Source: Enorma burkinafasonensis (GTDB lineage: Bacteria; Actinomycetota; Coriobacteriia; Coriobacteriales; Coriobacteriaceae). From it: a stretch of 64,000 bases of DNA. Both the position numbers and the translations under genes were made by a program. The notes beneath the pieces are model-generated. The model saw nothing but the letters and a program-made list of their open reading frames with translations. It had not been told where the DNA came from and ran no database searches. The stretch covers positions 124,001-188,000 of the forward strand of contig NZ_LR597502.1 of NCBI RefSeq assembly GCF_902150035.1, written 5' to 3'. Positions 1 to 64,000 of this stretch are shown here, one piece after another; positions within the stretch are counted from its first letter, which is position 1, and the number at the start of each line of letters is the position of its first letter.

Positions 1-1
1 C

Positions 2-598
2 GTTGCCTTCGCGCTTGCGAACGTCGTGCTCGGGCTCATCGTCCGCTCGCTGTGGACGATCTCGGTCGGGGTGCTCGTCGCCGTGCTCAACGCCGGAAAA
101 TCGTATCTCGCCTCGGGCGCCCTCATGGGAGGCGCCCTGGGCCGCGGCCCCGAGTCCACCGAGTCGCTGCGCCGCTGCCGCAACGCCGGGTGGGGACTCG
201 CCCTCGGGGTGATCGCGCTGTCGGGCACGGTCGCGCGCCTCGTGGTCGAGGGCACCGGCCGGCCGTATCCCGGAGCGCTCGTCTACGGGTACGCTGCCTA
301 CGCGCTCGTGCAGGTGACGCTCGCGCTGGTGAACCTCGTCCGCACGCGGCGCGAGGAGCTCGTCGCGGTCAAGGGCGTGCGCGCGTTCAACCTGGCGTGC
401 GCCCTTGTGTCGATCTTCGCGCTGCAGGCGGTGCTGCTCTCGCACGTGGCGTGGGGGAGCCTGCCTGTCGCCGTGTCGCGCGGGCTCGTGGAGACCGCGC
501 TCGGCGGTATCGTCTGCCTGTGCATCATGGGGCTCGGGTTTTGGCTCGCCCGAGCTGCCGGAGCGCGCCTGGCCCGGCGGCGGGGCGACGCGGCGTGA
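2..598 (+). CDS. Membrane protein of unknown function, 5' end outside the window
   Basis: The open frame enters from the left edge, so the N terminus is missing; an internal ATG at 26 is not needed. About 198 residues are visible with roughly five hydrophobic stretches: the first 28 visible residues, then around NAGWGLALGVIALSG, YGYAAYALVQVTLALVNLV, FNLACALVSIFALQAVLL and LGGIVCLCIMGLGFWLARA. The tail is arginine-rich (ARLARRRGDAA), consistent with a cytoplasmic C terminus. I do not recognise the family. It is convergent with the minus-strand operon that follows. Confidence 0.7.
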   Translation, partial: VAFALANVVLGLIVRSLWTISVGVLVAVLNAGKSYLASGALMGGALGRGPESTESLRRCRNAGWGLALGVIALSGTVARLVVEGTGRPYPGALVYGYAAYALVQVTLALVNLVRTRREELVAVKGVRAFNLACALVSIFALQAVLLSHVAWGSLPVAVSRGLVETALGGIVCLCIMGLGFWLARAAGARLARRRGDAA

Positions 599-600
599 GA

Positions 601-624
601 GGTCGGGGTGAGCTTGCCCCGGCC
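601..624. terminator. GC-rich hairpin between convergent genes
   Basis: GGTCGGGG (601-608) pairs with CCCCGGCC (617-624), with one G-U pair. It sits just after the stop of the membrane protein and between two convergent genes. There is no T-run, so a terminator role is only suggested by position. Confidence 0.3.
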
Positions 625-688
625 GCCGGGTGCCGTGCGGCCCGGGACGGCCCGCGGTGTGCCCTCGCGCGCCGCGCGGACGGCGCCG

Positions 689-1177
689 CTACAGGGCGAC
701 GACCCGCACGGGCGCGCCGGCCGCCCGCAGCACATCGATAAGGTCACCGGTCGCGACGAGCACGGTCGCCGTGTTGTCGCAGGGGTGCACGGCGACGCGC
801 CCGAGGTCCACGAGCTTTTGGTCGATGATCACCTGGACCGCATGCTCGGCGTCGTTGAGCGCACCGAGCGGGGTCACCGCCCCCGGTATCAGCCCGAGCT
901 TGCGCTCGAGGTCGTCCGCCGAGGCGAACGAGAGCCGCCGCGAGCCGATGGCGGCCTGGATCCCCTTCAGGGGCACCTGCTTTTCGTCGGGCATGGTCAC
1001 CAGGTAGTAGGCGCGCTTCTTGTCGTCGCGCAGGAAGAGGTTCTTCGCCCCGAAGGGGGCGAAGGGGACGCCTACCGCATGCGCCTCCTCCACGGTGAAG
1101 ACCGCGGGATGCTCGGCCAGCTCATAGCGTGCGCCGGCGCGCTCGAGCGCCGCGAGCGCCTTCTCTCGCCCGGACAA
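689..1177 (-). CDS. YbaK/ProX-type aminoacyl-tRNA deacylase
   Basis: 162 residues covering a single YbaK/aminoacyl-tRNA editing domain. Visible signatures are EHPAVFTVEEA near residue 22, the FGAKNLFLRD block with the conserved lysine, and GAVTPLGALND near residue 100. The family hydrolyses mischarged tRNA in trans (for example Ala-tRNA(Pro) or Cys-tRNA(Pro)). The fused GAKNLFL/VTPLG form resembles the stand-alone ProXp-ala/PrdX group. It is the last gene of a minus-strand operon and begins only 3 bp after the metallo-hydrolase stop. The substrate cannot be fixed from sequence alone. Confidence 0.85.
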   Translation of the reverse strand: MSGREKALAALERAGARYELAEHPAVFTVEEAHAVGVPFAPFGAKNLFLRDDKKRAYYLVTMPDEKQVPLKGIQAAIGSRRLSFASADDLERKLGLIPGAVTPLGALNDAEHAVQVIIDQKLVDLGRVAVHPCDNTATVLVATGDLIDVLRAAGAPVRVVAL

Positions 1178-1180
1178 GCC

Positions 1181-1837
1181 CTATCGCTCCATCTTCTCCG
1201 CGACCTCGATCGCGGGGTCGACGGCGGCGGCGAAGGCGTCGAAGTCCTCGGGCGCGCCCACGACGCTGCCGTAGTGGGTCGGTATCGCGACCTCGGGCCG
1301 GATCTCGTTCACGAACGCCGCCGCCTGCGCGGGGTCCATGGTGTAGGTGCCGCCGATGGGGACGAGCGCCACGTCGCAGGAGACCCGGGCGTTGTCGGGG
1401 TTGCGGTCGGTGTCGCCGGCGATGTAGACGCGCGTCCCGTCGACCGTAAGCACGTAGCCCAGCCAGGCGTTCGCCTGGGGATGGAGCCCGAGGCGCCCGG
1501 GCTCGACGTTGTAGGCGGGCACGGCCTCGATCGCGATGCCCGCGACCTCGATCCGCTCGCCGGCGCGCATGGGGTGGACCGCCGTCATGCCGAGGCCGGC
1601 GACCTCGTCGGCGAGCGACGCGGGCGCGACGAGCTCGGTTGCCGCCTGCGCCACGCGGGCGATGTCCTCGGGCGAGAGGTGGTCGTAGTGTCCGTGCGTC
1701 ACGAGGACGAGGTCCGCGTCGTGCGCGGCGTCGGCATCGGTGAGGTCGAACGGGTCGGCGTAGACGACGGTGCCCGCCGACGTCTCGATGCGAATTGCGC
1801 TATGGGTGATCACGCGGATGCGGTCAAGTGCCTCCAT
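1181..1837 (-). CDS. Metallo-beta-lactamase-fold hydrolase (UPF0173-like)
   Basis: 218 residues. The zinc motif THGHYDHLS lies near residue 47, a second metal-ligand region is AGDTDRNPD, and a C-terminal PTHYG supplies another histidine. This is a small single-domain MBL hydrolase of the UPF0173 type; the substrate is unknown. The start is supported by CAGGAGG upstream of ATG. It lies between the PPOX-like gene (23 bp gap) and the YbaK-type gene (3 bp gap), so the three are probably cotranscribed. Confidence 0.85.
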   Translation of the reverse strand: MEALDRIRVITHSAIRIETSAGTVVYADPFDLTDADAAHDADLVLVTHGHYDHLSPEDIARVAQAATELVAPASLADEVAGLGMTAVHPMRAGERIEVAGIAIEAVPAYNVEPGRLGLHPQANAWLGYVLTVDGTRVYIAGDTDRNPDNARVSCDVALVPIGGTYTMDPAQAAAFVNEIRPEVAIPTHYGSVVGAPEDFDAFAAAVDPAIEVAEKMER

Positions 1838-1860
1838 GGGCTGCCTCCTGCCGGTAGCTG

Positions 1861-2259
1861 CTAGAACGTGACGGTGCGCGGTTCCGCGGTGAACGAGCAG
1901 AAGGTCGCCGTCGCGTTCTCCAGCGCGAAGACCTCGCAGTTCCCGTCATCGGCGGCGTACATGCCCTGGAGATCGGGGTACTCGTCGAGCACCGCCTGGC
2001 GCGCCTCGACGCGGTCGTCTTCCACGGCGTCCGCCTCGATGCGCAGCCAGCCGCCCTCGACGTCGGCGGCGCAGATCGCGATGCGCGGGTGGGCGTGCAT
2101 CTGGCGCGACACCGCCTTCACCTTGCCGGTCTGGATGAAGAGCCTCCCCTCGAACTTGGCGATGGTGCCGAAGGGCCGGACCTGCGGGTTCCCTTCCTCG
2201 TCGACGGTCGCGAGGAAGTAGGTGGGGTTCTTCTTGAGGTAGGCGAGTACGTCGTCCAT
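1861..2259 (-). CDS. Pyridoxamine 5'-phosphate oxidase family flavoprotein
   Basis: 132 residues when started at the ATG preceded by GGAAGGAG. A longer frame to 2472 runs into non-coding repeat DNA and is not used. It begins MDDVLAYLKKNPTYFLATVDEEG, the classic split-barrel opening in which the ATVDEEGNPQVRPF strand pair binds FMN. Small PPOX-like proteins of this length reduce or bind flavins, or act on haem or F420-type substrates; the exact reaction is not evident. It is the first gene of the minus-strand operon. Confidence 0.85.
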   Translation of the reverse strand: MDDVLAYLKKNPTYFLATVDEEGNPQVRPFGTIAKFEGRLFIQTGKVKAVSRQMHAHPRIAICAADVEGGWLRIEADAVEDDRVEARQAVLDEYPDLQGMYAADDGNCEVFALENATATFCSFTAEPRTVTF

Positions 2260-2384
2260 GCTGGCTCCTTCCCTGGGGCTGCCCGGGCGCGCCTCGGCCG
2301 GGGCGCGGGCGCGCCGCTTTGCGCAATATGTACCCCATTCGGGTGCCGCGCCGCCGCGATCGGCGCGCCTTTTCGTGTCCGCCG

Positions 2385-2535
2385 CGCACGTTCGTTGCGG
2401 AATTCGGTGTGAACTTTTCCGATGGCCGCGGAGACGGCTGAGACGCAAGACTGCGACCTGCGCTTTTATCATTTCGAATCATCGGTCTCAGGGGCCATCC
2501 CGATTCTTCGCACCGAATTCCGCAACGAGTGTGCG
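2385..2535. repeat. MITE-like palindromic element, family 1, copy 1
   Basis: A perfect 17-bp inverted repeat, CGTTGCGGAATTCGGTG (2393-2409) against CACCGAATTCCGCAACG (2511-2527), lies inside a further CGCAC/GTGCG pair (2385-2389 and 2531-2535). It occupies most of the gap 2260-2615, which holds no gene. Its interior aligns with the reverse complement of the element at 34089-34230 (shared CGCAGGTCGCAG block), so the two are copies in opposite orientation. Confidence 0.85.
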
Positions 2536-2615
2536 GGATGGGGCACCGGTCCGCGTTTGCCCGGCGCCGCGAGCGGGTATTCCCACCATATCCGCCCAGC
2601 GAGGAAGGAGACCCG

Positions 2616-3509
2616 ATGGCGCACATCACCGAGACCTATGTCGATTACGCGGGATTCAAGACGTACTGCAAGACGTTCACGCCGGAAGACCCCAAGCCCG
2701 GCAAGAAGCCGCTGCTCGTGCTGCACGGCGGCCCGGGCATGTGCCACAACTACCTGCTCACCTACGGCCAGCTCGCCGACCGCGCGGGCCGTCCCGTCGT
2801 CTTCTACGACCAGATCGGGTGCGGCAGGAGCGCCATCCCCCATCAAAAGGACGACTTCTACACCTACGACCTCTGGATCGATGAGTTCTTCGCGGTCCGC
2901 GAGGCCCTGGGGCTGGACGACATCCACCTGTTCGGCAACTCGTGGGGCGGCATGCTCGGGCTTCTGTGCATGCTGCGGGACGATGCGGGCGTCAACTCGT
3001 TCGTGATCAACAGCTCGCCCGTGTTCATCGACACGTGGCTCTCGGAGGCGCGCCGCCTCATCGAGTACCTGCCGCGCGAGATGCAGGATGCCCTGATGGA
3101 GGCTGAGCGCACGGGCGACTACGCCGCGCCTGCCGCCGCCGCTGCGGCAGACGAGTACTACAAGCGCCATGTGGTCGGCCTCTACGAGCGCGACTATCCA
3201 AAAGACGTGCTGGACTCCAACGCCGGCACGGGCGAGTGCTACATGGTCATGCAGGGCGCGAGCGAGTTCGTCTGCACGGGCAAGATGAAGGACTGGGACA
3301 TCCGCGAGGACGTGAAGGGCATCCGCGTTCCGTGCATGGCGCTCTCCGGCACCGACGACGAGGGCACGCCCTACACCATCAAGGAGGGGGTCGACCTCAT
3401 CCCCGGGTGCGAGTGGACGCTCATCCAGGGCGCGCCGCATATGGCGAACCTCACGCACCCGGACGCGTGCCTCGACGCGGTCGAGGGCTTCATCAGCCGC
3501 TTCGAGTAA
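2616..3509 (+). CDS. Proline iminopeptidase-like alpha/beta hydrolase
   Basis: 297 residues from the ATG preceded by GAGGAAGGAG; upstream in-frame codons fall in the repeat element. The oxyanion-hole motif HGGPGMCHN is near residue 35, the nucleophile elbow GNSWGG near 108, the acid in SGTDDEGT near 245, and the catalytic histidine in GAPHMANL near 275. HGGPG plus GxSWGG is typical of S33 proline iminopeptidases and related tricorn-interacting F1-type enzymes, which release N-terminal proline or other residues from small peptides. No signal peptide is seen, so it is probably cytoplasmic. Confidence 0.85.
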   Translation: MAHITETYVDYAGFKTYCKTFTPEDPKPGKKPLLVLHGGPGMCHNYLLTYGQLADRAGRPVVFYDQIGCGRSAIPHQKDDFYTYDLWIDEFFAVREALGLDDIHLFGNSWGGMLGLLCMLRDDAGVNSFVINSSPVFIDTWLSEARRLIEYLPREMQDALMEAERTGDYAAPAAAAAADEYYKRHVVGLYERDYPKDVLDSNAGTGECYMVMQGASEFVCTGKMKDWDIREDVKGIRVPCMALSGTDDEGTPYTIKEGVDLIPGCEWTLIQGAPHMANLTHPDACLDAVEGFISRFE

Positions 3510-3567
3510 GATTGCAGGGGCAGCCGTCGACGGGGCGGTGCGGCCGCGCGCGTGAGAAGGGGTGGGC

Positions 3568-4872
3568 ATGGAGCTCGTGACGCTGGGGCTGTTCCTTGCG
3601 GTCCTCGTGGCATGCGTCGCGCTCGGCGTGCCGACCATCTGCGCCCTGCTCATCGGGCTCGCGCTCTTCTGCATCTACGCTTGGCGCAGCGGGAGCGCCC
3701 CGCGCGCGGTCGCCGCCATGTGCTGGCACGGGATCCGGCCCATCTGCCGCATCCTCGGCATGCTCCTCACCGTGGGCGTGCTCACCGGCATGTGGCGCGC
3801 GTCGGGCACCATCCCGGCGATCGTCGCCTACACGGTGCCGTTCGTCTCGCCGGCGCTCTTCCTCGTGATGACGTTTCTGCTTAACTGCCTGGTGTCGGTG
3901 CTCACGGGCACCTCGTTCGGCACGGCGGCGACCATGGGCGCCATTTGCGTCTCGCTCGCCTCCGGCATGGGGGTGCCGCTCGTGCTCGAGGGCGGCGCGG
4001 CGCTCTCGGGGGCGTTCTTCGGCGACCGGTGGTCGCCCATCTCGACGAGCGCCCTGCTCGTGGCGAGCGTGACGGGCACCGAGTTCTACGGCAACCTCCG
4101 CCGCATGCTCCGCACCGCTGCCGTGCCGTTCGTCGTCACCTGCGCGGTCTTCCTCGCGATGGGCGCCGCCGTGCCGGCGGAGGAGGGGTCATCCGAGCTC
4201 GTCCGGGCTCTCGGCGAGGCGTTCGAGCTCGGCCCGGTGGCACTCGTGCCGCCCCTTTTGGTGTTCGCGCTCGCCGCGCTGCGCGTGGACATCCTCATAG
4301 TGATCGTCGCGGGCATCGCGTCGGCCGTGCCGCTCTGCCTCGCCGTGCAGGGCATGGACGCGCTCGAGGTCGCGCGGACGGCGGTCTGGGGGTTCGCGGC
4401 TCGATCGCCCGCCACGGCGGCGAGCGCGGGCGGCGGCATCGTCTCGATGGTCTCGGCGATCGAGATTGTGTGCGTGACCTCGGCTTACGCGGGCATCTTC
4501 GAGGAGACCGACCTCCTGAGCGGGGTGGAGGGGCTCGTGGGCGCGCTCGCTGAGCGCGTGACGCCCTTCGCCGCGACGCTCGGCATCGCCGTCGCCGCCT
4601 CGGCGGTCTCGTGCAACCAGACGCTCGCCATCATGCTCACCCACCAGCTCGGCCGCGACCTGCCCCGCGCGCGCACGCAGGAGGCGCTCGACCTCGAGGA
4701 CTCCGTCGTGCTCGTGGCGGGGCTCGTGCCCTGGTCGATCGCCGGCGGGGTGCCGCTCGCCTCGATGGGGGCGCCCGTGGAGAGCATGGCGCTCGCGGTC
4801 TTCCTCTACGCCGTGCCGCTCTGGCGGCTCGTGGCGGAGCGCCTGCCCGGGCGGCGCGCGGCCCGATCTTAG
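3568..4872 (+). CDS. NhaC-family Na+/H+ (or malate/lactate-type) antiporter
   Basis: 434 residues with 10-12 hydrophobic segments. The start is ATG 3568, placed correctly behind AGAAGGGG; the GTG six bases earlier abuts the ribosome site. The family hallmarks GTSFGTAATMG (near residue 116) and SGAFFGDRWSPIS (near 150) are intact, as is CNQTLAIMLTHQL near 350. NhaC-type proteins exchange Na+ for protons or organic acids across the membrane. It may be monocistronic, since a perfect GC stem follows. Confidence 0.85.
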   Translation: MELVTLGLFLAVLVACVALGVPTICALLIGLALFCIYAWRSGSAPRAVAAMCWHGIRPICRILGMLLTVGVLTGMWRASGTIPAIVAYTVPFVSPALFLVMTFLLNCLVSVLTGTSFGTAATMGAICVSLASGMGVPLVLEGGAALSGAFFGDRWSPISTSALLVASVTGTEFYGNLRRMLRTAAVPFVVTCAVFLAMGAAVPAEEGSSELVRALGEAFELGPVALVPPLLVFALAALRVDILIVIVAGIASAVPLCLAVQGMDALEVARTAVWGFAARSPATAASAGGGIVSMVSAIEIVCVTSAYAGIFEETDLLSGVEGLVGALAERVTPFAATLGIAVAASAVSCNQTLAIMLTHQLGRDLPRARTQEALDLEDSVVLVAGLVPWSIAGGVPLASMGAPVESMALAVFLYAVPLWRLVAERLPGRRAARS

Positions 4873-4880
4873 CGCCGCCG

Positions 4881-4920
4881 GCCCGCAGCCGCGGCCCGCC
4901 GCCCGGTCGCGGCTGCGGGC
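4881..4920. terminator. Strong GC hairpin after the NhaC-type gene
   Basis: GCCCGCAGCCGCG (4881-4893) pairs perfectly with CGCGGCTGCGGGC (4908-4920) around a 14-nt loop. It starts 8 nt after the stop codon. No T-tract follows, so it may be a factor-assisted terminator or a 3'-end stabiliser. Confidence 0.45.
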
Positions 4921-5123
4921 ACGTTCGGCCGCGCCCGCGTGCGGCCGCGCCCGAAGTCCGGAGATTCTGTTGCGCGGGCGCGACGGCGCGGGACGGCTCG
5001 GCGGGCATGCTAAGATTGCCTCGCCCATCGCGGCGGTGCCGCCGCGGTAGCGTCCGGGCTCACCCGGGGAGGCGCGCTTCCAGGCGCGTGGATGTATCCG
5101 CGTGCGTACCTGGGAGGTCTCGC

Positions 5124-6584
5124 GTGTCGTTTCAAGAGGGTTCTGCTGCCCCGTCCCGTCCCCAACCGAATAAATGGGTGGTGCTCTTCACCGTCGTGGC
5201 CATGACGTTCATGTCCACGCTTGACAGCAGCATCGTCAACATCGCGTTGCCGGTCATGCAGCGCGAGCTCGCCGCCACGGCCGCGGGCATCCAGTGGGTC
5301 TCCACGGTGTACCTGCTCGCGTGCTGCGCCACGGTGCTCATCTTCGGGCGTCTGGGCGACGCCCTGGGCAAGGTGCGCCTGTTCCAGCTCGGCGTGGCGC
5401 TCTTCACCCTGGGGTCGCTCCTCTGCGGGCTCTCCACCACGCTGCCCGTGCTCATCTGCGCCCGCGCGGTGCAGGGCATCGGTGCGGCGAGCGCCATGGC
5501 CAACAACATGGGCATCGTGACCGAGGCGTTTCCCACCGAGCAGCGCGGCCGCGCGCTCGGCATCGTCTCGACGTTCGTCTCGCTCGGCATGATGTTCGGC
5601 CCCACCGTGGGCGGCATGCTCGTGGCGGCGTTCCCGTGGGAGTCCATCTTCCTCATCAACGTGCCCATCGGCCTCGCCGCCTTCCTCGTGGGGCTGCGCA
5701 CGCTCCCGCGCGACGCCGTCTCGGGCGGGCGCGGCGGCATGGACGTCGCCGGCGCCGTGCTCATCGTCCCGGCGATCGTGCTGCTGTTCTGCGCGGTCAC
5801 GTTCATCACGCAGGGCGTCACCCCGGCGATCCTCGCCATGCTCGCCTGCGGCATCGTGCTCTTCGGCATCTTCATCGCCGTGGAGCGCCGCGCCGCCCAC
5901 CCGCTGGTGCAGCTCGACGCCTTCCGCAACGTCCCCTTCTCGGTGAACCTCGTGACCATGCTCATCTGCTTCTCGGCGGTGGGCGCCACCGAGTACCTGA
6001 TCCCGTTCTTCCTGCAGGACGCCTGCGGGTTCTCGTCGAGCGTCTCGGGCCTCGCGCTCACGGCCATCCCGCTCGGCATGGCTGCCGTGGGCCCGATCTC
6101 CGGCGCGCTTTCGGACCGCATCGGGAGCGCCTTGCCGTGCTGCGTGGGCCTCGTGATCTACGCGGCGGGCATCGCCTTCACCGGCAGCCTGCCCGCCACG
6201 GCGCCGCTCGCCGTGATCGTGGGCGGCATGGTCTTCCTCGCGGTGGGCACCGGGCTCTTCCAGTCGCCCAACAACTCGCTCGTCATGGGCACGGTGAGCC
6301 ACGAGCACCTGGGCTTCGCGGGCAGCGTGGTGTCGCTCGTGCGCTACCTCGGCATGTCGCTCGGCGTCACCTGCGGCACGGCCCTGCTCTACGGGCGCAT
6401 GAGCGCGCTTGCGGGCCGTACCGTGACGACGTACGCCGAGGGCGGCCAGGAGCTCTTCACCGCGGGCTTCTCGTTCGCGTTCTACGTGTTCGCCGCGCTC
6501 GCGCTCGCCGGCGCGGTGATGACCGCCGCGGTGTCGCTCCGCCGCCGGCAGGCCCGCCGAGGCGCCCGGGAGCAGCGCGCGTAG
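5124..6584 (+). CDS. DHA2-family (14-helix) MFS efflux transporter
   Basis: 486 residues from GTG 5124, six bases after GGGAGG; the open frame extends far upstream without any start signal. MTFMSTLDSSIVNIALPVMQ in the first helix is the DHA2 motif D1. GRLGDALGKVR is motif A and GPTVGGMLVAAFPWESIF is motif C of drug:H+ antiporters. About 14 hydrophobic stretches follow, with an arginine-rich tail. Relatives export drugs, dyes or bile-type compounds. No adjacent regulator is present. A clear terminator follows. Confidence 0.88.
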   Translation: MSFQEGSAAPSRPQPNKWVVLFTVVAMTFMSTLDSSIVNIALPVMQRELAATAAGIQWVSTVYLLACCATVLIFGRLGDALGKVRLFQLGVALFTLGSLLCGLSTTLPVLICARAVQGIGAASAMANNMGIVTEAFPTEQRGRALGIVSTFVSLGMMFGPTVGGMLVAAFPWESIFLINVPIGLAAFLVGLRTLPRDAVSGGRGGMDVAGAVLIVPAIVLLFCAVTFITQGVTPAILAMLACGIVLFGIFIAVERRAAHPLVQLDAFRNVPFSVNLVTMLICFSAVGATEYLIPFFLQDACGFSSSVSGLALTAIPLGMAAVGPISGALSDRIGSALPCCVGLVIYAAGIAFTGSLPATAPLAVIVGGMVFLAVGTGLFQSPNNSLVMGTVSHEHLGFAGSVVSLVRYLGMSLGVTCGTALLYGRMSALAGRTVTTYAEGGQELFTAGFSFAFYVFAALALAGAVMTAAVSLRRRQARRGAREQRA

Positions 6585-6646
6585 GCGCCCCGCGCCCGGT
6601 CCCGCGCCGCGGCCGGCCCGTGCGCCGGGCCATCCCAAACGGATAG

Positions 6647-6684
6647 GGCAGGAGGGAAGCCGAGCCGGCCCCTCCTGCCGTTTT
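6647..6684 (+). terminator. Rho-independent terminator
   Basis: GGCAGGAGGG (6647-6656) pairs perfectly with CCCTCCTGCC (6670-6679) and is followed by GTTTTGTGCTTT. It lies downstream of the DHA2 transporter. Confidence 0.85.
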
Positions 6685-6746
6685 GTGCTTTCGGTCGCGC
6701 CCGCGCCGGCTCCTGCCGCCCGCGGGCGCGCCGGGCGCATATCCGC

Positions 6747-6752
6747 TACAAT
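6747..6752 (+). promoter_or_regulatory. -10 box (TACAAT) for prfC
   Basis: TACAAT lies 28 bp before the prfC start and just after the preceding terminator. The same GCTACAATA context recurs at 44869-44874 before the aldo/keto reductase. No convincing -35 is visible. Confidence 0.5.
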
Positions 6753-6779
6753 ACCTCGGGTTCAGATAGGGGGTCCACC

Positions 6780-8390
6780 ATGCCGAGTATCGCCGACGAG
6801 ATCGCGTCGCGCCGCACGTTCGCCATCATCTCTCACCCGGACGCGGGCAAGACCACGCTCACCGAGAAGCTCCTGCTCTACACCGGCACCATCCAGAGCG
6901 CCGGCTCGGTCAAGGGCAAGGCGAGCGCCAAGCACGCCGTCTCGGACTGGATGGACATCGAGAAGCAGCGCGGCATCTCCGTCACGTCGTCGGTGCTGCA
7001 GTTCACCTACGACGGATGCTGCGTGAACATCCTCGACACCCCCGGCCACCAGGACTTCTCGGAGGACACCTACCGCACGCTCATGGCCGCCGACGCCGCC
7101 GTCATGGTCATCGACGGCGCCAAGGGCGTCGAGGCGCAGACCGTGAAGCTCTTCCGCGTGTGCGCCCTGCGCGGCATCCCCATCTTCACCTTCGTGAACA
7201 AGCTCGACCGCGAGATCCGCGACCCCTTCGAGCTTATGGAGGAGATCGAGAACGTGCTGGGCATCGGCACGTGCCCCATGATGTGGCCGATCGGCTCGGG
7301 CAGGAACTTCCGCGGCGTCTTCGACCGCGCGCACCGCCGCGTGATCGCCTTCGAGGGCGACGGCCGCGCCAACGCCGCTAAGAAGGTGGCCGAGGTCGAG
7401 GCCGAGCTCGGCGACCCGGCGCTCGACGGGCTCATCGGCGAGGAGAACCACCGCGCCCTCATGGACGACATCGAGCTTCTGGACGGCGCGGCCGACGAGT
7501 TCGACCTCGACGCCGTGCGCTCGGGCAAGCTCTCGCCCGTGTACTTCGGGTCCGCCCTCACCAACTTCGGCGTCGAGCCGTTCCTGCAGGACTTCCTGCG
7601 CTTCGCGCCGGCGCCGGGCCCGCATACGGACGCCCTCACTGGCGAGGAGGTGGAGCCCACGGACGAGTTCTCGGGCTTCGTCTTCAAGATCCAGGCCAAC
7701 ATGGACAAAAACCACCGCGACCGCATCGCCTTCGTGCGCATCTGCTCCGGCCGGTTCGAGCGCGGCATGGACGCCTGGCACATGCAGGGCGGCCGCAAGA
7801 TCAAGCTCGCCACGGGCACGGCCATGATGGCGGACGACCGCGCGACCGTCGACGAGGCGTACGCCGGCGACATCGTGGGCCTCTTCGATCCGGGCATCTT
7901 CTCCATCGGCGACACGCTCTGCGCGCCTAAGCGCCGCGTGCAGTTCGCCGGAATCCCCACGTTCGCGCCCGAACACTTCGCGCGCGTGACGCAGGTCGAC
8001 ACCATGAAGCGCAAGCAGTTCGTGAAGGGCATGGAGGAGCTCGCCCAGGAGGGCGCCATCCAGATCTTCCGCGAGCTCGGGGCCGGCATGGAGAGCGTCA
8101 TCGTGGGCGTGGTGGGCGAGCTGCAGTTCGACGTGCTCGAGCAGCGGCTCAAAAGCGAGTACCACGTGGGCGTGCGCCGCCAGCCCCTGGGCTACACGGA
8201 CATCCGCTGGATTGCCAACGAGCCGGGCGAGGTGGACGTGGCGTCGCTCAACCTCACGCGCGACACGCTGCGCGTCGAGGACATGCGCGCGGGCAAGCTC
8301 CTGCTCTTCACGAGCCCGTGGAACGTGGACTGGGCGATCGAGCACAACCCCGATCTCAAGCTCTCGGAGTTCGGCAACGTGACGTTCTAG
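6780..8390 (+). CDS. prfC: Peptide chain release factor 3
   Basis: 536 residues, the usual RF3 length. GTPase motifs are complete: G1 SHPDAGKTT near residue 20, the switch region KQRGISVTSSV, G3 DTPGHQDFSEDTYRTL near 84, and G4 NKLDRE near 140. The RF3-specific translation-factor domains 2 and 3 follow (MDKNHRDRIAFVRICSG, GELQFDVLEQRLKSEY). RF3 is a GTPase that releases RF1/RF2 from the ribosome after termination. ATG is preceded by AGGGGG. It appears monocistronic. Confidence 0.95.
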   Translation: MPSIADEIASRRTFAIISHPDAGKTTLTEKLLLYTGTIQSAGSVKGKASAKHAVSDWMDIEKQRGISVTSSVLQFTYDGCCVNILDTPGHQDFSEDTYRTLMAADAAVMVIDGAKGVEAQTVKLFRVCALRGIPIFTFVNKLDREIRDPFELMEEIENVLGIGTCPMMWPIGSGRNFRGVFDRAHRRVIAFEGDGRANAAKKVAEVEAELGDPALDGLIGEENHRALMDDIELLDGAADEFDLDAVRSGKLSPVYFGSALTNFGVEPFLQDFLRFAPAPGPHTDALTGEEVEPTDEFSGFVFKIQANMDKNHRDRIAFVRICSGRFERGMDAWHMQGGRKIKLATGTAMMADDRATVDEAYAGDIVGLFDPGIFSIGDTLCAPKRRVQFAGIPTFAPEHFARVTQVDTMKRKQFVKGMEELAQEGAIQIFRELGAGMESVIVGVVGELQFDVLEQRLKSEYHVGVRRQPLGYTDIRWIANEPGEVDVASLNLTRDTLRVEDMRAGKLLLFTSPWNVDWAIEHNPDLKLSEFGNVTF

Positions 8391-8470
8391 GGCTCGCGCG
8401 GGCGGGGGTGCGGCCCGCGGCGCGTGTGCCGCCGTCGTGCCGCGCCCGTCGCCATTCCCGCCGCCCCGTG

Positions 8471-8492
8471 CGGAAAAGTGTGCGTCTTTCCG
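8471..8492. promoter_or_regulatory. Inverted repeat upstream of the LuxR-type gene
   Basis: CGGAAA (8471-8476) and TTTCCG (8487-8492) flank a 10-nt centre, about 105 bp before the regulator start. A GTTC-N4-GAAC dyad follows near 8525-8536. Either may be an operator or part of the prfC 3' end; function is unknown. Confidence 0.3.
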
Positions 8493-8595
8493 AATAGAAC
8501 AGTCCCCTCATCTGTGCCATAGTGTTCGCGAGAACGAATAGACGCCGGGCGGCGACGCGTCCGGTGCGGGCTCGCGCGCCCGGGGGAGGATTGCC

Positions 8596-9798
8596 GTGGA
8601 GTACATGACCGTTCGCGAGGCCGCGCGGCGGTGGAACGTCACCGAGCGCCTGGTGCAGCGGCTCTGCGCCGAGGGTCGCATCGAGGGCGCCGCCAAGTTC
8701 GGTGGCTCGTGGGGCATCCCCGTGAGCGCGCATAAGCCCGACGACCCGCGCCGCGCCGCCATCGAGCCGACTGCCGCGACCCGCCCGCGCCGCGTCCCCG
8801 GCGCCCATGCGAACCTCATGCCGCTCATGAACACGGCATTTGAACCGGGACGCTGTCGGGAGTTCGCCGAATCCTTTGAGGCCGGTCCACGGCGCGATAT
8901 CGCGCAGGCGGAATACGCCTACTTCAGCGGTCGTCCCGAGGAGGCCGTCGCCGTGGCGGGCCGCTATCTGGGGAGCGGGGATTTTGACACCCAGCTCTCG
9001 GCCTGCCTCATCTGCGCCTACGCGAACCTGCCGCTGGGCCGGATCGACCAGGCGAGAAGCGCACTCGAGGCGGCGCGCGGGACCATCGCGGCGGAGTCCG
9101 CAGGCAACCCGCAGCTCCGTGCCGCTGAGTCGTTCATCGCGAGCACGGCGAGCGTGCTGCTGCACCTGCCCGCCCCCGACAACCTGCTCGACGCCCGTTC
9201 CGTCTTCCCGCTGCTGCCGTCGGGCCTGCGCACCTTCGCGTGCTACGTGCAGGCGCACATGGTGTACCTGAAGGGAAGCTACGCCGAGAGCCTCGGCATC
9301 GCCGAGGCCGCCCTCATGATGCAGGAGGACGTCTACCCGATTCCGGCTATCTACCTGCACCTCGTCGCCGTCATGGACCTCATGGGCCTGCGCGAGACCG
9401 AGCGCGCCCGCGAGCACCTGCTCGCCGCCTGGGAGCTCGCGCGCCCGGACGACCTCATCGAGCCCTTCGGCGAGCACCACGGGCTTCTGGGCGGCATGCT
9501 CGAGGCGGCGATCAAGCCCGCCTGGCCCGAGGACTTCAAGCGCATCATCGCCATCACGTACCGCTTCTCGGCCGGCTGGCGGCGCATCCACAACCCCGAG
9601 ACCGGCGACGACGTGGCCGACGACCTCACCACCACGGAGTTCGCGGCATCCATGCTCGCCGCGCGCGGCTGGACCAACCACGAGATCGCGCGTCACATGG
9701 GCGTCTCGGTGAACACCGTGAAGAGCTACATCTCGCGCTCGCTCGCCAAGCTCGGCATCAAGCGCCGCCAGGACCTCGGCAGGTTCATGCTGTCGTAG
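8596..9798 (+). CDS. LuxR-type regulator with an extra N-terminal excisionase-like HTH
   Basis: 400 residues from GTG 8596 behind GGGGAGGA. Residues about 4-45 (TVREAARRWNVTERLVQRLCAEGRI, then GGSWGIP) look like an excisionase/MerR-type HTH_17 domain. The middle (about 90-330) is alanine-rich and helical, like TPR or signal-sensing regions. The C terminus (about 340-395) is a complete GerE/LuxR HTH (TEFAASMLAARGWTNHEIARHMGVSVNTVKSYISRSLAKLGI). No receiver or membrane domain is seen. Its neighbour downstream is a sortase-type surface protein, a plausible but unproven target. Confidence 0.8.
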   Translation: MEYMTVREAARRWNVTERLVQRLCAEGRIEGAAKFGGSWGIPVSAHKPDDPRRAAIEPTAATRPRRVPGAHANLMPLMNTAFEPGRCREFAESFEAGPRRDIAQAEYAYFSGRPEEAVAVAGRYLGSGDFDTQLSACLICAYANLPLGRIDQARSALEAARGTIAAESAGNPQLRAAESFIASTASVLLHLPAPDNLLDARSVFPLLPSGLRTFACYVQAHMVYLKGSYAESLGIAEAALMMQEDVYPIPAIYLHLVAVMDLMGLRETERAREHLLAAWELARPDDLIEPFGEHHGLLGGMLEAAIKPAWPEDFKRIIAITYRFSAGWRRIHNPETGDDVADDLTTTEFAASMLAARGWTNHEIARHMGVSVNTVKSYISRSLAKLGIKRRQDLGRFMLS

Positions 9799-9892
9799 GT
9801 TTTATGCCGTCATAGATTGTTCTGCCCTTCCGTCACCCGTTTTGCCCTGGCGCAGGAAGGATGTGCCCCCTCAACCTTTCGCTGAAAATGAG

Positions 9893-9920
9893 TTGACTAT
9901 GTGCGCTTCCGGCGTGTGAT
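9893..9920 (+). promoter_or_regulatory. Candidate promoter of the surface protein
   Basis: TTGACT (9893-9898), a 16-bp spacer and TGTGAT (9915-9920) precede the ATG at 9946 by about 25 bp. The -35 is good and the -10 is only partly consensus. Confidence 0.45.
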
Positions 9921-9945
9921 GGCCTGGCGAGAAGGATGGTGGGGC

Positions 9946-11976
9946 ATGAGGAAGAGATTCGTGGCAATGCTGGCGTGTGTGTTGGCAGCGTTGCTGCTGT
10001 TGCCGGCGACGGCGTTCGCGGATGTCTTTACGATTACGATTCCCGAGCGCAGCGATGCGATTGTGTCGGTGACCGTGGGTGGCGTAAAGTACGAAGAGGG
10101 CGAGACGATTAGCGTTGAGGCTGGCGCGCAGGTGAGCGCCCAAGCCATGCAATACAGCTCCACGGGAAGCATGTTCACCGGCTGGTCCGTGACGCCTGAG
10201 GGCTCGCTCGCGCTTGAGGATACGAAGATCGTTAAGTTCACCATGCCCGAGCAAAACATCACGCTCGAGCCGGTCATCAAGCAGTTTGAGGCGAATGCCG
10301 GCGTCGATGCGAACGGTGTGCTCACATGGGAAGAGCCGGTTGCCGGGTATGTGAGCCGCGTATACGTGCTACCCGCCTCTTCCTCCGATGCGATCACGAG
10401 TCGCGTTGCGGAAAGTGGGTGGGTCAGTGCGGAGCAGGGGCGCTATACGGTCGATGTCCGCGAGCTTCTTGAGGAACAGGCCGATGCAGACGAGCTTTCG
10501 GAAGGTGCTGAATACAGCATCTATCTGGAGTACGTTGCCAACGAGGCCGAACTCAGCCCCAATGGTATCAGGGGGTCGTACTTCAACGCCGCAACGTATA
10601 CCTATCACGCTGTCGACTATCATCTCGCCGTCGAGCGCGTCGATGTGACGAGCGCGAATGCGGCGGATGTGCTCGGCGACGGCACGGTGTCTTACGACCC
10701 GGACACGCAGACACTCACGCTTAACGGCGCGAAGGTTACGCAGGGTGAGTACAAGGGTGCGGCCATCTACTGCGAAACGGGCAATCTCGGCATTGAGCTG
10801 GTAGGAGACAATCGGGTTGTCGGTCCAGACCTAGATAGCGGAAATCCGGTTTACAGTCGAGGCATCTACGTCTACGACGGGACGTTGAACATCTTCGGTG
10901 ACGGTAACCTCACGGTCGAGGGTGGCGATGTTTCGGTTCCGTATGGCATGGCCTATTCATATGGTATGTGGGCTGCTGGGGATGTTGAGATCTCGAGCGG
11001 AACGGTGACTGCGACGGGCGGTGCGGTAACGAACGGCAACGGTACTGCCGGCAGTTACGGTATCTCTGCCAACCAAGACGTCGTCTTCTCCGGCGGTACC
11101 GCTGAGGTGGCGGGAGGAGACGCGAACACACTGAGCTACGGCGCGTACGCTGCGCTCGGTGACATCGCGTTTACTGGTGGGAAGCTCACGGCTACGAGCG
11201 GTCAGGTCGGAACGCAGATTCAGCCGGAGAGCCACGCGCTTTACGGATTCAGCGGTGTTACCGTTGGCCCGCAAGAGGGCGAGATGATTACCGTTGCCGC
11301 GGGTATGACGGTTGGAGACGCTGTCGATCTCAACGATTCGCCGTTCCGGGAAGAAGCAGAGATTGCCGACGACATTGACGGCAAACGTTGTGTTCTCATG
11401 GAGGCTACTGAGGCAACAGCGCCGCTCTACGAGCTGCGCGTCCAGGGCGGCACGGGCGGCGGCATGTACGCCGAGGGTACCGAGGTGACTATCTCCACCG
11501 TTGAGTTCGACGAGAACGGGCATTTCACCGGCTGGTACGTGGTGGATACGGGTGGCGGCGACTTTGAGGATTGGCACGACGCTACGACCACCTTCACGAT
11601 GCCGGCGAATGACACGAATGTCGTTGCTGGCTATGAGGAGCATACGTTGGTGCACCACGACGCTAAGGCGCCCACCTGCACCGAGCCCGGCTGGGAAGCG
11701 TACGTCACCTGCGAAGGGTGCGCCTATACGACGTACAAGGAGATTCCCGCCACAGGTCATGCGTACGAGGACGGAGTGTGCGTCGACTGCGGCAAGGAGG
11801 ATCCTAACTACGTTGCGCCTGAAGATCCAGCTGAGCCGTCCGATGGAGGTTCCGATTCTGAGGGCGACGGTGCGATTCCCGCAACGGGCGATGCTGCCGC
11901 GCTGGCGGTAGGTGTTCCTGCTGCGTTGGGAGCGGTAGCGCTTGCAGCTGGCGCGGTTGCTCGCCGTCGCCGGTAG
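9946..11976 (+). CDS. Secreted surface protein with IPATGD sorting signal
   Basis: 676 residues. Signal peptide: MRKRFVAMLACVLAALLLLP then ATAFA. Residues about 20-110 form an InlB/bacterial-repeat-like fold (FTGWSVTPEG, FTMPEQNITLEPVI), repeated near 500-560 (FTGWYVVDTGGG, FTMPANDTNVVAGY). The centre (about 230-450) is glycine/beta-strand rich (GIYVYDGTLNIFGDGNLTVEGG), like parallel-beta carbohydrate-binding repeats. Two Cys pairs occur in the region CTEPGWEAYVTCEGCAY..CVDCG. The C terminus has IPATGDAAA, a hydrophobic stretch and RRRR, a sortase-type anchor. Codon use is less GC-rich than the neighbours, suggesting transfer. A function in adhesion is an inference. Confidence 0.85.
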   Translation: MRKRFVAMLACVLAALLLLPATAFADVFTITIPERSDAIVSVTVGGVKYEEGETISVEAGAQVSAQAMQYSSTGSMFTGWSVTPEGSLALEDTKIVKFTMPEQNITLEPVIKQFEANAGVDANGVLTWEEPVAGYVSRVYVLPASSSDAITSRVAESGWVSAEQGRYTVDVRELLEEQADADELSEGAEYSIYLEYVANEAELSPNGIRGSYFNAATYTYHAVDYHLAVERVDVTSANAADVLGDGTVSYDPDTQTLTLNGAKVTQGEYKGAAIYCETGNLGIELVGDNRVVGPDLDSGNPVYSRGIYVYDGTLNIFGDGNLTVEGGDVSVPYGMAYSYGMWAAGDVEISSGTVTATGGAVTNGNGTAGSYGISANQDVVFSGGTAEVAGGDANTLSYGAYAALGDIAFTGGKLTATSGQVGTQIQPESHALYGFSGVTVGPQEGEMITVAAGMTVGDAVDLNDSPFREEAEIADDIDGKRCVLMEATEATAPLYELRVQGGTGGGMYAEGTEVTISTVEFDENGHFTGWYVVDTGGGDFEDWHDATTTFTMPANDTNVVAGYEEHTLVHHDAKAPTCTEPGWEAYVTCEGCAYTTYKEIPATGHAYEDGVCVDCGKEDPNYVAPEDPAEPSDGGSDSEGDGAIPATGDAAALAVGVPAALGAVALAAGAVARRRR

Positions 11977-12047
11977 GGATGCTGTGGGGTAGCGCCCGGG
12001 TCGCGCTGGGTTAATCGGTAGGCCGAGAGTTTAGACAGATGGAAAAT

Positions 12048-12085
12048 GCGGGGAGGCGCTATGTGGTGGTGCCTCCCTGCTTTGC
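12048..12085 (+). terminator. Probable terminator after the surface protein
   Basis: GCGGGGAGGC (12048-12057) pairs with GCCTCCCTGC (12071-12080), with one G-U pair, and is followed by TTTGCT. Confidence 0.55.
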
Positions 12086-12116
12086 TGAGTGCGGGCAGAG
12101 AATTTGCCATTATAAT

Positions 12117-12130
12117 CGAACACATGTTCT
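12117..12130. promoter_or_regulatory. LexA (SOS)-like box in the hicAB promoter
   Basis: CGAACACATGTTCT contains the inverted repeat GAACA-CA-TGTTC and fits the Gram-positive LexA consensus CGAAC-RNRY-GTTYC except at the last base. It lies between two TATAAT hexamers (12111-12116 and 12139-12144) in an AT-rich promoter, where a repressor would block transcription. The same 14-mer with one change occurs at 16098-16111. Confidence 0.6.
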
Positions 12131-12245
12131 AAATATGATATAATCTACTACAAAGACAAACAGGCTTTAGGGTGATTAGGCAGGCAAAATCGTAACAGCA
12201 AATTAAGTCAATATGTATTGATTTGTGGTATCAATAGGGGTAGAA

Positions 12246-12437
12246 ATGAAGTATCGCCTACTGAAGAAGCTTATCACCGAGCACGCTCGCGAACGGGGTC
12301 TAGATGTTGAATGGTCTGAGGGAGCGAATCATATGAAAGTGCGTGTCGGAAGCGTGAAGACGACGATTCCCCGGCATAACGAGGTGAACGAGATAACCGC
12401 ACGCTCCATCCTGCGTTATCTCTTTGGAGGTAGATGA
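12246..12437 (+). CDS. hicA: HicA-like mRNA interferase toxin
   Basis: 63 residues, the normal HicA size. ATG is preceded by AGGGG. The fold pattern MKYRLLKKLITEHARERGLDVEWSEG, then NHMKVRVGSVKTTIPRH, then EITARSILRYL matches the YcfA/HicA double-stranded-RNA-binding-like fold, with the catalytic histidine in GANHMK. HicA proteins cleave mRNA during translation. The stop overlaps the partner's start (ATGA). Lower G+C than the surroundings marks this as an acquired module. Confidence 0.8.
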   Translation: MKYRLLKKLITEHARERGLDVEWSEGANHMKVRVGSVKTTIPRHNEVNEITARSILRYLFGGR

Positions 12438-12814
12438 TGTCCGCTCAAAATGTGCATGCAAAAGTTACACGCAATATGGGCTGGTGGGCCATTTCGGTCG
12501 ATGAGATTCCCGGACTGTTTTCTCAAGCTCGCCGTTTAGATCAGGTTGATGCGATGGTTCGCGATGCCGCGGCGATGCTTGGTTTTGAGGTCGCGAATGT
12601 GGAGATCGTTCCCATCCTTGACGCCGATGCTCAAGAGATGCTCGAGGAGCTTGAGAGGGCTCGTCATGATGCGGAGGAGAAGCAGAGGGCCGCATCCGAT
12701 CTTACCCGTCAGGCAATCAGCCGATTTCGTGGGGAGGGGTTAACGCTTCGGGACATAGCTTCCTTGGTTGGTCTTTCGCAGCAGCGCGTCTCCGTGCTCA
12801 TGAAGGAAGGCTAG
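12434..12814 (+). CDS. hicB: HicB-like antitoxin with C-terminal HTH
   Basis: 126 residues, overlapping hicA by 4 bp with GGAGG upstream. Residues 1-65 form the partial RNase H-like HicB fold (HAKVTRNMGWWAISVDEIPGLFSQARRLDQVDAMVRDAAAMLGF). A helical linker follows (AQEMLEELERARHDAEEKQRAA), then a C-terminal HTH (GLTLRDIASLVGLSQQRVSVLMKEG) that would bind the module's own promoter. HicB neutralises HicA and represses the operon. ATG 12437 is an alternative start one codon later. Confidence 0.75.
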   Translation: MMSAQNVHAKVTRNMGWWAISVDEIPGLFSQARRLDQVDAMVRDAAAMLGFEVANVEIVPILDADAQEMLEELERARHDAEEKQRAASDLTRQAISRFRGEGLTLRDIASLVGLSQQRVSVLMKEG

Positions 12815-12972
12815 CGTACCGGCGAAGCAAGAAGACGGGACGGACGGCGGAGCTGTTCGGGTGCTAGATCGTTTGCTCGGCATCGCGGGGAACGTTCCTG
12901 TCGTCTAGAATGCGGGACGGGCGTATAAGGTTTCAATCCGTGAGTTGAACGCGGGGCAGGAGGAGACACTCC

Positions 12973-13971
12973 ATGGCTTTGCTGCGAAAGATCCTGCTCG
13001 GCGGCGAGCTCGACCCCGAGGTCGTGGCCGCGGCGGAGCGCTCCGGTTTCGTGACGGTCGACGACCCGCTCAGGCAGTACTCATCTTTTTTCCTGCGGCT
13101 CGTGGTCGCCACGGTCATCGCCACGGCGGGCATCGCGGCCGACTCGGCGACGACCATCATCGGCGCGATGCTCGTGGCGCCGCTCATGTCGCCCATGCTC
13201 GGGTCCGCGCTCGCCACGGCGGTCGGCAGGCCGCGGCGCACGCTCGCGACCTTCGCCCTCACCGTCTGCGGCATGGCGGTGGTCTTCGCGGTCTCGATCG
13301 GCGTCACCGCCATCATCCCCGTCGATGTCGACATGAGTACGAACTCCCAGGTGCTCGCGCGCACCTCGCCGCGCCTGGTCGACCTCATCATTGCGCTCGC
13401 CGCCGGCTTCATGGCGGCCCTCGCCTCGATGCGCCGCGACATCCCCGACGCCGTGCCGGGCATCGCCATCTCGGCGTCGATCGTGCCGCCGCTGTGCGTC
13501 GTGGGCGCGGCGTTCTACGAGGGCGCACCCGCCGCCGCGCACGGCGCCTTCCTGCTGTTCGTCACCAACTATGTGGCCATCCAGATTGCCGGCGCTGCGG
13601 TCTATTTGCTCGCGGGGCTGGGGACGCGCGCGTTCTCGGTCATGGAGGGCAAGGCGCGCGAGATGTGGTACCTCACGGTGGCGTTCGCCGCGGTGGTGAT
13701 CGCCTTGCTACTGGGTGCGTCGAGCATGGGCGTCATCCATGAGAACGACCAGCTGCGCCGGGTCCAGGACATCGTGTCGGCGTGGGCGGGCGATTCGGAG
13801 TACCGGGTTGCGCGCTTCGAGTTCGAGGACGGCGTCCTGCGTATAGAGATCGCCGGTTCGGGGAACGTTCCCGATGCCGAGGAGCTCGACGACGACCTCA
13901 TCGACGCCGGTGTCGAGATCAGGGAGCTGTCGCTCGCCGTGGTCGAGGAGCATCGGATTTTGCATGGATGA
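12973..13971 (+). CDS. DUF389 (TIGR00341-type) membrane protein
   Basis: 332 residues. After a short cytoplasmic N terminus come six or so hydrophobic segments, with the family core IIGAMLVAPLMSPMLGSALATAVGR near residues 55-75 and SMRRDIPDAVPGIAISASIVPPLCVVG near 155-180. The last 90 residues are soluble and acidic. The DUF389 family is widespread in actinobacteria and of unknown transport role. The ribosome site is GCAGGAGGAG. A TAGAAT hexamer at about 12904 may be its -10. Confidence 0.88.
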   Translation: MALLRKILLGGELDPEVVAAAERSGFVTVDDPLRQYSSFFLRLVVATVIATAGIAADSATTIIGAMLVAPLMSPMLGSALATAVGRPRRTLATFALTVCGMAVVFAVSIGVTAIIPVDVDMSTNSQVLARTSPRLVDLIIALAAGFMAALASMRRDIPDAVPGIAISASIVPPLCVVGAAFYEGAPAAAHGAFLLFVTNYVAIQIAGAAVYLLAGLGTRAFSVMEGKAREMWYLTVAFAAVVIALLLGASSMGVIHENDQLRRVQDIVSAWAGDSEYRVARFEFEDGVLRIEIAGSGNVPDAEELDDDLIDAGVEIRELSLAVVEEHRILHG

Positions 13972-14056
13972 CCCCTTCGAATCTCCGGTAGCTCCGGCAG
14001 CGGTCTTGCCTCAAGGTTCGCTGGGTATAGGGGAGAGGATTGAGAGGAGCAGTGCG

Positions 14057-15187
14057 ATGGAGATGGATGCAACAGGCAGGCCGGCTTGCGGCAATGGGTT
14101 TCAAGACCGGCTCGCCCTTGCGCAGACGGTGGTCGACCTCGATGTCGAGCGCCGCGGCGAGGACGGCCTCATAGACCGGTTGCTCGCAGATGCCCGCACG
14201 CGCGTGATGCTGGTCGATGGCGGACTCGTGGCGGTGCCGCGCCGCGCGCACGGCTTGGCTCCGGAGGCGCTGGACTGCGCGGATGACCCCGCTGCTCCCC
14301 GACCGGATGCCAAGGCGCCCGCAGGCGAGGTTCCGCTCGCCTTCATTGAGCCCGCCGAAGCGCGCTCGATCGCAGCGCTTGAGGGCTGCCTTGCCATCTA
14401 CCTCGGCATCGACTGCGCTGCGGAACCTGAGGTTCCCTACCTCGCTCTCGATATCACGCGCGCCACGGACGTGCCGCCCGCGAGCCATCGCGGTGCCGAC
14501 GCCGAGTTCGGTGCCGCGGGCATCCCGATGCTCGGCACGGTGCGCCGGCGCTTCGATTGGGTTGAGCTGCGCTCCTTTGCGCCGGGTGCTTCCCAGCTCG
14601 ACGCCGGCCTCGCTACGAGCGCGGTGGCGGTGAGCATGTGGCACGCCGGACAGCGCTTCTGCCCGGCATGTGGCGCGCCCGTGAAGTCCGCGCTCGCTGG
14701 TTGGGCTCAGACCTGTTCCAACCCTGCCGACCCCGATCGGCTTCTCTTTCCGCGCATCGAGCCGGCGGTCATCACGGCGATCGTGGATGATGACGACCGG
14801 ATTCTCCTGCAGAACAACACCGCGTGGCGACCGCGGTTCTTCTCGGTATCCGCGGGGTTCGTGGAGGCGGGCGAGAGCCTCGAGCACGCGGTTGCCCGCG
14901 AGGCGATGGAGGAGGTGGGTATCGAGCTCGACCAGATCCGCTATCTGGGTTCCCAGCCGTGGCCGTTCCCCGCGTCCATCATGCTCGGTTTTCGCGCTCA
15001 TGCCCGTACGACCGATGCCCGCGTGGACCACGAGGAGGTCGCTTCGGCGCGTTGGTTCACGCGGGCTGAGCTCGCGCGCGCCGTCGAAGCCGGAGAGGTC
15101 GAGCTTCCCGGACGGGCGTCGATCGCACGCCACATGATCGAGGACTGGTTTGGAGCCCCGCTCGGCGGGATTGGCTCCCCGTCGTAG
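14057..15187 (+). CDS. nudC: NADH pyrophosphatase-type Nudix hydrolase
   Basis: 376 residues from ATG 14057 behind GAGAGGAGC; an earlier ATG at 13964 overlaps the DUF389 stop but lacks a ribosome site. The order is an N-terminal NUDIX-like domain, a zinc-ribbon region (CPACGAPV near residue 200, a further Cys at TCSNP), a Nudix box GFVEAGESLEHAVAREAMEEVGIE near 275, and the NudC signature SQPWPFPASIM near 305. NudC cleaves NADH/NAD+ and removes NAD caps from RNA. The ribbon shows only three cysteines (CPAC and TCS), so zinc binding may be altered. Confidence 0.88.
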   Translation: MEMDATGRPACGNGFQDRLALAQTVVDLDVERRGEDGLIDRLLADARTRVMLVDGGLVAVPRRAHGLAPEALDCADDPAAPRPDAKAPAGEVPLAFIEPAEARSIAALEGCLAIYLGIDCAAEPEVPYLALDITRATDVPPASHRGADAEFGAAGIPMLGTVRRRFDWVELRSFAPGASQLDAGLATSAVAVSMWHAGQRFCPACGAPVKSALAGWAQTCSNPADPDRLLFPRIEPAVITAIVDDDDRILLQNNTAWRPRFFSVSAGFVEAGESLEHAVAREAMEEVGIELDQIRYLGSQPWPFPASIMLGFRAHARTTDARVDHEEVASARWFTRAELARAVEAGEVELPGRASIARHMIEDWFGAPLGGIGSPS

Positions 15188-15211
15188 GCGCGGATCGTCG
15201 ACGTGCGCGCC

Positions 15212-16012
15212 CTAGATGCCCGTAGCTTTTTCGAGCGGCGACGCCGCTGCTTGGTTCAAGCAGGACAGTAGCTGCTCGAGAATCTGCTGTCGCCGGTTGA
15301 TGAACATCTCCATGACCTGGTAGTGCTCGGTCTCCTCATAAGTGACCTCATGGATGCGCCCGTCATCGAACGAGAGGATGCGGGCGCCGGGCATGCCTAT
15401 CAGGATGGGGGAATGCGTGGCGATGACGAACTGCGCGCCGTGCTGCGCGAGCAGATGGAGCTCGTAGAGCAGCGTGAGCTGGCGCATGGGGGAAAGCGCC
15501 GCCTCGGGCTCGTCGAGCAGGTAGAAGCCGTTGTCGGTGAACGTGTTCTGCACCAGCGCAAGGAAGCTCTCTCCGTGCGATTGCTCGTGGAGCGACTTGC
15601 CACCGTAGCGCGCGTAGTAGATCTCCTTCGGCGTGAGGGATAGACCGTCGTCGCGATACGACTCGGCGGCGCTGGCGACGTTGTAGAAGCTTTCCGCGCG
15701 CAGGAAGTAGCTCGTTTTGGGACGGCGAATGCTCCTGGTGAGGTGGACCGCCTCATGGAGCGAGCCGTGCGAGTCGTACGTGGTGAAGCGGTAGCCCTGG
15801 GAGCCGCCTTCGGCGTTGAGCCCAAAGGCCACCGCCATGCTTTCGAGCAGGGTTGACTTACCCGACCCGTTCTCGCCGACGAACAGGGTGACAGGGGTGG
15901 TGAAATCGATGGGCCTATCGAAGTGGAGGGCGGGGATGCCGTGGGTGTAATCGCCGCTTGGGACGACATCCCAATCGATGGAGACACGGGTGATAAACGG
16001 CTGGATGTCCAT
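15212..16012 (-). CDS. AAA/ABC-type ATPase (single-domain, RecF/OLD-like)
   Basis: 266 residues. Walker A is GENGSGKST near residue 45, the ABC-signature-like segment is HEQSHGESFLALV near 143, Walker B is GFYLLDEPEAALS near 162, and the switch histidine is in IATHSPIL near 198. No zinc hook or coiled coil is present, so it is not full-length RecN or Rad50; this compact class is often called AAA_21. It is divergent from the DUF1848 gene, and the LexA-like box at 16098-16111 lies between the two. A role in DNA or RNA quality control is inference only. Confidence 0.82.
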   Translation of the reverse strand: MDIQPFITRVSIDWDVVPSGDYTHGIPALHFDRPIDFTTPVTLFVGENGSGKSTLLESMAVAFGLNAEGGSQGYRFTTYDSHGSLHEAVHLTRSIRRPKTSYFLRAESFYNVASAAESYRDDGLSLTPKEIYYARYGGKSLHEQSHGESFLALVQNTFTDNGFYLLDEPEAALSPMRQLTLLYELHLLAQHGAQFVIATHSPILIGMPGARILSFDDGRIHEVTYEETEHYQVMEMFINRRQQILEQLLSCLNQAAASPLEKATGI

Positions 16013-16097
16013 GGCGCCTCCTTTGTTCGCGCAGTTCCATCATATTCTGCGGTGCGGACATGGTTGTGGCTCGGGTGCCCCAATGTGGGAATGATGG

Positions 16098-16111
16098 CGA
16101 ACAGATGTTCT
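16098..16111. promoter_or_regulatory. LexA (SOS)-like box upstream of the DUF1848 gene
   Basis: CGAACAGATGTTCT, inverted repeat GAACA-GA-TGTTC, differs at one position from the box at 12117-12130. It sits 9 bp before TATAAT (16121-16126), in the spacer region of that promoter, and also about 85 bp upstream of the divergent ATPase gene. Confidence 0.6.
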
Positions 16112-16120
16112 TACTATTGG

Positions 16121-16126
16121 TATAAT
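16121..16126 (+). promoter_or_regulatory. -10 box (TATAAT) for the DUF1848 transcript
   Basis: A perfect TATAAT, in the context GGTATAATCGAC, lies downstream of the LexA-like box. The resulting 5' leader would be about 220 nt and contains the palindromes at 16173-16311. Confidence 0.55.
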
Positions 16127-16172
16127 CGACATGAAAGTGAGAGGTTTATGGCATGGCTGCGTACGAGAGCCC

Positions 16173-16263
16173 CTGGTAGTGGTGGGTAATTTGCATATTT
16201 TGCAAATTACCCATCTTGGCATTTCTGCTGGTAGTGGCCAGTAATATGCATGTTTTGCATATT
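16173..16263. repeat. Two direct repeats, each with a TTTGCA-type palindrome
   Basis: CTGGTAGTGG followed by a palindrome occurs twice, exactly 55 bp apart (16173 and 16228). The first palindrome is TGGGTAATTTGCA-N5-TGCAAATTACCCA (16183-16213, 13-bp arms); the second is AATATGCA-N5-TGCATATT (16243-16263). The gap 16013-16354 otherwise has no gene. Confidence 0.75.
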
Positions 16264-16284
16264 GTTCATGTCGTATAGGCCTTC

Positions 16285-16311
16285 CAGTTGTCGCGCAAAT
16301 TGCGACAACTG
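16285..16311. repeat. Palindrome just upstream of the DUF1848 gene
   Basis: CAGTTGTCGC (16285-16294) and GCGACAACTG (16302-16311) form perfect 10-bp arms around GCAAATT. It could be an operator or a leader hairpin; no T-run follows. Confidence 0.65.
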
Positions 16312-16354
16312 AACTAATGAAACGCTGAAGCCGTGATGGGGGAGGTGGGCGCGC

Positions 16355-17311
16355 ATGATCATCAACACTGGCGGGCGGACGGATACCGTGCAGTATTACA
16401 CGGACTGGCTGCTCAGGCGGTTTGCCGAGGGCTACGTGCTGGTGCGGAACCCGCGCTTCCCGGAGAAGGTCACGCGCTACGAGCTCGACCCGTCGGTGGT
16501 GGACTGCGTCGTGTTCTGCTCGAAGAACTACGCGCCCATCCTTTCGCACCTGCACGAGATCACGGACCGCTTCAACACGTATTTCTTCTACACCATCACC
16601 GCGTATGGGCGCGACATGGAGCCCGGGGTTCCGGATGTCGATGCGAGTATCGAGACGCTTATCGAGCTCGAGCGCATCGTAGGGCGCGAGCGGATCGTCT
16701 GGCGCTATGACCCGGTGCTCTTAAGCGAGCGCTACACCACGGAGGCGCATCGGCGCACATTCGACGATATGGCCCGCCGCCTGGCGCCGCATGTGAGCCG
16801 CTGCGTGTTCAGCTTCGTGGAGCCGTATCGAAAACTCGACCGGAACATGCCCGAGCTTTTGCCCCTTATGGAGGAAGAGCGCATCTACATGGCGGAGCTT
16901 TTGGGCGGCATCGCGCGCGAGCGCGGGCTACGCTTGCAGGCGTGCGCGACGCGAAAGGATTACTCCGCTTATGGCATCGCACAGGCGGGCTGTGTGACCC
17001 TGGAGGCGCTCGGCGCGGCGAACGGCGTCACATGCAGGCAGCTCGCACATCGCGGCATGCGTGAGGGCTGCGCCTGCATGGAGATGCGCGACATCGGGGC
17101 GTACAACAGCTGCCCCAACGGGTGCCGGTATTGCTATGCGAACGCCGACGCTCGCGGAGCGGCGAGGGCGTTTCGCGACCAACACGACCCGGAGTTCCCG
17201 CTCATGCTGGGGCATCTCATGCCGGGTGATGTGGTGACGCAGGCAACGCAGCGGAGCTACCTTGCGGCGAGAGCACGGGCGGCTGCGGAGCAAGAGCGGC
17301 TTGAGCTGTAA
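16355..17311 (+). CDS. DUF1848 family putative radical-SAM-like protein
   Basis: 318 residues, ATG behind GGGGGAGG. The opening MIINTGGRTDTVQYYTDWLLRRF and VRNPRFPEKVTRYEL are characteristic of DUF1848. FCSKNYAPILSHL and YFFYTITAYGRDMEP follow, with a C-terminal cysteine cluster at about residues 237-262 (CACMEMRDIGAYNSC, then CRYCYAN). The family is thought to bind an iron-sulfur cluster and is related to spore-photoproduct-lyase-like radical SAM proteins; its reaction is unknown. The LexA-like box upstream suggests DNA-damage control. Confidence 0.85.
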   Translation: MIINTGGRTDTVQYYTDWLLRRFAEGYVLVRNPRFPEKVTRYELDPSVVDCVVFCSKNYAPILSHLHEITDRFNTYFFYTITAYGRDMEPGVPDVDASIETLIELERIVGRERIVWRYDPVLLSERYTTEAHRRTFDDMARRLAPHVSRCVFSFVEPYRKLDRNMPELLPLMEEERIYMAELLGGIARERGLRLQACATRKDYSAYGIAQAGCVTLEALGAANGVTCRQLAHRGMREGCACMEMRDIGAYNSCPNGCRYCYANADARGAARAFRDQHDPEFPLMLGHLMPGDVVTQATQRSYLAARARAAAEQERLEL

Positions 17312-17396
17312 GACGGCGGTGTCCGCGTGCAACGATCGCCCGTGCTGGGGTACACGTTGGACGTGACCACAACGTGTCCTGCAGAAGGAACCGACC

Positions 17397-17768
17397 ATGA
17401 AACATCAGTGCAAGGTGACGGTGCTCGAGACCAAGTGCTTCCCTGAGTTGCAGGAGCGCTATCTGGCGGATCCGGCGAGCGGGCCGCGCCCGTGCTTTGC
17501 GGTGGGGTAAGAGTATCTGTTCGAGCGCGAGGACGGCAAGGACGACTTCTGGCACTTCGGGCGCGATCTGGACCCGAAATTCCCCTGCGCGGAGGCGTGG
17601 GACTGCATCAGCCGCTATATCTACACGGCCATGCAGGGTGGTTCCATCATGCACGGCTGGACCGCGGACGACCGCATGATGATTGCCTGCTGCAACGACG
17701 GCACGCGCCCCGTGGTGTTCAAAATTGAGCGCATTGACATCCCCGAGACGGACGCCGAGCGCGCCTAG
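17397..17768 (+). pseudogene. TIGR04076 family gene interrupted by an in-frame TAA
   Basis: ATG 17397 behind AGAAGGA opens MKHQCKVTVLETKCFPEL, and the frame runs to TAG 17766-17768 (123 codons). It includes the family's FPCAEAWDCISRYIYTAMQGG and MMIACCNDGTRPVVFKIERI. Codon 38 is TAA (17508-17510), in the context CFAVG-stop-EYLFERE, where relatives have GQE/F-type residues, so a CAA to TAA change is the simplest explanation. The rest of the frame is intact, so the decay is recent or the stop is a sequencing error. The function of the family is unknown. Confidence 0.75.
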
Positions 17769-17877
17769 CTCGTCGAGCAGGATTTCTCCAATAGCACGGA
17801 GGACGCGTATACGGGAGCGTAGGGGAGCGACAGCCAGGCCCTTTAGGTCGGCTGCATCGGGGTTAACCGTAGGCAGG

Positions 17878-18015
17878 AGCAACAGTTTCGAGGAATTTTT
17901 GGAACTCCGATTCAGCTTTCCGAGCTGCGAGGAACAATGCTGCATCGGCACCCTCTTCTCCCGCCTCGACGACCTCATCGCCCTTCACCAGCGTAATGGC
18001 AAGGGGCGCGACTGA
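17878..18015 (+). pseudogene. Remnant of a type I restriction specificity subunit (hsdS tail)
   Basis: Forty-five codons ending at TGA encode a tail including FPSCEEQCCIGTLFSRLDDL followed by IALHQR. This matches the conserved C-terminal helix region of HsdS subunits (EEQ-x-x-IG-x-x-F-x-x-LD-x-x-I-x-LHQR). No start, target-recognition domain, hsdM or hsdR is present nearby. It is therefore a fragment left by loss or exchange of a type I restriction locus. Confidence 0.7.
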
Positions 18016-18084
18016 TAGACGCGCTGCGGTAGCGCGATCCGGATATTGATAGATGGAAGCAAACGCCATGCCCAGGGGCTTAAT

Positions 18085-19452
18085 TTACTGCTCCGCTAGA
18101 CAGAACGCCATATACGTCGGCACCCTCAACCCGTTCTCATCCACCGAGAGCGATTTCGGATGCACGATATAGGAGGCACCGATCCGTTTGCCGAAACGCT
18201 TCTTGAACGCGCCATAGGAAATGGCCGAGTAATTCTTCGACGACTTCACCTCGATGGGGTAGACCTTCACGTTGGTCTTGCTGCCGTTCGACAGCAAGAA
18301 GTCGATTTCGATGTCGTTTCGATGTTTCTGCTTGCTGTAATGTGCATAGAAATAGAGCTTTCTTCCCGCAGAGGCAACGGTTTGAGCGATGAGATTCTCG
18401 TGCAGCATACCCTCGTTGAGTGAGAGCCGTCCGTTTATTATCTGACGGTACAGCTCCATCGAGCCTAGCTCGTTCTCCGAGAAGGCCAAGCTCACCAGCA
18501 GCCCTGTGTCCGCCATATAGCACTTCACCTTGGTCTCATTTCTGGTGAGGGCGAACCCGACGTTCGGGTCATTGCACCCAAAGCACAGGTTGCACATCAT
18601 CGAGTCCCCCAACCAAAAGATGGGATCGTCGTAGCGATCGAAGGTTCCGCCTGTGTCGACCTTGCTGAGTGTCACCTTTTTCTCATGGGTGGAGAGATAG
18701 CCGGGGATGTACTCGAACAGCGCCGACACCTTTGACTTGTACCTCTTCGCCGCCTTCTTTATGTCATCGCGGTAAAGATCGAGGATTCGCCGCTTCTCCC
18801 TATCTGCTGAGAAGAAATCGCGCCCTCCCTCAAAGTAGGCAACGACGCTCTGGGGCATACCACCGACCAGCATGTACTCTCTGACGAGATGCGAAGCCCT
18901 CTTGTGGAAGGCGTCCTCAAGCGGCTGGTGCAGCTGGAAACATTCGCGGATGTAGGAGAGCAGGGGCTCTTCCCCCGCCGCCGTCAAAAACTCCGGGAAG
19001 GTCAGCGGGTACATCTTGAGACGCTCTTCCTCTGACGGGATCACGATGTCCTCGACGTTCTCGCGAATGGAGATAAGGGAGCCCGTTTCGAGAATGTCGT
19101 AGCGTCCGTCGGCGACGAGGTATTTCACCGCCTCGCGCGCCTGCGGAAATCGTTGCACTTCGTCGAAGACAATGAGTGATTCGCGGGGGAACAGGCGGGT
19201 ACCGTACTCGAGGGAAATCGTTTGGAAGAACCTGTCGAGATTCGTGAGATTATCCGTAAAATTATCCCGCACCGTCTTTGGTGCGACGGCAAAGTCAATG
19301 ATGACGAAGGAACGATAGTTTTCCCTGCCGAATTTCTCAGCTATGGTCGATTTTCCGATGCGGCGCGCCCCCTCGATGAGAAGGGCGGTCCTGCCCTGGG
19401 AACGCTCCTTCCACTCCACGAGTTTGCTGTAGATGGTGCGTTTGAGTTCCAT
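18085..19452 (-). CDS. AAA_14 plus DUF4143 ATPase
   Basis: 455 residues with G+C near 53%, far below the neighbours. Walker A is GARRIGKST near residue 29 and Walker B is SLIVFDEVQRFPQAREAVKYL near 93; TGSLIS (near 122) is typical of AAA_14. The C-terminal DUF4143 domain contains KVKCYMADTGLLVSL, NEGMLHENLIAQ and EIDFLLSNG-N-KVYPIEVKSSK, a PD-(D/E)xK-like nuclease core (E-x-D, then E-VK). Such ATPases are scattered accessory genes of unknown role, possibly defence or toxin-related. Upstream lie three spaced repeats that may be its operator. Confidence 0.85.
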   Translation of the reverse strand: MELKRTIYSKLVEWKERSQGRTALLIEGARRIGKSTIAEKFGRENYRSFVIIDFAVAPKTVRDNFTDNLTNLDRFFQTISLEYGTRLFPRESLIVFDEVQRFPQAREAVKYLVADGRYDILETGSLISIRENVEDIVIPSEEERLKMYPLTFPEFLTAAGEEPLLSYIRECFQLHQPLEDAFHKRASHLVREYMLVGGMPQSVVAYFEGGRDFFSADREKRRILDLYRDDIKKAAKRYKSKVSALFEYIPGYLSTHEKKVTLSKVDTGGTFDRYDDPIFWLGDSMMCNLCFGCNDPNVGFALTRNETKVKCYMADTGLLVSLAFSENELGSMELYRQIINGRLSLNEGMLHENLIAQTVASAGRKLYFYAHYSKQKHRNDIEIDFLLSNGSKTNVKVYPIEVKSSKNYSAISYGAFKKRFGKRIGASYIVHPKSLSVDENGLRVPTYMAFCLAEQ

Positions 19453-19515
19453 CGCAACTCCTCATCGTCGATCGGATCGGCACAAACCGAACATAGCTGC
19501 CATGTGGAGACGTTT

Positions 19516-19595
19516 CAATAATACGCAATCTATTATAGCCAAGCAGAATCAATAATACGCAGTTTGCAGATGATCGATATATCCAATAATACGCA
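19516..19595. promoter_or_regulatory. Three CAATAATACGCA repeats at exact 34-bp spacing
   Basis: CAATAATACGCA occurs at 19516-19527, 19550-19561 and 19584-19595, each 34 bp from the last. Read on the minus strand, two copies flank a TATAAT hexamer (complement near 19530-19535) that would drive the DUF4143 ATPase gene. The spacing is about 3.2 helical turns. The surrounding gap 19453-19773 holds no gene. Confidence 0.65.
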
Positions 19596-19773
19596 AACTT
19601 CTGAGATGGACGTGACCAATACGGACAATCCTTGGGAACAGCGTAGGCTGGGATGTAGCAGGACAAGTGAAGGATGCGTATGCGGGGGTCATGGGAGCTT
19701 CCGTTAACGATAGAAATGAAGCGAGCTCTCGCCGAACTGGGAAATCCAGCTCCCGCAGCCGCGCGCCAAGCCT

Positions 19774-20604
19774 TTGCTCAGCGTTGATCAGCAAATTGCC
19801 CACATGAAAGCAAAGGGAATCAGCTTCGAGCTTTGCTCCGAGGATGAGGCCAAGGCGCACCTGCGAACAAAGTGCCAGTTCTTCCGCGTCTACGCATACC
19901 GGAAGCTCTTCCCCAAGCATGTTGGCGGCCCACGGGACGGCCAGTACGTAAACCTCGACTTCGGGCACCTGAGGACTCTCTCCAACCTCGACCGCATGCT
20001 GCGCGACGTCTCGTTGCATATGGCTCTCGACGTCGAACACTTCGCGAAAGCCCGCCTGCTCGCCGCTGCAGAGGATCATGAAGAGGATGGCTATACCCTC
20101 ATGCGTGACTACCGCGAGAGCCTTTCCGACAGCGAACGTTCCCGCATCGAAGGGGAGTTCAAGAGGCGAAGGAATGACCCTTATACGGGTGGAGTCGTGA
20201 GGAGACATTTCGGCGACATGCCCATCTGGGCGTTCTGTGAGGTTGTGCCTTTCGGTATGTTCGCAGACCTAGTCCGGTTCTGCGCCGATAGGTGGGGCGA
20301 TAAAATACTCAGACTCGCTCACTACCAGTACAAGGACGCGAGACAGGTCCGTAGCGCGGGAGCCCATGGCGCATGTATTCTCAACGAAATTACTTCGGCT
20401 GACGTTTCCGCCAAGCCGCCTGCGATGCTCGTCAACGCTATGAACTCTTACGGAATTCCCAGGCGCTTGCGTGTCAAGTGGCTCCATGGGCGCCGGATGG
20501 TACAGATTTGCAGCTTGATACACCTCTATGCCACTACCGTGCCCGATGGATCGGTCCGCGCTGATCGCAAACATGAACTCTTCGATTTTGTTCGAAGCTG
20601 TTGA
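19774..20604 (+). CDS. Abi_2-type (AbiD/AbiF) abortive infection protein, N terminus possibly frameshifted
   Basis: Up to 276 residues from TTG 19774 (LSVDQQIAHMKAKGISFEL); ATG 19804 is the first in-frame ATG. The N-terminal pattern KPLLSVDQQ, followed by FFRVYAYRKLF, matches Abi_2. The C-terminal half has ARQVRSAGAHGACILNEI, the HEPN-type R-x4-H ribonuclease motif expected in this family. An ATG at 19716 opens a peptide (MKRALAELGNPAPAA) in another frame that would join KPLLSVDQQ after a single base change near 19760. So the natural start may be lost to a frameshift. Abi_2 proteins abort phage infection. Confidence 0.7.
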   Translation: MLSVDQQIAHMKAKGISFELCSEDEAKAHLRTKCQFFRVYAYRKLFPKHVGGPRDGQYVNLDFGHLRTLSNLDRMLRDVSLHMALDVEHFAKARLLAAAEDHEEDGYTLMRDYRESLSDSERSRIEGEFKRRRNDPYTGGVVRRHFGDMPIWAFCEVVPFGMFADLVRFCADRWGDKILRLAHYQYKDARQVRSAGAHGACILNEITSADVSAKPPAMLVNAMNSYGIPRRLRVKWLHGRRMVQICSLIHLYATTVPDGSVRADRKHELFDFVRSC

Positions 20605-20720
20605 GGCGAGCGGGCTTGCACTCGAGAATCCGGCGATTGCGGCATGGCGCTTCCTGCGTCGCTTGACAGACGCTGCAGGACTGTTACAGAAAACATGCGT
20701 TACAAAGCCTTCGGGCTTAT

Positions 20721-20756
20721 CGGGGCGGGACTGCAAGAGCGGTTCTGCCCCGTTTT
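20721..20756 (+). terminator. Rho-independent terminator after the Abi gene
   Basis: CGGGGC (20721-20726) pairs with GCCCCG (20747-20752), with further inner pairing, and TTTT follows. A small AAGCC-TTCG-GGCTT hairpin precedes it (20705-20718). The gap 20605-20932 has no other gene. Confidence 0.6.
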
Positions 20757-20862
20757 CGTTCGAGCGTAGCTGGCGCTTTATCGGTCGACAGCGTATCTCA
20801 CGTGCTGGCAACTGCAGCGATTATGAAGTTTCATCCATGTTTTCGACCGTCAGATGTCGCCC

Positions 20863-20893
20863 TTGACTTCGACCCAACTCCAAGGAGTTGAAT
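20863..20893 (+). promoter_or_regulatory. MerR-type promoter with dyad in a 19-bp spacer
   Basis: TTGACT (20863-20868) and TTGAAT (20888-20893) are separated by 19 bp, and the perfect dyad CAACTCC-AA-GGAGTTG (20875-20890) fills the spacer. An over-long spacer containing a dyad is the hallmark of promoters activated by MerR-family regulators. It points at the flavodoxin remnant at 20933. No merR gene is present in the window. Confidence 0.6.
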
Positions 20894-20932
20894 GGTGGCG
20901 ATCCACATCCATCACCCAGCCAGGAGGCCGCT

Positions 20933-21015
20933 ATGAGCACCCTCGTCGTCTACTATCGCTATCCAACGGGAACACGGAGCGCATCGTGGAGCGCTGGATC
21001 GATTCGCTGAAATAG
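20933..21015 (+). pseudogene. Flavodoxin remnant, internally deleted and frameshifted
   Basis: ATG behind CAGGAGG gives MSTLVVYYRYPTG; shifting frame after the first ten codons continues NGNTERIVERWIDSLK and a stop. Flavodoxins begin with MSTLVVYYSxTGNTxxIA-like FMN-phosphate loops and often end in a W-x-x-SL-type helix. So about 20 N-terminal residues are joined to a C-terminal scrap with the body deleted. It keeps its promoter and ribosome site. Confidence 0.6.
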
Positions 21016-21060
21016 CGGCACGCAGGCGAAAGGCCGCTGGCGCCCGCCGCCCTGCTCGTG

Positions 21061-21651
21061 CTATCCCCTGAACCCGATCTGCCTGAGCGCCTCGTACAGC
21101 ACCACGGCCGCGGCGTTCGACAGGTTGAGCGCGCTGATGCGCACCTCGTTGGGGTCGATGAAGTTGCCGCAGATATCCTGCCGCTTGAGCGCCTCATGCG
21201 CCAGGTCCTCGCCTGCGGGCGTCTTCCACGACGCGGCGTTGTCGAGCGATTCCGCATCGGGCAGCATGGGGATGCGCTCGCAGCACGCAGGATGCGCCGC
21301 CAGGACCTCCTCGGGGATGCCGGAGCTCTCTTTGCCTAGCACCAGGTAGTCGCCGTCGCGATACGTCGCCTCGGTATAGAGCCGCTGCGCCTTCTTGGTG
21401 AGGAGATGCAGCTGCGGCGGTTGCGCCTCGCCCGCCAGCCCGCAGCGTTCGAGGTAATCCTCCCAGTTCTCATAGACCGCGACGTCGAGGTTCTCCCAAT
21501 ACCCCAGGCCCGCGCGGTGCAGCGCCTTGTCATCGAGCGAGAACCCGAGCGGCCTGATCAGATGCAGGCGCGTGCCGGTGACGACGCACGTACGGCCGAT
21601 GTTGCCCGTGTTGGCGGGAATCTCCGGTTCGAAGAGGACGATGTTGAACAT
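21061..21651 (-). CDS. trmL: tRNA (cytidine/uridine-34 2'-O)-methyltransferase, SpoU family
   Basis: 196 residues. Motif 1 is EPEIPANTGNIGRTCVVTGTRLHLIRPLGF at residues 8-37, motif 2 is LVLGKESSGIPEEVL near 103, and motif 3 is ALNLSNAAAVVLYEALRQ near 173. Together these give the deep SPOUT trefoil knot and SAM site of TrmL, which methylates the wobble ribose of tRNA-Leu. Residues about 135-165 form an insertion before motif 3 compared with the E. coli protein. It follows the degraded island and marks the return to core genes. Confidence 0.9.
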   Translation of the reverse strand: MFNIVLFEPEIPANTGNIGRTCVVTGTRLHLIRPLGFSLDDKALHRAGLGYWENLDVAVYENWEDYLERCGLAGEAQPPQLHLLTKKAQRLYTEATYRDGDYLVLGKESSGIPEEVLAAHPACCERIPMLPDAESLDNAASWKTPAGEDLAHEALKRQDICGNFIDPNEVRISALNLSNAAAVVLYEALRQIGFRG

Positions 21652-21698
21652 TGCTTCTCCTTGCTAGGGTGGAAGAACCTGCTGGCAATGGGGCAATC

Positions 21699-21776
21699 AT
21701 GCCACGGGGAGCTGCCCTATGTCACGGGGCGGCCTCATGTCACGAGGAGCAGCCCCATGCCGCTGGGAGTGGCCCA
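21699..21776. repeat. Four imperfect ~20-bp tandem repeats
   Basis: Units beginning ATGCCACGGGGAGCTGCCCT (21699), ATGTCACGGGG (21719), ATGTCACGAGG (21737) and ATGCCGCTGGG (21757) run head to tail between trmL and the large surface protein. No function is evident. Confidence 0.6.
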
Positions 21777-21780
21777 GCTG

Positions 21781-24700
21781 TTACTTCCTGCGCCTGAAAA
21801 GCACGATGCCTGCCGCGCACGCCACGATACCTACGGCCCCAAGGACAACGGCGAGCCCCATGCCGCTGGCATCTCCCGTACCGGCGAGCGCCCCGGATGC
21901 GTTCTGCTGCCCTGCGGCGTCATCTGCAGAGCTTCCTGTGGCAGGTCCCGTCGACGAGGACCCGCCTCCGGGCTCGCCGTCCGTTCCGCCGCCGGTATCG
22001 CCGGGGTCGGTATCACCAGGCGTTTCGGGATCAGGGTCTTCCGTTCCGGGTTCCTCCGGCTTGGGCTCCTCGTGCTCCGTCTCGAAGCGGTACGAGCCAT
22101 TGTTCCCCAGCTCGGCCGTGAGCACGAACGCCCCGCCCTCATGCGTGCCAGTGAGCAGCTGGCGGTACGATGCCGTGCCGGTGGCGTTCTCCGTCTTCGT
22201 CGTCGCGACCGCGGCGGAGGAGCTCGAGCGCGCCGGTGTTCCCGCGGAAAGCGCGTAGCGGCCGTCGGCGCCGGAATACCAGGACGGATTATCCTCTTGG
22301 GCGACCTGGTAGGGATGGACCGCATCATACGCTTCGGCGCTCGCGGTCTGCTCGCCAGCGGCGAACGTGGCGCGGTACGCGGTGGTCATGTAGTAGAGGG
22401 TCTCGCCAGCGCGCGGGGCGCGCATGAGGGGCGCGAGGTCGCTTGGCGCGGGGAGCTCGCCCGAAGGCTCCTGCGTTCCCGGGGCGAGCGTGTAGAGCGG
22501 TTGGTCCTGCGCGAGCACGTACGCGCTGTTGCCCGCAGCCGCCGCGCCGGTCACGATGGTAGCCGTCTGCGCGCTATCGCCGCTGCCATCGACCGCGAGC
22601 GCGGTGACGGCGAGCGATCCCGCGGCGTCTTCGTAGCAGGCGGACCCGAGCGCCGCTTCGAGCTCGCTCAGCGCCGCCACATCTCCTGCGTGCACCCGCT
22701 CGATTGCTCCGCGCACCTCGGCGCGCGGAGCGACTTCGAAGATCATGCGGAGCGGACTCAGGTCCTCGGCCCCGTCGATCGACATGCTCGCCCGTCCGTC
22801 GGCATGGAGGGTGACGTCGGTGCGCAGCGCGGGCACGGCGTCCGAGGGGACCGATACGTATACGGTCTGGGCGCGCGTGTCGAGGTCGGTTTCGACGGCG
22901 ATGTAGAAGTCGTAGAGCGCCACATCCCCGCCGGTGTAGAAGTTGGGCAGGTTGCCGATGTAGAGATAGGTCTCGCATACGGCGGTCGCTCCAGCATCGC
23001 GGGCGCGGTCGATGCGCTCTAGAATCTGGGCGTCGCCGGTGCCCGTGGTGATGGTATCGATCTCGCGCTGCGTGGCGAAGCGGTAGGGGACGCCGCCATC
23101 TCCTGCAACCATATGATGGTCGGCATCGATGTACCACGAGACGCGGTTCGAGAACGCGCCGCTCGCCGCATCGTAGGAAACCTGTCCGTCCGCCTTGGCC
23201 TCATAGAACAGGTTGTAGGCGTCGTAACCCAGGTGGTAGCGATCATTGATGCTCTGGACGAGGTAGTTGAACTCGTGCGTCGCACCCGAGAGGTCGCCAG
23301 GGTTCTCGAGGCTCATCTGTATCGCCTGCGCCGCGAGGGAACCGGTGAGCAGCGAGTCGCCGTACTGCACGCCGGTGACGGACGAGACCTCCATTCCGGC
23401 GCCCACTGCGCTGTGCGCCTCGATGCGGCTTCCTCCTGCGATCGCATCGTCGGCATCGACGGGGGAGGTGTAGTGCACATCGAAGATCTCGTCGAGGGCA
23501 GAGGCGAATGCCCAGCCGACGGCCGATGCGCTGCGCGACGAGTAGTGCCGGTCCACGCAGCTCACATTCGCGGGGTCTTCCTCGTCTAGAAGGCCGGAGA
23601 TGATCGGCAACTCGACGGATTCCGCCACGATGCCCGTTCGTCCCGACCCGTAGAGGTCGAGCGATACGGTGTCGTCGCCCTGCTCAGCCGCTTGGGCGTA
23701 GGAACGGGCGGCTTGCGCGAGGTTTGCCTTGAGGTCGACGGTGCGTCCGCCGACCGTGGCCGTGAGCTCGCGCTCCGCCTGGCCCTCCGCGGTATCAAGC
23801 AGGTAGGCGACGGCATCCGTGGTGTCGATGCCGGTCGTGTAGATGGTGAGCCGGCTTCCTCCCGGTGCGTAGGCGGCGTCCACGCGCTGCTGCACCGAGC
23901 GCATGGTGAGCATGGTCGCGAGCATGCTGTCGGTTCCGTAGCCGGTTTCACGGGAATTGGGGAGCGGTCCGAGGAACCCCGTGGAGCCACCGGTGTAGGC
24001 AGGAGGGTTCTCAACATTCGTGCTCGCCATGGGAGGGTTCTCCACGCCCATGATGACAAGCTCGGGAGAGTGGCCCGTAGCGCCGGCGGAGCCGGCGTGG
24101 GAGAGCATGTCGCCTGCAAGGTAGATGCCGCGCTGCAGGTACGAGCCGCCTCCCAGGCTCGCGCTCGCGGTGGTGCTCGCGCTGCCGGATGCAGGCGCTC
24201 CCGCCATGCGCGCCGTCACGTCGACGGAGCGGGATGTCTCGTCGTAGTCCAGGTAGGCTCCGTCAGGCGCGGGCTCGTATGCGGCGAGCGGCATGAGGAC
24301 GGTGGCCTCGGAGGAGTAGCCGACGACGGCGACGCGCGTGGGCTCCGCACTGCCTTCGTTTTCTGCCATGAGTCGCCCGATGGCGCTGTTCAGGGCCGAC
24401 ACCACGTAGTCGGCATAGGGGCGTTCCGCATAGACCATGCTGCCGAGCACGCTGTTCATGCTCACGACGAACACGACATCGTGGCCGCCGCCGTCTTGCT
24501 GGTGGATGGACGCGGTCTGCGCGATGGCGGAGATGCTCACGAGAAAGCCGTTCTCGGGGTCGTGGAAGGACCCGTCGGCGCTGCCCGCCGCCGAAGCCGC
24601 TTCCTCGCCGGCGTATACCGAGGCATCGACCCAGATGCGGCCCGCGTTCGCCGTGCTGTAGGAGCCATCGTTCTCGCCGCCGAGGAAATCGGTCCAGGAG

Positions 24701-24909
24701 GAGGAGCTGTCGGGGTCGGCGATCTTGTCGACGCCTGTGACCGCGGGATCGCTCCCGTCCGGCGATCCGTCCGTGGATGCCGCGGCGACCGGCTCCTCGC
24801 CCGAGGGGGCGGGCAGCGCCAGCGCGGGCGCGCAGGTGACGAGAAGGAGGGTGCCCAGCATGAGGAAGGCGAGGATGGCGGTCTCCAGGCGGCGGGTGAT
24901 ACGGGTCAT
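21781..24909 (-). CDS. Large von Willebrand A-like surface protein with LAGTGD anchor
   Basis: 1042 residues. A signal peptide (AILAFLMLGTLLLVTCAPALALP) is followed by an acidic/serine-rich region. Residues about 140-420 resemble a VWA domain (GGHDVVFVVSMNSVLGSMVYAE, later RVAVVGYSSEATVL). The MIDAS position reads S-M-N-S-V rather than D-x-S-x-S, so metal binding may be weakened. The C-terminal 100 residues are a PEEPGTEDPDPETPGDTDPG-type wall-spanning region, then LAGTGD, a hydrophobic helix and FRRRK. It resembles pilus-tip or adhesin subunits of Gram-positive bacteria. No sortase gene is adjacent. Confidence 0.85.
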   Translation of the reverse strand: MTRITRRLETAILAFLMLGTLLLVTCAPALALPAPSGEEPVAAASTDGSPDGSDPAVTGVDKIADPDSSSSWTDFLGGENDGSYSTANAGRIWVDASVYAGEEAASAAGSADGSFHDPENGFLVSISAIAQTASIHQQDGGGHDVVFVVSMNSVLGSMVYAERPYADYVVSALNSAIGRLMAENEGSAEPTRVAVVGYSSEATVLMPLAAYEPAPDGAYLDYDETSRSVDVTARMAGAPASGSASTTASASLGGGSYLQRGIYLAGDMLSHAGSAGATGHSPELVIMGVENPPMASTNVENPPAYTGGSTGFLGPLPNSRETGYGTDSMLATMLTMRSVQQRVDAAYAPGGSRLTIYTTGIDTTDAVAYLLDTAEGQAERELTATVGGRTVDLKANLAQAARSYAQAAEQGDDTVSLDLYGSGRTGIVAESVELPIISGLLDEEDPANVSCVDRHYSSRSASAVGWAFASALDEIFDVHYTSPVDADDAIAGGSRIEAHSAVGAGMEVSSVTGVQYGDSLLTGSLAAQAIQMSLENPGDLSGATHEFNYLVQSINDRYHLGYDAYNLFYEAKADGQVSYDAASGAFSNRVSWYIDADHHMVAGDGGVPYRFATQREIDTITTGTGDAQILERIDRARDAGATAVCETYLYIGNLPNFYTGGDVALYDFYIAVETDLDTRAQTVYVSVPSDAVPALRTDVTLHADGRASMSIDGAEDLSPLRMIFEVAPRAEVRGAIERVHAGDVAALSELEAALGSACYEDAAGSLAVTALAVDGSGDSAQTATIVTGAAAAGNSAYVLAQDQPLYTLAPGTQEPSGELPAPSDLAPLMRAPRAGETLYYMTTAYRATFAAGEQTASAEAYDAVHPYQVAQEDNPSWYSGADGRYALSAGTPARSSSSAAVATTKTENATGTASYRQLLTGTHEGGAFVLTAELGNNGSYRFETEHEEPKPEEPGTEDPDPETPGDTDPGDTGGGTDGEPGGGSSSTGPATGSSADDAAGQQNASGALAGTGDASGMGLAVVLGAVGIVACAAGIVLFRRRK

Positions 24910-25138
24910 GGGACCTCGATTCTAGGCGGCGCGAACTGTTCGGGCGAGTTCTGCCGGCGATCCGTCGCCTATAGCATGGGTACTCTCCGCTTACCCGTTC
25001 CCCGCCTGCTTATACCGCGGACCGCCAAGTGGTGGGATTCATGAGGGATGCCGTCGGCGCGAGGCGATCTTTGGAAGCCCGGTGTGTGCCCGCGCGATGG
25101 GGTAGACTGAGGGGAACGTATAGACAGAGAGGATCTGC

Positions 25139-27931
25139 ATGCCCGATACGCACGCCACCGCCAGTCCCAAGACCGCTTCCGACGCTCGCCGCGTCTTCGC
25201 CGTCATCGACGGCAACTCACTCATGCACCGCGCGTTCCACGCCGTACCGCCCACCATGAACGCGCCGGACGGCCGGCCTACCAACGCCGTGTTCGGGTTC
25301 CTCAACATGTTCCTCAAGATGGTCGACGCGTTCCACCCTGACGGCGTGGCCGTGGCGTTCGACAAGGGCAAGCCGAGCGTGCGCATGGAGATGCTCCCGC
25401 AGTACAAGGCCCAGCGCCCGCCCATGGATCCCGATCTGCGCCCGCAGTTCCCCATGATCAAGGAGCTGCTCGAGCGTCTCTCCGTCCCCGTGCTCGAGGC
25501 CGAGGGCTGGGAGGGCGATGACATCCTGGGTACGCTCGCGCGTGCCGGGGAGGCCGCCGGGTGCGACATGTTCCTCGTCACGGGTGACCGCGACATGTAC
25601 CAGCTCTCGACTGAGCACGTGAAGATCGTGGGTACCAAGAAGGGCCTCTCGGACGTGCAGATCATGACGCCCGAGACGGTCGAGGACCTCTACCATGGCA
25701 TCACGCCCGAGCTCGTGCCCGATTTCTACGGCCTCAAGGGCGACACGTCGGACAACATCCCCGGTGTGCCGGGCATCGGCCCCAAGAAGGCGAGCGCGCT
25801 CATCGCGCAGTACGGCTCGCTCGACGAGGTCATCGCCCACGCCGACGAGGTCAAGGGCAAGATGGGCGAGAACCTTCGCGCGCACATTGACGATGCCCTG
25901 CTCTCGCGCCGCGTGGCGACCATCCAGACGAACGCTCCGGTCGAGCTCGATTTCGAGAACACGGCGTTCCCCGCGTTCGATGCGGCGGCGGTGACCGAGG
26001 CGCTCGGCGCGCTGGGCATCATGGCGATGCAGAACCGCTTCCTCGCCCTCATCGGCGACGGCGAGCCCGCCCAGGCGCCGGGCGCCCTCGAGCTCGCGAG
26101 CGCCATCCGCGCCGACGCCGGCACGGGCGCGGGCGTCGAGGAGGCGCTCGCGGAGCTCGACCGCGCGATCGTGGCGGGGGAGTGGGTCGCGGCGGTCCTC
26201 GATGACGACAAGCAGGAGGGGGCGCTCTTCGGCCTCACCCACACGCTCTGGGTCGCGACCGGCCGCGCGCTCGTCGCGCTCGACGAGCCGGCCGGCGCCG
26301 CGGCCTCCGCGCTCGGGACGGTCGCGGGCTTCGACTGCGCGCACGGCCTCGTGGCGGGCGCGCTCGGGCGGCTCTTCGCCGAGGGCCGCGTGGCCTCGCC
26401 CGACGTCAAGGCGCTTCTGCACGAGCTCTCGCCGATCGATTCGGCCGAGCCCGAGCTCATGGACCCGCTCGATGTCGACCCGGAGCGCATCTTCGACACG
26501 GTGGTCGCCGCCTACGTGCTCGACTCGGTGCGCTCGAGCTTCGATGACGCCTACATCGCGGACACCTACCTGCACACCGCCCTGCCTGCCGCGGCGGGCG
26601 AGGAGGGTGCGCCGGACGGCGCCCCGGCGGGCGCGGAGCGCGCGGCGGCGGTCGCCCGGGCGGCGGTGGAGCCCCTCATGCGCGCGCTCGAGGCCGAGGG
26701 CGCTCGCGAGGTCTTTTGCGACATCGAGATGCCGCTCGTGCCGGTGCTCGCCGCCATGGAGCGCACGGGCATGTTCGTCGACCCGGAGCGCCTCGCGGAG
26801 CTCGCCGGCGGCCTCGGCGACCAGATCGACGACCTCGCCCGCCGCATCCGCGCGATGGCCGGCGACGAGTCGTTCAACATCTCGAGCCCCATGCAGCTCA
26901 GCCACATCCTCTTCGACGTGATGGGCCTGCCCGCCAAGGGCCTCAAGAAGACGCAGCGCGGCTACTACTCCACGAACGCCCACGTGCTCGAGGAGCTCGC
27001 CCAGGACAACGAGTTCGTGCGGCTCATCCTCGAGTACCGCGAGAAGACCAAGATCAAGTCGACCTACCTGGACACGCTGGGGCCGCTCCGCCGCGAGGAC
27101 GGGCGCGTGCACACCACCTACAACCAGACCGTCACCGCGACGGGCCGCCTCTCCTCGTCCAACCCCAACCTGCAGAACATCCCCACGCGCTCCGAGCTCG
27201 GGCACACCGTGAAGACGGCGTTCTCGGTCGCGCCGGGCAGCGTCTTCGTGGCGGTGGACTATTCGCAGATCGAGCTTAGGCTGCTCGCGCATCTCTCGGG
27301 CGACGAGCACCTCATCCGCGCCTTCCGCGAGGGCGAGGACTTCCACGCCGAGACCGCGGCGCGCGTGTTCGACGTGCCCGTCGAGGAGGTCACGCGCGAG
27401 CTGCGCAGCCGCGCGAAGGCCGTGAACTTCGGCATCGTCTACGGCCAGCAGGCCTACGGCCTCTCGCAGTCGCTCGACATCCCCATGGCCGAGGCGCGCG
27501 AGATGATCGACCGCTACTTCGAGGCCTATCCCGGCGTGCGCTCCTACCTGGACCGCACCGTCGCCGACGCCAAGCGGCTCGGGTACGCGGAGACCATGTT
27601 CGGCCGGCACCGCCCCATCCCCGAGCTCAAGATGCGCATCCCCGCGCAGCGCGCGTTCGGCGAGCGCACGGCCATGAACCACCCCATGCAGGGGAGCGCG
27701 GCCGACATCATCAAGATCGCCATGGCGCGGGTCGCGCGCCGCCTGCGCGAGGAGGGCTTTGCCGCCCGCATGATCCTGCAGGTGCACGACGAGCTGGATT
27801 TCGAGTGCCCCGCCGAGGAGGTCGAGGCGCTCATCGCCATGGTCCGCGAGGTCATGGAGGGGGCCGTCGAGCTCAGGGTGCCGCTCATCGCCGAGGCGTC
27901 GTGCGGCGAGACCTGGGCGGACGCCAAGTAG
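25139..27931 (+). CDS. polA: DNA polymerase I
   Basis: 930 residues. The 5' nuclease domain (about 20-330) is complete: AVIDGNSLMHRAFHA, GDDILGTLAR, GDRDMYQL and GLKGDTSDNIPGVPGIG. The middle domain lacks the D-x-E and other acidic proofreading motifs, so 3'-5' exonuclease activity is probably absent, as in many Gram-positives. Polymerase motifs A (VAVDYSQIELRLLAHLSGD), B (RSRAKAVNFGIVYGQ) and C (LQVHDELDFE) are intact. PolA processes Okazaki fragments and repair gaps. GAGAGGA precedes ATG. Confidence 0.96.
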   Translation: MPDTHATASPKTASDARRVFAVIDGNSLMHRAFHAVPPTMNAPDGRPTNAVFGFLNMFLKMVDAFHPDGVAVAFDKGKPSVRMEMLPQYKAQRPPMDPDLRPQFPMIKELLERLSVPVLEAEGWEGDDILGTLARAGEAAGCDMFLVTGDRDMYQLSTEHVKIVGTKKGLSDVQIMTPETVEDLYHGITPELVPDFYGLKGDTSDNIPGVPGIGPKKASALIAQYGSLDEVIAHADEVKGKMGENLRAHIDDALLSRRVATIQTNAPVELDFENTAFPAFDAAAVTEALGALGIMAMQNRFLALIGDGEPAQAPGALELASAIRADAGTGAGVEEALAELDRAIVAGEWVAAVLDDDKQEGALFGLTHTLWVATGRALVALDEPAGAAASALGTVAGFDCAHGLVAGALGRLFAEGRVASPDVKALLHELSPIDSAEPELMDPLDVDPERIFDTVVAAYVLDSVRSSFDDAYIADTYLHTALPAAAGEEGAPDGAPAGAERAAAVARAAVEPLMRALEAEGAREVFCDIEMPLVPVLAAMERTGMFVDPERLAELAGGLGDQIDDLARRIRAMAGDESFNISSPMQLSHILFDVMGLPAKGLKKTQRGYYSTNAHVLEELAQDNEFVRLILEYREKTKIKSTYLDTLGPLRREDGRVHTTYNQTVTATGRLSSSNPNLQNIPTRSELGHTVKTAFSVAPGSVFVAVDYSQIELRLLAHLSGDEHLIRAFREGEDFHAETAARVFDVPVEEVTRELRSRAKAVNFGIVYGQQAYGLSQSLDIPMAEAREMIDRYFEAYPGVRSYLDRTVADAKRLGYAETMFGRHRPIPELKMRIPAQRAFGERTAMNHPMQGSAADIIKIAMARVARRLREEGFAARMILQVHDELDFECPAEEVEALIAMVREVMEGAVELRVPLIAEASCGETWADAK

Positions 27932-28004
27932 CGAGTCAGCGGGGCGCCCTCGCGCCGGCGGGGTTCCCACCGGCGGGCCGGCGCCGAGCGCGAGGGGAGG
28001 GTCT

Positions 28005-29417
28005 GTGGTCGCGCATCCGGCGCCCGCGCGTCTGCCCCGCGGCACGTGGGCGCTCGTCGCCGTGCGGTTCCTGCTGTATCTGGGCATGCAGGCCGCCTAC
28101 TTCATCGGGGTCATCGGCACGCTCACCTACCGGCTCGGCGCCGATACCGTCTACCTGTCCGTGACGGTGGGCGTGCTCGCGGCGGCGGTGGTCGCCGGCA
28201 ACGCCGTGGGCGGCGTCGTCTCGTCCATGCGCGGGCCGCGGGCGCACACGGCCGTGACGCTCGGGTGCACGCTCGCGGTGAGCCTCGCCTTCCAGGTCGT
28301 CGAGCTCGATGCCGCGCGCGTGCTCGGCCTCGGCGCGCTCTTCAGCTTCTCCATGGGGCTCAACTACCTGTTCCTCTCGGCGTACCCGGCCTACCTCACC
28401 GCCGACGCCGACGAGCTCAAGCGCGTGAACGCGCTCATGTCCGTGGCCTCGTACGCCTCGGTCGCGGCGGGCCCCGCGCTCGGCGCGGCGGTCGCGACCG
28501 CGCTGCCCTCGGAGCGCGTGTTCCTCGTCGCCGCCGTGCTCGCCCTCGCCGCGGGCGCAGCCGCGGTGCCGCTCATGCGCACGTGCTCGGCCGTGTACGG
28601 TACCAGCGGGGAGGCGGGGGAGCGGGCGTGCGCAGGCGCTGCGGGCGTCCGGGATACGGGCGGCGATACCGTGGCGGCCGGCGGGGACGCGGCCGGCGAT
28701 ACCGTGGCGGCCGGTGAGCTGGCCGGCGGGGGCACCGCAGGCGGGGGCACGGACGCAAACGCCGAGCCGACGTTTGCCGACGCGCTCCGCCTCGTCATGG
28801 TCACGCCCTCGCTCGCGCTGCTCTTCTGGGTGGGGCTCCTCTCGTACGCGGGCTACGGCGCCTTCGACCCGCTCGAGTCGCTCTTCTACCGCGACGTCCT
28901 CAAGGTCGATATCGCGTGGATGGGGTGGCTGTCGAGCGCGGCCGGCGTGGGCAGCGTCGCGGGCTCCGTCCTCGCGCTCAAGGTGCCGCGCCGCCACGTG
29001 AACGTGCGCACCCTCATGCTCCTCATCGCGCTCGAGGGGGCGGCCTGCCTGCTCTACGTGGGCACGCCGCATGTCGCCTGCGCGCTCGGCGGGCAGCTCC
29101 TCCTGGGCGTGGCCTTCGGCGCGATCACGCCGCTCCAGAGCACGCTTGTGCAGCTGCACACGCCGCTCGGGGTGATGGGGCGCGTCAACTCGATCATGAA
29201 CGCCGGGTTCAACGGCGCGGGGGTGCTGCCGCTCGAGGCCGCGCCCGCCGCCGCGGCCGCCTTCGGCGTGCAGGGCGTGCTCGTGGGCGCGAGCGCCTTC
29301 GTGATCGTCGTGCCGGTGGCCTGCCTCGCGCTGCTCCGTCGCCGCATCGCGTGCATCGTCGAGGACGAGCGGCGCGGTTTACCGTCTCGAAACAAAACGC
29401 GGCAGGAAGAACTTTAG
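28005..29417 (+). CDS. MFS transporter with a long repetitive central loop
   Basis: 470 residues from GTG 28005 behind GGGGAGGG. Two six-helix halves flank a central cytoplasmic loop (about 205-250) made of glycine/alanine repeats, with GDTVAAG occurring twice. Later helices carry GQLLLGVAFGAITPLQSTLVQLHTP and GRVNSIMNAGFNGAGVLPL, patterns of the MFS_3/enterobactin-exporter-like group. The substrate is unknown. Its last codons overlap the promoter of argG. Confidence 0.8.
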   Translation: MVAHPAPARLPRGTWALVAVRFLLYLGMQAAYFIGVIGTLTYRLGADTVYLSVTVGVLAAAVVAGNAVGGVVSSMRGPRAHTAVTLGCTLAVSLAFQVVELDAARVLGLGALFSFSMGLNYLFLSAYPAYLTADADELKRVNALMSVASYASVAAGPALGAAVATALPSERVFLVAAVLALAAGAAAVPLMRTCSAVYGTSGEAGERACAGAAGVRDTGGDTVAAGGDAAGDTVAAGELAGGGTAGGGTDANAEPTFADALRLVMVTPSLALLFWVGLLSYAGYGAFDPLESLFYRDVLKVDIAWMGWLSSAAGVGSVAGSVLALKVPRRHVNVRTLMLLIALEGAACLLYVGTPHVACALGGQLLLGVAFGAITPLQSTLVQLHTPLGVMGRVNSIMNAGFNGAGVLPLEAAPAAAAAFGVQGVLVGASAFVIVVPVACLALLRRRIACIVEDERRGLPSRNKTRQEEL

Positions 29418-29418
29418 C

Positions 29419-29448
29419 TTGGCAAAGCGGTGCGCGATAGGGTAGGAT
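29419..29448 (+). promoter_or_regulatory. Promoter of argGH
   Basis: TTGGCA (29419-29424), an 18-bp spacer and TAGGAT (29443-29448) begin at the stop codon of the MFS gene. Transcription from here leaves a leader of about 380 nt before argG (29418-29837 has no recognised gene). The leader contains CCGGAAAC/GTTTCCGG pairing at 29469-29476 and 29509-29516; I do not recognise a riboswitch or T-box in it. Confidence 0.55.
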
Positions 29449-29837
29449 ACCCCCCAACGCGCACGCGCCCGGAAACCTGCGGGCACGGCGCGCATCCAGA
29501 TCGCGTCCGTTTCCGGCGAGGGGCTGTAAGGTGCACGACACGCAGGCGACATACGAGGGCATGGCGGCTAGCGCCATCCTGCCCGGCCAGTGCGCCGCCG
29601 ATGCACAGAACCGACGCCAGCGCGCGATCTCTCGACGACGATAACCGGTCGTCTCTGCCCGCGCGCATCTCGCGCATCCCCAGAGTCCCGATAAGGTACG
29701 TCGTCGTTTCCCTCCGGGTGATGCCGAGCCCCGCGCGCCATGCGCCCGCCGCCTCCCAGGCACCCGGAACCCCCATCGACATACACCAGCGCCTTTGAAG
29801 GGCTCGTCCGCATCCCCACCATGTGAAAGGACGAACC

Positions 29838-31238
29838 ATGAACGCCACCGCCACCGCCAACACCGGCACCCCCCAGGTCTCCGCGCCCGCCAAGGACAAG
29901 GTCGTGCTCGCCTACTCGGGCGGCCTCGACACCTCCGTCTGCGTCAAGTGGCTCCAGGACGAGCTCGGCTACGACGTGGTCTGCGTGCTCGGCAACGTGG
30001 GCCAGGAGCACGACGGGCTCGAGAAGATCGAGGCCAAGGCCAAGGCGCTCGGCGTGGTGGCCTGCGAGGTCGTCGACATGCGGGAGGAGTTCGCCTACGA
30101 CTACCTCGCCTGCGCCATCGCCGCCAACGCCATGTACGAGAACAAGTACCCGCTGCTCTCGGCCCTCTCCCGGCCGCTCATCTCCAAGCACCTCGTCGAG
30201 GCCGCGCACAAGCACGGAGCCGTGGCCGTGGCGCACGGCTGCACGGGCAAGGGCAACGACCAGGTGCGCTTCGAGACGTCGATCATGGCGCTCGACCCCA
30301 CGCTCAAGGTCATCGCGCCGGTGCGCGAGTGGGACCTCGGCATGCGGCCCGACGAGATCGCCTACGCCAAGGCGCACGGCGTGCCGGTCGACGTGAGCCT
30401 CGACAAGCCCTACTCCATCGACGACAACCTGTGGGGCCGCGCCATCGAGGCCGGCGTGCTCGAGGACCCCTGGAACGAGCCGCCCGAGGACATCTGGACG
30501 ATGACCGCGAGCCCGCTCGAGGCGCCCGATGAGCCCACCTACGTGGAGCTCGGCTTCGCGGCGGGCGTGCCCGTGAGCCTGAACGGCGAGAAGATGGGCC
30601 TCGTCGAGCTCGTGGGCGAGCTCAACGCCATCGCCGGCGCGGCGGGCTTCGGCCGCATCGACATGATCGAGAACCGCTACGTGGGCATCAAGAGCCGCGA
30701 GTGCTACGAGGTGCCGGCGGGCCTCGCCATCATCCAGGCGCACAAGGCGCTCGAGGACCTCTGCCTGGAGCGCGACGTGCTCCACATGAAGCTCGGCCTC
30801 GAGCAGACTTGGGCCGACCAGGTCTACAACGGCCGCTGGTTCAGCCCGCTCAAGCTCGCCATCGACGCGTTCATGGGTGCCACGCAGCAGGTGCTCACCG
30901 GTAGCGTCAAGCTCAAGCTCTACAAGGGCTCCTGCACGGTCGTCGGGCGCAAGAGCGCCGAGGCCCTCTACGACCGGACGCTCGCCACCTACGACAACGA
31001 CGACGCGTTCGACCAGCAGGCCGCGAAGGGCTTCATCGACATCCAGGCGCTCTCGCTCAAGACCTGGGCGATGAAGCAGGGCGCGCTGGCGGGCGGCCAG
31101 GGCTCGGCGCCGGCGGCCCCGGGCGTGGATTCGGGTGCGGCGGCACCCGCCGCCAAGGCCGATGCCGCGCAGGCCGCGGGTTTCGGCGTGGTCGAGGGCG
31201 GCGGCGCGGTAGCATATGCGCAGGCCGCTTCCCTTTAG
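29838..31238 (+). CDS. argG: Argininosuccinate synthase with a C-terminal tail
   Basis: 466 residues from ATG 29838, preceded by GAAAGGA. The pyrophosphatase loop AYSGGLDTSVCVKWL begins near residue 23, and GCTGKGNDQVRFE (near 131) plus the S-DNLWGRAIEAG block (near 190) are typical of class I ArgG. It joins citrulline and aspartate using ATP. The conserved fold ends at about LSLKTWAMKQGALAGG; a low-complexity Ala/Gly tail of about 50 residues follows, unlike the usual 400-residue enzyme. argH lies 80 bp downstream. Confidence 0.95.
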   Translation: MNATATANTGTPQVSAPAKDKVVLAYSGGLDTSVCVKWLQDELGYDVVCVLGNVGQEHDGLEKIEAKAKALGVVACEVVDMREEFAYDYLACAIAANAMYENKYPLLSALSRPLISKHLVEAAHKHGAVAVAHGCTGKGNDQVRFETSIMALDPTLKVIAPVREWDLGMRPDEIAYAKAHGVPVDVSLDKPYSIDDNLWGRAIEAGVLEDPWNEPPEDIWTMTASPLEAPDEPTYVELGFAAGVPVSLNGEKMGLVELVGELNAIAGAAGFGRIDMIENRYVGIKSRECYEVPAGLAIIQAHKALEDLCLERDVLHMKLGLEQTWADQVYNGRWFSPLKLAIDAFMGATQQVLTGSVKLKLYKGSCTVVGRKSAEALYDRTLATYDNDDAFDQQAAKGFIDIQALSLKTWAMKQGALAGGQGSAPAAPGVDSGAAAPAAKADAAQAAGFGVVEGGGAVAYAQAASL

Positions 31239-31318
31239 GGGGCGCTCCCGCATGGAGGAGACGAGAAGGTCAGGAGGCGTCGCCGCGGCGTGCGCCGGGT
31301 TTGGAAAGGATCGGGCGC

Positions 31319-32734
31319 ATGGCGCTGTGGAGCGGTAGGTTCGAGGAGGGCGCGGCGCCCGTGACGCGGGAGTTCGGCGCGTCGCTGCCCGTCGACAAGG
31401 TGCTGTACCGGCAGGATATCGCCGGGTCGCGCGCACATGCGGCGATGCTCGCCGCCCAGGGGATCATCTCCGAGGAGGATGCGGCGGCCATCCGGGCGGG
31501 GCTCGACGGCATCGAGGCCGATATCGACGCGGGGGCCTTCACGTTCGATATCGCCGACGAGGACATCCACATGGCTATCGAGCGCGAGCTCACCTCCCGC
31601 ATCGGCGAGGCCGGCGCGCGCCTGCACACCGGGCGCTCCCGCAACGACCAGGTGGCGACCGACACCAGGCTCGCCGCCAAGGCGCTCGCCCGCCGGCTCA
31701 TGGAGGCGAACCTCGGGCTCAGGTGCGCGCTGCTCGACGCCGCCGCGGCGGCGGGCGACACGGTGCTGCCGGGCATGACGCACCTGCAGCACGCGCAGCC
31801 GGTGCTCTTCTCGCACCATCTGCTCGCCTACGTGTGGATGCTCACGCGCGACTTCACGCGCCTGCGCGCCGCCTTCGACGCGGCCGACGCCTCGCCGCTG
31901 GGCGCAGCGGCGCTCGCCGGCACGAGCTACCCCCTCGACCGTCACATGACGGCCGAGGAGCTCGGCTTCTCACGGGTGATCGAGAACTCGCTCGACGCCG
32001 TGAGCGACCGCGACTTTTTGCTCGACCTCGAGTACGCCTGCGCCGTGTGCGCCGTGCACCTCTCGCGCCTCGGCGAGGAGATCGTGCTCTGGAGCAGCCA
32101 GGAGTTCGGGTTCATCACGCTCTCCGACGCCTTCTCGACGGGCTCGTCGATCATGCCGCAGAAGAAGAACCCCGACTTCGCCGAGCTCATCCGCGGCAAA
32201 TGCGGGCGCGTGGTGGGCGACCTCGTGCAGCTGCTCGTGACCTGCAAGGGCCTTCCGCTCGCGTACAACAAGGACATGCAGGAGGACAAGGAGGGCGCGC
32301 TCGACGCCGCGCGCACGGTCGAGCAGGCGCTCGCCGTGATGGCCGGCATGGTCTCGACGTGGACCGTGAACGCGGACCGCATGCGCGCCTCCATGGACCG
32401 CGGGCATCTCGCGGCGACCGACGTGGCCGACTACCTCGCGAAACGCGGCATGCCGTTCCGCGAGGCGCACGCGGTCGTGGGGCACCTGGTGCTCGAGGCC
32501 GAGAAGCGCTCCTGCGACATCTCGGAGCTCCCGCTCGAGGCCTTCAGGGAGGCGAGCGAGCTTATCGGCCGCGACATCGTGCGCACGCTCGACCTCGACG
32601 CCGTCGTGGCGGCGCGCACCACCGAGGGCGGCACCGCGCCGGAGGCCGTCGAGGCGCAGTTCAGGCGCGCGCGGGCGCGCTACCTGGTGGACGAGAGCTC
32701 GATGGCGCTGCTCTCGGCCGTCATCGACTTCTAG
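31319..32734 (+). CDS. argH: Argininosuccinate lyase
   Basis: 471 residues from ATG 31319, eight bases after GGAAAGGA; a TTG at 31301 overlaps that site. LWSGRFEEGAAP opens the protein, TGRSRNDQVATD is near residue 105, THLQHAQPVLFSHHLL carries the catalytic histidine near 155, and the family signature GSSIMPQKKNPD is near 275. It cleaves argininosuccinate to arginine and fumarate, completing the pathway begun by argG. The pair is presumably one operon. Confidence 0.96.
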   Translation: MALWSGRFEEGAAPVTREFGASLPVDKVLYRQDIAGSRAHAAMLAAQGIISEEDAAAIRAGLDGIEADIDAGAFTFDIADEDIHMAIERELTSRIGEAGARLHTGRSRNDQVATDTRLAAKALARRLMEANLGLRCALLDAAAAAGDTVLPGMTHLQHAQPVLFSHHLLAYVWMLTRDFTRLRAAFDAADASPLGAAALAGTSYPLDRHMTAEELGFSRVIENSLDAVSDRDFLLDLEYACAVCAVHLSRLGEEIVLWSSQEFGFITLSDAFSTGSSIMPQKKNPDFAELIRGKCGRVVGDLVQLLVTCKGLPLAYNKDMQEDKEGALDAARTVEQALAVMAGMVSTWTVNADRMRASMDRGHLAATDVADYLAKRGMPFREAHAVVGHLVLEAEKRSCDISELPLEAFREASELIGRDIVRTLDLDAVVAARTTEGGTAPEAVEAQFRRARARYLVDESSMALLSAVIDF

Positions 32735-32797
32735 GTTCGGCTCGGGGCGCCCCCGCCGGCCGCCATCTGCCTCACGGCGACCGGGGCGCTCTGCCGC

Positions 32798-33976
32798 CTA
32801 CTGCTGCGAGCTCACGTAGCTCTCGTCGACGGTGATCTTGGCGATGGTGCGCGGGTAGCGGTCCTGCACGAGGGCGGCCACGCGCCCGCGCAGCTCGTCG
32901 GCGGTGAGTGCGAGGTCGGCGGGGCGCACGCAGTCGAAGATCACGTTCGTGTGCGTGGGGCCGGGCACGCAGCGCAGGTCGTGGATCGTGATGCGCCCGT
33001 CGATGCCGCGCACCGCCGTGGCGATCCAGTTGCGCATGTCGAGCACCTCGGGATCGTCGGTCACGATGGGGTCGTAGTGCAGGGTGACGATGAGGCCGTC
33101 CTCGGTCTTGAAGTCCTGCTCGATGTTGTCGATGAGGTCGTGGCTCTCGAGCGGGTCGGCCTCGGCGGCCATCTCGACGTGCGCGCTTGCGAACTGCCGC
33201 CCGGGGCCGTAGTCGTGCACCATGAGGTCGTGCGTGCCGAGCACGCCGGGGTAGGAGAGGATCTTGGTGCGGATGTGCTCCACGAGCTCGGGGCTCGGCG
33301 CCTCGCCGAGCAGCGGGTTCACGGCGTCGCGCAAAAGCCCCACGCCGCTCCAGCAGATGAAGGCGCCCACCGCGAGGCCCGCCCACCCGTCGAGCTCGAT
33401 GCCGGTCGCCCGCGAGATGCAGGCGCAGGCGAGCACCGCCGCGGTGCTGATCACGTCGTTGCGCGAGTCGATGGCGGTCGCCTCGAGGGTGTCCGACCCG
33501 ATGCGCCGCCCGAGCGCGCGGTTGAACGCCGCCATCCACAGCTTCACCGCGATGGAAAGCGCGAGCACCGCCACGAGCGCGGCGGAGAAGCCCGTGGGCT
33601 CGGGCGCGGCGATCTTGCCCACCGAGGACATCACGAGGTTGATGCCGATGGCGAGCACGAGCGCCGCGACCACGAGGCCGGCGAGGTACTCGTAGCGCCC
33701 GTGCCCGTAGGGGTGCTCGGGGTCGGCCGGGCGGCTCGCGAGCTTGAACCCCAGGAGGCTCACGATGTTCGAGGCGGCGTCCGAGAGGTTGTTCACCGCG
33801 TCGGCGACGATCGAGACGGAGCCCGCGACAAGGCCGATCGCTCCCTTCGCCAGGCAGAGCGCGATGTTCAAGACGATGCACACCGCTCCCGCGAACTGCC
33901 CATAGCGGGTGCGCACGTCAGGGTCCGAGGTGCGCTCGTGGTCGCGGATGAATCGACGTACCAGCCATTCGGTCAT
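32798..33976 (-). CDS. Cation diffusion facilitator (CDF) metal transporter
   Basis: 392 residues. Helix 2 has the metal-site motif SVSIVADAVNNLSDAASNIV near residues 52-72, followed by DPEHPYGHGRYEYLAGLV near 85. Helix 5 has SDTLEATAIDSRNDVISTAAVL near 160. The C-terminal half holds a normal CDF cytoplasmic domain plus a further ~100-residue extension (MRNWIATAVRGIDG onward), making it longer than the ~300-residue minimum. CDF proteins export Zn2+, Mn2+, Fe2+ or similar using protons; the first-site ligands read D-N-D, not fixed to one metal. Confidence 0.9.
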   Translation of the reverse strand: MTEWLVRRFIRDHERTSDPDVRTRYGQFAGAVCIVLNIALCLAKGAIGLVAGSVSIVADAVNNLSDAASNIVSLLGFKLASRPADPEHPYGHGRYEYLAGLVVAALVLAIGINLVMSSVGKIAAPEPTGFSAALVAVLALSIAVKLWMAAFNRALGRRIGSDTLEATAIDSRNDVISTAAVLACACISRATGIELDGWAGLAVGAFICWSGVGLLRDAVNPLLGEAPSPELVEHIRTKILSYPGVLGTHDLMVHDYGPGRQFASAHVEMAAEADPLESHDLIDNIEQDFKTEDGLIVTLHYDPIVTDDPEVLDMRNWIATAVRGIDGRITIHDLRCVPGPTHTNVIFDCVRPADLALTADELRGRVAALVQDRYPRTIAKITVDESYVSSQQ

Positions 33977-34088
33977 AGCGCGGGGTCTCCTCCTCTGGGT
34001 TTCAGGCGCCCGTGCGCGCGGCTGGCCGCCGCGGCGCCCAGGGCGCGGGTATCCACGGTACCGGGTCGCGGAATCGGGTGCCGTTGCA

Positions 34089-34230
34089 CGCTCGTTGCGG
34101 AATTCGGTGTCAAGTTTAGTACCGTTGCCCGCATCGCGCAGCGAGGCTCACAAAACCGCAGGTCGCAGAGGTGCCCGTCGCGGGTCTCGCGACCCCATGG
34201 CGATTCTCACACCGAATTCCGCAACGAGCG
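34089..34230. repeat. MITE-like palindromic element, family 1, copy 2
   Basis: Perfect 22-bp terminal inverted repeats (34089-34110 and 34209-34230) centred on TTGCGGAATTCGGTG. The interior shares AAAA-N-CGCAGGTCGCAG and further blocks with the reverse complement of 2385-2535. It lies in the gap 33977-34391 between the CDF gene and gldA, which has no gene. Confidence 0.88.
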
Positions 34231-34231
34231 C

Positions 34232-34341
34232 GCGAAAACGGCCCCGCGATGCGGAGAGGCGGCCCGTGGCGGGCGCGAAAACGGTCCCGGCACGGCCCCA
34301 TCGCGCGTGCGATGCTGCCGCCGCGCGCGAAAACGGCCCCG
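34232..34341. repeat. Three copies of GCGAAAACGGYCCCG
   Basis: GCGAAAACGGCCCCG starts at 34232 and 34327, and GCGAAAACGGTCCCG at 34275 (spacings 43 and 52 bp), next to the MITE-like element. Function is unknown. Confidence 0.6.
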
Positions 34342-34391
34342 CGGCTCGTCGCCGCGAGGCCGTCCGGGGCGCCTGCCGTCGATAGACGGGC

Positions 34392-35495
34392 TTATGCGAG
34401 GTCGAGGTGGTAGTAGTGGCCGAGCGCGTCGGCGGCGAGGATGGCATCGCAGACCATCGCGGGGGTCACCGTGAAGGGCATGTTGCCCATGGTGTCGCCG
34501 GGCGCGCACGCGGCCTCGGCGACCGCCATGATGCGCTCGCGCGAGGCGTCCTCGACGCCCAGCTCCTCGAGGGTCACGGGCAGGCCGACCTCCATGCAGA
34601 AGCCGAGCACCTCCTCGAGCTTCTCGGTGGGGGCGTTCTCGAGCACGAGCTGGACGAGGGTGCCGAAGGCGACCTTCTCGCCGTGGTAGCAGCCGTGCGT
34701 CTCGGGCAGCTGCGTCATGCCGTTGTGCACGGCGTGCGCCGCCGCCAAGCCGCAGCTCTCGAACCCGATGCCCGAGAGCAGGGTGTTCGCCTCGATCACG
34801 CGCTCGACGGCGGGCGTGAGGCAGCCGGCCTCGAGGGCGACCTTGGCCTTCACGCCGTCGGCCATGAGCGTCTCGAAGCAGAGCTTGGCCAGCGCCAGCG
34901 CGGCGCTCGTCGCCTTGCCGCCGGCGCAGGTGTCGGCCTCGGAGTCGACGGAGGCCTGCGCCTCGAAGTAGGTGGCGAGCGCGTCGCCCATGCCGGAGAC
35001 CGTGAGGCGCACCGGCGAGGCCGCGATGACGGTCGTGTCCATGAGGACGATGTCGGGGTTGGAGGGGAGGAAGAGGTAGCGGTCGAAGACGCCGTCTTCG
35101 GTGTAGATGACCGAGAGCGCGCTGCACGGCGCGTCGGACGAGGCGATGGTGGGGCAGATCGCCACCGGCACGCCGAGCTTGTACGCGACGGCCTTCGCGG
35201 TGTCGAGCACCTTGCCGCCGCCCACGCCGGCGATGACGTCGGCGCCGGCCGCCGTGGCCGCGGCGCAGATGCGGTCGATCTCGGCGTCGGAGCACTCGCC
35301 GTTGAACGCCTCGAAGGCGACCGACGCGGCGCTCTCGGCGAAACCCGCCTCGATCTTGGCGCCGACGCGCTCGATGCCCGCCGCGGTCGAGATCGCGAGG
35401 ACGGAGGAGCCGAGCGCCTCGGTGTAGCGGGCGAGCTCGGCGAGGGCGTCGGGGCCCTGGACGTACTTGCCGGGGCTGTTGAAGATGCGTGCCAT
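34392..35495 (-). CDS. gldA: Glycerol dehydrogenase
   Basis: 367 residues from the ATG at 35495, exactly the usual GldA length; the longer frame upstream is not supported. MARIFNSPGKYVQGPDAL opens the protein, the NAD site is GVGGGKVLDTAKAVAYKL near residue 92, and zinc-site segments are SGMGDALATYFEA (Asp), GLAAAHAVHNGMTQL (His) and HGCYHGEKVAFG (His). It oxidises glycerol to dihydroxyacetone with NAD+, or runs in reverse in fermenters. It is transcribed alone, divergent from nrdD. Confidence 0.92.
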   Translation of the reverse strand: MARIFNSPGKYVQGPDALAELARYTEALGSSVLAISTAAGIERVGAKIEAGFAESAASVAFEAFNGECSDAEIDRICAAATAAGADVIAGVGGGKVLDTAKAVAYKLGVPVAICPTIASSDAPCSALSVIYTEDGVFDRYLFLPSNPDIVLMDTTVIAASPVRLTVSGMGDALATYFEAQASVDSEADTCAGGKATSAALALAKLCFETLMADGVKAKVALEAGCLTPAVERVIEANTLLSGIGFESCGLAAAHAVHNGMTQLPETHGCYHGEKVAFGTLVQLVLENAPTEKLEEVLGFCMEVGLPVTLEELGVEDASRERIMAVAEAACAPGDTMGNMPFTVTPAMVCDAILAADALGHYYHLDLA

Positions 35496-35797
35496 GATAT
35501 CTCCTGTTCCTATGGCGCGGATGCGGCGCGCCCACCGGGGCGCAGGGCGCCGGCGCGGGGCGTGCCGCCTGGGCGCGGGTGCACCCGGTCCCCTTGTACC
35601 CATCGGCGCGCACAACATCTAGGCTCAAGCGGAATCCCCCGAGCTTTCCCCAACCGCGCCTCCACCGATTGTGAAGGCGCGTCCACGTCTATGGAGAGCG
35701 CCCTTGCGCCGCCGCGGCAGGTAGAGCGCCCAAGGGGGAGGGGGACGCGCGCCGTGCGCTCCGCCAGGCTAATGTGAGCGGAAATAAGCCAATTGCG

Positions 35798-35826
35798 TTG
35801 ACCTGCCAAAACACAACATGTAGATG
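35798..35826 (+). promoter_or_regulatory. Promoter of nrdDG
   Basis: TTGACC (35798-35803), a 17-bp spacer and TAGATG (35821-35826); the -10 lies inside the first NrdR-like box. The rest of the gap 35496-35797 holds nothing I recognise. Confidence 0.5.
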
Positions 35827-35856
35827 TCGAAGCGGAAAAGTTCACAATGTGTAGTG
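35811..35856. promoter_or_regulatory. Pair of NrdR-like boxes
   Basis: ACACAACATGTAGATGT (35811-35827) and CACAATGTGTAGTG (35843-35856) resemble the ACAC-N8-GTGT-type NrdR box. Their centres are about 31 bp apart, the three-turn spacing usual for paired NrdR sites. They overlap the -10 and the start region of the nrdD promoter, as expected for repression by NrdR-dATP/ATP. Confidence 0.65.
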
Positions 35857-35973
35857 CCGAAGTCTCGCGTAAGATAGATTACCGATGCGGCACGGCGCCC
35901 GCGCCCGGCACGCGCCGGCAGCGCCTGGCGCACCCCCGCAAAACAGTCCGCGAGCAGACACGAGAGGGCTCCC

Positions 35974-38196
35974 ATGAAGATCATCAAGCGCAGCGGTACC
36001 GAGGTCGCCTTCGACATCGAGAAGATCGAGAACGCCATCCGCGCCGCCAACCGCGAGGTGCAGGAAAGCGACCGCCTCACGGAGCGCCAGGTGGTCTACG
36101 CCTCCCAGAACGTCGCCGACGCCTGCGAGGCCGCCGGCCACACCGTCTCGGTCGAGGAGATCCAGGACCTCGTGGAGGACGAGCTCATGAAGCTCGACAA
36201 GTTCGAGGTCGCGCGCCGCTACATCATCTACCGCTACGTGCAGAGCCTGAAGCGCCAGAAGAACACCACCGACGACAAGATCCTCTCGCTCATCGAGTGC
36301 AACAACGAAGAGGTCAAGCAGGAGAACTCCAACAAGAACCCGACCGTCAACTCCGTGCAGCGCGACTACATGGCCGGCGAGGTCTCCAAGGACCTCACGC
36401 AGCGCGTGCTGCTGCCCGCCGACGTGGTCGAGGCCCACAACGAGGGCATCATCCACTTCCACGACTCGGACTACTTCGCCCAGCACATGCACAACTGCGA
36501 CCTCGTGAACCTCGAGGACATGCTGCAGAACGGCACGGTCATCTCGGGCACGCTCATCGAGCGCCCGCACAGCTTCTCGACGGCCTGCAATATCGCCACG
36601 CAGATCATCGCGCAGGTGGCGAGCTGCCAGTACGGCGGCCAGTCCATCTCGCTCACGCACCTCGCGCCGTTCGTCGAGGTGAGCCGCCAGAAGATCCGCC
36701 ACCGCGTCGAGGAGGAGCTCGCCGAGCTCGGCTTCGAGGCGAGCGAGGACAAGATCGCGCACGTGGTCGAGGAGCGCCTGCGCGACGAGATCCGCCGCGG
36801 TGTGCAGACCATCCAGTACCAGGTCGTGACCCTCATGACCACCAACGGCCAGGCGCCGTTCGTGACCGTGTTCATGTACCTCGGCGAGGCCCGCTCCGAG
36901 GCCGAGAAGCACGACCTCGCGATGATCATCGAGGAGACGCTCCGCCAGCGCTACGAGGGCGTGAAGAACGAGGCCGGCGTGTGGATCACGCCCGCGTTCC
37001 CCAAGCTCATCTACGTGCTCGAGGAGGACAACGTTTCCGAGGGGAGCCCGTACTTCTACCTCACGCAGCTCGCCGCCAAGTGCACCGCCAAGCGCATGGT
37101 GCCCGACTACATCTCGGCCAAGAAGATGCGCGAGCTCAAGCTCTCGGCAGGCGAGAAGCCCGGCGAGGGCGACGTCTACACCTGCATGGGCTGCCGCAGC
37201 TTCCTCACGCCCGACCGCTCGGGCAACGGCTACGACAACGTGGCGCGCGCCAAGAACTACGAGCCGGGAAAACCCAAGTACTACGGCCGCTTCAACCAGG
37301 GCGTCGTGACCATCAACCTGGTCGACGTCGCGTGCTCCTCGGCGCGTGATGAGGACCGCTTCTGGGAGATCTTCGACGAGCGCCTGGAGCTCTGCCACAA
37401 GGCCCTGCGCTGCCGCCACGAGCGCCTCAAGGGCACGCTCTCCGACGCCGCGCCGATCCTTTGGCAGTACGGCGCGCTCGCGCGCCTCGACAAGGGCGAG
37501 ACCATCGATAAGCTCCTCTACGGCGGGTACTCCACCATCTCGCTCGGCTACGCCGGCCTCTACGAGTGCGTGAAGTACATGACCGGCGCGAGCCACACCG
37601 ACGAGAAGGGCACGCCGTTCGCGCTCACGGTCATGCAGCACATGAACGACAAGTGCGCCGAGTGGAAGGCCGCCGAGAACATCGATTACTCGCTCTACGG
37701 CACGCCGCTCGAGTCCACGACCTACAAGTTCGCCAAGTGCCTGCAGCGCCGCTTCGGCATCATCCCGGGCGTCACGGACAAGGGCTACATCACCAACAGC
37801 TACCACGTGCACGTGAGCGAGAAGATCGACGCCTTCGACAAGCTCAAGTTCGAGAGCGCGTTCCAGGCGCTCAGCCCCGGCGGCGCCATCTCCTACGTCG
37901 AGGTGCCCAACATGCAGGACAACCTCAAGGCCGTCATCCGCGTCATGCAGTACATCTACGACAACATTATGTACGCGGAGCTCAACACCAAGAGCGACTA
38001 CTGCCAGGTGTGCGGCTACGACGGCGAGATCAAGATCGTCGAGGACGACGGCAAGCTCGTGTGGGAGTGCCCCAACTGCGGCAACCGCGACCAGGAGAAG
38101 CTCAACGTGGCGCGCCGCACCTGCGGCTACATCGGCACGCAGTTCTGGAACCAGGGCCGCACCGAGGAGATCCGCGACCGCGTGCTGCACCTGTAG
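35974..38196 (+). CDS. nrdD: Anaerobic (class III) ribonucleoside-triphosphate reductase
   Basis: 740 residues. An ATP-cone begins the protein (MKIIKRSGTEVAFDIEKIENAIRAA). The barrel includes HFHDSDYFAQHMHNCDLVNL near residue 155 and GYAGLYECVKYMTG near 520. The C terminus has the zinc cysteines CQVCG and CPNCG, then RRTCGYIGTQFW with the radical-bearing glycine. It makes dNTPs without oxygen, using formate. GAGAGGG precedes ATG. The activase gene nrdG follows after 30 bp. Confidence 0.97.
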   Translation: MKIIKRSGTEVAFDIEKIENAIRAANREVQESDRLTERQVVYASQNVADACEAAGHTVSVEEIQDLVEDELMKLDKFEVARRYIIYRYVQSLKRQKNTTDDKILSLIECNNEEVKQENSNKNPTVNSVQRDYMAGEVSKDLTQRVLLPADVVEAHNEGIIHFHDSDYFAQHMHNCDLVNLEDMLQNGTVISGTLIERPHSFSTACNIATQIIAQVASCQYGGQSISLTHLAPFVEVSRQKIRHRVEEELAELGFEASEDKIAHVVEERLRDEIRRGVQTIQYQVVTLMTTNGQAPFVTVFMYLGEARSEAEKHDLAMIIEETLRQRYEGVKNEAGVWITPAFPKLIYVLEEDNVSEGSPYFYLTQLAAKCTAKRMVPDYISAKKMRELKLSAGEKPGEGDVYTCMGCRSFLTPDRSGNGYDNVARAKNYEPGKPKYYGRFNQGVVTINLVDVACSSARDEDRFWEIFDERLELCHKALRCRHERLKGTLSDAAPILWQYGALARLDKGETIDKLLYGGYSTISLGYAGLYECVKYMTGASHTDEKGTPFALTVMQHMNDKCAEWKAAENIDYSLYGTPLESTTYKFAKCLQRRFGIIPGVTDKGYITNSYHVHVSEKIDAFDKLKFESAFQALSPGGAISYVEVPNMQDNLKAVIRVMQYIYDNIMYAELNTKSDYCQVCGYDGEIKIVEDDGKLVWECPNCGNRDQEKLNVARRTCGYIGTQFWNQGRTEEIRDRVLHL

Positions 38197-38226
38197 CGGG
38201 CCGGCCGGGGAGCAGGGCAGCGCAGC

Positions 38227-38859
38227 ATGAACTACGCCGAGATCAAGTACTCAGATATCGCCAACGGCGAGGGCGTGCGCACCACGCTGTTCGTGTCGGG
38301 CTGCAGGCGCGGGTGCCCGGGCTGCTTCAACTCGGGTGCCTGGAGCTTCACGGCAGGTGAGCCCTTCACGCGCGCGGTGGAGGACGAGATCATCGTGAGC
38401 GTCGACCATCCGTTCTGCGACGGCCTCACGGTGCTCGGCGGCGAGCCCATGGAGCCCGAGAACCAGCGCGGTCTCGTGGGTTTCCTCGAGCGCGTGCGGG
38501 AGCGCTTCCCGCGCGGGCCGGTCGGTGCGGCGGGTGACGGGGCGGTTGCCGGCGCGACGGGCGGCGCTCCCGCCAAGACCATCTGGTGCTTCACGGGCGA
38601 CACGCTCGATGAGCTCATGCCCGGCGCGCGCCATCACACCGAGGTGACCGACCGCCTGCTCGACTGCATCGACATCCTCGTCGACGGCCCCTGGGTGCAG
38701 GAGCTCTACGACATCACGCTCAGGTTCCGCGGCTCGTCGAACCAGCGCATCATCGACCTCAACGCCACGCGCGCCGCGGCTGCCGAGCGCGGCTGCCCGC
38801 TCGCCGGGGCCGTGCGCCTGTGGGAGGATGAGCAGGTCTACAGCACGCATACGATGTAG
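38227..38859 (+). CDS. nrdG: NrdD-activating radical SAM protein
   Basis: 210 residues. The [4Fe-4S]-binding motif CRRGCPGCFN sits near residue 26 (C-x3-C-x2-C), followed by GEP-type SAM contacts (TVLGGEPMEPENQ). A Gly/Ala-rich insertion (about 95-112, VGAAGDGAVAGATGGAPA) enlarges it compared with the ~155-residue E. coli protein. The C terminus (ILVDGPWVQELYDITLRFRGSSNQRIIDL) is typical NrdG. It installs the glycyl radical on NrdD. Confidence 0.95.
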   Translation: MNYAEIKYSDIANGEGVRTTLFVSGCRRGCPGCFNSGAWSFTAGEPFTRAVEDEIIVSVDHPFCDGLTVLGGEPMEPENQRGLVGFLERVRERFPRGPVGAAGDGAVAGATGGAPAKTIWCFTGDTLDELMPGARHHTEVTDRLLDCIDILVDGPWVQELYDITLRFRGSSNQRIIDLNATRAAAAERGCPLAGAVRLWEDEQVYSTHTM

Positions 38860-38966
38860 GCGCGGGCCGCGGGCGCGAACGCTGCCGAGTGCGCGTGCGG
38901 CCGTCGGTGCCGCATGAGGGCGCGCGGCCGCCGGCGCCGCGGACACGAGACCGCTTAAGGAGGGGC

Positions 38967-39530
38967 ATGGCTGAAATCGTCGACGGGGCGCATCCCATGG
39001 CTGACGGGGGCCACAAGCGCGGCCTGCCGTCGCTCCCGCGCGTGGACGCGATCTGGCACGATACGCTGTACCAGCGGGAATACACCCGTCTCCAGGAGCT
39101 CGAGCGCGACCGGGCGTTCTGCCGGCATGGGCTGCGCCACCTCATGGACGTGGCGCGCATCATGTGGATCTTGAACCTCGAACGGGGATGCGGCCTCGGG
39201 CGCGAGGCCGTCTACGCCGCCGCGCTCCTGCACGACATCGGCAAGGCCGAGCAGTACGAGACCGGCGAGCCCCACGAGCTCGCGGGTGCGCGCATCGCCG
39301 CGGAGATCCTCGACGGGCTCGAGCCCGCGCTGCGCTTCGACGACGCGGAGCGCGCCGCCATCCTCACGGCGATCCGCGGCCACCGCCGCCTGCGCGCGGA
39401 TGCCGAGCCGCTCGAGCGCCTGCTCTTCCAGGCCGACAAGGCCTCGCGCCCGTGCTTCGCCTGCCCGGAGGGCGTGCGCGCCGCCTGCTCGTGGAGCGAT
39501 GCGAAGAAGAACCTCAACCTCGCGCTGTGA
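38967..39530 (+). CDS. HD-domain phosphohydrolase
   Basis: 187 residues from ATG 38967 behind AAGGAGGGG. The HD pattern is CRHGLRHLMDVARIMW near residue 48, ALLHDIGKAEQYETGEPHELAG near 85, and later RGHRR and QADKASRPCFAC. This set of metal ligands marks a phosphohydrolase of nucleotides or phospho-compounds, as in small HDIG proteins. It follows nrdG by about 100 bp and may be cotranscribed; the substrate is unknown. Confidence 0.82.
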   Translation: MAEIVDGAHPMADGGHKRGLPSLPRVDAIWHDTLYQREYTRLQELERDRAFCRHGLRHLMDVARIMWILNLERGCGLGREAVYAAALLHDIGKAEQYETGEPHELAGARIAAEILDGLEPALRFDDAERAAILTAIRGHRRLRADAEPLERLLFQADKASRPCFACPEGVRAACSWSDAKKNLNLAL

Positions 39531-39565
39531 CGGCGCGCCGCGTGACGGCCCCGCGGCGGGATCCA

Positions 39566-39641
39566 TGAATCTGCGGGCAGGATTGAGCAGGACGCTGGCT
39601 TTCAGAGCCCCCATTCCTGCTAAATGACGCCCGCAGATTCA
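39566..39641. repeat. Nested palindrome (76 bp)
   Basis: Outer arms TGAATCTGCGGGC (39566-39578) and GCCCGCAGATTCA (39629-39641) are perfect. Inner arms AGCAGGA (39586-39592) and TCCTGCT (39615-39621) and a GGCT/AGCC core add to the fold. No gene lies here. It could be a small mobile palindrome, a 3'-end structure or a non-coding RNA. Confidence 0.7.
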
Positions 39642-39828
39642 AGGGGGTGGTCGCGGGCGCGCCGTTATCGCCTTCCGGCGCGGCTCGCGCCGCGCGTCGC
39701 CGCTTCTTTCCGGGAGCTTCTCTGCGCGCCGTTGTGCCGGTACCCGCTTGGGGTATAGATGGATACCGAACGGAACGTGGGGCGCCGCGCCGCATGCCGG
39801 TGGCCGCCCGGGATCTCAGAAGGGGAAG

Positions 39829-40326
39829 ATGCACATGTTCGGAAGGAAGCGCCTACCCGAGGACACCTCACGCGGCGAGAGGACCACGCTCGCCCCGCGC
39901 AAGAAGGCGACGCCGCCCGCGACGCGTCGCGCGCTCGCGCGCATCGAGCCCGCCGCGCTCGAGCGTGCGGACCGCATCGTGATCGAGGGGCTCGAGGTGT
40001 TCGCGAACCACGGCGTCTACGCGGCCGAGACCGAGCTCGGCCAGAAGTTCACGGTGTCCGCGACGCTCTACGCCGACCTGCATCGCGCGGGCGAGACGGA
40101 CGACCTCGCGAGCTCGATCGACTACGGCGCGGTCTGCCACGAGATCGACGCGTTCATGCGCGGGCACACCTACAAGCTCATCGAGGCTGCGGCCGAGCAC
40201 CTCGCCCGTCACCTGCTCGACAGCCACCCGCAGCTGATCGGCGTGCGCGTGAGGGTCGCGAAGCCCTGGGCGCCCATCGGGCTGCCCCTCACGAGCGTCG
40301 CGGTCGAGATCGAGCGCACCCGCTAG
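39829..40326 (+). CDS. folB: Dihydroneopterin aldolase with basic N-terminal extension
   Basis: 165 residues from ATG 39829 (AGAAGGGGAAG upstream; ATG 39835 is an alternative). The first ~45 residues are a basic, proline-rich extension. The FolB domain follows: DRIVIEGLEVFANHGVYAAETELGQKF, then SIDYGAVCHEI and THYKLIEAAAEHLA-type contacts, and KPWAPIGLPLTSVAVEI. It converts dihydroneopterin to 6-hydroxymethyl-dihydropterin in folate synthesis. No other folate gene is nearby. A TATAGAT hexamer at about 39752 may be its -10. Confidence 0.88.
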   Translation: MHMFGRKRLPEDTSRGERTTLAPRKKATPPATRRALARIEPAALERADRIVIEGLEVFANHGVYAAETELGQKFTVSATLYADLHRAGETDDLASSIDYGAVCHEIDAFMRGHTYKLIEAAAEHLARHLLDSHPQLIGVRVRVAKPWAPIGLPLTSVAVEIERTR

Positions 40327-40401
40327 CGCCGCGGCCGCCGAGGCGGGCGTTCGCGCCGGTGCGCGCCTCGGCTATGTTCCGGCCATAGACGCGCACGCCG
40401 G

Positions 40402-41124
40402 TTAGCGCGCCGCGCGCCCGCGCGCCACATCCTCGGGCAGGCGCCTCAAAAGCGCCGCGGCCTCGCGGTTGGCGGGGCAGTAGGTGTCGAGGAGCATGTG
40501 GAACCGCGCGTTGTGCGACGGCTCCATGAGGTGCGTGAGCTCGTGCGCGACGACGAACTCCAGGCACGCGGGCGGGTAGGCGGCGAGGCGGGCGTTGATG
40601 CGCACCGTGGCCCGCGCCGGCGTGCACGACCCCCAGCGGCTTTTCATCGTGCGCACCTGCCAGCCCGCCGCATGCACCCCCATGCGCCGCTCGACCCGCT
40701 CGACGACGGCGGGGAGCGCGCGGGCGCAGGCGCGGCGGTAGAGCTCCGCGGTATGCGCGGCGAGGGCCTCGGGTGCGAGGTCGCCCGTCGCGATGCCCGC
40801 CCGGGCGAGGGCCACGGCGGCGGGGACGACCTCCCCCCAGAGGATGACGCCGGGCGTGCCGTCCGGGGCGAGGGGAGCGGGCGGGGCGGTTCTCGTGCGG
40901 GTGCGGTGCCGTGCGATCCAGTCTGCGCGGCGCTCGAGGAACTCCTGCGCCCGGGCGCGGCTCGTGCCCCAGGGTACGCTCAGCGTCACGGAGCCGTCGC
41001 CGTGCACGCGCAGGTTCAGGTTCTTGACGCGCTTGCGGGTCACGGTGACGTCCACCGTCCCGCCGTCCACGGGGACGGTGAGCGTGAACGTCCGCGTGCG
41101 ATCTGTCGTCATGCTCCGCACCAT
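40402..41124 (-). CDS. YgjP/DUF45-type zinc metallopeptidase-like protein
   Basis: 240 residues from MVRSM, with GAAGGGGG six bases upstream. VTRKRVKNLNLRVHGDGSVTLSVP opens the family fold. The gluzincin-type site is VAHELTHLMEPSHNARFHML near residue 200 (HELTH plus downstream H). MKSRWGSC near 160 is the family tryptophan/serine motif. DUF45 proteins resemble SprT peptidases; the substrate is unknown. It is divergent from the FKBP gene. Confidence 0.85.
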   Translation of the reverse strand: MVRSMTTDRTRTFTLTVPVDGGTVDVTVTRKRVKNLNLRVHGDGSVTLSVPWGTSRARAQEFLERRADWIARHRTRTRTAPPAPLAPDGTPGVILWGEVVPAAVALARAGIATGDLAPEALAAHTAELYRRACARALPAVVERVERRMGVHAAGWQVRTMKSRWGSCTPARATVRINARLAAYPPACLEFVVAHELTHLMEPSHNARFHMLLDTYCPANREAAALLRRLPEDVARGRAAR

Positions 41125-41207
41125 ATGCCCCCTTCGGTCCGCCCGTCAAGTATAGCCTCCGCGCGCCCGCGCCGCCGCCTGCGCCCGCGCCGCCGCCCGC
41201 AGTGCGG

Positions 41208-41213
41208 TATAGT
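41208..41213 (+). promoter_or_regulatory. -10 box (TATAGT) for the FKBP gene
   Basis: TATAGT, in the context GCGGTATAGTGG, lies 53 bp before the FKBP start. The -35 region is GC-rich and not recognisable. Confidence 0.45.
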
Positions 41214-41265
41214 GGTGGGCACTGCGCCGGTACGGAGCCGGCGCCGGCATGAAACGAGGATTCCC

Positions 41266-41694
41266 ATGTCCAACGAAGGCAAGAAGGTCCGTGCCCACTA
41301 CCGCGGCACGCTCGACGACGGCACGCAGTTCGACTGCTCGTACGACCGCGGCGAGCCCATCGAGTTCACCTGCGGCGCGCACCAGATGATCGCCGGCTTC
41401 GATGCGGCGGTCATCGACATGGAGGTGGGCGAGAAGAGGACCGTCCACATCCCCGCCGCCGACGCCTATGGCGAGCGCCGCGACGACCTCGTGCTGCGGT
41501 TCCCCGCGGCCCAGGTGCCCAACATCGATGAGATCAAGGTGGGCGACAAGCTCTTCCTCACCACGCCCGCCGGCCAGCCGGTGCCCGTGACGGTCATCGG
41601 GGTCGATGCCGAGGGCGTCACGCTCGACGCCAACCACGAGCTCGCGGGCAAGGACCTCAACTTCGACATCGAGCTCGTCGAGGTCCTGGACTAG
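41266..41694 (+). CDS. FKBP-type peptidyl-prolyl isomerase, SlyD-like
   Basis: 142 residues. KKVRAHYRGTLDDGTQFDCSYDRGEPIEFTCGAHQMIAGFDAAVIDMEVGEKR is the FKBP core. The flap region has the SlyD-type insert (IPAADAYGERRDDLVLRFPAAQVP). It ends GVTLDANHELAGKDLNFDIEL, typical of SlyD, but lacks the histidine-rich metal tail. It accelerates proline isomerisation and has chaperone activity through the insert. Confidence 0.9.
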   Translation: MSNEGKKVRAHYRGTLDDGTQFDCSYDRGEPIEFTCGAHQMIAGFDAAVIDMEVGEKRTVHIPAADAYGERRDDLVLRFPAAQVPNIDEIKVGDKLFLTTPAGQPVPVTVIGVDAEGVTLDANHELAGKDLNFDIELVEVLD

Positions 41695-41762
41695 CGCGTC
41701 CGGGAGCAGAGCCGCGCGCCCCGGGCGGGGTCGTGCGACGAGGTTACGGGACGGGGCCGCGC

Positions 41763-42179
41763 CTAGGGGCGCTCCCCGTCCCGCTCGCTTTGGCGCTCCG
41801 CCCGGCAGGCGGGGCACAGACCCTCGAAGAACGTGTAATGCGAGACGCGCGCGTACCCGGTCGCCTTGTGGACCGCGCGGTCGAGCGCGGGGTCGTAGGG
41901 GAGCTCCACGTCGGCGACGGCGCCGCATACGGGGCAGATGACGTGCGCGTGCCGGTCGCGCCGCCCGTCGAAGCGGCTGCCGCCGGCGCACTTGAGCTGC
42001 TGGATGGCGCCCTCCTCGACGAGGAGGTTGAGATTGCGGTAGACCGTGCCGCGGCTCACGTGGCCGTCGCGGTCGCGCACGGCGCGGAAGACCTCGTCCG
42101 CGGTAGGGTGGTCGCTCGATGCCCGGACGGCGTCGAGCACCAGGCTGCGCTGGCGGGTGTTGCGTCGTTGGACGGCCAT
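41763..42179 (-). CDS. Fur-family metalloregulator
   Basis: 138 residues from MAVQRRN, with GGGAGG eight bases upstream. The winged-helix part has TRQRSLVLDAV and TADEVFRAVRDRDGHVSRGTVYRNLNLL near residues 10-60. The dimerisation half carries HAHVICPVCG and GLCPAC, the structural zinc CxxC pair. From sequence I cannot separate Fur, PerR and Zur. A TATAAAAT stretch near 42257-42264 (minus strand) may be its -10. Convergent with the FKBP gene. Confidence 0.88.
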   Translation of the reverse strand: MAVQRRNTRQRSLVLDAVRASSDHPTADEVFRAVRDRDGHVSRGTVYRNLNLLVEEGAIQQLKCAGGSRFDGRRDRHAHVICPVCGAVADVELPYDPALDRAVHKATGYARVSHYTFFEGLCPACRAERQSERDGERP

Positions 42180-42381
42180 GCGGGGCACCTCCCGGGTCCG
42201 CGCACGCGCCGCCGGTGCCAGCAGCGCGCAATCGGGTGCTTCTCAGTACTTGGTCCTATTTTATACGACGCCTAGCTACTAGCATTTAGACGCTTTGTGC
42301 AGTTTTGCCCGAGATTTCGAGGAGCGCGCGCCCGGTGAGCCCGCGTGCGGTCGAAGGATGGCGGGGCGCGCCGAGCCCATC

Positions 42382-42807
42382 CTAGAAGCGCACCTCGAAG
42401 CCCGTCTCTCCCGGCACGACGCCGAGCTCGTCCCACCGCTCGAGCCAAACCGTGCACCACATGCGCGCGTAGTAGCGATGGATCGCGTCGAGGTGCCGGA
42501 TGATCGCGCCCGCGGGCCCTTGGACCTCCATGTCGACCGAGCCGTCGTCGAGGTTTCTCACCCAGCCCGTGAGGCCGAGCTCCTCGGCCGTGCCGCGGTT
42601 GGTCCAGCGGAAGCCCACGCCCTGCACGCGCCCGGTGAAGCGCAGGTGGAGCCGCAGGTCGGCTGCGGCATCGTCGCCGCCGAGCCGGTCCTGCAGCCGC
42701 TTGATGAGCGCGAGCTCGAGCTCGCTCCGGCGCACCGCGTCGCCCGCGGCGCCGTCCCCGGTGCCGGCGTCACCCGTGAGGCCGAGCATGCGGTCGAGAA
42801 ATCCCAT
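42382..42807 (-). CDS. acyP: Acylphosphatase with N-terminal extension
   Basis: 141 residues. A 50-residue leader (MGFLDRMLGLTG onward) precedes a complete acylphosphatase domain: LHLRFTGRVQGVGFRWTNRG with the phosphate-binding loop and arginine, GLTGWVRNLDDGSVDMEVQGP with the catalytic asparagine. The enzyme hydrolyses acyl phosphates such as acetyl phosphate or carbamoyl phosphate. It starts 8 bp after the stop of the upstream oxidoreductase gene, so the two are likely coupled. Confidence 0.85.
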   Translation of the reverse strand: MGFLDRMLGLTGDAGTGDGAAGDAVRRSELELALIKRLQDRLGGDDAAADLRLHLRFTGRVQGVGFRWTNRGTAEELGLTGWVRNLDDGSVDMEVQGPAGAIIRHLDAIHRYYARMWCTVWLERWDELGVVPGETGFEVRF

Positions 42808-42815
42808 GGCGCGCC

Positions 42816-43922
42816 CTAGGCCAGGTCGGGGTCGGCCGCGTCCGCGGGGAAGACGATGCCCGCCTGGCGGCGCACCTCGTCCATGACGGCGAGCGATGCC
42901 AGGGTTACGTCGCGGTAGTGCGCGACCGTGCCGAAGTCCCCTGCGGGGGCCGCGGCGGCTGCGGAGCCCGCGCGCACCGCCTCGACGGCGCACACGAAGT
43001 CGGCGAGCTCGTAGGCCATGGTGTTGTCGCAGGAGGGGAGCTTGAGCTCGCGCGACGTGGCGCCGCTCGCCACGCGCACGGCCTTCGCCGAGCTGCGCCC
43101 CACCTCGCCGCGCAGGTCGATCCGTCCCCACTTAGGGCACGAGACGCCGCCGAACACGAGCGTGGCGTCCTCGCCCTCGACCTGGCAGGAGAGGTTGTCG
43201 TTGGTGATCTTGGAGTGGTGCAGGGCGACCGTCTTGTCGGCGTAGGCGCACAGGATGTCGCCCGCGCCGTCGATGGCGCCGTGGGTGAGCCCGCGCGTGC
43301 CCTCGTCGAGCAGCACCGTCGAGCTCATGACGCGCTCGGGTGCCCCGAAGAGCTCGACCATGGGCTCGACGCAGTACACGCCGATGTCCATGAGCGAGCC
43401 CGATGCCATGGCGCAGTCGAAGATGTTCGTCTGGCGCCCGGCGAGCACCTCGAGGTAGCGCGACGAGAACTTGCCGAAGTGCAGGCTCGCGCGCCGCACG
43501 CGGCCGAGCTGCGCGATGGCGTCCTGGCAGCGGCGGAAGGCGGGGTCGTGGAGCGGGCGCATGGCCTCGAGGGCGACGACGCCTGCGGCCTCGGCGGCCT
43601 CGAACACCGCGCGGGCCTCGCGCTCGTTCGCGGCGAAGGGCTTCTCGACGATCACGTGCTTGCCGTGCGCGATGCAGGCGAGCGCCTGGCTGGCGTGCAG
43701 GGCGTTCGGGCTGCCGATGTAGACGGCGTCGATGCCGGGCGCCGCCGCGAGCTCCTCGAGGCTCGTGAAGCTCCGCGTCCCGCCACGCTCGGCGGTGAAG
43801 GCTTGGGCGCGCTCGGCGTCGCGGGAGAGGGTGCCCACGTAGGTCGCGGTGTCGCTCGCGTTGATCACCTCGATGAAGTCGTTGGAGATGGGGCTCGTCC
43901 CGATCGTCGCGAAGCTTACCAT
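42816..43922 (-). CDS. Gfo/Idh/MocA-family oxidoreductase
   Basis: 368 residues. The Rossmann opening is MVSFATIGTSPISNDFIEVINAS (the usual G-x-G-x-x-G is altered to GTSPIS). It is followed by YIGSPNALHASQALACIAHGKHVIVEKPFAANEREA near residue 70, with the EKP lysine. The C-terminal substrate domain has SLMDIGVYCVEPMVELFG. Members oxidise sugars or cyclitols with NAD(P). With no sugar gene next to it, the substrate is unknown. Downstream is acyP. Confidence 0.87.
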   Translation of the reverse strand: MVSFATIGTSPISNDFIEVINASDTATYVGTLSRDAERAQAFTAERGGTRSFTSLEELAAAPGIDAVYIGSPNALHASQALACIAHGKHVIVEKPFAANEREARAVFEAAEAAGVVALEAMRPLHDPAFRRCQDAIAQLGRVRRASLHFGKFSSRYLEVLAGRQTNIFDCAMASGSLMDIGVYCVEPMVELFGAPERVMSSTVLLDEGTRGLTHGAIDGAGDILCAYADKTVALHHSKITNDNLSCQVEGEDATLVFGGVSCPKWGRIDLRGEVGRSSAKAVRVASGATSRELKLPSCDNTMAYELADFVCAVEAVRAGSAAAAAPAGDFGTVAHYRDVTLASLAVMDEVRRQAGIVFPADAADPDLA

Positions 43923-43999
43923 GCTGTCTCCTGTCCTCTCGAGGCGCGCCGGGGTGGGCTGCGCTGGGGGCCGCCCCGGCGCGGGCCGCCCGCGCCGCG

Positions 44000-44494
44000 C
44001 TAGTCCGCGTCGGCGTCCGTGAAGCCGGTATCGATGCTCAGTGTACCCGAATCGGCCGCGGCGGTCGCGAGCTCGTCGCAGCGCTCGTTGAACTCGTGCC
44101 CGGCATGCCCCTTCACCCAGATGAACGTCACGCGGTGCGGTTCCTTGGCGGCGAGCAGGCGCTGCCAGAGGTCCACGTTCTTCACGGGCTTCTTGGCGGA
44201 CGTCTTCCAGCCGCGGCGGATCCACCCGTCGATCCAGCGGTCGTTGAACGCCTTGACGAGGTACTGCGAGTCCGAGTGGAGCTCGACCTCGCAGGGACGC
44301 GTGAGCGCCTCGAGCGCGACGATGGCGGCGAGGAGCTCCATGCGGTTGTTGGTCGTGCGCTCGAAGCCCCCCGAGAGCTCGCGGGTGAACGTCTGGCCCT
44401 TGCCGTTGGTGTAGCGCAGCACGGCGCCGTAGCCGCCGTTGCCGGGGTTGCCGCGGGCGGAGCCGTCAGTGTAGATGGTGACTTTCACGGGCAT
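44000..44494 (-). CDS. rnhA: Ribonuclease HI
   Basis: 164 residues. [24 protein letters not shown] contains the first catalytic Asp, [16 protein letters not shown] the Glu, [13 protein letters not shown] the second Asp, and [15 protein letters not shown] the final Asp. The basic handle region ([16 protein letters not shown]) is present, as in E. coli RNase HI. It degrades RNA in RNA-DNA hybrids. Confidence 0.95.
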
Positions 44495-44697
44495 GCCTTT
44501 CCGCTCGGGTGTGGTGAGCCGGGACCATGATACGCCATGGGGCCCGCCGGCGCATGGCGGGCCTTAGCGCGACCGGGCGGGCCCACCTTGCCGAGCGCTT
44601 ACCGCCCGCTTGCACGCGCATTGAACGGGGGCCCTAAGGTTGGGTGGTGACGGATTCGCCTGCGCCGCCTGCCGGCGCCGAGGGAAGGGGGAGCACG

Positions 44698-44817
44698 ATG
44701 GGGGAGACGCTTGTCGCGATCGCGCTCACGGCGGGCGCCGTGGTGGCGTACCTGGCGTCCGAGGCGGTGCGCGAGCTCGAGCGCCGCGCCGAGATCGCGG
44801 AGGACGCGCTCGAGTAA
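44698..44817 (+). CDS. Possible 39-residue membrane-anchored small protein
   Basis: ATG 44698 is preceded by AGGGAAGGGGGAG, a very strong ribosome site. The peptide is one hydrophobic helix (GETLVAIALTAGAVVAYLAS) plus a charged amphipathic tail (EAVRELERRAEIAEDALE). After the stop, GACGCGCTCGAGTA repeats almost exactly. I do not recognise the family; a real product is plausible but unproven. Confidence 0.5.
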   Translation: MGETLVAIALTAGAVVAYLASEAVRELERRAEIAEDALE

Positions 44818-44868
44818 AACGCGCTCGAGTAGGACGCGCCCGGGTGGGACCCGGCGCGGGCTCTTCGC

Positions 44869-44874
44869 TACAAT
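44869..44874 (+). promoter_or_regulatory. -10 box (TACAAT) for the aldo/keto reductase
   Basis: CGCTACAATACGG repeats the prfC promoter context and lies 35 bp before ATG 44909. Confidence 0.45.
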
Positions 44875-44908
44875 ACGGGCAGATGCACCGAAGACGCGAG
44901 GAGCCCCC

Positions 44909-46123
44909 ATGCAATACCGGATCGACCCCAGAAGCGGCCAGCGCATATCGGCGCTCGGCCTCGGCTGCATGCGCTTCCCGCGCGGAGCGCTCGGCGCCAT
45001 CGACCAGGATGCGGCGGAGCGCATCATCGGCCGCGCCGCGGACCGGGGCATCAACTACCTCGACACCGCCTACCTCTACCCCGGCAACGAAGCCTGCGTG
45101 GGCGCCGCCCTCGAGCACCTGGGACTGCGCGACCGCTTTTTTGTCGCCACCAAGCTGCCCCACGGCTCGTGCCGCTCGGTCGCCGACTTCGACCGCTTCC
45201 TCGACGAGCAGCTGCGGCGCTTGAGGTGCGATCGCGTCGACTACTACCTCATCCACAACGTGACGAGCCCCGCGCAATGGGAGCGCCTCGTCGCGCTGGG
45301 GATCGAGGCGTGGATCTGCCGCCAGAAGGCGGCGGGCCGCATCGGCCGGATCGGCTTCTCCTACCATGGCAGCGCGGGCGACTTCGCGCCGCTCCTCGAC
45401 GCGTACGACTGGGACTTCTGCCAGATTCAGTACAACTACGCCAACGAGACCTACCAGGCGGGAACCGCCGGGCTCAAGGCGGCCGCATCGCGCGGGCTCG
45501 CCGTCTTCGTCATGGAGCCGCTTCTGGGCGGGCGCCTCGCGGGCAAGCTCGCGGACGAGGCGCGCCGCGTGCTCGAGGGCGAGCGCGGCCGCGTCATCTC
45601 GACCGAGGCGGGCACGGCGTCGCTCGACACGCCCGCTGCCTGGGGCCTCGCCTGGGTCTGGGACCATCCCGAGGTCACGATGCTGCTCTCGGGCATGGTC
45701 GCGCCCGAGCTGGTGGACGAGAACGCCGCGCTCGCTAGCGTGGCGTTGCCCGGGTGCCTCGACGCGGGGCAGCACGAGGCCATAGGCAGGGTGCGCGAGA
45801 TCTTCGAGCGGTCGAACCGCGTGCCCTGCACGGGCTGCAACTACTGCATGCCCTGTCCGCGCGGCATCAACGTCCCCGGGTGCTTCGCGGCATACAACGC
45901 CTCGTACGCCCACGGGTGGTTCACGGGTGTGTCGCAGTACTTCACCGCCTCCGCCATCAGGAGCGGGCATCCGCGCCTCGCAAGCAACTGCGTACGGTGC
46001 GGCGCCTGCGCCAAGCACTGCCCGCAGCACATCGACATCCCCGACCGCCTGATGGACGTGCGCCGCCGCCTCACGCCCGGGCCGGTGGGCGCCGTCCTCG
46101 CGCTCATGGGAAAGAGGGGCTAG
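44909..46123 (+). CDS. Aldo/keto reductase with C-terminal 4Fe-4S domain
   Basis: 404 residues. The AKR barrel has YLDTAYLYPGN near residue 50 (Asp and Tyr of the tetrad), VATKLPHG (Lys) and YLIHNV (His). The last 110 residues carry cysteine clusters CTGCNYCMPCPRGINVPG and CVRCGACAKHCPQHIDIP, a ferredoxin-type domain. Such fusions are common in anaerobes and may take electrons from ferredoxin. The stop is two bases from the endonuclease IV start. Confidence 0.9.
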   Translation: MQYRIDPRSGQRISALGLGCMRFPRGALGAIDQDAAERIIGRAADRGINYLDTAYLYPGNEACVGAALEHLGLRDRFFVATKLPHGSCRSVADFDRFLDEQLRRLRCDRVDYYLIHNVTSPAQWERLVALGIEAWICRQKAAGRIGRIGFSYHGSAGDFAPLLDAYDWDFCQIQYNYANETYQAGTAGLKAAASRGLAVFVMEPLLGGRLAGKLADEARRVLEGERGRVISTEAGTASLDTPAAWGLAWVWDHPEVTMLLSGMVAPELVDENAALASVALPGCLDAGQHEAIGRVREIFERSNRVPCTGCNYCMPCPRGINVPGCFAAYNASYAHGWFTGVSQYFTASAIRSGHPRLASNCVRCGACAKHCPQHIDIPDRLMDVRRRLTPGPVGAVLALMGKRG

Positions 46124-46125
46124 CC

Positions 46126-46998
46126 ATGCTCACCATCGGATGCCATCTCTCGATCTCGAACGGATTCGCCGCCATGGGCGAGACCGCGCTTTCCATCGGG
46201 GCGAACACCTTCGCGTTCTTCACGCGCAACCCGCGCGGCGGCAGCGTGCGCGCACTCGACCTTAAGGACGTGGCCGCGCTCGCGTGCCTCATGGAGCGCC
46301 ACGGCTTCGGCCCGCTCGTGGCGCACGCGCCCTACGCGTACAACCCCTGCTCGGCGAAGGAGCATGCGCGTGCGTTCGCGCTCGAGGCCATGCGCGATGA
46401 CCTGGAGCGCCTGGAGGCGCTGCCGGGGAACCTCTACAACTTCCATCCGGGCGCGCACACCGGCCAGGGGCCCGAGCGCGGCATCGAGCTCATCGTCGAC
46501 ACGCTCTGCCAGGTGATGTTTCCCGGCCAGCGCACGACGGTGCTGCTCGAGACCATGGCGGGCAAGGGCACGGAGGTGGGCCGCAGCTTCGAGGAGCTCG
46601 CGGCCATCCTGGACGCCGTCGAGCGGCGGCGGGGCGAGCTTGCGGGGAATCTGGGCGTGTGCCTCGACACCTGCCATGTGAGCGACGCGGGCTACGACAT
46701 CGTGCACGACCTCGACGGCGTGCTCGCCGCCTTCGACCGCACGGTGGGGCTCGAGCGCCTGCGGGCCGTGCACCTCAACGACTCGAAGAACCCGTGCGGC
46801 GCGCGCAAGGACCGCCACGCGCGGATCGGGGAGGGCTACCTGGGCTGCCCGGAGCTCGGCGGCAGCGAGGAGGCGCTCGCCGCCATCGTGCGGCACCCCG
46901 CCCTGCGCACCCTGCCGTTCATCCTGGAGACGCCCAACGAGCTTCCCGGCTACGCCCGCGAGATCGCGCTCATGCGGCGCCTCGCCGGCGATGCGTGA
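46126..46998 (+). CDS. nfo: Endonuclease IV (AP endonuclease)
   Basis: 290 residues. All nine metal ligands of the family can be placed: H67 (VAHAPY), H107 (NFHPGAH), E142 (LLETMAG), D181 and H184 (CLDTCHV), H216 (AVHLND), D229 and H231 (KDRHARIGEG) and E268 (FILETPN). It nicks DNA at abasic sites. It is transcribed with the aldo/keto reductase, 2 bp downstream. Confidence 0.93.
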   Translation: MLTIGCHLSISNGFAAMGETALSIGANTFAFFTRNPRGGSVRALDLKDVAALACLMERHGFGPLVAHAPYAYNPCSAKEHARAFALEAMRDDLERLEALPGNLYNFHPGAHTGQGPERGIELIVDTLCQVMFPGQRTTVLLETMAGKGTEVGRSFEELAAILDAVERRRGELAGNLGVCLDTCHVSDAGYDIVHDLDGVLAAFDRTVGLERLRAVHLNDSKNPCGARKDRHARIGEGYLGCPELGGSEEALAAIVRHPALRTLPFILETPNELPGYAREIALMRRLAGDA

Positions 46999-47076
46999 TG
47001 CGGCCGGCCGTGCTGCGGGCGGCCGTGCTGTGGGCTCGTGGGGCCGAGACCCCGCTGCCGCGACGCGCGCCCGAGA

Positions 47077-48342
47077 CTAGGAGATGATCCCCGCGCGTTC
47101 CTTGAGTCCGAGCACGCGCCGCACGCTCTCGTCGATGCGCTCCTCGCTCAAGCGCCCGTCGCGCACGGCGGCGACCACGCCCGGAAGCGCCTCGCGCAGG
47201 TTCGGCGTCATGAGCAGGATGTCGCCGCCCGCCTCGAAGTAGCGCACGGCGGCCTCCGCGGCGCTGAAGTTCTGCGTGATGGCGCCCATGCCGAAGGAGT
47301 CGGAGATGATGACGCCCGTGAAGCCCAGCTCGCCGCGGAGGACGTCGCCCATCATGAAGGGCGACAGCGACGCGGGCAGGCCGTCGGCCGCGAAGTTGGG
47401 GGTCTCGATGTGGCCCACCATGACCATGGGGCAGCCGGCCTCGATCGCGGCGATGAAGGGCTTGAACTCGCAGGACTCGATCTCCTCGCGCGAGCGCTCG
47501 GCGTAGACCGCGCCCGTGTGCGAGTCGCCCGCGGTGTCGCCGTGGCCGGGGAAGTGCTTCACGCAGGGCAAGGTGCCCGTCTCGAGCATGGCCTCGACCT
47601 CGGCGCCGACCATCTCGGCGGCGAGGTCGGGGTCCGAGCTGAAGGAGCGCGGGCCGATGGCGGTGTTCTCGGGGTTGGTGAGGACGTCGGCGATGGGCGC
47701 GAAGTCCAGGTTGAAGCCGATCTCGCGCAGGTAGGTGCCGATGGTCTCGCCCACGTGCGCCGCCTGCGCGGGGTCTCCCGTCGCGCCGATCTCGGCCATG
47801 TTAGGGAAGCGCTCGACGTCGAAGAGGCCGCAGTTGGCGACGCGCGCGACGAGCGGGCCGCCCTCCTCGTCGATGGAGAGGAAGGGCGCGGCGCCCGCGC
47901 CCGCCTTGAGGCAGAGCTCGCGTGTGCCGGAGAGGAGGTTTCGCACCTGCTCGGCGCGCACGAGGTTCTTGCGGAAGTAGATGAGCCCGCCCACGGGGAA
48001 CTCGGCGAGCGCCTGCTCGGTCATGCCGCCCGCGATCGTGGCCGTCGAGGCGCCGGTGAGCTGCTCGGGCGTGACGATGAAGAGCTGGGCGACTTTCTGC
48101 TCGAGCGTCATGGCGGCCATGAGGCGCTCGGTGGCCGTGGGCTCCGGCTCGGGTTCGGCCTCCTCCTCGGCGGAGCCGTGCTGCGCCGCCGGGTGGTCCC
48201 ATACGGTGACGTTGCCGTTATCGGGGAAGATGCCGCTGTCGGTGAGCGCGTCGCAGCCGCTCGCCGCCGCGGCGATGCCGCCGAGCGCGCCCGCGGCGAT
48301 GAGGTTGCGCCTGGTGATGACGGGTCCGTTGGAGTTCAGCAT
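47077..48342 (-). CDS. Secreted GH3 beta-N-acetylhexosaminidase (NagZ-type lipoprotein)
   Basis: 421 residues from the ATG behind GAGGGAG. TRRNLIAAGALGGIAAAASGC is a twin-arginine signal with a lipobox cysteine. The GH3 domain follows a Glu/Pro linker: PFLSIDEEGGPLVAR near residue 165, KHFPGHGDTAGDSH near 265 with the NagZ-specific His/Asp loop, and VIISDSFGMGA with the nucleophile Asp near 355. It probably trims N-acetylglucosamine from peptidoglycan fragments at the cell surface. DNA just upstream duplicates its first codons. Confidence 0.9.
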   Translation of the reverse strand: MLNSNGPVITRRNLIAAGALGGIAAAASGCDALTDSGIFPDNGNVTVWDHPAAQHGSAEEEAEPEPEPTATERLMAAMTLEQKVAQLFIVTPEQLTGASTATIAGGMTEQALAEFPVGGLIYFRKNLVRAEQVRNLLSGTRELCLKAGAGAAPFLSIDEEGGPLVARVANCGLFDVERFPNMAEIGATGDPAQAAHVGETIGTYLREIGFNLDFAPIADVLTNPENTAIGPRSFSSDPDLAAEMVGAEVEAMLETGTLPCVKHFPGHGDTAGDSHTGAVYAERSREEIESCEFKPFIAAIEAGCPMVMVGHIETPNFAADGLPASLSPFMMGDVLRGELGFTGVIISDSFGMGAITQNFSAAEAAVRYFEAGGDILLMTPNLREALPGVVAAVRDGRLSEERIDESVRRVLGLKERAGIIS

Positions 48343-48515
48343 GGGTCTCCCTCGTTCGAATCTGGTGCGTTTCACGGGTCCGTTGGGGTTCGAGCATGCC
48401 ATAGGCGGCGCCGGTGCACAAGCTGTCAACGGAACGCTCAAGGGGGAGGGCACGGCAGGTGCCGCACCCGCCCCCTCGCTATCGGGCGTCCGCTTGCGCG
48501 GCGCGGCCTTCGCCC

Positions 48516-49718
48516 CTACAGGGCGCTCGCGTAGATGGCGCGCGCGTCGTCGAGCGTGAGCTGCTTGAAGCTGCCGAACACCTCGCCGCGGTTGATCTTG
48601 AGGCCGGGGAGCATCCGGTCGATGTCCTTTTCGTGCACGCCCAACTCGCCCAGGGTGCGGGGCATGCCGAGCGAGACGAAGAAGTCCTGCAGCTCGTCGA
48701 TGGTGGCGGTGACGGCGTCCTCGACGGCCTCGGCGCTCTCGTCGACGGGCTCGATCTCGAAGACCTCGTAGGCGAAGGAGAGGAAGCGCTCCGGGTGCTC
48801 GCGCCAGACGTAGCGCATCCACGCGGGGAAGATCACCGCGAGGCCGGCGCCGTGGGTGATGCCGGTGTCGAGGGCCGAGAGCTCGTGCTCCAGCCCATGG
48901 CAGGTCCAGTCGCCGTCGCGCTTGCCGGGGATGTTGATGCCGCAGCCCGCCAGGCCGTTATGGGCGAGCGTGCCCGCCCACATGAGGCAGGCGCGCGCGT
49001 CGTAGTCGCGCGGGTCGGCGAGCACGCGCGGCGCGCACTCGATGACGCTTTTCACGATGCCGCAGGCGATGTGGTCGGTCACGGGCACGCCCGGTTCGCC
49101 CGAGAAGTAGCGCTCCATGACGTGGGACATGATGTCGGTGGCGCCCGCCGCGGTCTGGTAGGGCGGCAGGGTGAAGGTGAGCTCGGGGTCCATGAAGGCG
49201 ATGACGGGGCGGTTGAGGTCGGTGTTGACGCCGCTCTTCAGGTGCTCGGCGTCGTTGCTGATGACCGAGGAGTTCGAGGCCTCGGAACCCGATGCGGGGA
49301 TGGTCACCACGCAGGCGACCGGCAGGTGCGCGGCGGGCTTGACGCCGCGGACGAAGAAGTCCCACACGTCGCCGTCGTAGGGCACGCCGAGCGCGATCGC
49401 CTTGGCGCAGTCCATGGCCGACCCGCCGCCCACGGGCAGGACGATGTCGATCTGCCCGCCGCGCGCGAGCCCGATGCCCTGGCGCACGAGGCCGATCTCG
49501 GGGTTGGGGCGCACGCCGCCGAGCTCGATATGCTCGACGCCCGCCGCATCGAGCGACGCCTTCACGCGGTCGAGCGTGCCGGTGCGCACGACCGATCCCT
49601 GGCCGTAGACGAGAAGCGCCTTTCGGTAGCCCGCCTCGGCGAGATGCGCGCCCACCTGGTCGGTGACGCCGCGCCCGAACACGATGCGCGTGGGCGAGTA
49701 GAAGCTGAAGTCGTTCAT
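48516..49718 (-). CDS. Iron-containing alcohol (butanol-type) dehydrogenase
   Basis: 400 residues. YSPTRIVFGRGVTDQVG opens the fold and PVGGGSAMDCAKAIALG (near 96) is the NAD(P) site. Metal ligands fall in ATDIMSHVMERYF (Asp, His) and WTCHGLEHELSALDTGITHGAGLAVI (His residues). The relatives BdhA/YqhD reduce aldehydes to alcohols in fermentation. It is transcribed alone on the minus strand. Confidence 0.9.
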   Translation of the reverse strand: MNDFSFYSPTRIVFGRGVTDQVGAHLAEAGYRKALLVYGQGSVVRTGTLDRVKASLDAAGVEHIELGGVRPNPEIGLVRQGIGLARGGQIDIVLPVGGGSAMDCAKAIALGVPYDGDVWDFFVRGVKPAAHLPVACVVTIPASGSEASNSSVISNDAEHLKSGVNTDLNRPVIAFMDPELTFTLPPYQTAAGATDIMSHVMERYFSGEPGVPVTDHIACGIVKSVIECAPRVLADPRDYDARACLMWAGTLAHNGLAGCGINIPGKRDGDWTCHGLEHELSALDTGITHGAGLAVIFPAWMRYVWREHPERFLSFAYEVFEIEPVDESAEAVEDAVTATIDELQDFFVSLGMPRTLGELGVHEKDIDRMLPGLKINRGEVFGSFKQLTLDDARAIYASAL

Positions 49719-49921
49719 GGTATGCCCCTTACCTGGTTGCCGCTGTTCGTGCCGCCGCGCGCCGGGGGAGACCCGCCGGTCGCGGCGCCGGGGCGCGCGG
49801 CGCCCCCGCCTGCCCCACGGTCATGGTAGCGCAACGGTGCGGTTTTCGAGCGTGTAACGCGCGAGACGCTCCCGCGTCCGCGGCTTATACTTCTGGGGGA
49901 AACCGACGAGAGGGGAATACC

Positions 49922-50752
49922 ATGTCGCAAGCCGCACGTACGGTGAAGCTCATCCTGTCCGACATCGACGGCACCATCATGCCCCAGGGCGCGCATACGG
50001 TCTCCGAGCGCACGCGCGCCGCGTTCCACACGGCACGCGAGGCCGGCATCGCCATCGGCCCGGCGAGCGGGCGCGGCGTGGGCCAGATCCCCGCGTTCTT
50101 CGGCGGCGATGCGACGTGCTGCGCCACCTGCATCGCGACGAACGGTCTCGAGGGCTATCTCGAGGGCGAGCGCATCTTCGAGAAGCTGCTCCCGCGCCGC
50201 GGCCTCGAGCGGCTCGTCGAGGTGCTCGGCGAGATCCCCGGATCGGGCCTCGTGGTGTTCGAGGGCACCCGCCCGCTGCTCTGCTCGGGCTCGCTCGACG
50301 ACCTGCTCGAGATCGTCCCCGCCTACGGGCGCGCCTGCGAGCCTGTGGGCGGCCTCCCCGCGTTCGAGGTGCTCAAGGCGAACGTCTTTCTGCCCACGGA
50401 CCTCGACGGGACGCGCGCCTTCTCCGAGCGCCTCAACGCCGCGGTGGACGGGCTCGACTTCGACGTGCCCATGGCGGGCTTCCTGAACATCATGCCCGCC
50501 GGCTGGAACAAGGGCGAGGGCGTGCGCGAGCTCGCCCGGCGCCTGGGCGTCGGCCTCGACGAGGTGGTGGTCTTCGGCGACGCGGGCAACGACCTCACCA
50601 TGTTCGCCGTCGCGGGCAACCCCGTGGCCGTGGCGGGCGCCATGCCCGAGGCCGCGGCCGCCGCGCGCTGGCATATCGGCCGGTGCGAGGACGACGCGGT
50701 CGCCGAGGCCATCGAGGTGCTCGCGGCAGGCGGCTGGCCGTTCACCGCGTAG
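49922..50752 (+). CDS. Cof-type HAD phosphatase
   Basis: 276 residues. LILSDIDGTIMPQGAHTVSERT is motif I, GPASGRG motif II, the large C2 cap occupies about 85-190, NKGEGVRELA carries the motif III lysine, and VVFGDAGNDLTMFAVAG is motif IV. These proteins dephosphorylate sugar phosphates or flavin mononucleotide. GAGAGGGG lies upstream of ATG. Confidence 0.85.
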   Translation: MSQAARTVKLILSDIDGTIMPQGAHTVSERTRAAFHTAREAGIAIGPASGRGVGQIPAFFGGDATCCATCIATNGLEGYLEGERIFEKLLPRRGLERLVEVLGEIPGSGLVVFEGTRPLLCSGSLDDLLEIVPAYGRACEPVGGLPAFEVLKANVFLPTDLDGTRAFSERLNAAVDGLDFDVPMAGFLNIMPAGWNKGEGVRELARRLGVGLDEVVVFGDAGNDLTMFAVAGNPVAVAGAMPEAAAAARWHIGRCEDDAVAEAIEVLAAGGWPFTA

Positions 50753-50808
50753 CGCTCCCCGCGTGCCGGAGGCGCCCGCGCGCCCGTCGCCGGGTCACCC
50801 CGCTGCGG

Positions 50809-50814
50809 TAGAAT
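50809..50814 (+). promoter_or_regulatory. -10 box (TAGAAT) for pgi
   Basis: GCGGTAGAATAAAG lies about 64 bp before ATG 50878. The -35 is not recognisable. Confidence 0.45.
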
Positions 50815-50877
50815 AAAGTATCTGCGACAAGGCCGCCGGAGCGCGGACGGGTCGCCCCAAGCGACAAGGAGGAAGCC

Positions 50878-52572
<1,695 letters not shown>

Positions 52573-52632
52573 ATGACGCTGCCGGCGCCTCCGGTCATCC
52601 GGGGGCGCCGCATTCTTTTTCAGGGAGTGACC

Positions 52633-53289
52633 ATGAGAAACGTCCTGTGCTTCGGCGACAGCAACACCTTCGGGTTCGATCCCGCGGCGGCCGCCGCGGG
52701 CACGGGCATGCGCTACCCCTTCGAGCAGCGCTGGCCCGGCGTGCTCCAGGGCCTGCTCGGCGAGGGGTGGCACGTGATCGAGGAGGGGCTGTGCGGCCGC
52801 ACGACCGTCCATACCGACCCCTACGAGCCCTACCGGTGCGGTGCGGCGGCGCTGCCCTACGCGCTCGAGAGCCACCAGCCGCTCGACGCCGTGGTGATCG
52901 CGCTCGGCACGAACGACTTCAAGACGCGCTATGGCCTGCCCGCCGCGGACATCGCGCGCGGTTTCGAGTCGCTCGCGGGCATCGTGAAGACGTACCCGTG
53001 GGGGCCGGGAAGCCGCGTGCCGCACATCGTGATCGTGGCGCCGCCCCATCTGGGGGAGGGCGTCGAGCAGGTCGTGCTCTCATCGTTCGACGAGCGGTCG
53101 GCCGCCGTGTCGCGCGAGGCGGGGCGGTGGTGCCGGGTCATCGCCGAGGAGCAGGGGTGCGGGTTCGTCGATGCCGCGCTCGTCTGCGAGCCGAGCGAGA
53201 TCGACCACATCCACCTCACCCCCGAGGGGCACGCGTCGCTCGCCGCCGCCATCGCCCGCGAGCTTGCCGTGGCGTTCCCCGGGTGCTGA
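52633..53289 (+). CDS. SGNH/GDSL-type esterase
   Basis: 218 residues from ATG 52633. Block I LCFGDSNTFGFDP carries the Ser, IEEGLCGRTTVHTDP the Gly block, IALGTNDFKTRYG the Asn, and IDHIHLTPEGHASL the catalytic Asp/His pair. The arrangement resembles the mycobacterial arylesterase/acyltransferase group. No signal peptide is seen. The natural substrate is unknown. Confidence 0.87.
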   Translation: MRNVLCFGDSNTFGFDPAAAAAGTGMRYPFEQRWPGVLQGLLGEGWHVIEEGLCGRTTVHTDPYEPYRCGAAALPYALESHQPLDAVVIALGTNDFKTRYGLPAADIARGFESLAGIVKTYPWGPGSRVPHIVIVAPPHLGEGVEQVVLSSFDERSAAVSREAGRWCRVIAEEQGCGFVDAALVCEPSEIDHIHLTPEGHASLAAAIARELAVAFPGC

Positions 53290-53331
53290 CGCCCGGGCGG
53301 TGACGGTTCCGCCGACTCGGGGAAATAGGCT

Positions 53332-53337
53332 ATGATA
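53332..53337 (+). promoter_or_regulatory. -10 box (TATGAT) for the HAD-gntR pair
   Basis: GGCTATGATACTC lies about 90 bp before ATG 53424. No palindrome like that of the target operon (56914-56933) is seen here, so autoregulation is not evident. Confidence 0.4.
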
Positions 53338-53423
53338 CTCACAGGTTCCGCGCGGCCGCATGCCGTGCGGTTGCCGTGCGCGCCCGCGCAGTCCGTCCGA
53401 CCGTGAGTTGCCGAGGAGTTGCC

Positions 53424-54098
53424 ATGCCGACCGCCTTCCCGTTTCGCGCCGTGATCTTCGATATGGACGGCGTGATCGTCGACACGGAAGCGGCCTACAT
53501 CGTCGAGCAGCGCGTCTTCCTCGACGAGCACGGCATCGACGTCCCCACCGAGGAACTGAACGCCATGGTCGGGACCTCGCACGAGACCTTCGTGAACGCG
53601 CTCGTGGACTGGTGGGAGCGCGGCGGCTACGGCACCTTCACCCCCGACGAGGCCTACGCCCGCTTCGAGGAGTGGAGCAGCCGCTACGTCTACCACTACC
53701 GCGACCTGCTCAACCCCGGCGTCGTCGAGACCCTCGACGAGCTGGCCCGCCGCGGCGTGCGTCTCGCGCTCGCCTCGTCGTCGCGCATGGACAACATCCT
53801 CGACGTGCTCGGCCAGTGCGGCATCACCGACCGCTTCGAGGTGATCGTGAGCGGCGAGCAGTTCCGCGAGAGCAAGCCCGACCCCGAGATCTACCTGCAC
53901 GCCATGAAGCGCCTGGGCCTCACTGCCGACGAGTGCTGCTGCATCGAGGACTCAGAGGTGGGCATCACGGCGGGCAGGCGCGCCGGGCTCACGGTCTTCG
54001 CCAAGCGCGAGGAGCGCTTCGGGTTCTCCCAGGCGGCGGCAGACCAGATCATCGATTCCGTTCCCGACCTTCTGAATGTGACCCTAAACCATGAATGA
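53424..54098 (+). CDS. HAD phosphatase of the beta-phosphoglucomutase type
   Basis: 224 residues from ATG behind GAGGAG. VIFDMDGVIVDTE is motif I, ALASSSRMDNIL motif II, ESKPDPEIYL motif III, and CCIEDSEVGITAGRRAG motif IV. It may be a mutase or a sugar-phosphate phosphatase. Its stop overlaps the gntR start by 8 bp, so the two are translated together and its substrate may belong to the Amadori pathway downstream. Confidence 0.87.
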   Translation: MPTAFPFRAVIFDMDGVIVDTEAAYIVEQRVFLDEHGIDVPTEELNAMVGTSHETFVNALVDWWERGGYGTFTPDEAYARFEEWSSRYVYHYRDLLNPGVVETLDELARRGVRLALASSSRMDNILDVLGQCGITDRFEVIVSGEQFRESKPDPEIYLHAMKRLGLTADECCCIEDSEVGITAGRRAGLTVFAKREERFGFSQAAADQIIDSVPDLLNVTLNHE

Positions 54099-54828
54099 GA
54101 AGATGACCAAGGGGGCTGCGGTCCCGCTGTACCAGCAGGTGATGGACAACATCCGCGGCGAGATCGAGGCGGGCACCTACGCGCCCGGCTCGCAGATCCC
54201 CACCGAGCTCGAGCTCGCCGAGGCCTACCAGGTCGGCCGCGTCACCGTGCGCCGCGCCATCGAGGAGCTCGTCTACGAGGGCTACCTCACCAAGCAGCAG
54301 GGCAGGGGCACCTTCGTGAACGCGCCCAAGCTCGTGCGCAAGGTGCGCCAGGAGGCCGATGTCCAGAGCTTCAGCGAGGCGTGCCGCGTGAACGGGATGA
54401 GGCCCACGTCGCGCCTCATCTCGCGCCACGTGGTCCCCGCGAGCAAGGAGATGGCAGCGTTCCTCGGCCTCGAGGAGGGCGCCGACCTGCTCGCCGTCGT
54501 GCGCCTGCGCATGGCGGACGGCGTGCCCGTCATGTTCGAGAACAACTACTTCCCCTATGAGGAGTTCAAGTTCCTCGAGCAGGAGAACCTGGGCGGTTCG
54601 TCGTCGATCTTCGAGGTCGTCCGGGCGCATACCGGCCGCTACCCCGAGAACTCCGGCGACTGCACGGTCGAGATCGCGCGCGCCGACCAGGAGACCGCGT
54701 CCTACCTCGCGGTTCCCGCCGGCGAGCCGCTCTTCTTCATGAAGGTCGACTTCCTCGACGGGGACGACAAGCCGTTCTTCATCGGCCGCCAGTACATCGT
54801 GGGGTCGCGGTTCATCTTCAGTATCTAG
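54091..54828 (+). CDS. GntR/HutC-family regulator with UTRA domain
   Basis: 245 residues. The winged HTH (LYQQVMDNIRGEIEAGTYAPGSQIPTELELAEAYQVGRVTVRRAIEELVYEGYLTKQQGRGTF, residues about 8-70) is complete. A UTRA ligand domain follows (SEACRVNGMRPTSRLISR, LAVVRLRMADGVPVMFENNYFP). The E. coli frl operon is controlled by FrlR of this same class, which binds phosphorylated Amadori compounds. It probably controls the operon at 57001; the AbiEi/Vsr-like gene between them is an insertion. Confidence 0.9.
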   Translation: MNEKMTKGAAVPLYQQVMDNIRGEIEAGTYAPGSQIPTELELAEAYQVGRVTVRRAIEELVYEGYLTKQQGRGTFVNAPKLVRKVRQEADVQSFSEACRVNGMRPTSRLISRHVVPASKEMAAFLGLEEGADLLAVVRLRMADGVPVMFENNYFPYEEFKFLEQENLGGSSSIFEVVRAHTGRYPENSGDCTVEIARADQETASYLAVPAGEPLFFMKVDFLDGDDKPFFIGRQYIVGSRFIFSI

Positions 54829-54871
54829 CCAGCGGCCCGCAGTCGTTGCGAGCCGGAATGCCGTTCGCGCT

Positions 54872-54911
54872 GGCGGTGAAAAGGCGTTCACGCCCGCTTG
54901 CCTCCTTTTTT
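54872..54911 (+). terminator. Probable terminator after gntR
   Basis: GGCGGTGAA (54872-54880) pairs with TTCACGCC (54887-54894) with one bulged G, and a T6 run lies at 54906-54911. It ends the HAD-gntR transcript before the palindromic element. The stretch 54829-55208 has no gene. Confidence 0.5.
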
Positions 54912-54970
54912 CTGAGTTGACCTTGCGCCAGCGGATGCGAATGGGGTCCAGGTGCGGCTGTGGCTCATGT

Positions 54971-55107
54971 TCGGGCATCTTGGCGGTGGGTGGATGGCAG
55001 CGATCGCCGGTGACCTACGTAAGTCAGTGCGCCTACCTGTGAATTTCCTGCTCTGGTACTCCGCTTTATCGTAACGGTCGCCTGCGAACCACCGCCAAGA
55101 TGCGCGA
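54971..55107. repeat. MITE-like palindromic element, family 2, copy 1
   Basis: TCGGGCATCTTGGCGGTGG (from 54971) and its inverse CCACCGCCAAGATGCGCGA (ending 55107) form 19-bp arms with one mismatch; the inner 15 bp are perfect. The 99-bp interior shares GCCTGCG-N-ACCACCGCC-type sequence with the element at 56567-56702. Confidence 0.8.
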
Positions 55108-55208
55108 GTTGCGGCGCTGACGTCGCGACACGCGTCCGTGCCGTACCCTTTTGCGCCGTTATGCGAGCATGCCCCTATGTTCGGTATCCTGTGCCGAGTT
55201 GTTTTCGC

Positions 55209-56288
55209 TTACAACCCGAGATTCCACCAATCGACGAGGACGAGTGCGCGGAGCCTGATCTCAGCGCGCTTGAGCCGCTCGCTTTTCCGTGTAAAGGGTC
55301 TTCCCATGAGTTTGGATATGAAAGACACGATGCACTCGAGACGCATGGGGTCCGAGATCTGCTCATAGCGCAAGCGGATGAGAACTATGCCCATGCTTTG
55401 CAGGGCGACAGCGCGGCTGTCGTCAGCGGAGGCGATGGCGCCGCTGTCGTGGAATGCCCCGCCTTGGCACTCGAACAGGATCGCGGGGTGCGTCTCCGCC
55501 CCCTCGATGTAGAGGTCTCCATAACATGTCGCTTTGCCGGCTATGATGCGTGCCTGCTGGGTCAAACCGATCTTCTTGTTGTGCTCGAAGGGCCCTAGAT
55601 TCCAGCCGCCCCGCCTTTTGGGCATGCCGAGCAGCATGCTGCTTTGAGCCTCAAACGGGGAGGCCGAGCCCTCATGGGCATCTCGCAGGGCTAGCTGAAG
55701 CTTGCGCGATCCTTTCGCGCTTTCCGCACCGGCGAGGAAGTGCTCGACCTGAAAGCTGTCGAGCAGCGGCGGACGCCGCCAGACATCGGTCAACTTGCCT
55801 TTACTGAGCGCCGGCTTCCACCCGTGGAGTACAGGGAGCATTCCCCGGTCGATGAGACCCTGCAGCAGCTTCCGAATCGGAGGAGTGGGCCTGAAAATCG
55901 CGAACGAGCCCATCATTTCATACAGGATCATGGTTAGGTGCGGAATCGGCCACGTGATCGCCAGGTCCATTAGGGTTGCGAGCGGCGATGTGACGTGGAT
56001 ATTGTAGTCGGTTATGATGACCGCTCCTTGCGGGTAGCCGCTCCTTCGATAGTGAAACGAGCAATGAGCGCTCGCGTGCGTCATCGCTTTCGTTTGAACG
56101 AGAAGGTGGAGCGGGTCTCCGAACAGGGCCAGGGGATTGTCTTCATTCAGGCAAGCAGCCTTGTCGGCTCTCGTGAGCAGATCGGGATATCTTCCCACGA
56201 GCTCATGGACGATAGGTGGGGTGCGGTGGAACAGCAGCGCCGAGCGATGGCAAAGCACCGGCTCGGCTTTCGTGAATTCGGTGTGCAT
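55209..56288 (-). CDS. AbiEi-like protein with Vsr/DUF559-type endonuclease domain
   Basis: 359 residues, low G+C for this window. The N-terminal part (VLCHRSALLFHRTPPIVHELVG) recalls AbiEi-type antitoxin folds found in coriobacterial accessory genes. The C-terminal part has GDLYIEG-N-HPAILFECQGGAFHDSG and DDSRAVALQSMGIVLIRL, the D, E-x-Q/K and D-R pattern of Vsr/DUF559 PD-(D/E)xK nucleases. It is a single gene flanked by two palindromic elements. A defence or DNA-repair role is inferred, not shown. Confidence 0.65.
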   Translation of the reverse strand: MHTEFTKAEPVLCHRSALLFHRTPPIVHELVGRYPDLLTRADKAACLNEDNPLALFGDPLHLLVQTKAMTHASAHCSFHYRRSGYPQGAVIITDYNIHVTSPLATLMDLAITWPIPHLTMILYEMMGSFAIFRPTPPIRKLLQGLIDRGMLPVLHGWKPALSKGKLTDVWRRPPLLDSFQVEHFLAGAESAKGSRKLQLALRDAHEGSASPFEAQSSMLLGMPKRRGGWNLGPFEHNKKIGLTQQARIIAGKATCYGDLYIEGAETHPAILFECQGGAFHDSGAIASADDSRAVALQSMGIVLIRLRYEQISDPMRLECIVSFISKLMGRPFTRKSERLKRAEIRLRALVLVDWWNLGL

Positions 56289-56566
56289 GGTTCAGGCTCC
56301 TTCGACAGGGAATCGAGTAGAGCCTAGCTGGCAGTTCTAGCCGATATCGTCCTGCGTTCTGTCCGGGAGCTTCCCGTTTCCAAACGAAAGTGTCTCCTCG
56401 TTCCAACACCGCAGCGTATTCGCGTTGTGGTTGCGCGGTGTGCGCGCATGAGGGATGCCGGCGACCATACGGTCTCTGAAGAATATCCAGAAATGGCAAC
56501 AGGCCGAGGGGACATCGGATGGACGATCACACGAAAAGTCGGGCAGGGGGCGCCGTGCACGGGAGC

Positions 56567-56702
56567 TCGGGTCTCTTGGCGGTGGGTCGGCGAAGCATGC
56601 CGCTCAATTAATTACTATTTATTTTAAAAATCGCAGGTCAAAGGGTTGCAAACTAAAGCTATACCTTGCCTGTCGGATGCGGGTCACCGCCAAGATGCGC
56701 GA
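56567..56702. repeat. MITE-like palindromic element, family 2, copy 2
   Basis: The left arm TCGGGTCTCTTGGCGGTGGG (from 56567) differs by 2 bases from copy 1. The right arm CACCGCCAAGATGCGCGA (56685-56702) is identical. The interior is AT-rich (AATTAATTACTATTTATTTT) and mostly unlike copy 1. It lies in the 712-bp gap 56289-57000, which holds no gene; 56289-56566 shows nothing I recognise. Confidence 0.75.
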
Positions 56703-56875
56703 GCGCGAAATCTGGTGCGCATGGCGCCTCGAGTGAGGGCTTGGATGTCGCCAGCAGATCGGGGCGCAACTCCGGGCCAGGCGTCTGCAGGGGATGCTCC
56801 GTTGCCGCCGTCAACCGTTCGGCGGCGATTCGGTACCGTTCGAACAATTCTCCGCCGCCGCCGGTTGATGACTCC

Positions 56876-56905
56876 TTGACGCAAAACAAACCCGCTGGTT
56901 ATAAA
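56876..56905 (+). promoter_or_regulatory. Promoter of the Amadori-compound operon
   Basis: TTGACG (56876-56881), an 18-bp spacer and TATAAA (56900-56905) give the best promoter in the window, with a predicted start near 56912. Confidence 0.7.
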
Positions 56906-56913
56906 TAGAACAT

Positions 56914-56933
56914 CTTAGAACGTTTGTCCTAAG
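56914..56933. promoter_or_regulatory. Palindromic operator at +1 of the operon
   Basis: CTTAGAAC-N4-GTCCTAAG, a CTTAGRAC-type half-site and its inverse with one mismatch, covers the predicted transcription start. Its place suits repression by the GntR/UTRA protein encoded at 54091, although its sequence is not the GTnTAnAC-like HutC consensus. Confidence 0.55.
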
Positions 56934-57000
56934 CCGGACGGGGGTGCGGGGCATGCGTGATAGGGCAAGCCATACGGCATCGAGGAAATAGGAGGGAACT

Positions 57001-58461
57001 ATGTCCGAGACAACGTCCGTAGAGCCCAAGAAGAAGTTCCAGTTCAGACTACCGCATGTGTACACGATCGCGTTTCTGCTGATCGTGCTTTTTGCTGTTC
57101 TGACGTGGATCGTCCCTTCGGGCCAGTTCGACCGTGAGGTCATCGAGGTCGCCGGTTCCGAGCGCGAGGTCGCCGTCGCCGGTACCTACCAGGAAGTGCC
57201 CAAGGTCTACACCGACGAGGAGACCGGCGAGACGGTCGACCTGCGTCAGGGTGTCCCGCAGGTGCTGCAGGCCTTCACGCTCGGCATCCAGGGCGCTGCC
57301 GACGTCGTGGCCTTCGTGCTGCTCATCGGTGGTGCATTCGCCATCATCAACAAGACCGACGCCATCAACGCCGGTCTCTCTCGTGTCGCCCGTAAGCTCA
57401 AGGACAAGGACGTGCTCATCATCCCCGTCACGATGACGCTCCTGTCCATCTGCGGCACCACGTTCGGCATGTCCGAGGAGGCGCTGCCGTTCTACGCCAT
57501 CTTCATCCCCGTCATGATGGGCATCGGCTACGACTCCATGACCGCGTTCATCATCTGCTTCATGGGTCCGCAGATCGGCTACATCGCCTCGACGCTCAAC
57601 CCGTTCAACGTCCTGATCTCCCAGGGCATCATCGGCATCGAGGGCAACCCGCAGCTGTGGCTCCGCTTCATCGTGTGGATCGTCTTCACCGCGGCCGCCA
57701 TCTTCTGGGCCATGAGCTACGCCCGCCGCGTGAAGAAGAACCCCGAGAGCTCCATCACCTATGAGGACGACAAGCAGAAGCGCGTCGAGTTCGACGTCAG
57801 CGAGGCCAACGACGACGCCCCGTTCACCCTGCGCCAGAAGCTCGTCCTCGTGATCTTCGCCGCCGGCATGGGCCTCATCGTCTGGGGTCTCGTGACCCAG
57901 GGCTGGTACATGAACGAGATCTCCATGGTCTTCATGGGCATGGGCATCCTCTCCGGTATCGTCGGCGGTCTTGACGAGAAGACCATGGCCGAGGAGTTCG
58001 TCGCGGGTCTTGCCGACTTCTCCTACGCCGCCTGCATCATCGGTATCGCCCGCGGCATCCTGGTCATCGCCGAGGCCGGCATGATCATCGACACCATCCT
58101 GAACGGTCTCGCCACCGCGCTGGCCGGCGCCCCCGCGCCCGTCTACACGACGCTCATGTACCTGGTGCTCGGCTTCCTGTCGATCTTGGTGCCCTCGAGC
58201 TCCGGCCTCGCCGCGCTCACCATGCCCATCATCGGCCCCCTGACCGAGCTCATGGGCGTCAACCCCGAGGCTGCCGTGACCGCGCTCGTGATGGCCAACC
58301 AGACCATCAACACCATCAGCCCGACCGCCGGCATGACCGTCGCAGGCCTCTCCGTGTCGAAGATCTCCTTCGGCCAGTGGTGGAAGACCTGCTGGAAGTT
58401 CATGATCTTCCTGGTCGTCGGCGGCCTCGTGGTCACCGCTATCTCCGGCATGCTGGCCTAA
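57001..58461 (+). CDS. YfcC/ArcD-type membrane transporter
   Basis: 486 residues, about 12 hydrophobic segments, ATG behind AGGAGGG. The N terminus reads HVYTIAFLLIVLFAVLTWIVPSGQFDRE, the standard opening of the YfcC/DcuC-like basic amino acid antiporter family. GGAFAIINKTDAINAGLSRVARKLK, ILSICGTTFGMSEEALPFYAIFIPVMMGIGYD and VPSSSGLAALTMPIIGPL follow. As the first gene of the operon it is the likely importer of fructoselysine-type compounds, whose lysine end fits a basic amino acid carrier. That substrate is inferred from context. Confidence 0.85.
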   Translation: MSETTSVEPKKKFQFRLPHVYTIAFLLIVLFAVLTWIVPSGQFDREVIEVAGSEREVAVAGTYQEVPKVYTDEETGETVDLRQGVPQVLQAFTLGIQGAADVVAFVLLIGGAFAIINKTDAINAGLSRVARKLKDKDVLIIPVTMTLLSICGTTFGMSEEALPFYAIFIPVMMGIGYDSMTAFIICFMGPQIGYIASTLNPFNVLISQGIIGIEGNPQLWLRFIVWIVFTAAAIFWAMSYARRVKKNPESSITYEDDKQKRVEFDVSEANDDAPFTLRQKLVLVIFAAGMGLIVWGLVTQGWYMNEISMVFMGMGILSGIVGGLDEKTMAEEFVAGLADFSYAACIIGIARGILVIAEAGMIIDTILNGLATALAGAPAPVYTTLMYLVLGFLSILVPSSSGLAALTMPIIGPLTELMGVNPEAAVTALVMANQTINTISPTAGMTVAGLSVSKISFGQWWKTCWKFMIFLVVGGLVVTAISGMLA

Positions 58462-58471
58462 GGAGCATCTG

Positions 58472-60028
58472 ATGTCCGATTCCAAGATCGTTCTCACCTC
58501 GCGGTGCGTGTTCACCGCGACCGATGGCGAGCCCTTCGACGGCTTCGTGGCCATCGAGGGCGAGCGGATCGCCGCCGTGGGCAAGGCTGCTGACGCCGCG
58601 TCCTACATCGAGGCGGCCGACGAGGTCATCGACCTCGGCGAGGGCACGATCATGCCCGGTCTGGTGGACGTGCACACGTTCTTCACCGGTTGGGCCCTGC
58701 GCACGCTCGGCGCCGACCTCTCGGGTGCCGCCGACGGCGCCGCCGACGGCGCCGCGATGCGCGCCTGGAAGGACGCGCACGAGGCCTGCCCGGGCGCCTT
58801 CGGGCACGACCTGCCCGAGAACCTGCTCGACGCCGCGACCGAGGCCCTCGATGCCGAGTTCGGCGCCGTGCCCGCCGTGGCCTTCACGGAGGGCGCCGGG
58901 ACCTGCGCGCTCAACGCTGCGGCCCGCGAGCACTACGGGTTCACGCCCGAGGCGTGCTACTCCGAGATGGTCTGGCGCATGATGCCCGAGTTCCTGGCGC
59001 TGCCCGAGGTGCGCGCCCAGTACACGGACTACATGGCCATGCTCAACGCCCGCGGCGTCACCGCCATCAAGGAGATGGCCTTCGACGACTACTACGGCTT
59101 CGCCGACGAGATGGAGCGCCGCGAGCAGGCAGGCGAGCTCACCGTCCGCGTCTCGATGATGAGCCAGCCGGTGGGCGAGGGCGCGAACCTCGAGTACGCC
59201 CGCGCCGCCCGCGACCGCTTCACCGGTCCGTTCGTCCGCTTCTCGGGCTTCAACCGCATGACCGACCGCGGCGTGTGGGCGGGCCTGGCCGAGATGATCG
59301 AGCCGTACGAGGACACCGCGGAGGAGGGCGCCGCCGGCAAGACCGTCGTGGAGCCCCCCGAGTGGGACCTCATCGAGAGCGAGCTCAAGGCCATCGACGC
59401 CGAGGGCTTCCGCTACTCCCTGCACTGCCAGGGCGACGGCGCCGTGCGCCACACGGTCGCGCTCTACGACGCGCTGCCCAAGGGCGCCGACGGCAAGCTG
59501 GCTCATCGCCACGCCATCACCGACCTTGAGAACTCCGACCCCGCCGACCTCGAGCGCTTCGGCGCCATGGGCGGCATCTGCGAGGTCTACCCGCAGATCC
59601 TCACGCTCGACAAGCGCGAGGACTGCCTGTCGATGATGCGCACCCAGATCGGCGAGAAGCGCCTCGAGCACAGCTGGAACCGTCGCGGCATGGAGGACGC
59701 CGGTTGCACGGTGTGCTGCGGCACGGACCTGCCCCTGCTCATCCCGAGCATCGGCGAGTCCATCTACAGCGCCTGCGGCGGCTACTTCGACGACGGCCTG
59801 CCCGTGAACCAGGGCAACACCCTCACGGTGGCCGAGCTCCTGCGCGCCTGGACCTACGGCGGCGCCTACGACTGCCTGCGCGAGGACGACTTCGGCACGC
59901 TCGAGGCCGGCAAGTACGCCGACATCTGCGTGCTCGACCGCAACGCGTTCGCGGTCGATCCGAATGACGCCCGCGACATCCAGGTGGCGCTCACCGTCTC
60001 CAACGGCAAGGTGGTCTATCGCGCCTAG
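58472..60028 (+). CDS. YtcJ-like amidohydrolase with an altered HxH motif
   Basis: 518 residues, ATG 10 bp after the transporter stop. The Amidohydro_3-type fold shows PGLVDVHTFFTGW (H68-T69-F70, where HxH is usual), a candidate bridging lysine in AIKEMAFDDYY near 198, HCQGDGAVRHTV (His), AHRHAITDLENSD (His), and CCGTDLPLLIPS (Asp). The C-terminal LRAWTYGGAYDCLREDDFGTLEAGKYADICVLDRN closes the beta-sandwich. It may remove an N-acyl or peptide group so that the FrlB/C/D enzymes can act; this is inferred from position. Confidence 0.82.
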   Translation: MSDSKIVLTSRCVFTATDGEPFDGFVAIEGERIAAVGKAADAASYIEAADEVIDLGEGTIMPGLVDVHTFFTGWALRTLGADLSGAADGAADGAAMRAWKDAHEACPGAFGHDLPENLLDAATEALDAEFGAVPAVAFTEGAGTCALNAAAREHYGFTPEACYSEMVWRMMPEFLALPEVRAQYTDYMAMLNARGVTAIKEMAFDDYYGFADEMERREQAGELTVRVSMMSQPVGEGANLEYARAARDRFTGPFVRFSGFNRMTDRGVWAGLAEMIEPYEDTAEEGAAGKTVVEPPEWDLIESELKAIDAEGFRYSLHCQGDGAVRHTVALYDALPKGADGKLAHRHAITDLENSDPADLERFGAMGGICEVYPQILTLDKREDCLSMMRTQIGEKRLEHSWNRRGMEDAGCTVCCGTDLPLLIPSIGESIYSACGGYFDDGLPVNQGNTLTVAELLRAWTYGGAYDCLREDDFGTLEAGKYADICVLDRNAFAVDPNDARDIQVALTVSNGKVVYRA

Positions 60029-60053
60029 CCGCACGCGCTCGGATCGAAACGAT

Positions 60054-60079
60054 GTGCCCGGCGCCCCGGCGCCGGGCAC
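60054..60079 (+). other. Intercistronic hairpin before frlC-like gene
   Basis: GTGCCCGGCGCC (60054-60065) pairs perfectly with GGCGCCGGGCAC (60068-60079). It lies 18 nt before the next ATG and just upstream of its ribosome site. Confidence 0.7.
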
Positions 60080-60097
60080 CCAGGGAAGGGAGTATCA

Positions 60098-60955
60098 ATG
60101 GCAGACACCGAGAAGAAGCCCTATCTGCGCCGTGAGCAGGTAGCGGGCATGAACATCCACTACATCATGTGGTCGCTCGATTACTTCCTCGACACCCAGC
60201 AGCGCCTGGGCTTCAAGTCCCTCGAGCTGTGGTGCGCAGAGCCCCACGTCACGCTCGACCACACGGGCTACTTCGAGGCTGAGGTCATCGCCAAGAAGGC
60301 GGCCGACCGCGGGCTCAAGATCCGCACCCTCTGCCCGGAGAACGTCGTCTATCCCTACCAGTACGCCGCGCGCAAGCCGCTCCATGCCGAGCGCAGCGTG
60401 AGCTATTTCAAGCACGGCATCGAGCTCGCCGAGGTCCTCGGCGCCGAGCGCATGTCCATCAACTCCGGCTGGGGCGATTGGGACGAGGACCGCGAGGAGG
60501 CGTGGAAGCGCAGCCGCGAGCACCTCTCCATCCTGGCCGAGTACGCCGGCGAGCACAACATCATGCTCACCATGGAGAGCCTGCGTCCCGAGGAGAGCAA
60601 CCTCGTGACCACCGTCGCGGACGCCAAGCGCATGATCGACGAGGTGGGAAGCCCCTACCTCGAGCCGATGATCGACACCACGGCCATGGGCGTGGCGGGC
60701 GAGACGCTCGAGGACTGGTTCGAGGCCTTCGGCGACGACGCCTTCCATGAGATGCACTTCATCGACGGCGACCCCTACGGCCACCTGGTCTGGGGCGACG
60801 GCAAGCACGACCTGGAGGCGTGGATCCGCACGCTCAACGAGCACCACTTCGAGGGCGTGCTCGGCCAGGAGATCACCGACGGCAAGTACTACGACGACCC
60901 AGCCGCCGCCGATGAGCGCAACATGAAGGCATTCGAGCCCTTCTTCATCGACTAG
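60098..60955 (+). CDS. frlC: FrlC-like sugar-lysine epimerase (TIM-barrel)
   Basis: 285 residues, GGAAGGGAG upstream. The xylose-isomerase-like barrel has LGFKSLELWCAEPH near 40, VVYPYQYAARKPLHAERSV near 90, MERLMSINSGWG-type helix at AERMSINSGWGDWD, LTMESLRPEESNLVTTVADAKRMIDEVGSP near 165 (metal Glu), MIDTTAM, EMHFIDGDPYGHLVWGDGKHDL (metal Asp/His) and GVLGQEI. E. coli FrlC has the same order (LEPLTPYESNVV, HLHIVDSDG, GYEGYCTVEL) and interconverts fructoselysine and psicoselysine. Confidence 0.8.
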   Translation: MADTEKKPYLRREQVAGMNIHYIMWSLDYFLDTQQRLGFKSLELWCAEPHVTLDHTGYFEAEVIAKKAADRGLKIRTLCPENVVYPYQYAARKPLHAERSVSYFKHGIELAEVLGAERMSINSGWGDWDEDREEAWKRSREHLSILAEYAGEHNIMLTMESLRPEESNLVTTVADAKRMIDEVGSPYLEPMIDTTAMGVAGETLEDWFEAFGDDAFHEMHFIDGDPYGHLVWGDGKHDLEAWIRTLNEHHFEGVLGQEITDGKYYDDPAAADERNMKAFEPFFID

Positions 60956-61051
60956 CGCACGCGTCCGCGCGAGCGCGCCATAGTTTTACGTGAACAGGAG
61001 GGGACGCACCCCGCCCCCTTGGGGAAAGCTGTACAGAAAGGCGGTATCCCT

Positions 61052-62020
61052 ATGAACGCACATGACCTTATCAAGGAGACCATCGAGAAGCACGGTGGCA
61101 TCGACACCGTGTACTTCCTCGCCTGCGGCGGCTCGCTCATCGACCTCATCCCGGCCAACGCACTGCTCCAGCGCGAGGCCAAGAATATCGTGAGCTGCGC
61201 CTACACCGCCCGCGAGTTCGACATCATGCGCCCGGCGCGCCTCGGCGACAAGACCCTCGTCATCGCCTGCAGCCACAGCGGCAACACCCCCGAGGTCGTC
61301 GACGCCTGCAACATCGCGCTCGAGGCCGGCGCCTCCATCATCGCGCTGACCGACAACGCCGGCTCCAAGATCGACACCGGCAAGTGGACCACCTGGGTCT
61401 ACCCGTGGGGCGAGGGCGTGCCGCAGGCCGAGGTTCCGGCCGGCATCTCGCTCGCGCTTGCCGCCGAGCTGCTCGACCAGCAGGAGGGCTTCGCCGACCT
61501 GGCCGACCTCTACGCCGGCATCGCCAAGATGGACGAGATCCTGCCGCCCGCGCGCGAGAAGGTCAACGCCGAGCTCGGCGATCGCTTCGCGGCGCTCTGC
61601 CAGGATCACAAGTTCCTCTACATCCTGGGCTCGGGCCCCAACTACAGCCAGACCTACGGCTTCGCGATCTGCTCGCTCATGGAGATGCAGTGGCAGAGCT
61701 GCGCCTACATCAACTCCGCCGAGTACTTCCACGGCCCCTTCGAGGTGACCGAGCCGGGCGTGTTCTACTTCCTGCAGATGGGCTCCTCCGAGTGCCGTCC
61801 CATGGACGAGCGCGCGCTAGCGTTCCTTGAGACCCACACCGACACCCTCATGGTGCTCGACGCCAAGGAGTACGGCATGGAGCAGGTGCCCGCGAGCGTG
61901 CGCGCCTACCTCGACCCGATCCTGTTCTACGCCATGAACTGCGAGCTCCGCGCCGCCCGCGGCAAGGTCTTCGACCATGACCCGGACGTCCGCCGCTACA
62001 TGGGCATCGAGAAGTACTAA
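61052..62020 (+). CDS. frlB: FrlB-like fructoselysine-6-phosphate deglycase (SIS domain)
   Basis: 322 residues. Two SIS lobes: ACGGSLIDLIPANALL and ACSHSGNTPEVVDAC in the first, LGSGPNYSQTYGFAICSLMEMQWQSCAYINSAEYFHGPFEVTEPGV in the second. The end DHDPDVRRYMGIEKY closely resembles the E. coli FrlB end (DHNPDERRYYGG). The AEYFHGPFEV segment corresponds to the FrlB catalytic Glu/His region. The enzyme splits fructoselysine 6-phosphate to glucose 6-phosphate and lysine. Confidence 0.85.
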   Translation: MNAHDLIKETIEKHGGIDTVYFLACGGSLIDLIPANALLQREAKNIVSCAYTAREFDIMRPARLGDKTLVIACSHSGNTPEVVDACNIALEAGASIIALTDNAGSKIDTGKWTTWVYPWGEGVPQAEVPAGISLALAAELLDQQEGFADLADLYAGIAKMDEILPPAREKVNAELGDRFAALCQDHKFLYILGSGPNYSQTYGFAICSLMEMQWQSCAYINSAEYFHGPFEVTEPGVFYFLQMGSSECRPMDERALAFLETHTDTLMVLDAKEYGMEQVPASVRAYLDPILFYAMNCELRAARGKVFDHDPDVRRYMGIEKY

Positions 62021-62034
62021 CCCCTCCTCCTCAC

Positions 62035-62095
62035 GGCGCGGCCGCCATGGTGGCTTCGGGCGGCCGCGCCACCTCACCTCCCGCCGCGCGGCGGG
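62035..62095 (+). other. Two intercistronic hairpins before the first frlD-like gene
   Basis: GGCGCGGCCGCC (62035-62046) pairs with GGCGGCCGCGCC (62059-62070). A second self-complementary CCCGCCGCGCGGCGGG occupies 62080-62095. Both are upstream of ATG 62115. Confidence 0.7.
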
Positions 62096-62114
62096 CATAG
62101 CGATTGGAGATGCA

Positions 62115-62984
62115 ATGGCAACCTATCCCATCAGCGTGCTGGGCTTCGGCGACAACGTCGTCGACAAGTACGAGCACATCAAGACCATGTATCCCGGCGG
62201 CAACGCGGTGAACTTCGCCGTGTTCGCCAAGAAGCTCGGGGTCGACCGTAGCGCCTACATGGGCATCTTCGGCTCCGACGCCGAGGCCGAGCACGTCATC
62301 ACCTCCCTTGAGGAGGAGGGCGTCGAGCTGCTGCGCTGCCAGCAGGTCGTGGGCGTCAACGGCGCCGCCCGCGTGACCGTCGACGAGACCGGTGACCGCA
62401 TCTTCCTCGGCTCCAACGAGGGCGGCATCCGCGGCGACATGCGCTACGTGATCGACCGCTTCGCCGCCGAGTACGTGCGCGGCTTCGACCTCGTGCACAG
62501 CGGCAACTACTGCTTCACCGAGCGCGAGCTGCCCAAGATCAAGGAAGCCGGCGTGCCGATCAGCTTCGACTTCTCCGACGACTCGACCGACGATTACTTC
62601 GAGCAGATCGCGCCCTTCGTGACTTACTCCTTCATGTCCATGGGCGATGCGCCCATCGAGGACATCAAGGCCAAGCTCGAGTGGATCAAGGGCCTCGGCC
62701 CCGAGATCGTGTGCGCCTCGCGCGGCAGCAAGGGCTCTGTCGCCTACGACGGCGAGAACTTCTACGAGCAGGGCATCAAGCCCGTCGCGCCCGAGGAGCT
62801 CAAGGACGCCATGGCGGCCGGCGACTCGCTGCTCACGGCGTTTTTGGTGACCTACCTCGCCAAGAAGAAGGCCGGCGAGGCGGGCCCGGACGCGATCCGC
62901 GCGTGCCTCGACTTCGCCGCCGGCTTCGCGGCCGACACCTGCAAGATCGAGGGCAGCTGGGGCCACGCCAAGGTTTACGCGTAA
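62115..62984 (+). CDS. frlD: FrlD-like PfkB kinase, first copy
   Basis: 289 residues from ATG 62115. LGFGDNVVDKYEHIKTMYPGGNAVNFAVFAKKLG matches the E. coli FrlD opening ([27 protein letters not shown]). The second half has CASRGSKGSVAYDG and ends DAMAAGDSLLTAF with D237 as the catalytic base; the first glycine of GAGD is alanine. It phosphorylates the sugar part of fructoselysine or a relative at the 6-position. A second, different kinase gene lies next. Confidence 0.82.
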   Translation: MATYPISVLGFGDNVVDKYEHIKTMYPGGNAVNFAVFAKKLGVDRSAYMGIFGSDAEAEHVITSLEEEGVELLRCQQVVGVNGAARVTVDETGDRIFLGSNEGGIRGDMRYVIDRFAAEYVRGFDLVHSGNYCFTERELPKIKEAGVPISFDFSDDSTDDYFEQIAPFVTYSFMSMGDAPIEDIKAKLEWIKGLGPEIVCASRGSKGSVAYDGENFYEQGIKPVAPEELKDAMAAGDSLLTAFLVTYLAKKKAGEAGPDAIRACLDFAAGFAADTCKIEGSWGHAKVYA

Positions 62985-62997
62985 ATCCATCTGCTAT

Positions 62998-63025
62998 GCG
63001 GCGGGGTCCCAAGGGGCCCCGCTGC
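62998..63025 (+). other. Intercistronic hairpin between the two kinase genes
   Basis: GCGGCGGGGTCCC (62998-63010) pairs with GGGGCCCCGCTGC (63013-63025), with two G-U pairs, 21 nt before ATG 63046. Confidence 0.65.
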
Positions 63026-63045
63026 CCTTATCGGGAGGAACCATC

Positions 63046-63846
63046 ATGACCGTCAAGGTTTGCGCGGCGGGGTTCTGCTGCGCCGACGTCTACAAGAAGC
63101 TCGACATCTTCTATCCCACCGGCAACGGCATCGACTGGGGCGTGCACCTCGCGCGCGCGGGCGTGCCCGTGTCGGTCGTCTCGGTCGTGGGCACCGACGA
63201 GTACGGCACCGCCATGCGCGAGGCGCTCTCCGCCGAGGGCATCGACATCTCGCATCTGCGCACCGAGGAGGGCCAGACCTGCGTCATGCTCATGGACCTC
63301 AAGAACGGCACGGACCGCGTGCACCTCGAGGCCATCGACGGCGTCATGGAGCACTACGCCCTCACCGACGAGGACGAGGCCTTCGTGCTTACGCACGACG
63401 TCATCCACACGGACCTCTTCGGCAACTGCCTGGGGCTTCTGCCCGAGTGGCACGAGGCGGGCAAGACCGTCGTCATGGACTTCTCCGTCTTCAGCCAGGA
63501 CCCGGAGTACGAGTGCGAGAAGCACTTCCCCTACGTGGACTATGCCTTCATGTCCTTCGAGGAGGACACGCCCGAGCTCCGCGAGTGGGTCAAGCACGTG
63601 CAGGAGCTGGGGCCCAAGGTGGCCGTGGCCACGCTCGGTGACAAGGGCTCGATCGCCTACGACGGCGAGCGCTTCCACGAGTGCGGCATCGTCGAGTGCC
63701 CCGAGCTCGTGAACACCGTGGGCGCCGGTGACTCCTACATCGCGGGCTTCACCAAGGCCATGCTCGACGGCAAGGACATCGACGCGTGCATGCAGGCGGG
63801 CGCCGAGCTCTCGTCGAAGGTCATCGGTCTCTTCAAGCCGTACTAG
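63046..63846 (+). CDS. frlD: FrlD-like PfkB kinase, second copy
   Basis: 266 residues, GGGAGGA upstream. KVCAAGFCCADVYKKLDIFYPTGNGIDWGVHLARAG is the sugar-binding face; where the first copy and E. coli FrlD have GGNAVN, this copy reads TGNGID. VAVATLGDKGSIAYDG and NTVGAGDSYIAGFTKAM (catalytic D229) are canonical. SHLRTEEGQTCVMLMDL and DLFGNCLGLLPEWHEAGKTVVMDFSVFSQD follow the FrlD order. It probably handles a different Amadori compound or isomer from the first copy. Confidence 0.82.
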   Translation: MTVKVCAAGFCCADVYKKLDIFYPTGNGIDWGVHLARAGVPVSVVSVVGTDEYGTAMREALSAEGIDISHLRTEEGQTCVMLMDLKNGTDRVHLEAIDGVMEHYALTDEDEAFVLTHDVIHTDLFGNCLGLLPEWHEAGKTVVMDFSVFSQDPEYECEKHFPYVDYAFMSFEEDTPELREWVKHVQELGPKVAVATLGDKGSIAYDGERFHECGIVECPELVNTVGAGDSYIAGFTKAMLDGKDIDACMQAGAELSSKVIGLFKPY

Positions 63847-63890
63847 CGGGCAGGCGGCGGGCGGTCCGTGCACGGCGGGCCGCTTGCCCG
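63847..63890 (+). other. Intercistronic hairpin after the second kinase
   Basis: CGGGCAGGCGG (63847-63857) pairs with CCGCTTGCCCG (63880-63890), one G-U pair, 69 nt before the next ATG. Confidence 0.6.
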
Positions 63891-63959
63891 GGCGCCGCGC
63901 GCGGCGGGCTCGCCGCCGATCTGGCCCGTGCATCCGTGAGCTGTCTGTAAGGAGGCCCC

Positions 63960-64000
63960 ATGGTCATCGATATGCTGGTCCACCCGTTGCTCTACGGGGA
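63960..64000 (+). CDS. Start of a second amidohydrolase-like gene, 3' end outside the window
   Basis: ATG behind TAAGGAGG encodes MVIDMLVHPLLYG before the window ends. Amidohydrolase_2 proteins open with M-x-IDxHxHP; here the first histidine position is leucine (DMLVHP). Position in the operon makes this a seventh gene of the pathway. Only 13 residues are visible, so the family assignment is tentative. Confidence 0.45.
   Translation, partial: MVIDMLVHPLLYG

Follow-up and report, generated by a model that had tools for sequence, protein, structure and literature searches.

A LexA-type box in the promoter region of a divergent actinobacterial hicAB operon

The promoter of a toxin-first hicAB operon contains a LexA-type box of the same kind as those at lexA and recA of its genome, and the sequence evidence makes control of hicAB by LexA, taken alone, very probable. 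The full proposal is that a LexA-repressed promoter (P1) would supply both toxin and antitoxin when triggered by DNA damage, and that a second promoter (P2), shut by HicB, would supply mainly antitoxin; we hold this whole statement with moderate confidence, and the antitoxin-only output of P2 is its weakest step. From the elements described below we infer LexA binding, induction, the start sites, an antitoxin-only P2, and toxicity. Coordinates refer to the window, the whole 64,000-nucleotide stretch of DNA that was analyzed.

A divergent HicAB pair

Genes were called with a codon model, since spurious frames in high-G+C DNA otherwise mislead. The operon consists of hicA (12246-12437, + strand), encoding a 63-amino-acid toxin with the HicA fold, followed by hicB (12434-12814, + strand), encoding a 126-amino-acid antitoxin, and the two genes overlap by 4 bp. 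The initial annotation had described a HicAB-like module here, and fold, profile, and operon layout all support that description. The AlphaFold2 model of HicA (pLDDT 88.7) has a helix, three strands, and a helix (H-E-E-E-H), the alpha-beta-beta-beta-alpha arrangement of a dsRBD-like fold. Its four best Foldseek matches in the PDB were all HicA entries, including 6hpb, 6g26, and 5yrz (probability 0.85-1.00, E 0.02-0.4), and the profile of the HicA alignment matched E. coli HicA 6hpb (E 0.0012). The protein also matched phrog_353, annotated as "toxin" (7.5e-6). The window HicA had no match to the Pfam family HicA_toxin (PF07927) at E ≤ 1, and seven of the 13 members of its alignment matched that family weakly (best E 4.5e-4). 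His29, within a G-x-x-H motif, was invariant in 15/15 sequences, and we take it to be equivalent to the known catalytic histidine of HicA.

HicB matched phrog_8245, "HicB-like antitoxin" (2.7e-17). PDB matches to its model were weak, and the model contained a HicB-like N-terminus, a long helix, and a sigma70-region-4-like helix-turn-helix (HTH), so that a HicB core, a DNA-binding C-terminus, and a gene overlapping hicA were all present. The HTH of this type distinguishes the protein from HicB of E. coli K-12. Members of the subfamily also occurred in Thermophilibacter, Bifidobacterium, Gardnerella, Propionibacteriaceae, Rhodococcus plasmids, and Gordonia phages; the HicAB pairs of Gordonia phages and the PHROGs phrog_8245 and phrog_353 belong to the same HicA and HicB subfamily, with HicB identities of 30-43% among the matches listed. 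By sequence and fold, the window pair is a divergent actinobacterial HicAB subfamily of predicted toxicity. Both genes had atypical codon use and low G+C (52% for hicA and 55% for hicB vs 68% for the window), which points to acquisition.

The LexA box and promoter P1

The box CGAACACATGTTCT (12117-12130, no strand assigned) lies 115 bp upstream of the hicAB operon start. As the initial annotation had noted, it agrees at 13 of 14 positions with CGAACRNRYGTTCG, which we take to be the LexA box consensus of Gram-positives; the sole mismatch is the last base. The flanking TATAAT hexamers described in the same annotation are indeed present at 12111-12116 and 12139-12144. The first forms part of the palindrome ATTATAAT (12109-12116, no strand assigned) and is unlikely to serve hicAB as its -10. 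Only the second carries the extended TG, and it is positioned as a promoter directed at hicAB requires.

The host genome (2.23 Mb in 48 contigs, 99.96% complete), whose nearest named relatives are Coriobacteriaceae including Collinsella, contained a single LexA_DNA_bind match. Its lexA is preceded by three boxes spaced 28 bp apart (GAACGGATGTTC, GAACAGTTGTTC, and GAACAAATGTTT), its recA by CGAACAGCTGTTCG, and its Y-family polymerase and ruvC genes by GAACATCTGTTC-type boxes. The hicAB box is of the same type as all of these. A genomic LexA box of another sequence, named in the initial annotation as grounds for abandoning its claim, was thus not what we found at lexA and recA. Boxes at lexA and recA of relatives were broadly concordant (10 lexA and 8 recA loci, the genome's own included), and the lexA boxes of Thermophilibacter were more variable.

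We scored sites with a matrix of 21 distinct boxes from Coriobacteriaceae lexA and recA loci and the genome's own Y-family polymerase and ruvC genes; the hicAB box and the Thermophilibacter boxes were not part of the training set. The hicAB box scored 21.0 bits, within the training range of 17.5-24.8. Only the sites at 12116 and 16097-16112 (21.7 bits) exceeded 12 bits in the window, and the next best scored 11.7. Looser patterns were less distinctive. With up to two mismatches, CGAACRNRYGTTCY matched the window 25 times vs 20.3 expected, which is not significant, and its exact form occurred only at 12117 and 16098. Genome-wide, the generic core GAACNNNNGTTC had 28 sites vs 37 for a reversed control; this lack of enrichment counts against LexA control. 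The one-mismatch pattern had a modest genome-wide excess (25/28 vs 17/20 for the control). The distinctive part is the subset GAACANNTGTTC, 12 of the 28 GAACNNNNGTTC sites, together with where sites are placed. It is thus the exact matches, and where they lie, that carry the signal, not the generic core.

The promoter element next to the box points the same way. The extended -10 of the putative P1, TGATATAAT (12136-12144, + strand), begins 5 bp past the LexA box. The window contained two exact copies of TGNTATAAT vs 0.07 expected (0/100 shuffles gave two), and each begins 5-6 bp past a LexA box, one copy at each of the two strong boxes that the window has. Across 64 family genomes, GAACNNNNGTTC followed by TATAAT within 1-9 bp had 22 matches vs 1 for the reversed control, and the RhuM-Fic and higBA loci of the same genome have an identical box-plus-TATAAT layout upstream. 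We consider it very unlikely that AT-rich intergenic DNA produced this palindrome by chance and that LexA has no effect on hicAB. The unenriched core, the boxless majority of hicAB homologs, and other exact boxes that seem fortuitous, such as one within rlmN coding sequence (by eye), would fit such an origin, but simulation gave about 0.01 sites of this strength per 64 kb, and 8e-5 were expected in 200 bp even at local AT-rich composition. The exact spacing to a near-consensus extended -10, common to two other boxed promoters, also argues against chance.

The P1 transcript would start near 12151, and the box would cover the -35 region. LexA should therefore repress P1 by blocking RNA polymerase, and DNA damage should release it. 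The promoter scan returned no sigma-70 site at P1 under its rule because P1 has no recognizable -35, a point against the proposal.

A strong hairpin (12048-12080, + strand; stem of 15 pairs; -33.5 kcal/mol and z -5.3 for 12040-12100) separates the hicAB promoter from the surface-protein gene upstream of it. It is possibly a terminator; a terminator scan by a T-run rule found none. The intergenic stretch from there to hicA has 39-47% G+C. We rejected a role for the box in serving a leftward gene, as the neighbor at 9901-11976 is on the + strand and points at the box, and no minus-strand gene was supported there. An Rfam search of five loci gave no match.

To place the box among relatives we compared 63 hicAB loci, including that of the window, eight of 16 plasmid matches, and five of 21 phage matches. 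We excluded second copies (L038-L043, L045-L048, L053) as well as a weak partial match (L044); L057 and L127 were short of upstream DNA, and three upstream regions were identical copies. An exact core box lay ≤450 bp before hicB in 5/63 loci vs 0 for the reversed control. The five were the window, the near-identical Collinsella An268 and An307, an uncultured Collinsella, and a prophage contig. The Collinsella boxes scored 11.4 bits in the two near-identical species and 16.9 bits in the other, all below the window box, were situated between divergent genes, and had no TATAAT downstream, so their support for LexA control is weak. In the hicAB of the prophage contig (L128, 1031-1686, IMG/VR), the box is the perfect SOS palindrome TCGAACGTGTGTTCGA and lies 85 bp upstream of hicA. 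No box was found ≤450 bp before hicB in the Thermophilibacter and Bifidobacterium loci or in one Collinsella-type locus (L042/L061). The Gordonia phage loci differ as well, with no exact LexA box ≤260 bp of hicA in any of five. At 5/63 loci we rejected the box as an ancestral part of hicAB, and on this distribution it is lineage-specific. LexA control of every hicAB in the genome was also rejected, as the 3.2-kb locus of a second hicA (C19:61869) contained no GAACNNNNGTTC.

A same-genus relative (L038/L057) has lost the P1 region and the 5' half of hicA and retains hicB as an orphan, which, like the rarity of the box among the 63 loci, counts against the proposal. This broken hicA, the homologs in Gordonia phages, Rhodococcus plasmids, and prophage contigs (one with the perfect palindrome above), and the atypical codon use and low G+C of both genes would also suit a decaying selfish passenger, in which the box is a mobile-element leftover serving no host purpose. 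We consider that origin rather unlikely, since here both genes are intact, their promoter elements are present, and we recognized no phage gene among the adjacent DUF389, DUF1848, and AAA genes; it would in any case be compatible with LexA control.

Promoter P2 and the two-promoter proposal

An inverted repeat, ATTGAT-N7-ATCAAT (12217-12235, no strand assigned), precedes hicA and is a candidate HicB operator, retained with small changes in Coriobacteriia relatives. It is overlapped by TTGATT-N17-TAGAAA (12218-12246), which would constitute P2: a -35 TTGATT (12218-12223, + strand), found at the same place in homologs with 17-18 bp to the -10, and a -10 TAGAAA (12241-12246, + strand) that overlaps the hicA ATG. 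We tabulated this region for 20 loci hand-picked from the 63. A P2-like -35/-10 pair with 17-18 bp spacing overlapped or closely preceded the start of hicA in 17/20, and TAGAAA occupies the site where 11/20 have TAGACT. Counterparts with a TTGACT-type -35 and a TAGACT -10 occurred in Bifidobacterium, Propionibacteriaceae, Janibacter, Gordonia phages, and prophages. Between repeat and -10 lies AGGGG (12236-12240, + strand), by sequence the likely hicA ribosome-binding site, which we expect to be carried by the P1 mRNA only.

What P2 makes depends on where its transcript begins. In all six tabulated Coriobacteriia loci the hicA ATG overlaps the -10 or follows it by 2 nt, and the P2 mRNA is therefore predicted to start inside hicA; the next in-frame hicA starts are at codon 30 or later, beyond His29. 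In most other actinobacterial loci (the 11/20 with TAGACT) the hicA start codon lies 6-8 nt past the -10, which predicts a leaderless hicA mRNA from which toxin could still be made. Leaderless translation is common in Actinobacteria. The window also has a rival P2 -10 candidate, TGGTATCAA (12226-12234). LexA might then bind and hicAB be damage-inducible while P2 yields toxin too, through a leaderless hicA mRNA or a TGGTATCAA start, and LexA would merely lift a balanced operon. The spacing in those 11 loci and the frequency of leaderless translation favor such an arrangement, but with the -10 start falling within hicA in all six Coriobacteriia loci we regard it as unlikely.

The reading that we prefer is a division of labor between the promoters. 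The locus would be a chromosomal type II toxin-antitoxin operon, toxin first, run by two promoters. P1 mRNA would include the hicA ribosome-binding site and so give both toxin and antitoxin, and the older P2, lying under the likely HicB operator, would be shut by HicB. Because its transcripts would begin at the hicA start codon or within it, P2 would make mainly antitoxin. Upon damage, RecA-triggered LexA cleavage would open P1, HicA would cut mRNA and slow growth during repair, and HicB from P1 and P2 would reset the module.

In E. coli, hicAB is reported to have a P1 under CRP-S/Sxy that gives both proteins and a HicB-repressed P2 that gives antitoxin only (PMC11594946, PMC6957337). As described there, the K-12 operon resembles that of the window in its toxin-first order, an upstream P1 under a stress regulator, and a downstream P2 with a HicB operator by the hicA start; it differs in that P1 is activated by CRP-S/Sxy, whereas the P1 of the window has a LexA box. 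For a P2 of the E. coli type, the -35/-10 pair and the inverted repeat are present and largely conserved here, and the start site and product are predictions.

Other boxed loci and known SOS-linked systems

The other strong LexA box in the window, CGAACAGATGTTCT (16098-16111, no strand assigned; 21.7 bits), belongs to a unit separate from hicAB. An extended -10, TGGTATAAT (16118-16126, + strand), follows it and heads toward a DUF1848 gene (16355-17311); the promoter does not face the AAA ATPase gene (15212-16012) on the other strand. The leader between this promoter and DUF1848 contains a perfect 12-bp inverted repeat, GGGTAATTTGCA...TGCAAATTACCC (~16184-16213). The C-terminus of the DUF1848 product has a CX3CX2C motif and a weak radical-SAM match, and the product is possibly an SOS-linked repair enzyme.

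Genome-wide, exact CGAACANNTGTTC gave 14 rows representing 12 sites at 11 loci. Four are classical SOS loci (recA, lexA, Y-polymerase, and ruvC) and four are toxin-antitoxin or defense loci (hicAB, higBA, RhuM-Fic, and BREX pglX-pglZ). The remaining loci are the DUF1848/AAA region of the window, a small ORF by a dipeptidase-like gene, and a site within rlmN (the last two by eye). We set aside the sites in rlmN coding sequence (by eye), at rpoB, on contigs C23 and C17, and at other GAACNNNNGTTC matches as probably fortuitous. The higBA locus (L026, 2963-3644; G000:C19:44862) is toxin-first and carries the same LexA box as hicAB, with TATAAT directly after it (Pfam HigB, 2.1e-12). RhuM-Fic (L023, 3042-4244; G000:C16:112041), which matches PADLOC PDC-S23 at 4.9e-121, begins ~210 nt past CGAACACGTGTTCggtttaTGATATAAT and has nearly the promoter of hicAB. 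At L035 (2962-6001; G000:C43), twin LexA boxes precede the C-terminal part of BREX pglX, which appears split, and then pglZ. Twin one-mismatch boxes (CGATCATATGTTC) also lie before a single ORF (L113, 2588-5201; G000:C32) that joins a MutH/Sau3AI-like nuclease, a label that we assume for it, to a C5 cytosine DNA methylase. Another family genome (L147, G042) has a RelE-like toxin ORF (by eye) ~70 nt past a LexA box with TATAAT, which is followed by a second box.

The recurrence of toxin-antitoxin and defense genes among boxed loci is suggestive. We raise only tentatively, and with some doubt, the idea that LexA has been co-opted in the Coriobacteriaceae lineage as a class-wide switch for toxin-antitoxin and anti-phage modules (hicAB, higBA, RhuM-Fic, BREX pglX-pglZ, and the fused restriction-modification gene). 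The LexA promoter of hicAB would there take the place of the E. coli CRP/Sxy promoter.

Other type II toxin-antitoxin pairs are known to be LexA-controlled. According to the reports, yafNO of E. coli has a LexA box over its promoter and belongs to the SOS regulon (PMC2814082), and higBA of Caulobacter crescentus and IncC plasmids is tied to the SOS response or ciprofloxacin (PMC13384398, PMC8265657). The former differs from the window hicAB in its RelE-like toxin, family, and proteobacterial box, and the latter are HigBA and not HicAB, though the host genome has a boxed higBA as well (L026). Titles and abstract openings of the papers listed yielded no report of LexA control of hicAB, a 2024 HicAB review nowhere mentions LexA, SOS, or DNA damage, and "Hic" is absent from the main text of an SOS meta-regulon study of gut Gram-positives (PMC3998124). 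The initial annotation's view that such control would be unusual is thus fair for hicAB, but it does not extend to toxin-antitoxin pairs in general.

If the proposal is true, HicAB joins the list of toxin-antitoxin families under SOS control, here in gut Actinobacteria, a group whose SOS response has received little study. The two-promoter logic would be kept under another master regulator, and the regulator of P1 looks exchangeable. The proposal predicts that fluoroquinolones or mitomycin C raise hicA expression from a single promoter whose position is given to the base. Should the wider pattern hold, growth arrest and anti-phage defense in the Coriobacteriaceae lineage would be armed together by DNA damage, including that from phage replication.

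Follow-up and report, generated by a model that had tools for sequence, protein, structure and literature searches.

The DUF1848 gene studied here lies in a 64,000-nucleotide stretch of Enorma burkinafasonensis DNA (the window, meaning the whole stretch that was analysed) and is preceded by a LexA-type box. DUF1848 proteins of Coriobacteriia form two subfamilies that differ in their N-terminus, NTG (MIINTGxRTD), to which the window's protein belongs, and SAS (MIISASRRTD). Control of the NTG DUF1848 gene by LexA, as part of the SOS response, is well supported by sequence comparisons, and on balance we favour the view that its product is an SOS-induced enzyme of the radical-SAM type that repairs DNA lesions. 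No paper on DUF1848 by name was found in the literature searched. The features of the locus are as follows.

12117..12130, plus strand: second LexA-type box CGAACACATGTTCT, ahead of a HicA-like/HicB-like pair (12246-12814); same regulon, outside the DUF1848 unit.
16098..16111, plus strand: LexA (SOS) box CGAACAGATGTTCT, which overlaps the would-be -35 position; the E. massiliensis version is CGAACAAATGTTCC.
16121..16126, plus strand: -10 element TATAAT, by direct reading; TATACT at the same place in E. massiliensis.
16127..16354, plus strand: 228-nt untranslated leader with three hairpin-forming inverted repeats (fold z -3.84), conserved in E. massiliensis.
16355..17311, plus strand: DUF1848 protein of the NTG subfamily, 318 aa (PF08902, E=1.8e-92, whole profile).
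17111..17134, plus strand: CX3CX2C codons (C253, C257, C260), proposed [4Fe-4S]/SAM site, invariant in 43 relatives.

As originally predicted, the box ahead of the full-length DUF1848 gene is nearly identical to a second one, CGAACAGATGTTCT at 16098-16111 and CGAACACATGTTCT at 12117-12130. The predicted range, 16098-17311, begins with the box, ends at the stop codon and takes in the 243 bp that separate the end of the box from the ATG. At two mismatches or fewer, CGAACAGATGTTCT has three matches in the 64 kb, and shuffled sequences gave 0.25 on average. A search for the LexA DNA-binding domain found a single LexA in the genome, whose CGAACN4GTTC sites include ones before recA (37 bp), ruvC (37 bp) and lexA, all three named from their sequences. 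Upstream of lexA, two exact boxes (AGAACGGATGTTCG and CGAACAGTTGTTCC) and a near-box (CGAACAAATGTTTG) are arranged in 28-bp steps. Since the same motif precedes lexA, recA and ruvC, it is, as judged from sequence, the LexA box of this organism. CGAACN4GTTC totals 24 matches over both strands of the genome against 33 for the reversed control, that is, no excess, and the sites were therefore judged by their position and not by their number. In the other Coriobacteriia sampled, this box or near-boxes likewise lie ahead of lexA, frequently spaced in steps of some 28 bp, and in several genera one half-site of the lexA box reads GTAC. Two or three LexA boxes with this regular spacing of about 28 bp were often observed at lexA in the class (L025, L203, L204, L207-L209, L212, L215, L222).

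The box was then looked for before the DUF1848 genes of other Coriobacteriia, as the original prediction had proposed, and it was not absent from these relatives. An exact GAACN4GTTC site lies within 300 bp upstream of 12 of the 47 intact NTG genes of the class, where about 0.1 was expected (background of the same loci 0.25% per locus; p 3e-21, a nominal value that, like all p-values for the box, treats species as independent). None of the 24 SAS genes of Coriobacteriia has such a site; this subfamily shares PF08902 and the C-terminal cysteine motif with NTG, and differs from it by its SASRRTD N-terminus, by W-T in place of C55-S56 and by this lack of the exact box. When the GTAC variant seen at lexA was allowed, the counts became 17/47 for NTG, 1/22 for SAS and 0/46 outside the class, the first figure being less strict than 12/47 because the variant was admitted after near-boxes had been seen. 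Most other NTG genes are without a box, 30 of the 47 in the class having no recognisable one. Among 24 half-sites (same letters or complements), GAAC alone exceeded one in NTG genes (11 and not 12, one gene having dropped out through its start-codon frame), and its signal was restricted to a spacing of 4. The distance from box to ATG ranges from 28 to 256 bp, and in the genus and family of the window the box is found at all four intact DUF1848 genes. Outside Coriobacteriia, no exact site was found within 500 bp of any relative's gene, the exact matches at L029 and L074 belonging to Coriobacteriia. In a gene tree made by a quick method, box-bearing genes are spread over several separate positions, the box label having to change 7 times, of which 6 are imposed by branches with good support; the caveat on species independence is thus answered in part. 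The SOS control originally predicted for DUF1848 is therefore retained for several lineages of the gene tree across Coriobacteriia, and it concerns one subfamily in one class, not the whole family.

The neighbourhoods of NTG DUF1848 genes give independent support to a role in repair. A TIGR04470 radical-SAM gene lies 3' of DUF1848 at 8 loci (near full-length, with one further fragment), Fpg/MutM is found downstream at 4 loci and in partial form at one more, and L037, L043 and L051 have an HhH-GPD glycosylase gene downstream. At L037, DUF1848, TIGR04470, Fpg and HhH-GPD follow one another in this order and in one direction. These neighbourhoods belong to clostridia, spirochaetes and, within Coriobacteriia, a single genome (L117); the window's own DUF1848 gene has no repair neighbours. 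Three Thermoplasmata loci have an endonuclease III-like gene downstream, in the opposite orientation. TIGR04470 (radical SAM mobile pair protein B) is also SPL/Rv2578c-like and differs from DUF1848 in being a canonical radical-SAM protein (PF04055); it is absent from the window's genome. Its namesake partner, TIGR04471 (mobile pair A), was not found adjoining NTG DUF1848 genes, and identity of DUF1848 with TIGR04471 was rejected, since NCBIfam models gave no match up to E 10.

In clostridia, spirochaetes and L117 of Coriobacteriia, a MarR regulator gene lies 5' of DUF1848 at 7 loci, and three loci of this kind contain a nitroreductase gene; a remnant is seen in G002, a genome of the same genus as the window. 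The regulator seems to be MarR outside the class and LexA in part of Coriobacteriia, so that the gene looks re-wired. In G002 (L177, 3840-4600), the MarR gene continues directly into the latter half of DUF1848, which looks like what a deletion left of a MarR-DUF1848 operon. We also observed macrodomain-like and SIR2-like genes, named by eye, together downstream of DUF1848 in several Coriobacteriia (L138, L143, L147).

The window's protein matches PF08902 with 310 bits against a curated cut-off of 30.5, over positions 1-262 of 262. The C-terminal CX3CX2C motif, which is common to the NTG and SAS subfamilies, is followed by a helix (266-276). An AF2 model built with 43 relatives reached a pLDDT of 89.8 and a pTM of 0.88, and Foldseek matched it to SPL with probability 1.00 (E about 3e-3). 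In VIA-align, the 13 best matches were all radical-SAM proteins (RlmN, PFL-activating enzyme, radical-SAM methyltransferase, SPL; a moderate Z of 8.9-9.4, over only 160-184 aligned residues), with other TIM barrels close behind at Z 8 (isopropylmalate synthase 8.8). Residue 1 of the model is aligned with residue 134 of SPL, 71 of PFL-activating enzyme and 171 of RlmN, and their CX3CX2C motifs we take to lie at about 90-97, 29-36 and 125-132, respectively; the structural match thus begins past the cysteine motif. Because the barrel part matches from residue 1 while CX3CX2C sits at the C-terminal end, the simplest reading of the model is that DUF1848 would be a circular permutation of the radical-SAM core. 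Sequence profiles neither support nor refute this permutation. In native order, nothing scored over the cut-off of the radical-SAM profile PF04055; a Pfam scan of permuted DUF1848 gave PF04055 at E 0.007-0.03, on the motif only and below threshold; and hhalign of normal and permuted DUF1848 against TIGR04470-type proteins gave equal scores with the cysteine motif alone aligned, the target profile being thin (7 sequences). None of the solved structures searched by sequence was a believable relative of DUF1848.

SPL/SplB (COG1533) is among the known systems closest to DUF1848: the DUF1848 model aligns with its radical-SAM-type barrel (VIA-align Z 8.9-9.0), CX3CX2C is found in both, and LexA control, reported for splB, is predicted for NTG DUF1848; the two differ in the order of barrel and motif. 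Residues 1-198 of DUF1848 match residues 134-341 of SPL, and CX3CX2C of DUF1848 stands at 253-260, whereas the SPL order has the cysteine motif ahead of barrel strands 2-6; significant sequence similarity between the two is limited to the cysteine motif. The catalytic H-donor cysteine of SPL is C140 in the 4fhc entry. The likeness to spore photoproduct lyases and the putative iron-sulfur cysteines of the original prediction are thus upheld in part by CX3CX2C and by the predicted fold, with the qualifications that the motif is C-terminal and that the match covers only the part of SPL after its motif. Radical-SAM genes of the SplB kind are known to belong to the SOS regulon of Bacteroidetes as well as of alpha- and beta-proteobacteria (PMC8565304, PMC3323433; also PMC3765255), and LexA control of splB has been reported (PMC8565304, PMC3323433). 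By analogy of box, context and fold, NTG DUF1848 may work like these SOS-regulated SplB-like genes, as a candidate that departs from the SPL motif order.

SOS control alone is no proof of repair, since in this genome boxes also precede hicAB-like and higBA-like pairs and a rhuM-like gene. Besides the HicA-like/HicB-like pair, which was named by eye and in whose second gene a Pfam scan detected nothing but a sigma-70 region 4-type helix-turn-helix, the boxed genes include, again by eye only, a Y-family polymerase-like frame (L007), a HigBA-like pair (L016), a RhuM-like gene (L010) and a modification-enzyme-like gene (L023). These toxin-antitoxin-like genes, together with the reverse transcriptase-associated DUF1848 of PADLOC, make our main rival an SOS-induced defence or stress module that modifies or senses nucleic acid or a metabolite and carries out no DNA repair. 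The PADLOC model RTasDUF1848 (DRT-associated) shares its domain with the window's protein (E 7.4e-35), and DUF1848 is patchy and mobile, being present in 5 of the 67 genomes of the family and 75 of the 398 of the class, with distant copies carried by plasmids and by phage contigs. However, no reverse transcriptase came to notice in the neighbourhoods that were read, nor was one seen adjoining the window's gene, and the SPL-like fold and the clusters with Fpg, HhH-GPD glycosylase and SPL-like genes outside the class argue against such a module, which we regard as unlikely. The repair role of the original prediction is therefore kept on the strength of the gene clusters and the radical-SAM-like fold, not of SOS control alone, and its extension to the whole family was too broad.

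Three rhuM-like (Fic/Doc-ending) genes of the genus (L198, L199 and L201, from G002, G004 and the genome of the window, the last at C16:112040-112530) each carry a palindromic coding stretch with a LexA-type box some 470 bp ahead of it, and from this sequence arrangement rhuM may be SOS-controlled too.

Less probable still is a genuine LexA site combined with an enzyme whose target is not DNA but, say, RNA or a small molecule, and which is induced as part of a general stress response. Among the best fold matches are indeed two enzymes with RNA as their substrate, RlmN and Cfr, and one with a protein as its substrate, PFL-activating enzyme, and MarR control with a nitroreductase in some operons would fit a response to chemical stress; against this stands the recurrence of DNA glycosylase and SPL-like neighbours.

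The box lies between DUF1848 and a divergent AAA-ATPase gene (15212-16012, minus strand), and is nearer to the start of the latter (86 bp), which has weak RecF/SMC-like P-loop similarity. Control of the ATPase gene instead of DUF1848 is nevertheless very improbable. TATAAT is on the plus strand, and a -35 element at 17-bp spacing from it would, by direct reading, coincide with the box. In E. massiliensis the box, the -10 element and the leader are all kept before DUF1848 although the divergent gene is not the same, and elsewhere, in further genera, it accompanies DUF1848 amid varying, unrelated neighbours. The box therefore most likely belongs to DUF1848. Two of the three inverted repeats of the leader lie within a 36-nt tandem repeat (16173-16208 and 16228-16263), and an Rfam search of 15900-17500 at E 1 gave no match. 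The repeat region (16165-16330) carries AT-rich palindromes of the GGTAATTTGCATATTTTGCAAATTACC type, also conserved in E. massiliensis, and about 24-40 bp of the leader resemble the rhuM coding stretch 'ELVKEGN(L/M)HFLQIAS', which would be either scraps of rhuM or a site common to both. Directly 3' of DUF1848, a short ORF for a conserved-looking protein (17398-17770) has an in-frame TAA at about 17508-17510 and is probably a pseudogene. Finally, a chance match of the box, with DUF1848 free of SOS control, has next to no probability: GAACN4GTTC, with two sites seen against 0.62 expected, is only mildly unusual within the single window, so that the weight of the motif comes from the genome and the relatives, where its recurrence is far above background and is accompanied by half-site and spacing controls.

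Under the favoured reading of SOS-induced repair, LexA bound to the box that overlaps the -35 region would keep the promoter shut. Upon DNA damage, RecA-stimulated self-cleavage of LexA would open it and induce the gene. We infer that the product would be a radical-SAM-type enzyme that has the post-motif barrel strands first and the CX3CX2C [4Fe-4S]/SAM motif last, an architecture like a circular permutation of an SPL-like core. Its most likely role would be to mend, through radical chemistry, a photoproduct or a damaged base in DNA, in the manner of the SplB-type SOS genes elsewhere. More tentatively, the NTG branch as a whole might be a radical-SAM family, circularly permuted, that would reverse a DNA lesion directly and was repeatedly recruited to the SOS regulon of Coriobacteriia, acting in clostridia and spirochaetes with an SPL-like TIGR04470 partner and base-excision glycosylases.

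DUF1848 is widespread, and the recurrent LexA box together with the glycosylase and SPL-like clusters point to a specific and testable role in the response to DNA damage. If the permutation is true, the radical-SAM enzymes would gain a rearranged architecture, and anaerobic gut bacteria possibly one more way of reversing DNA lesions directly.
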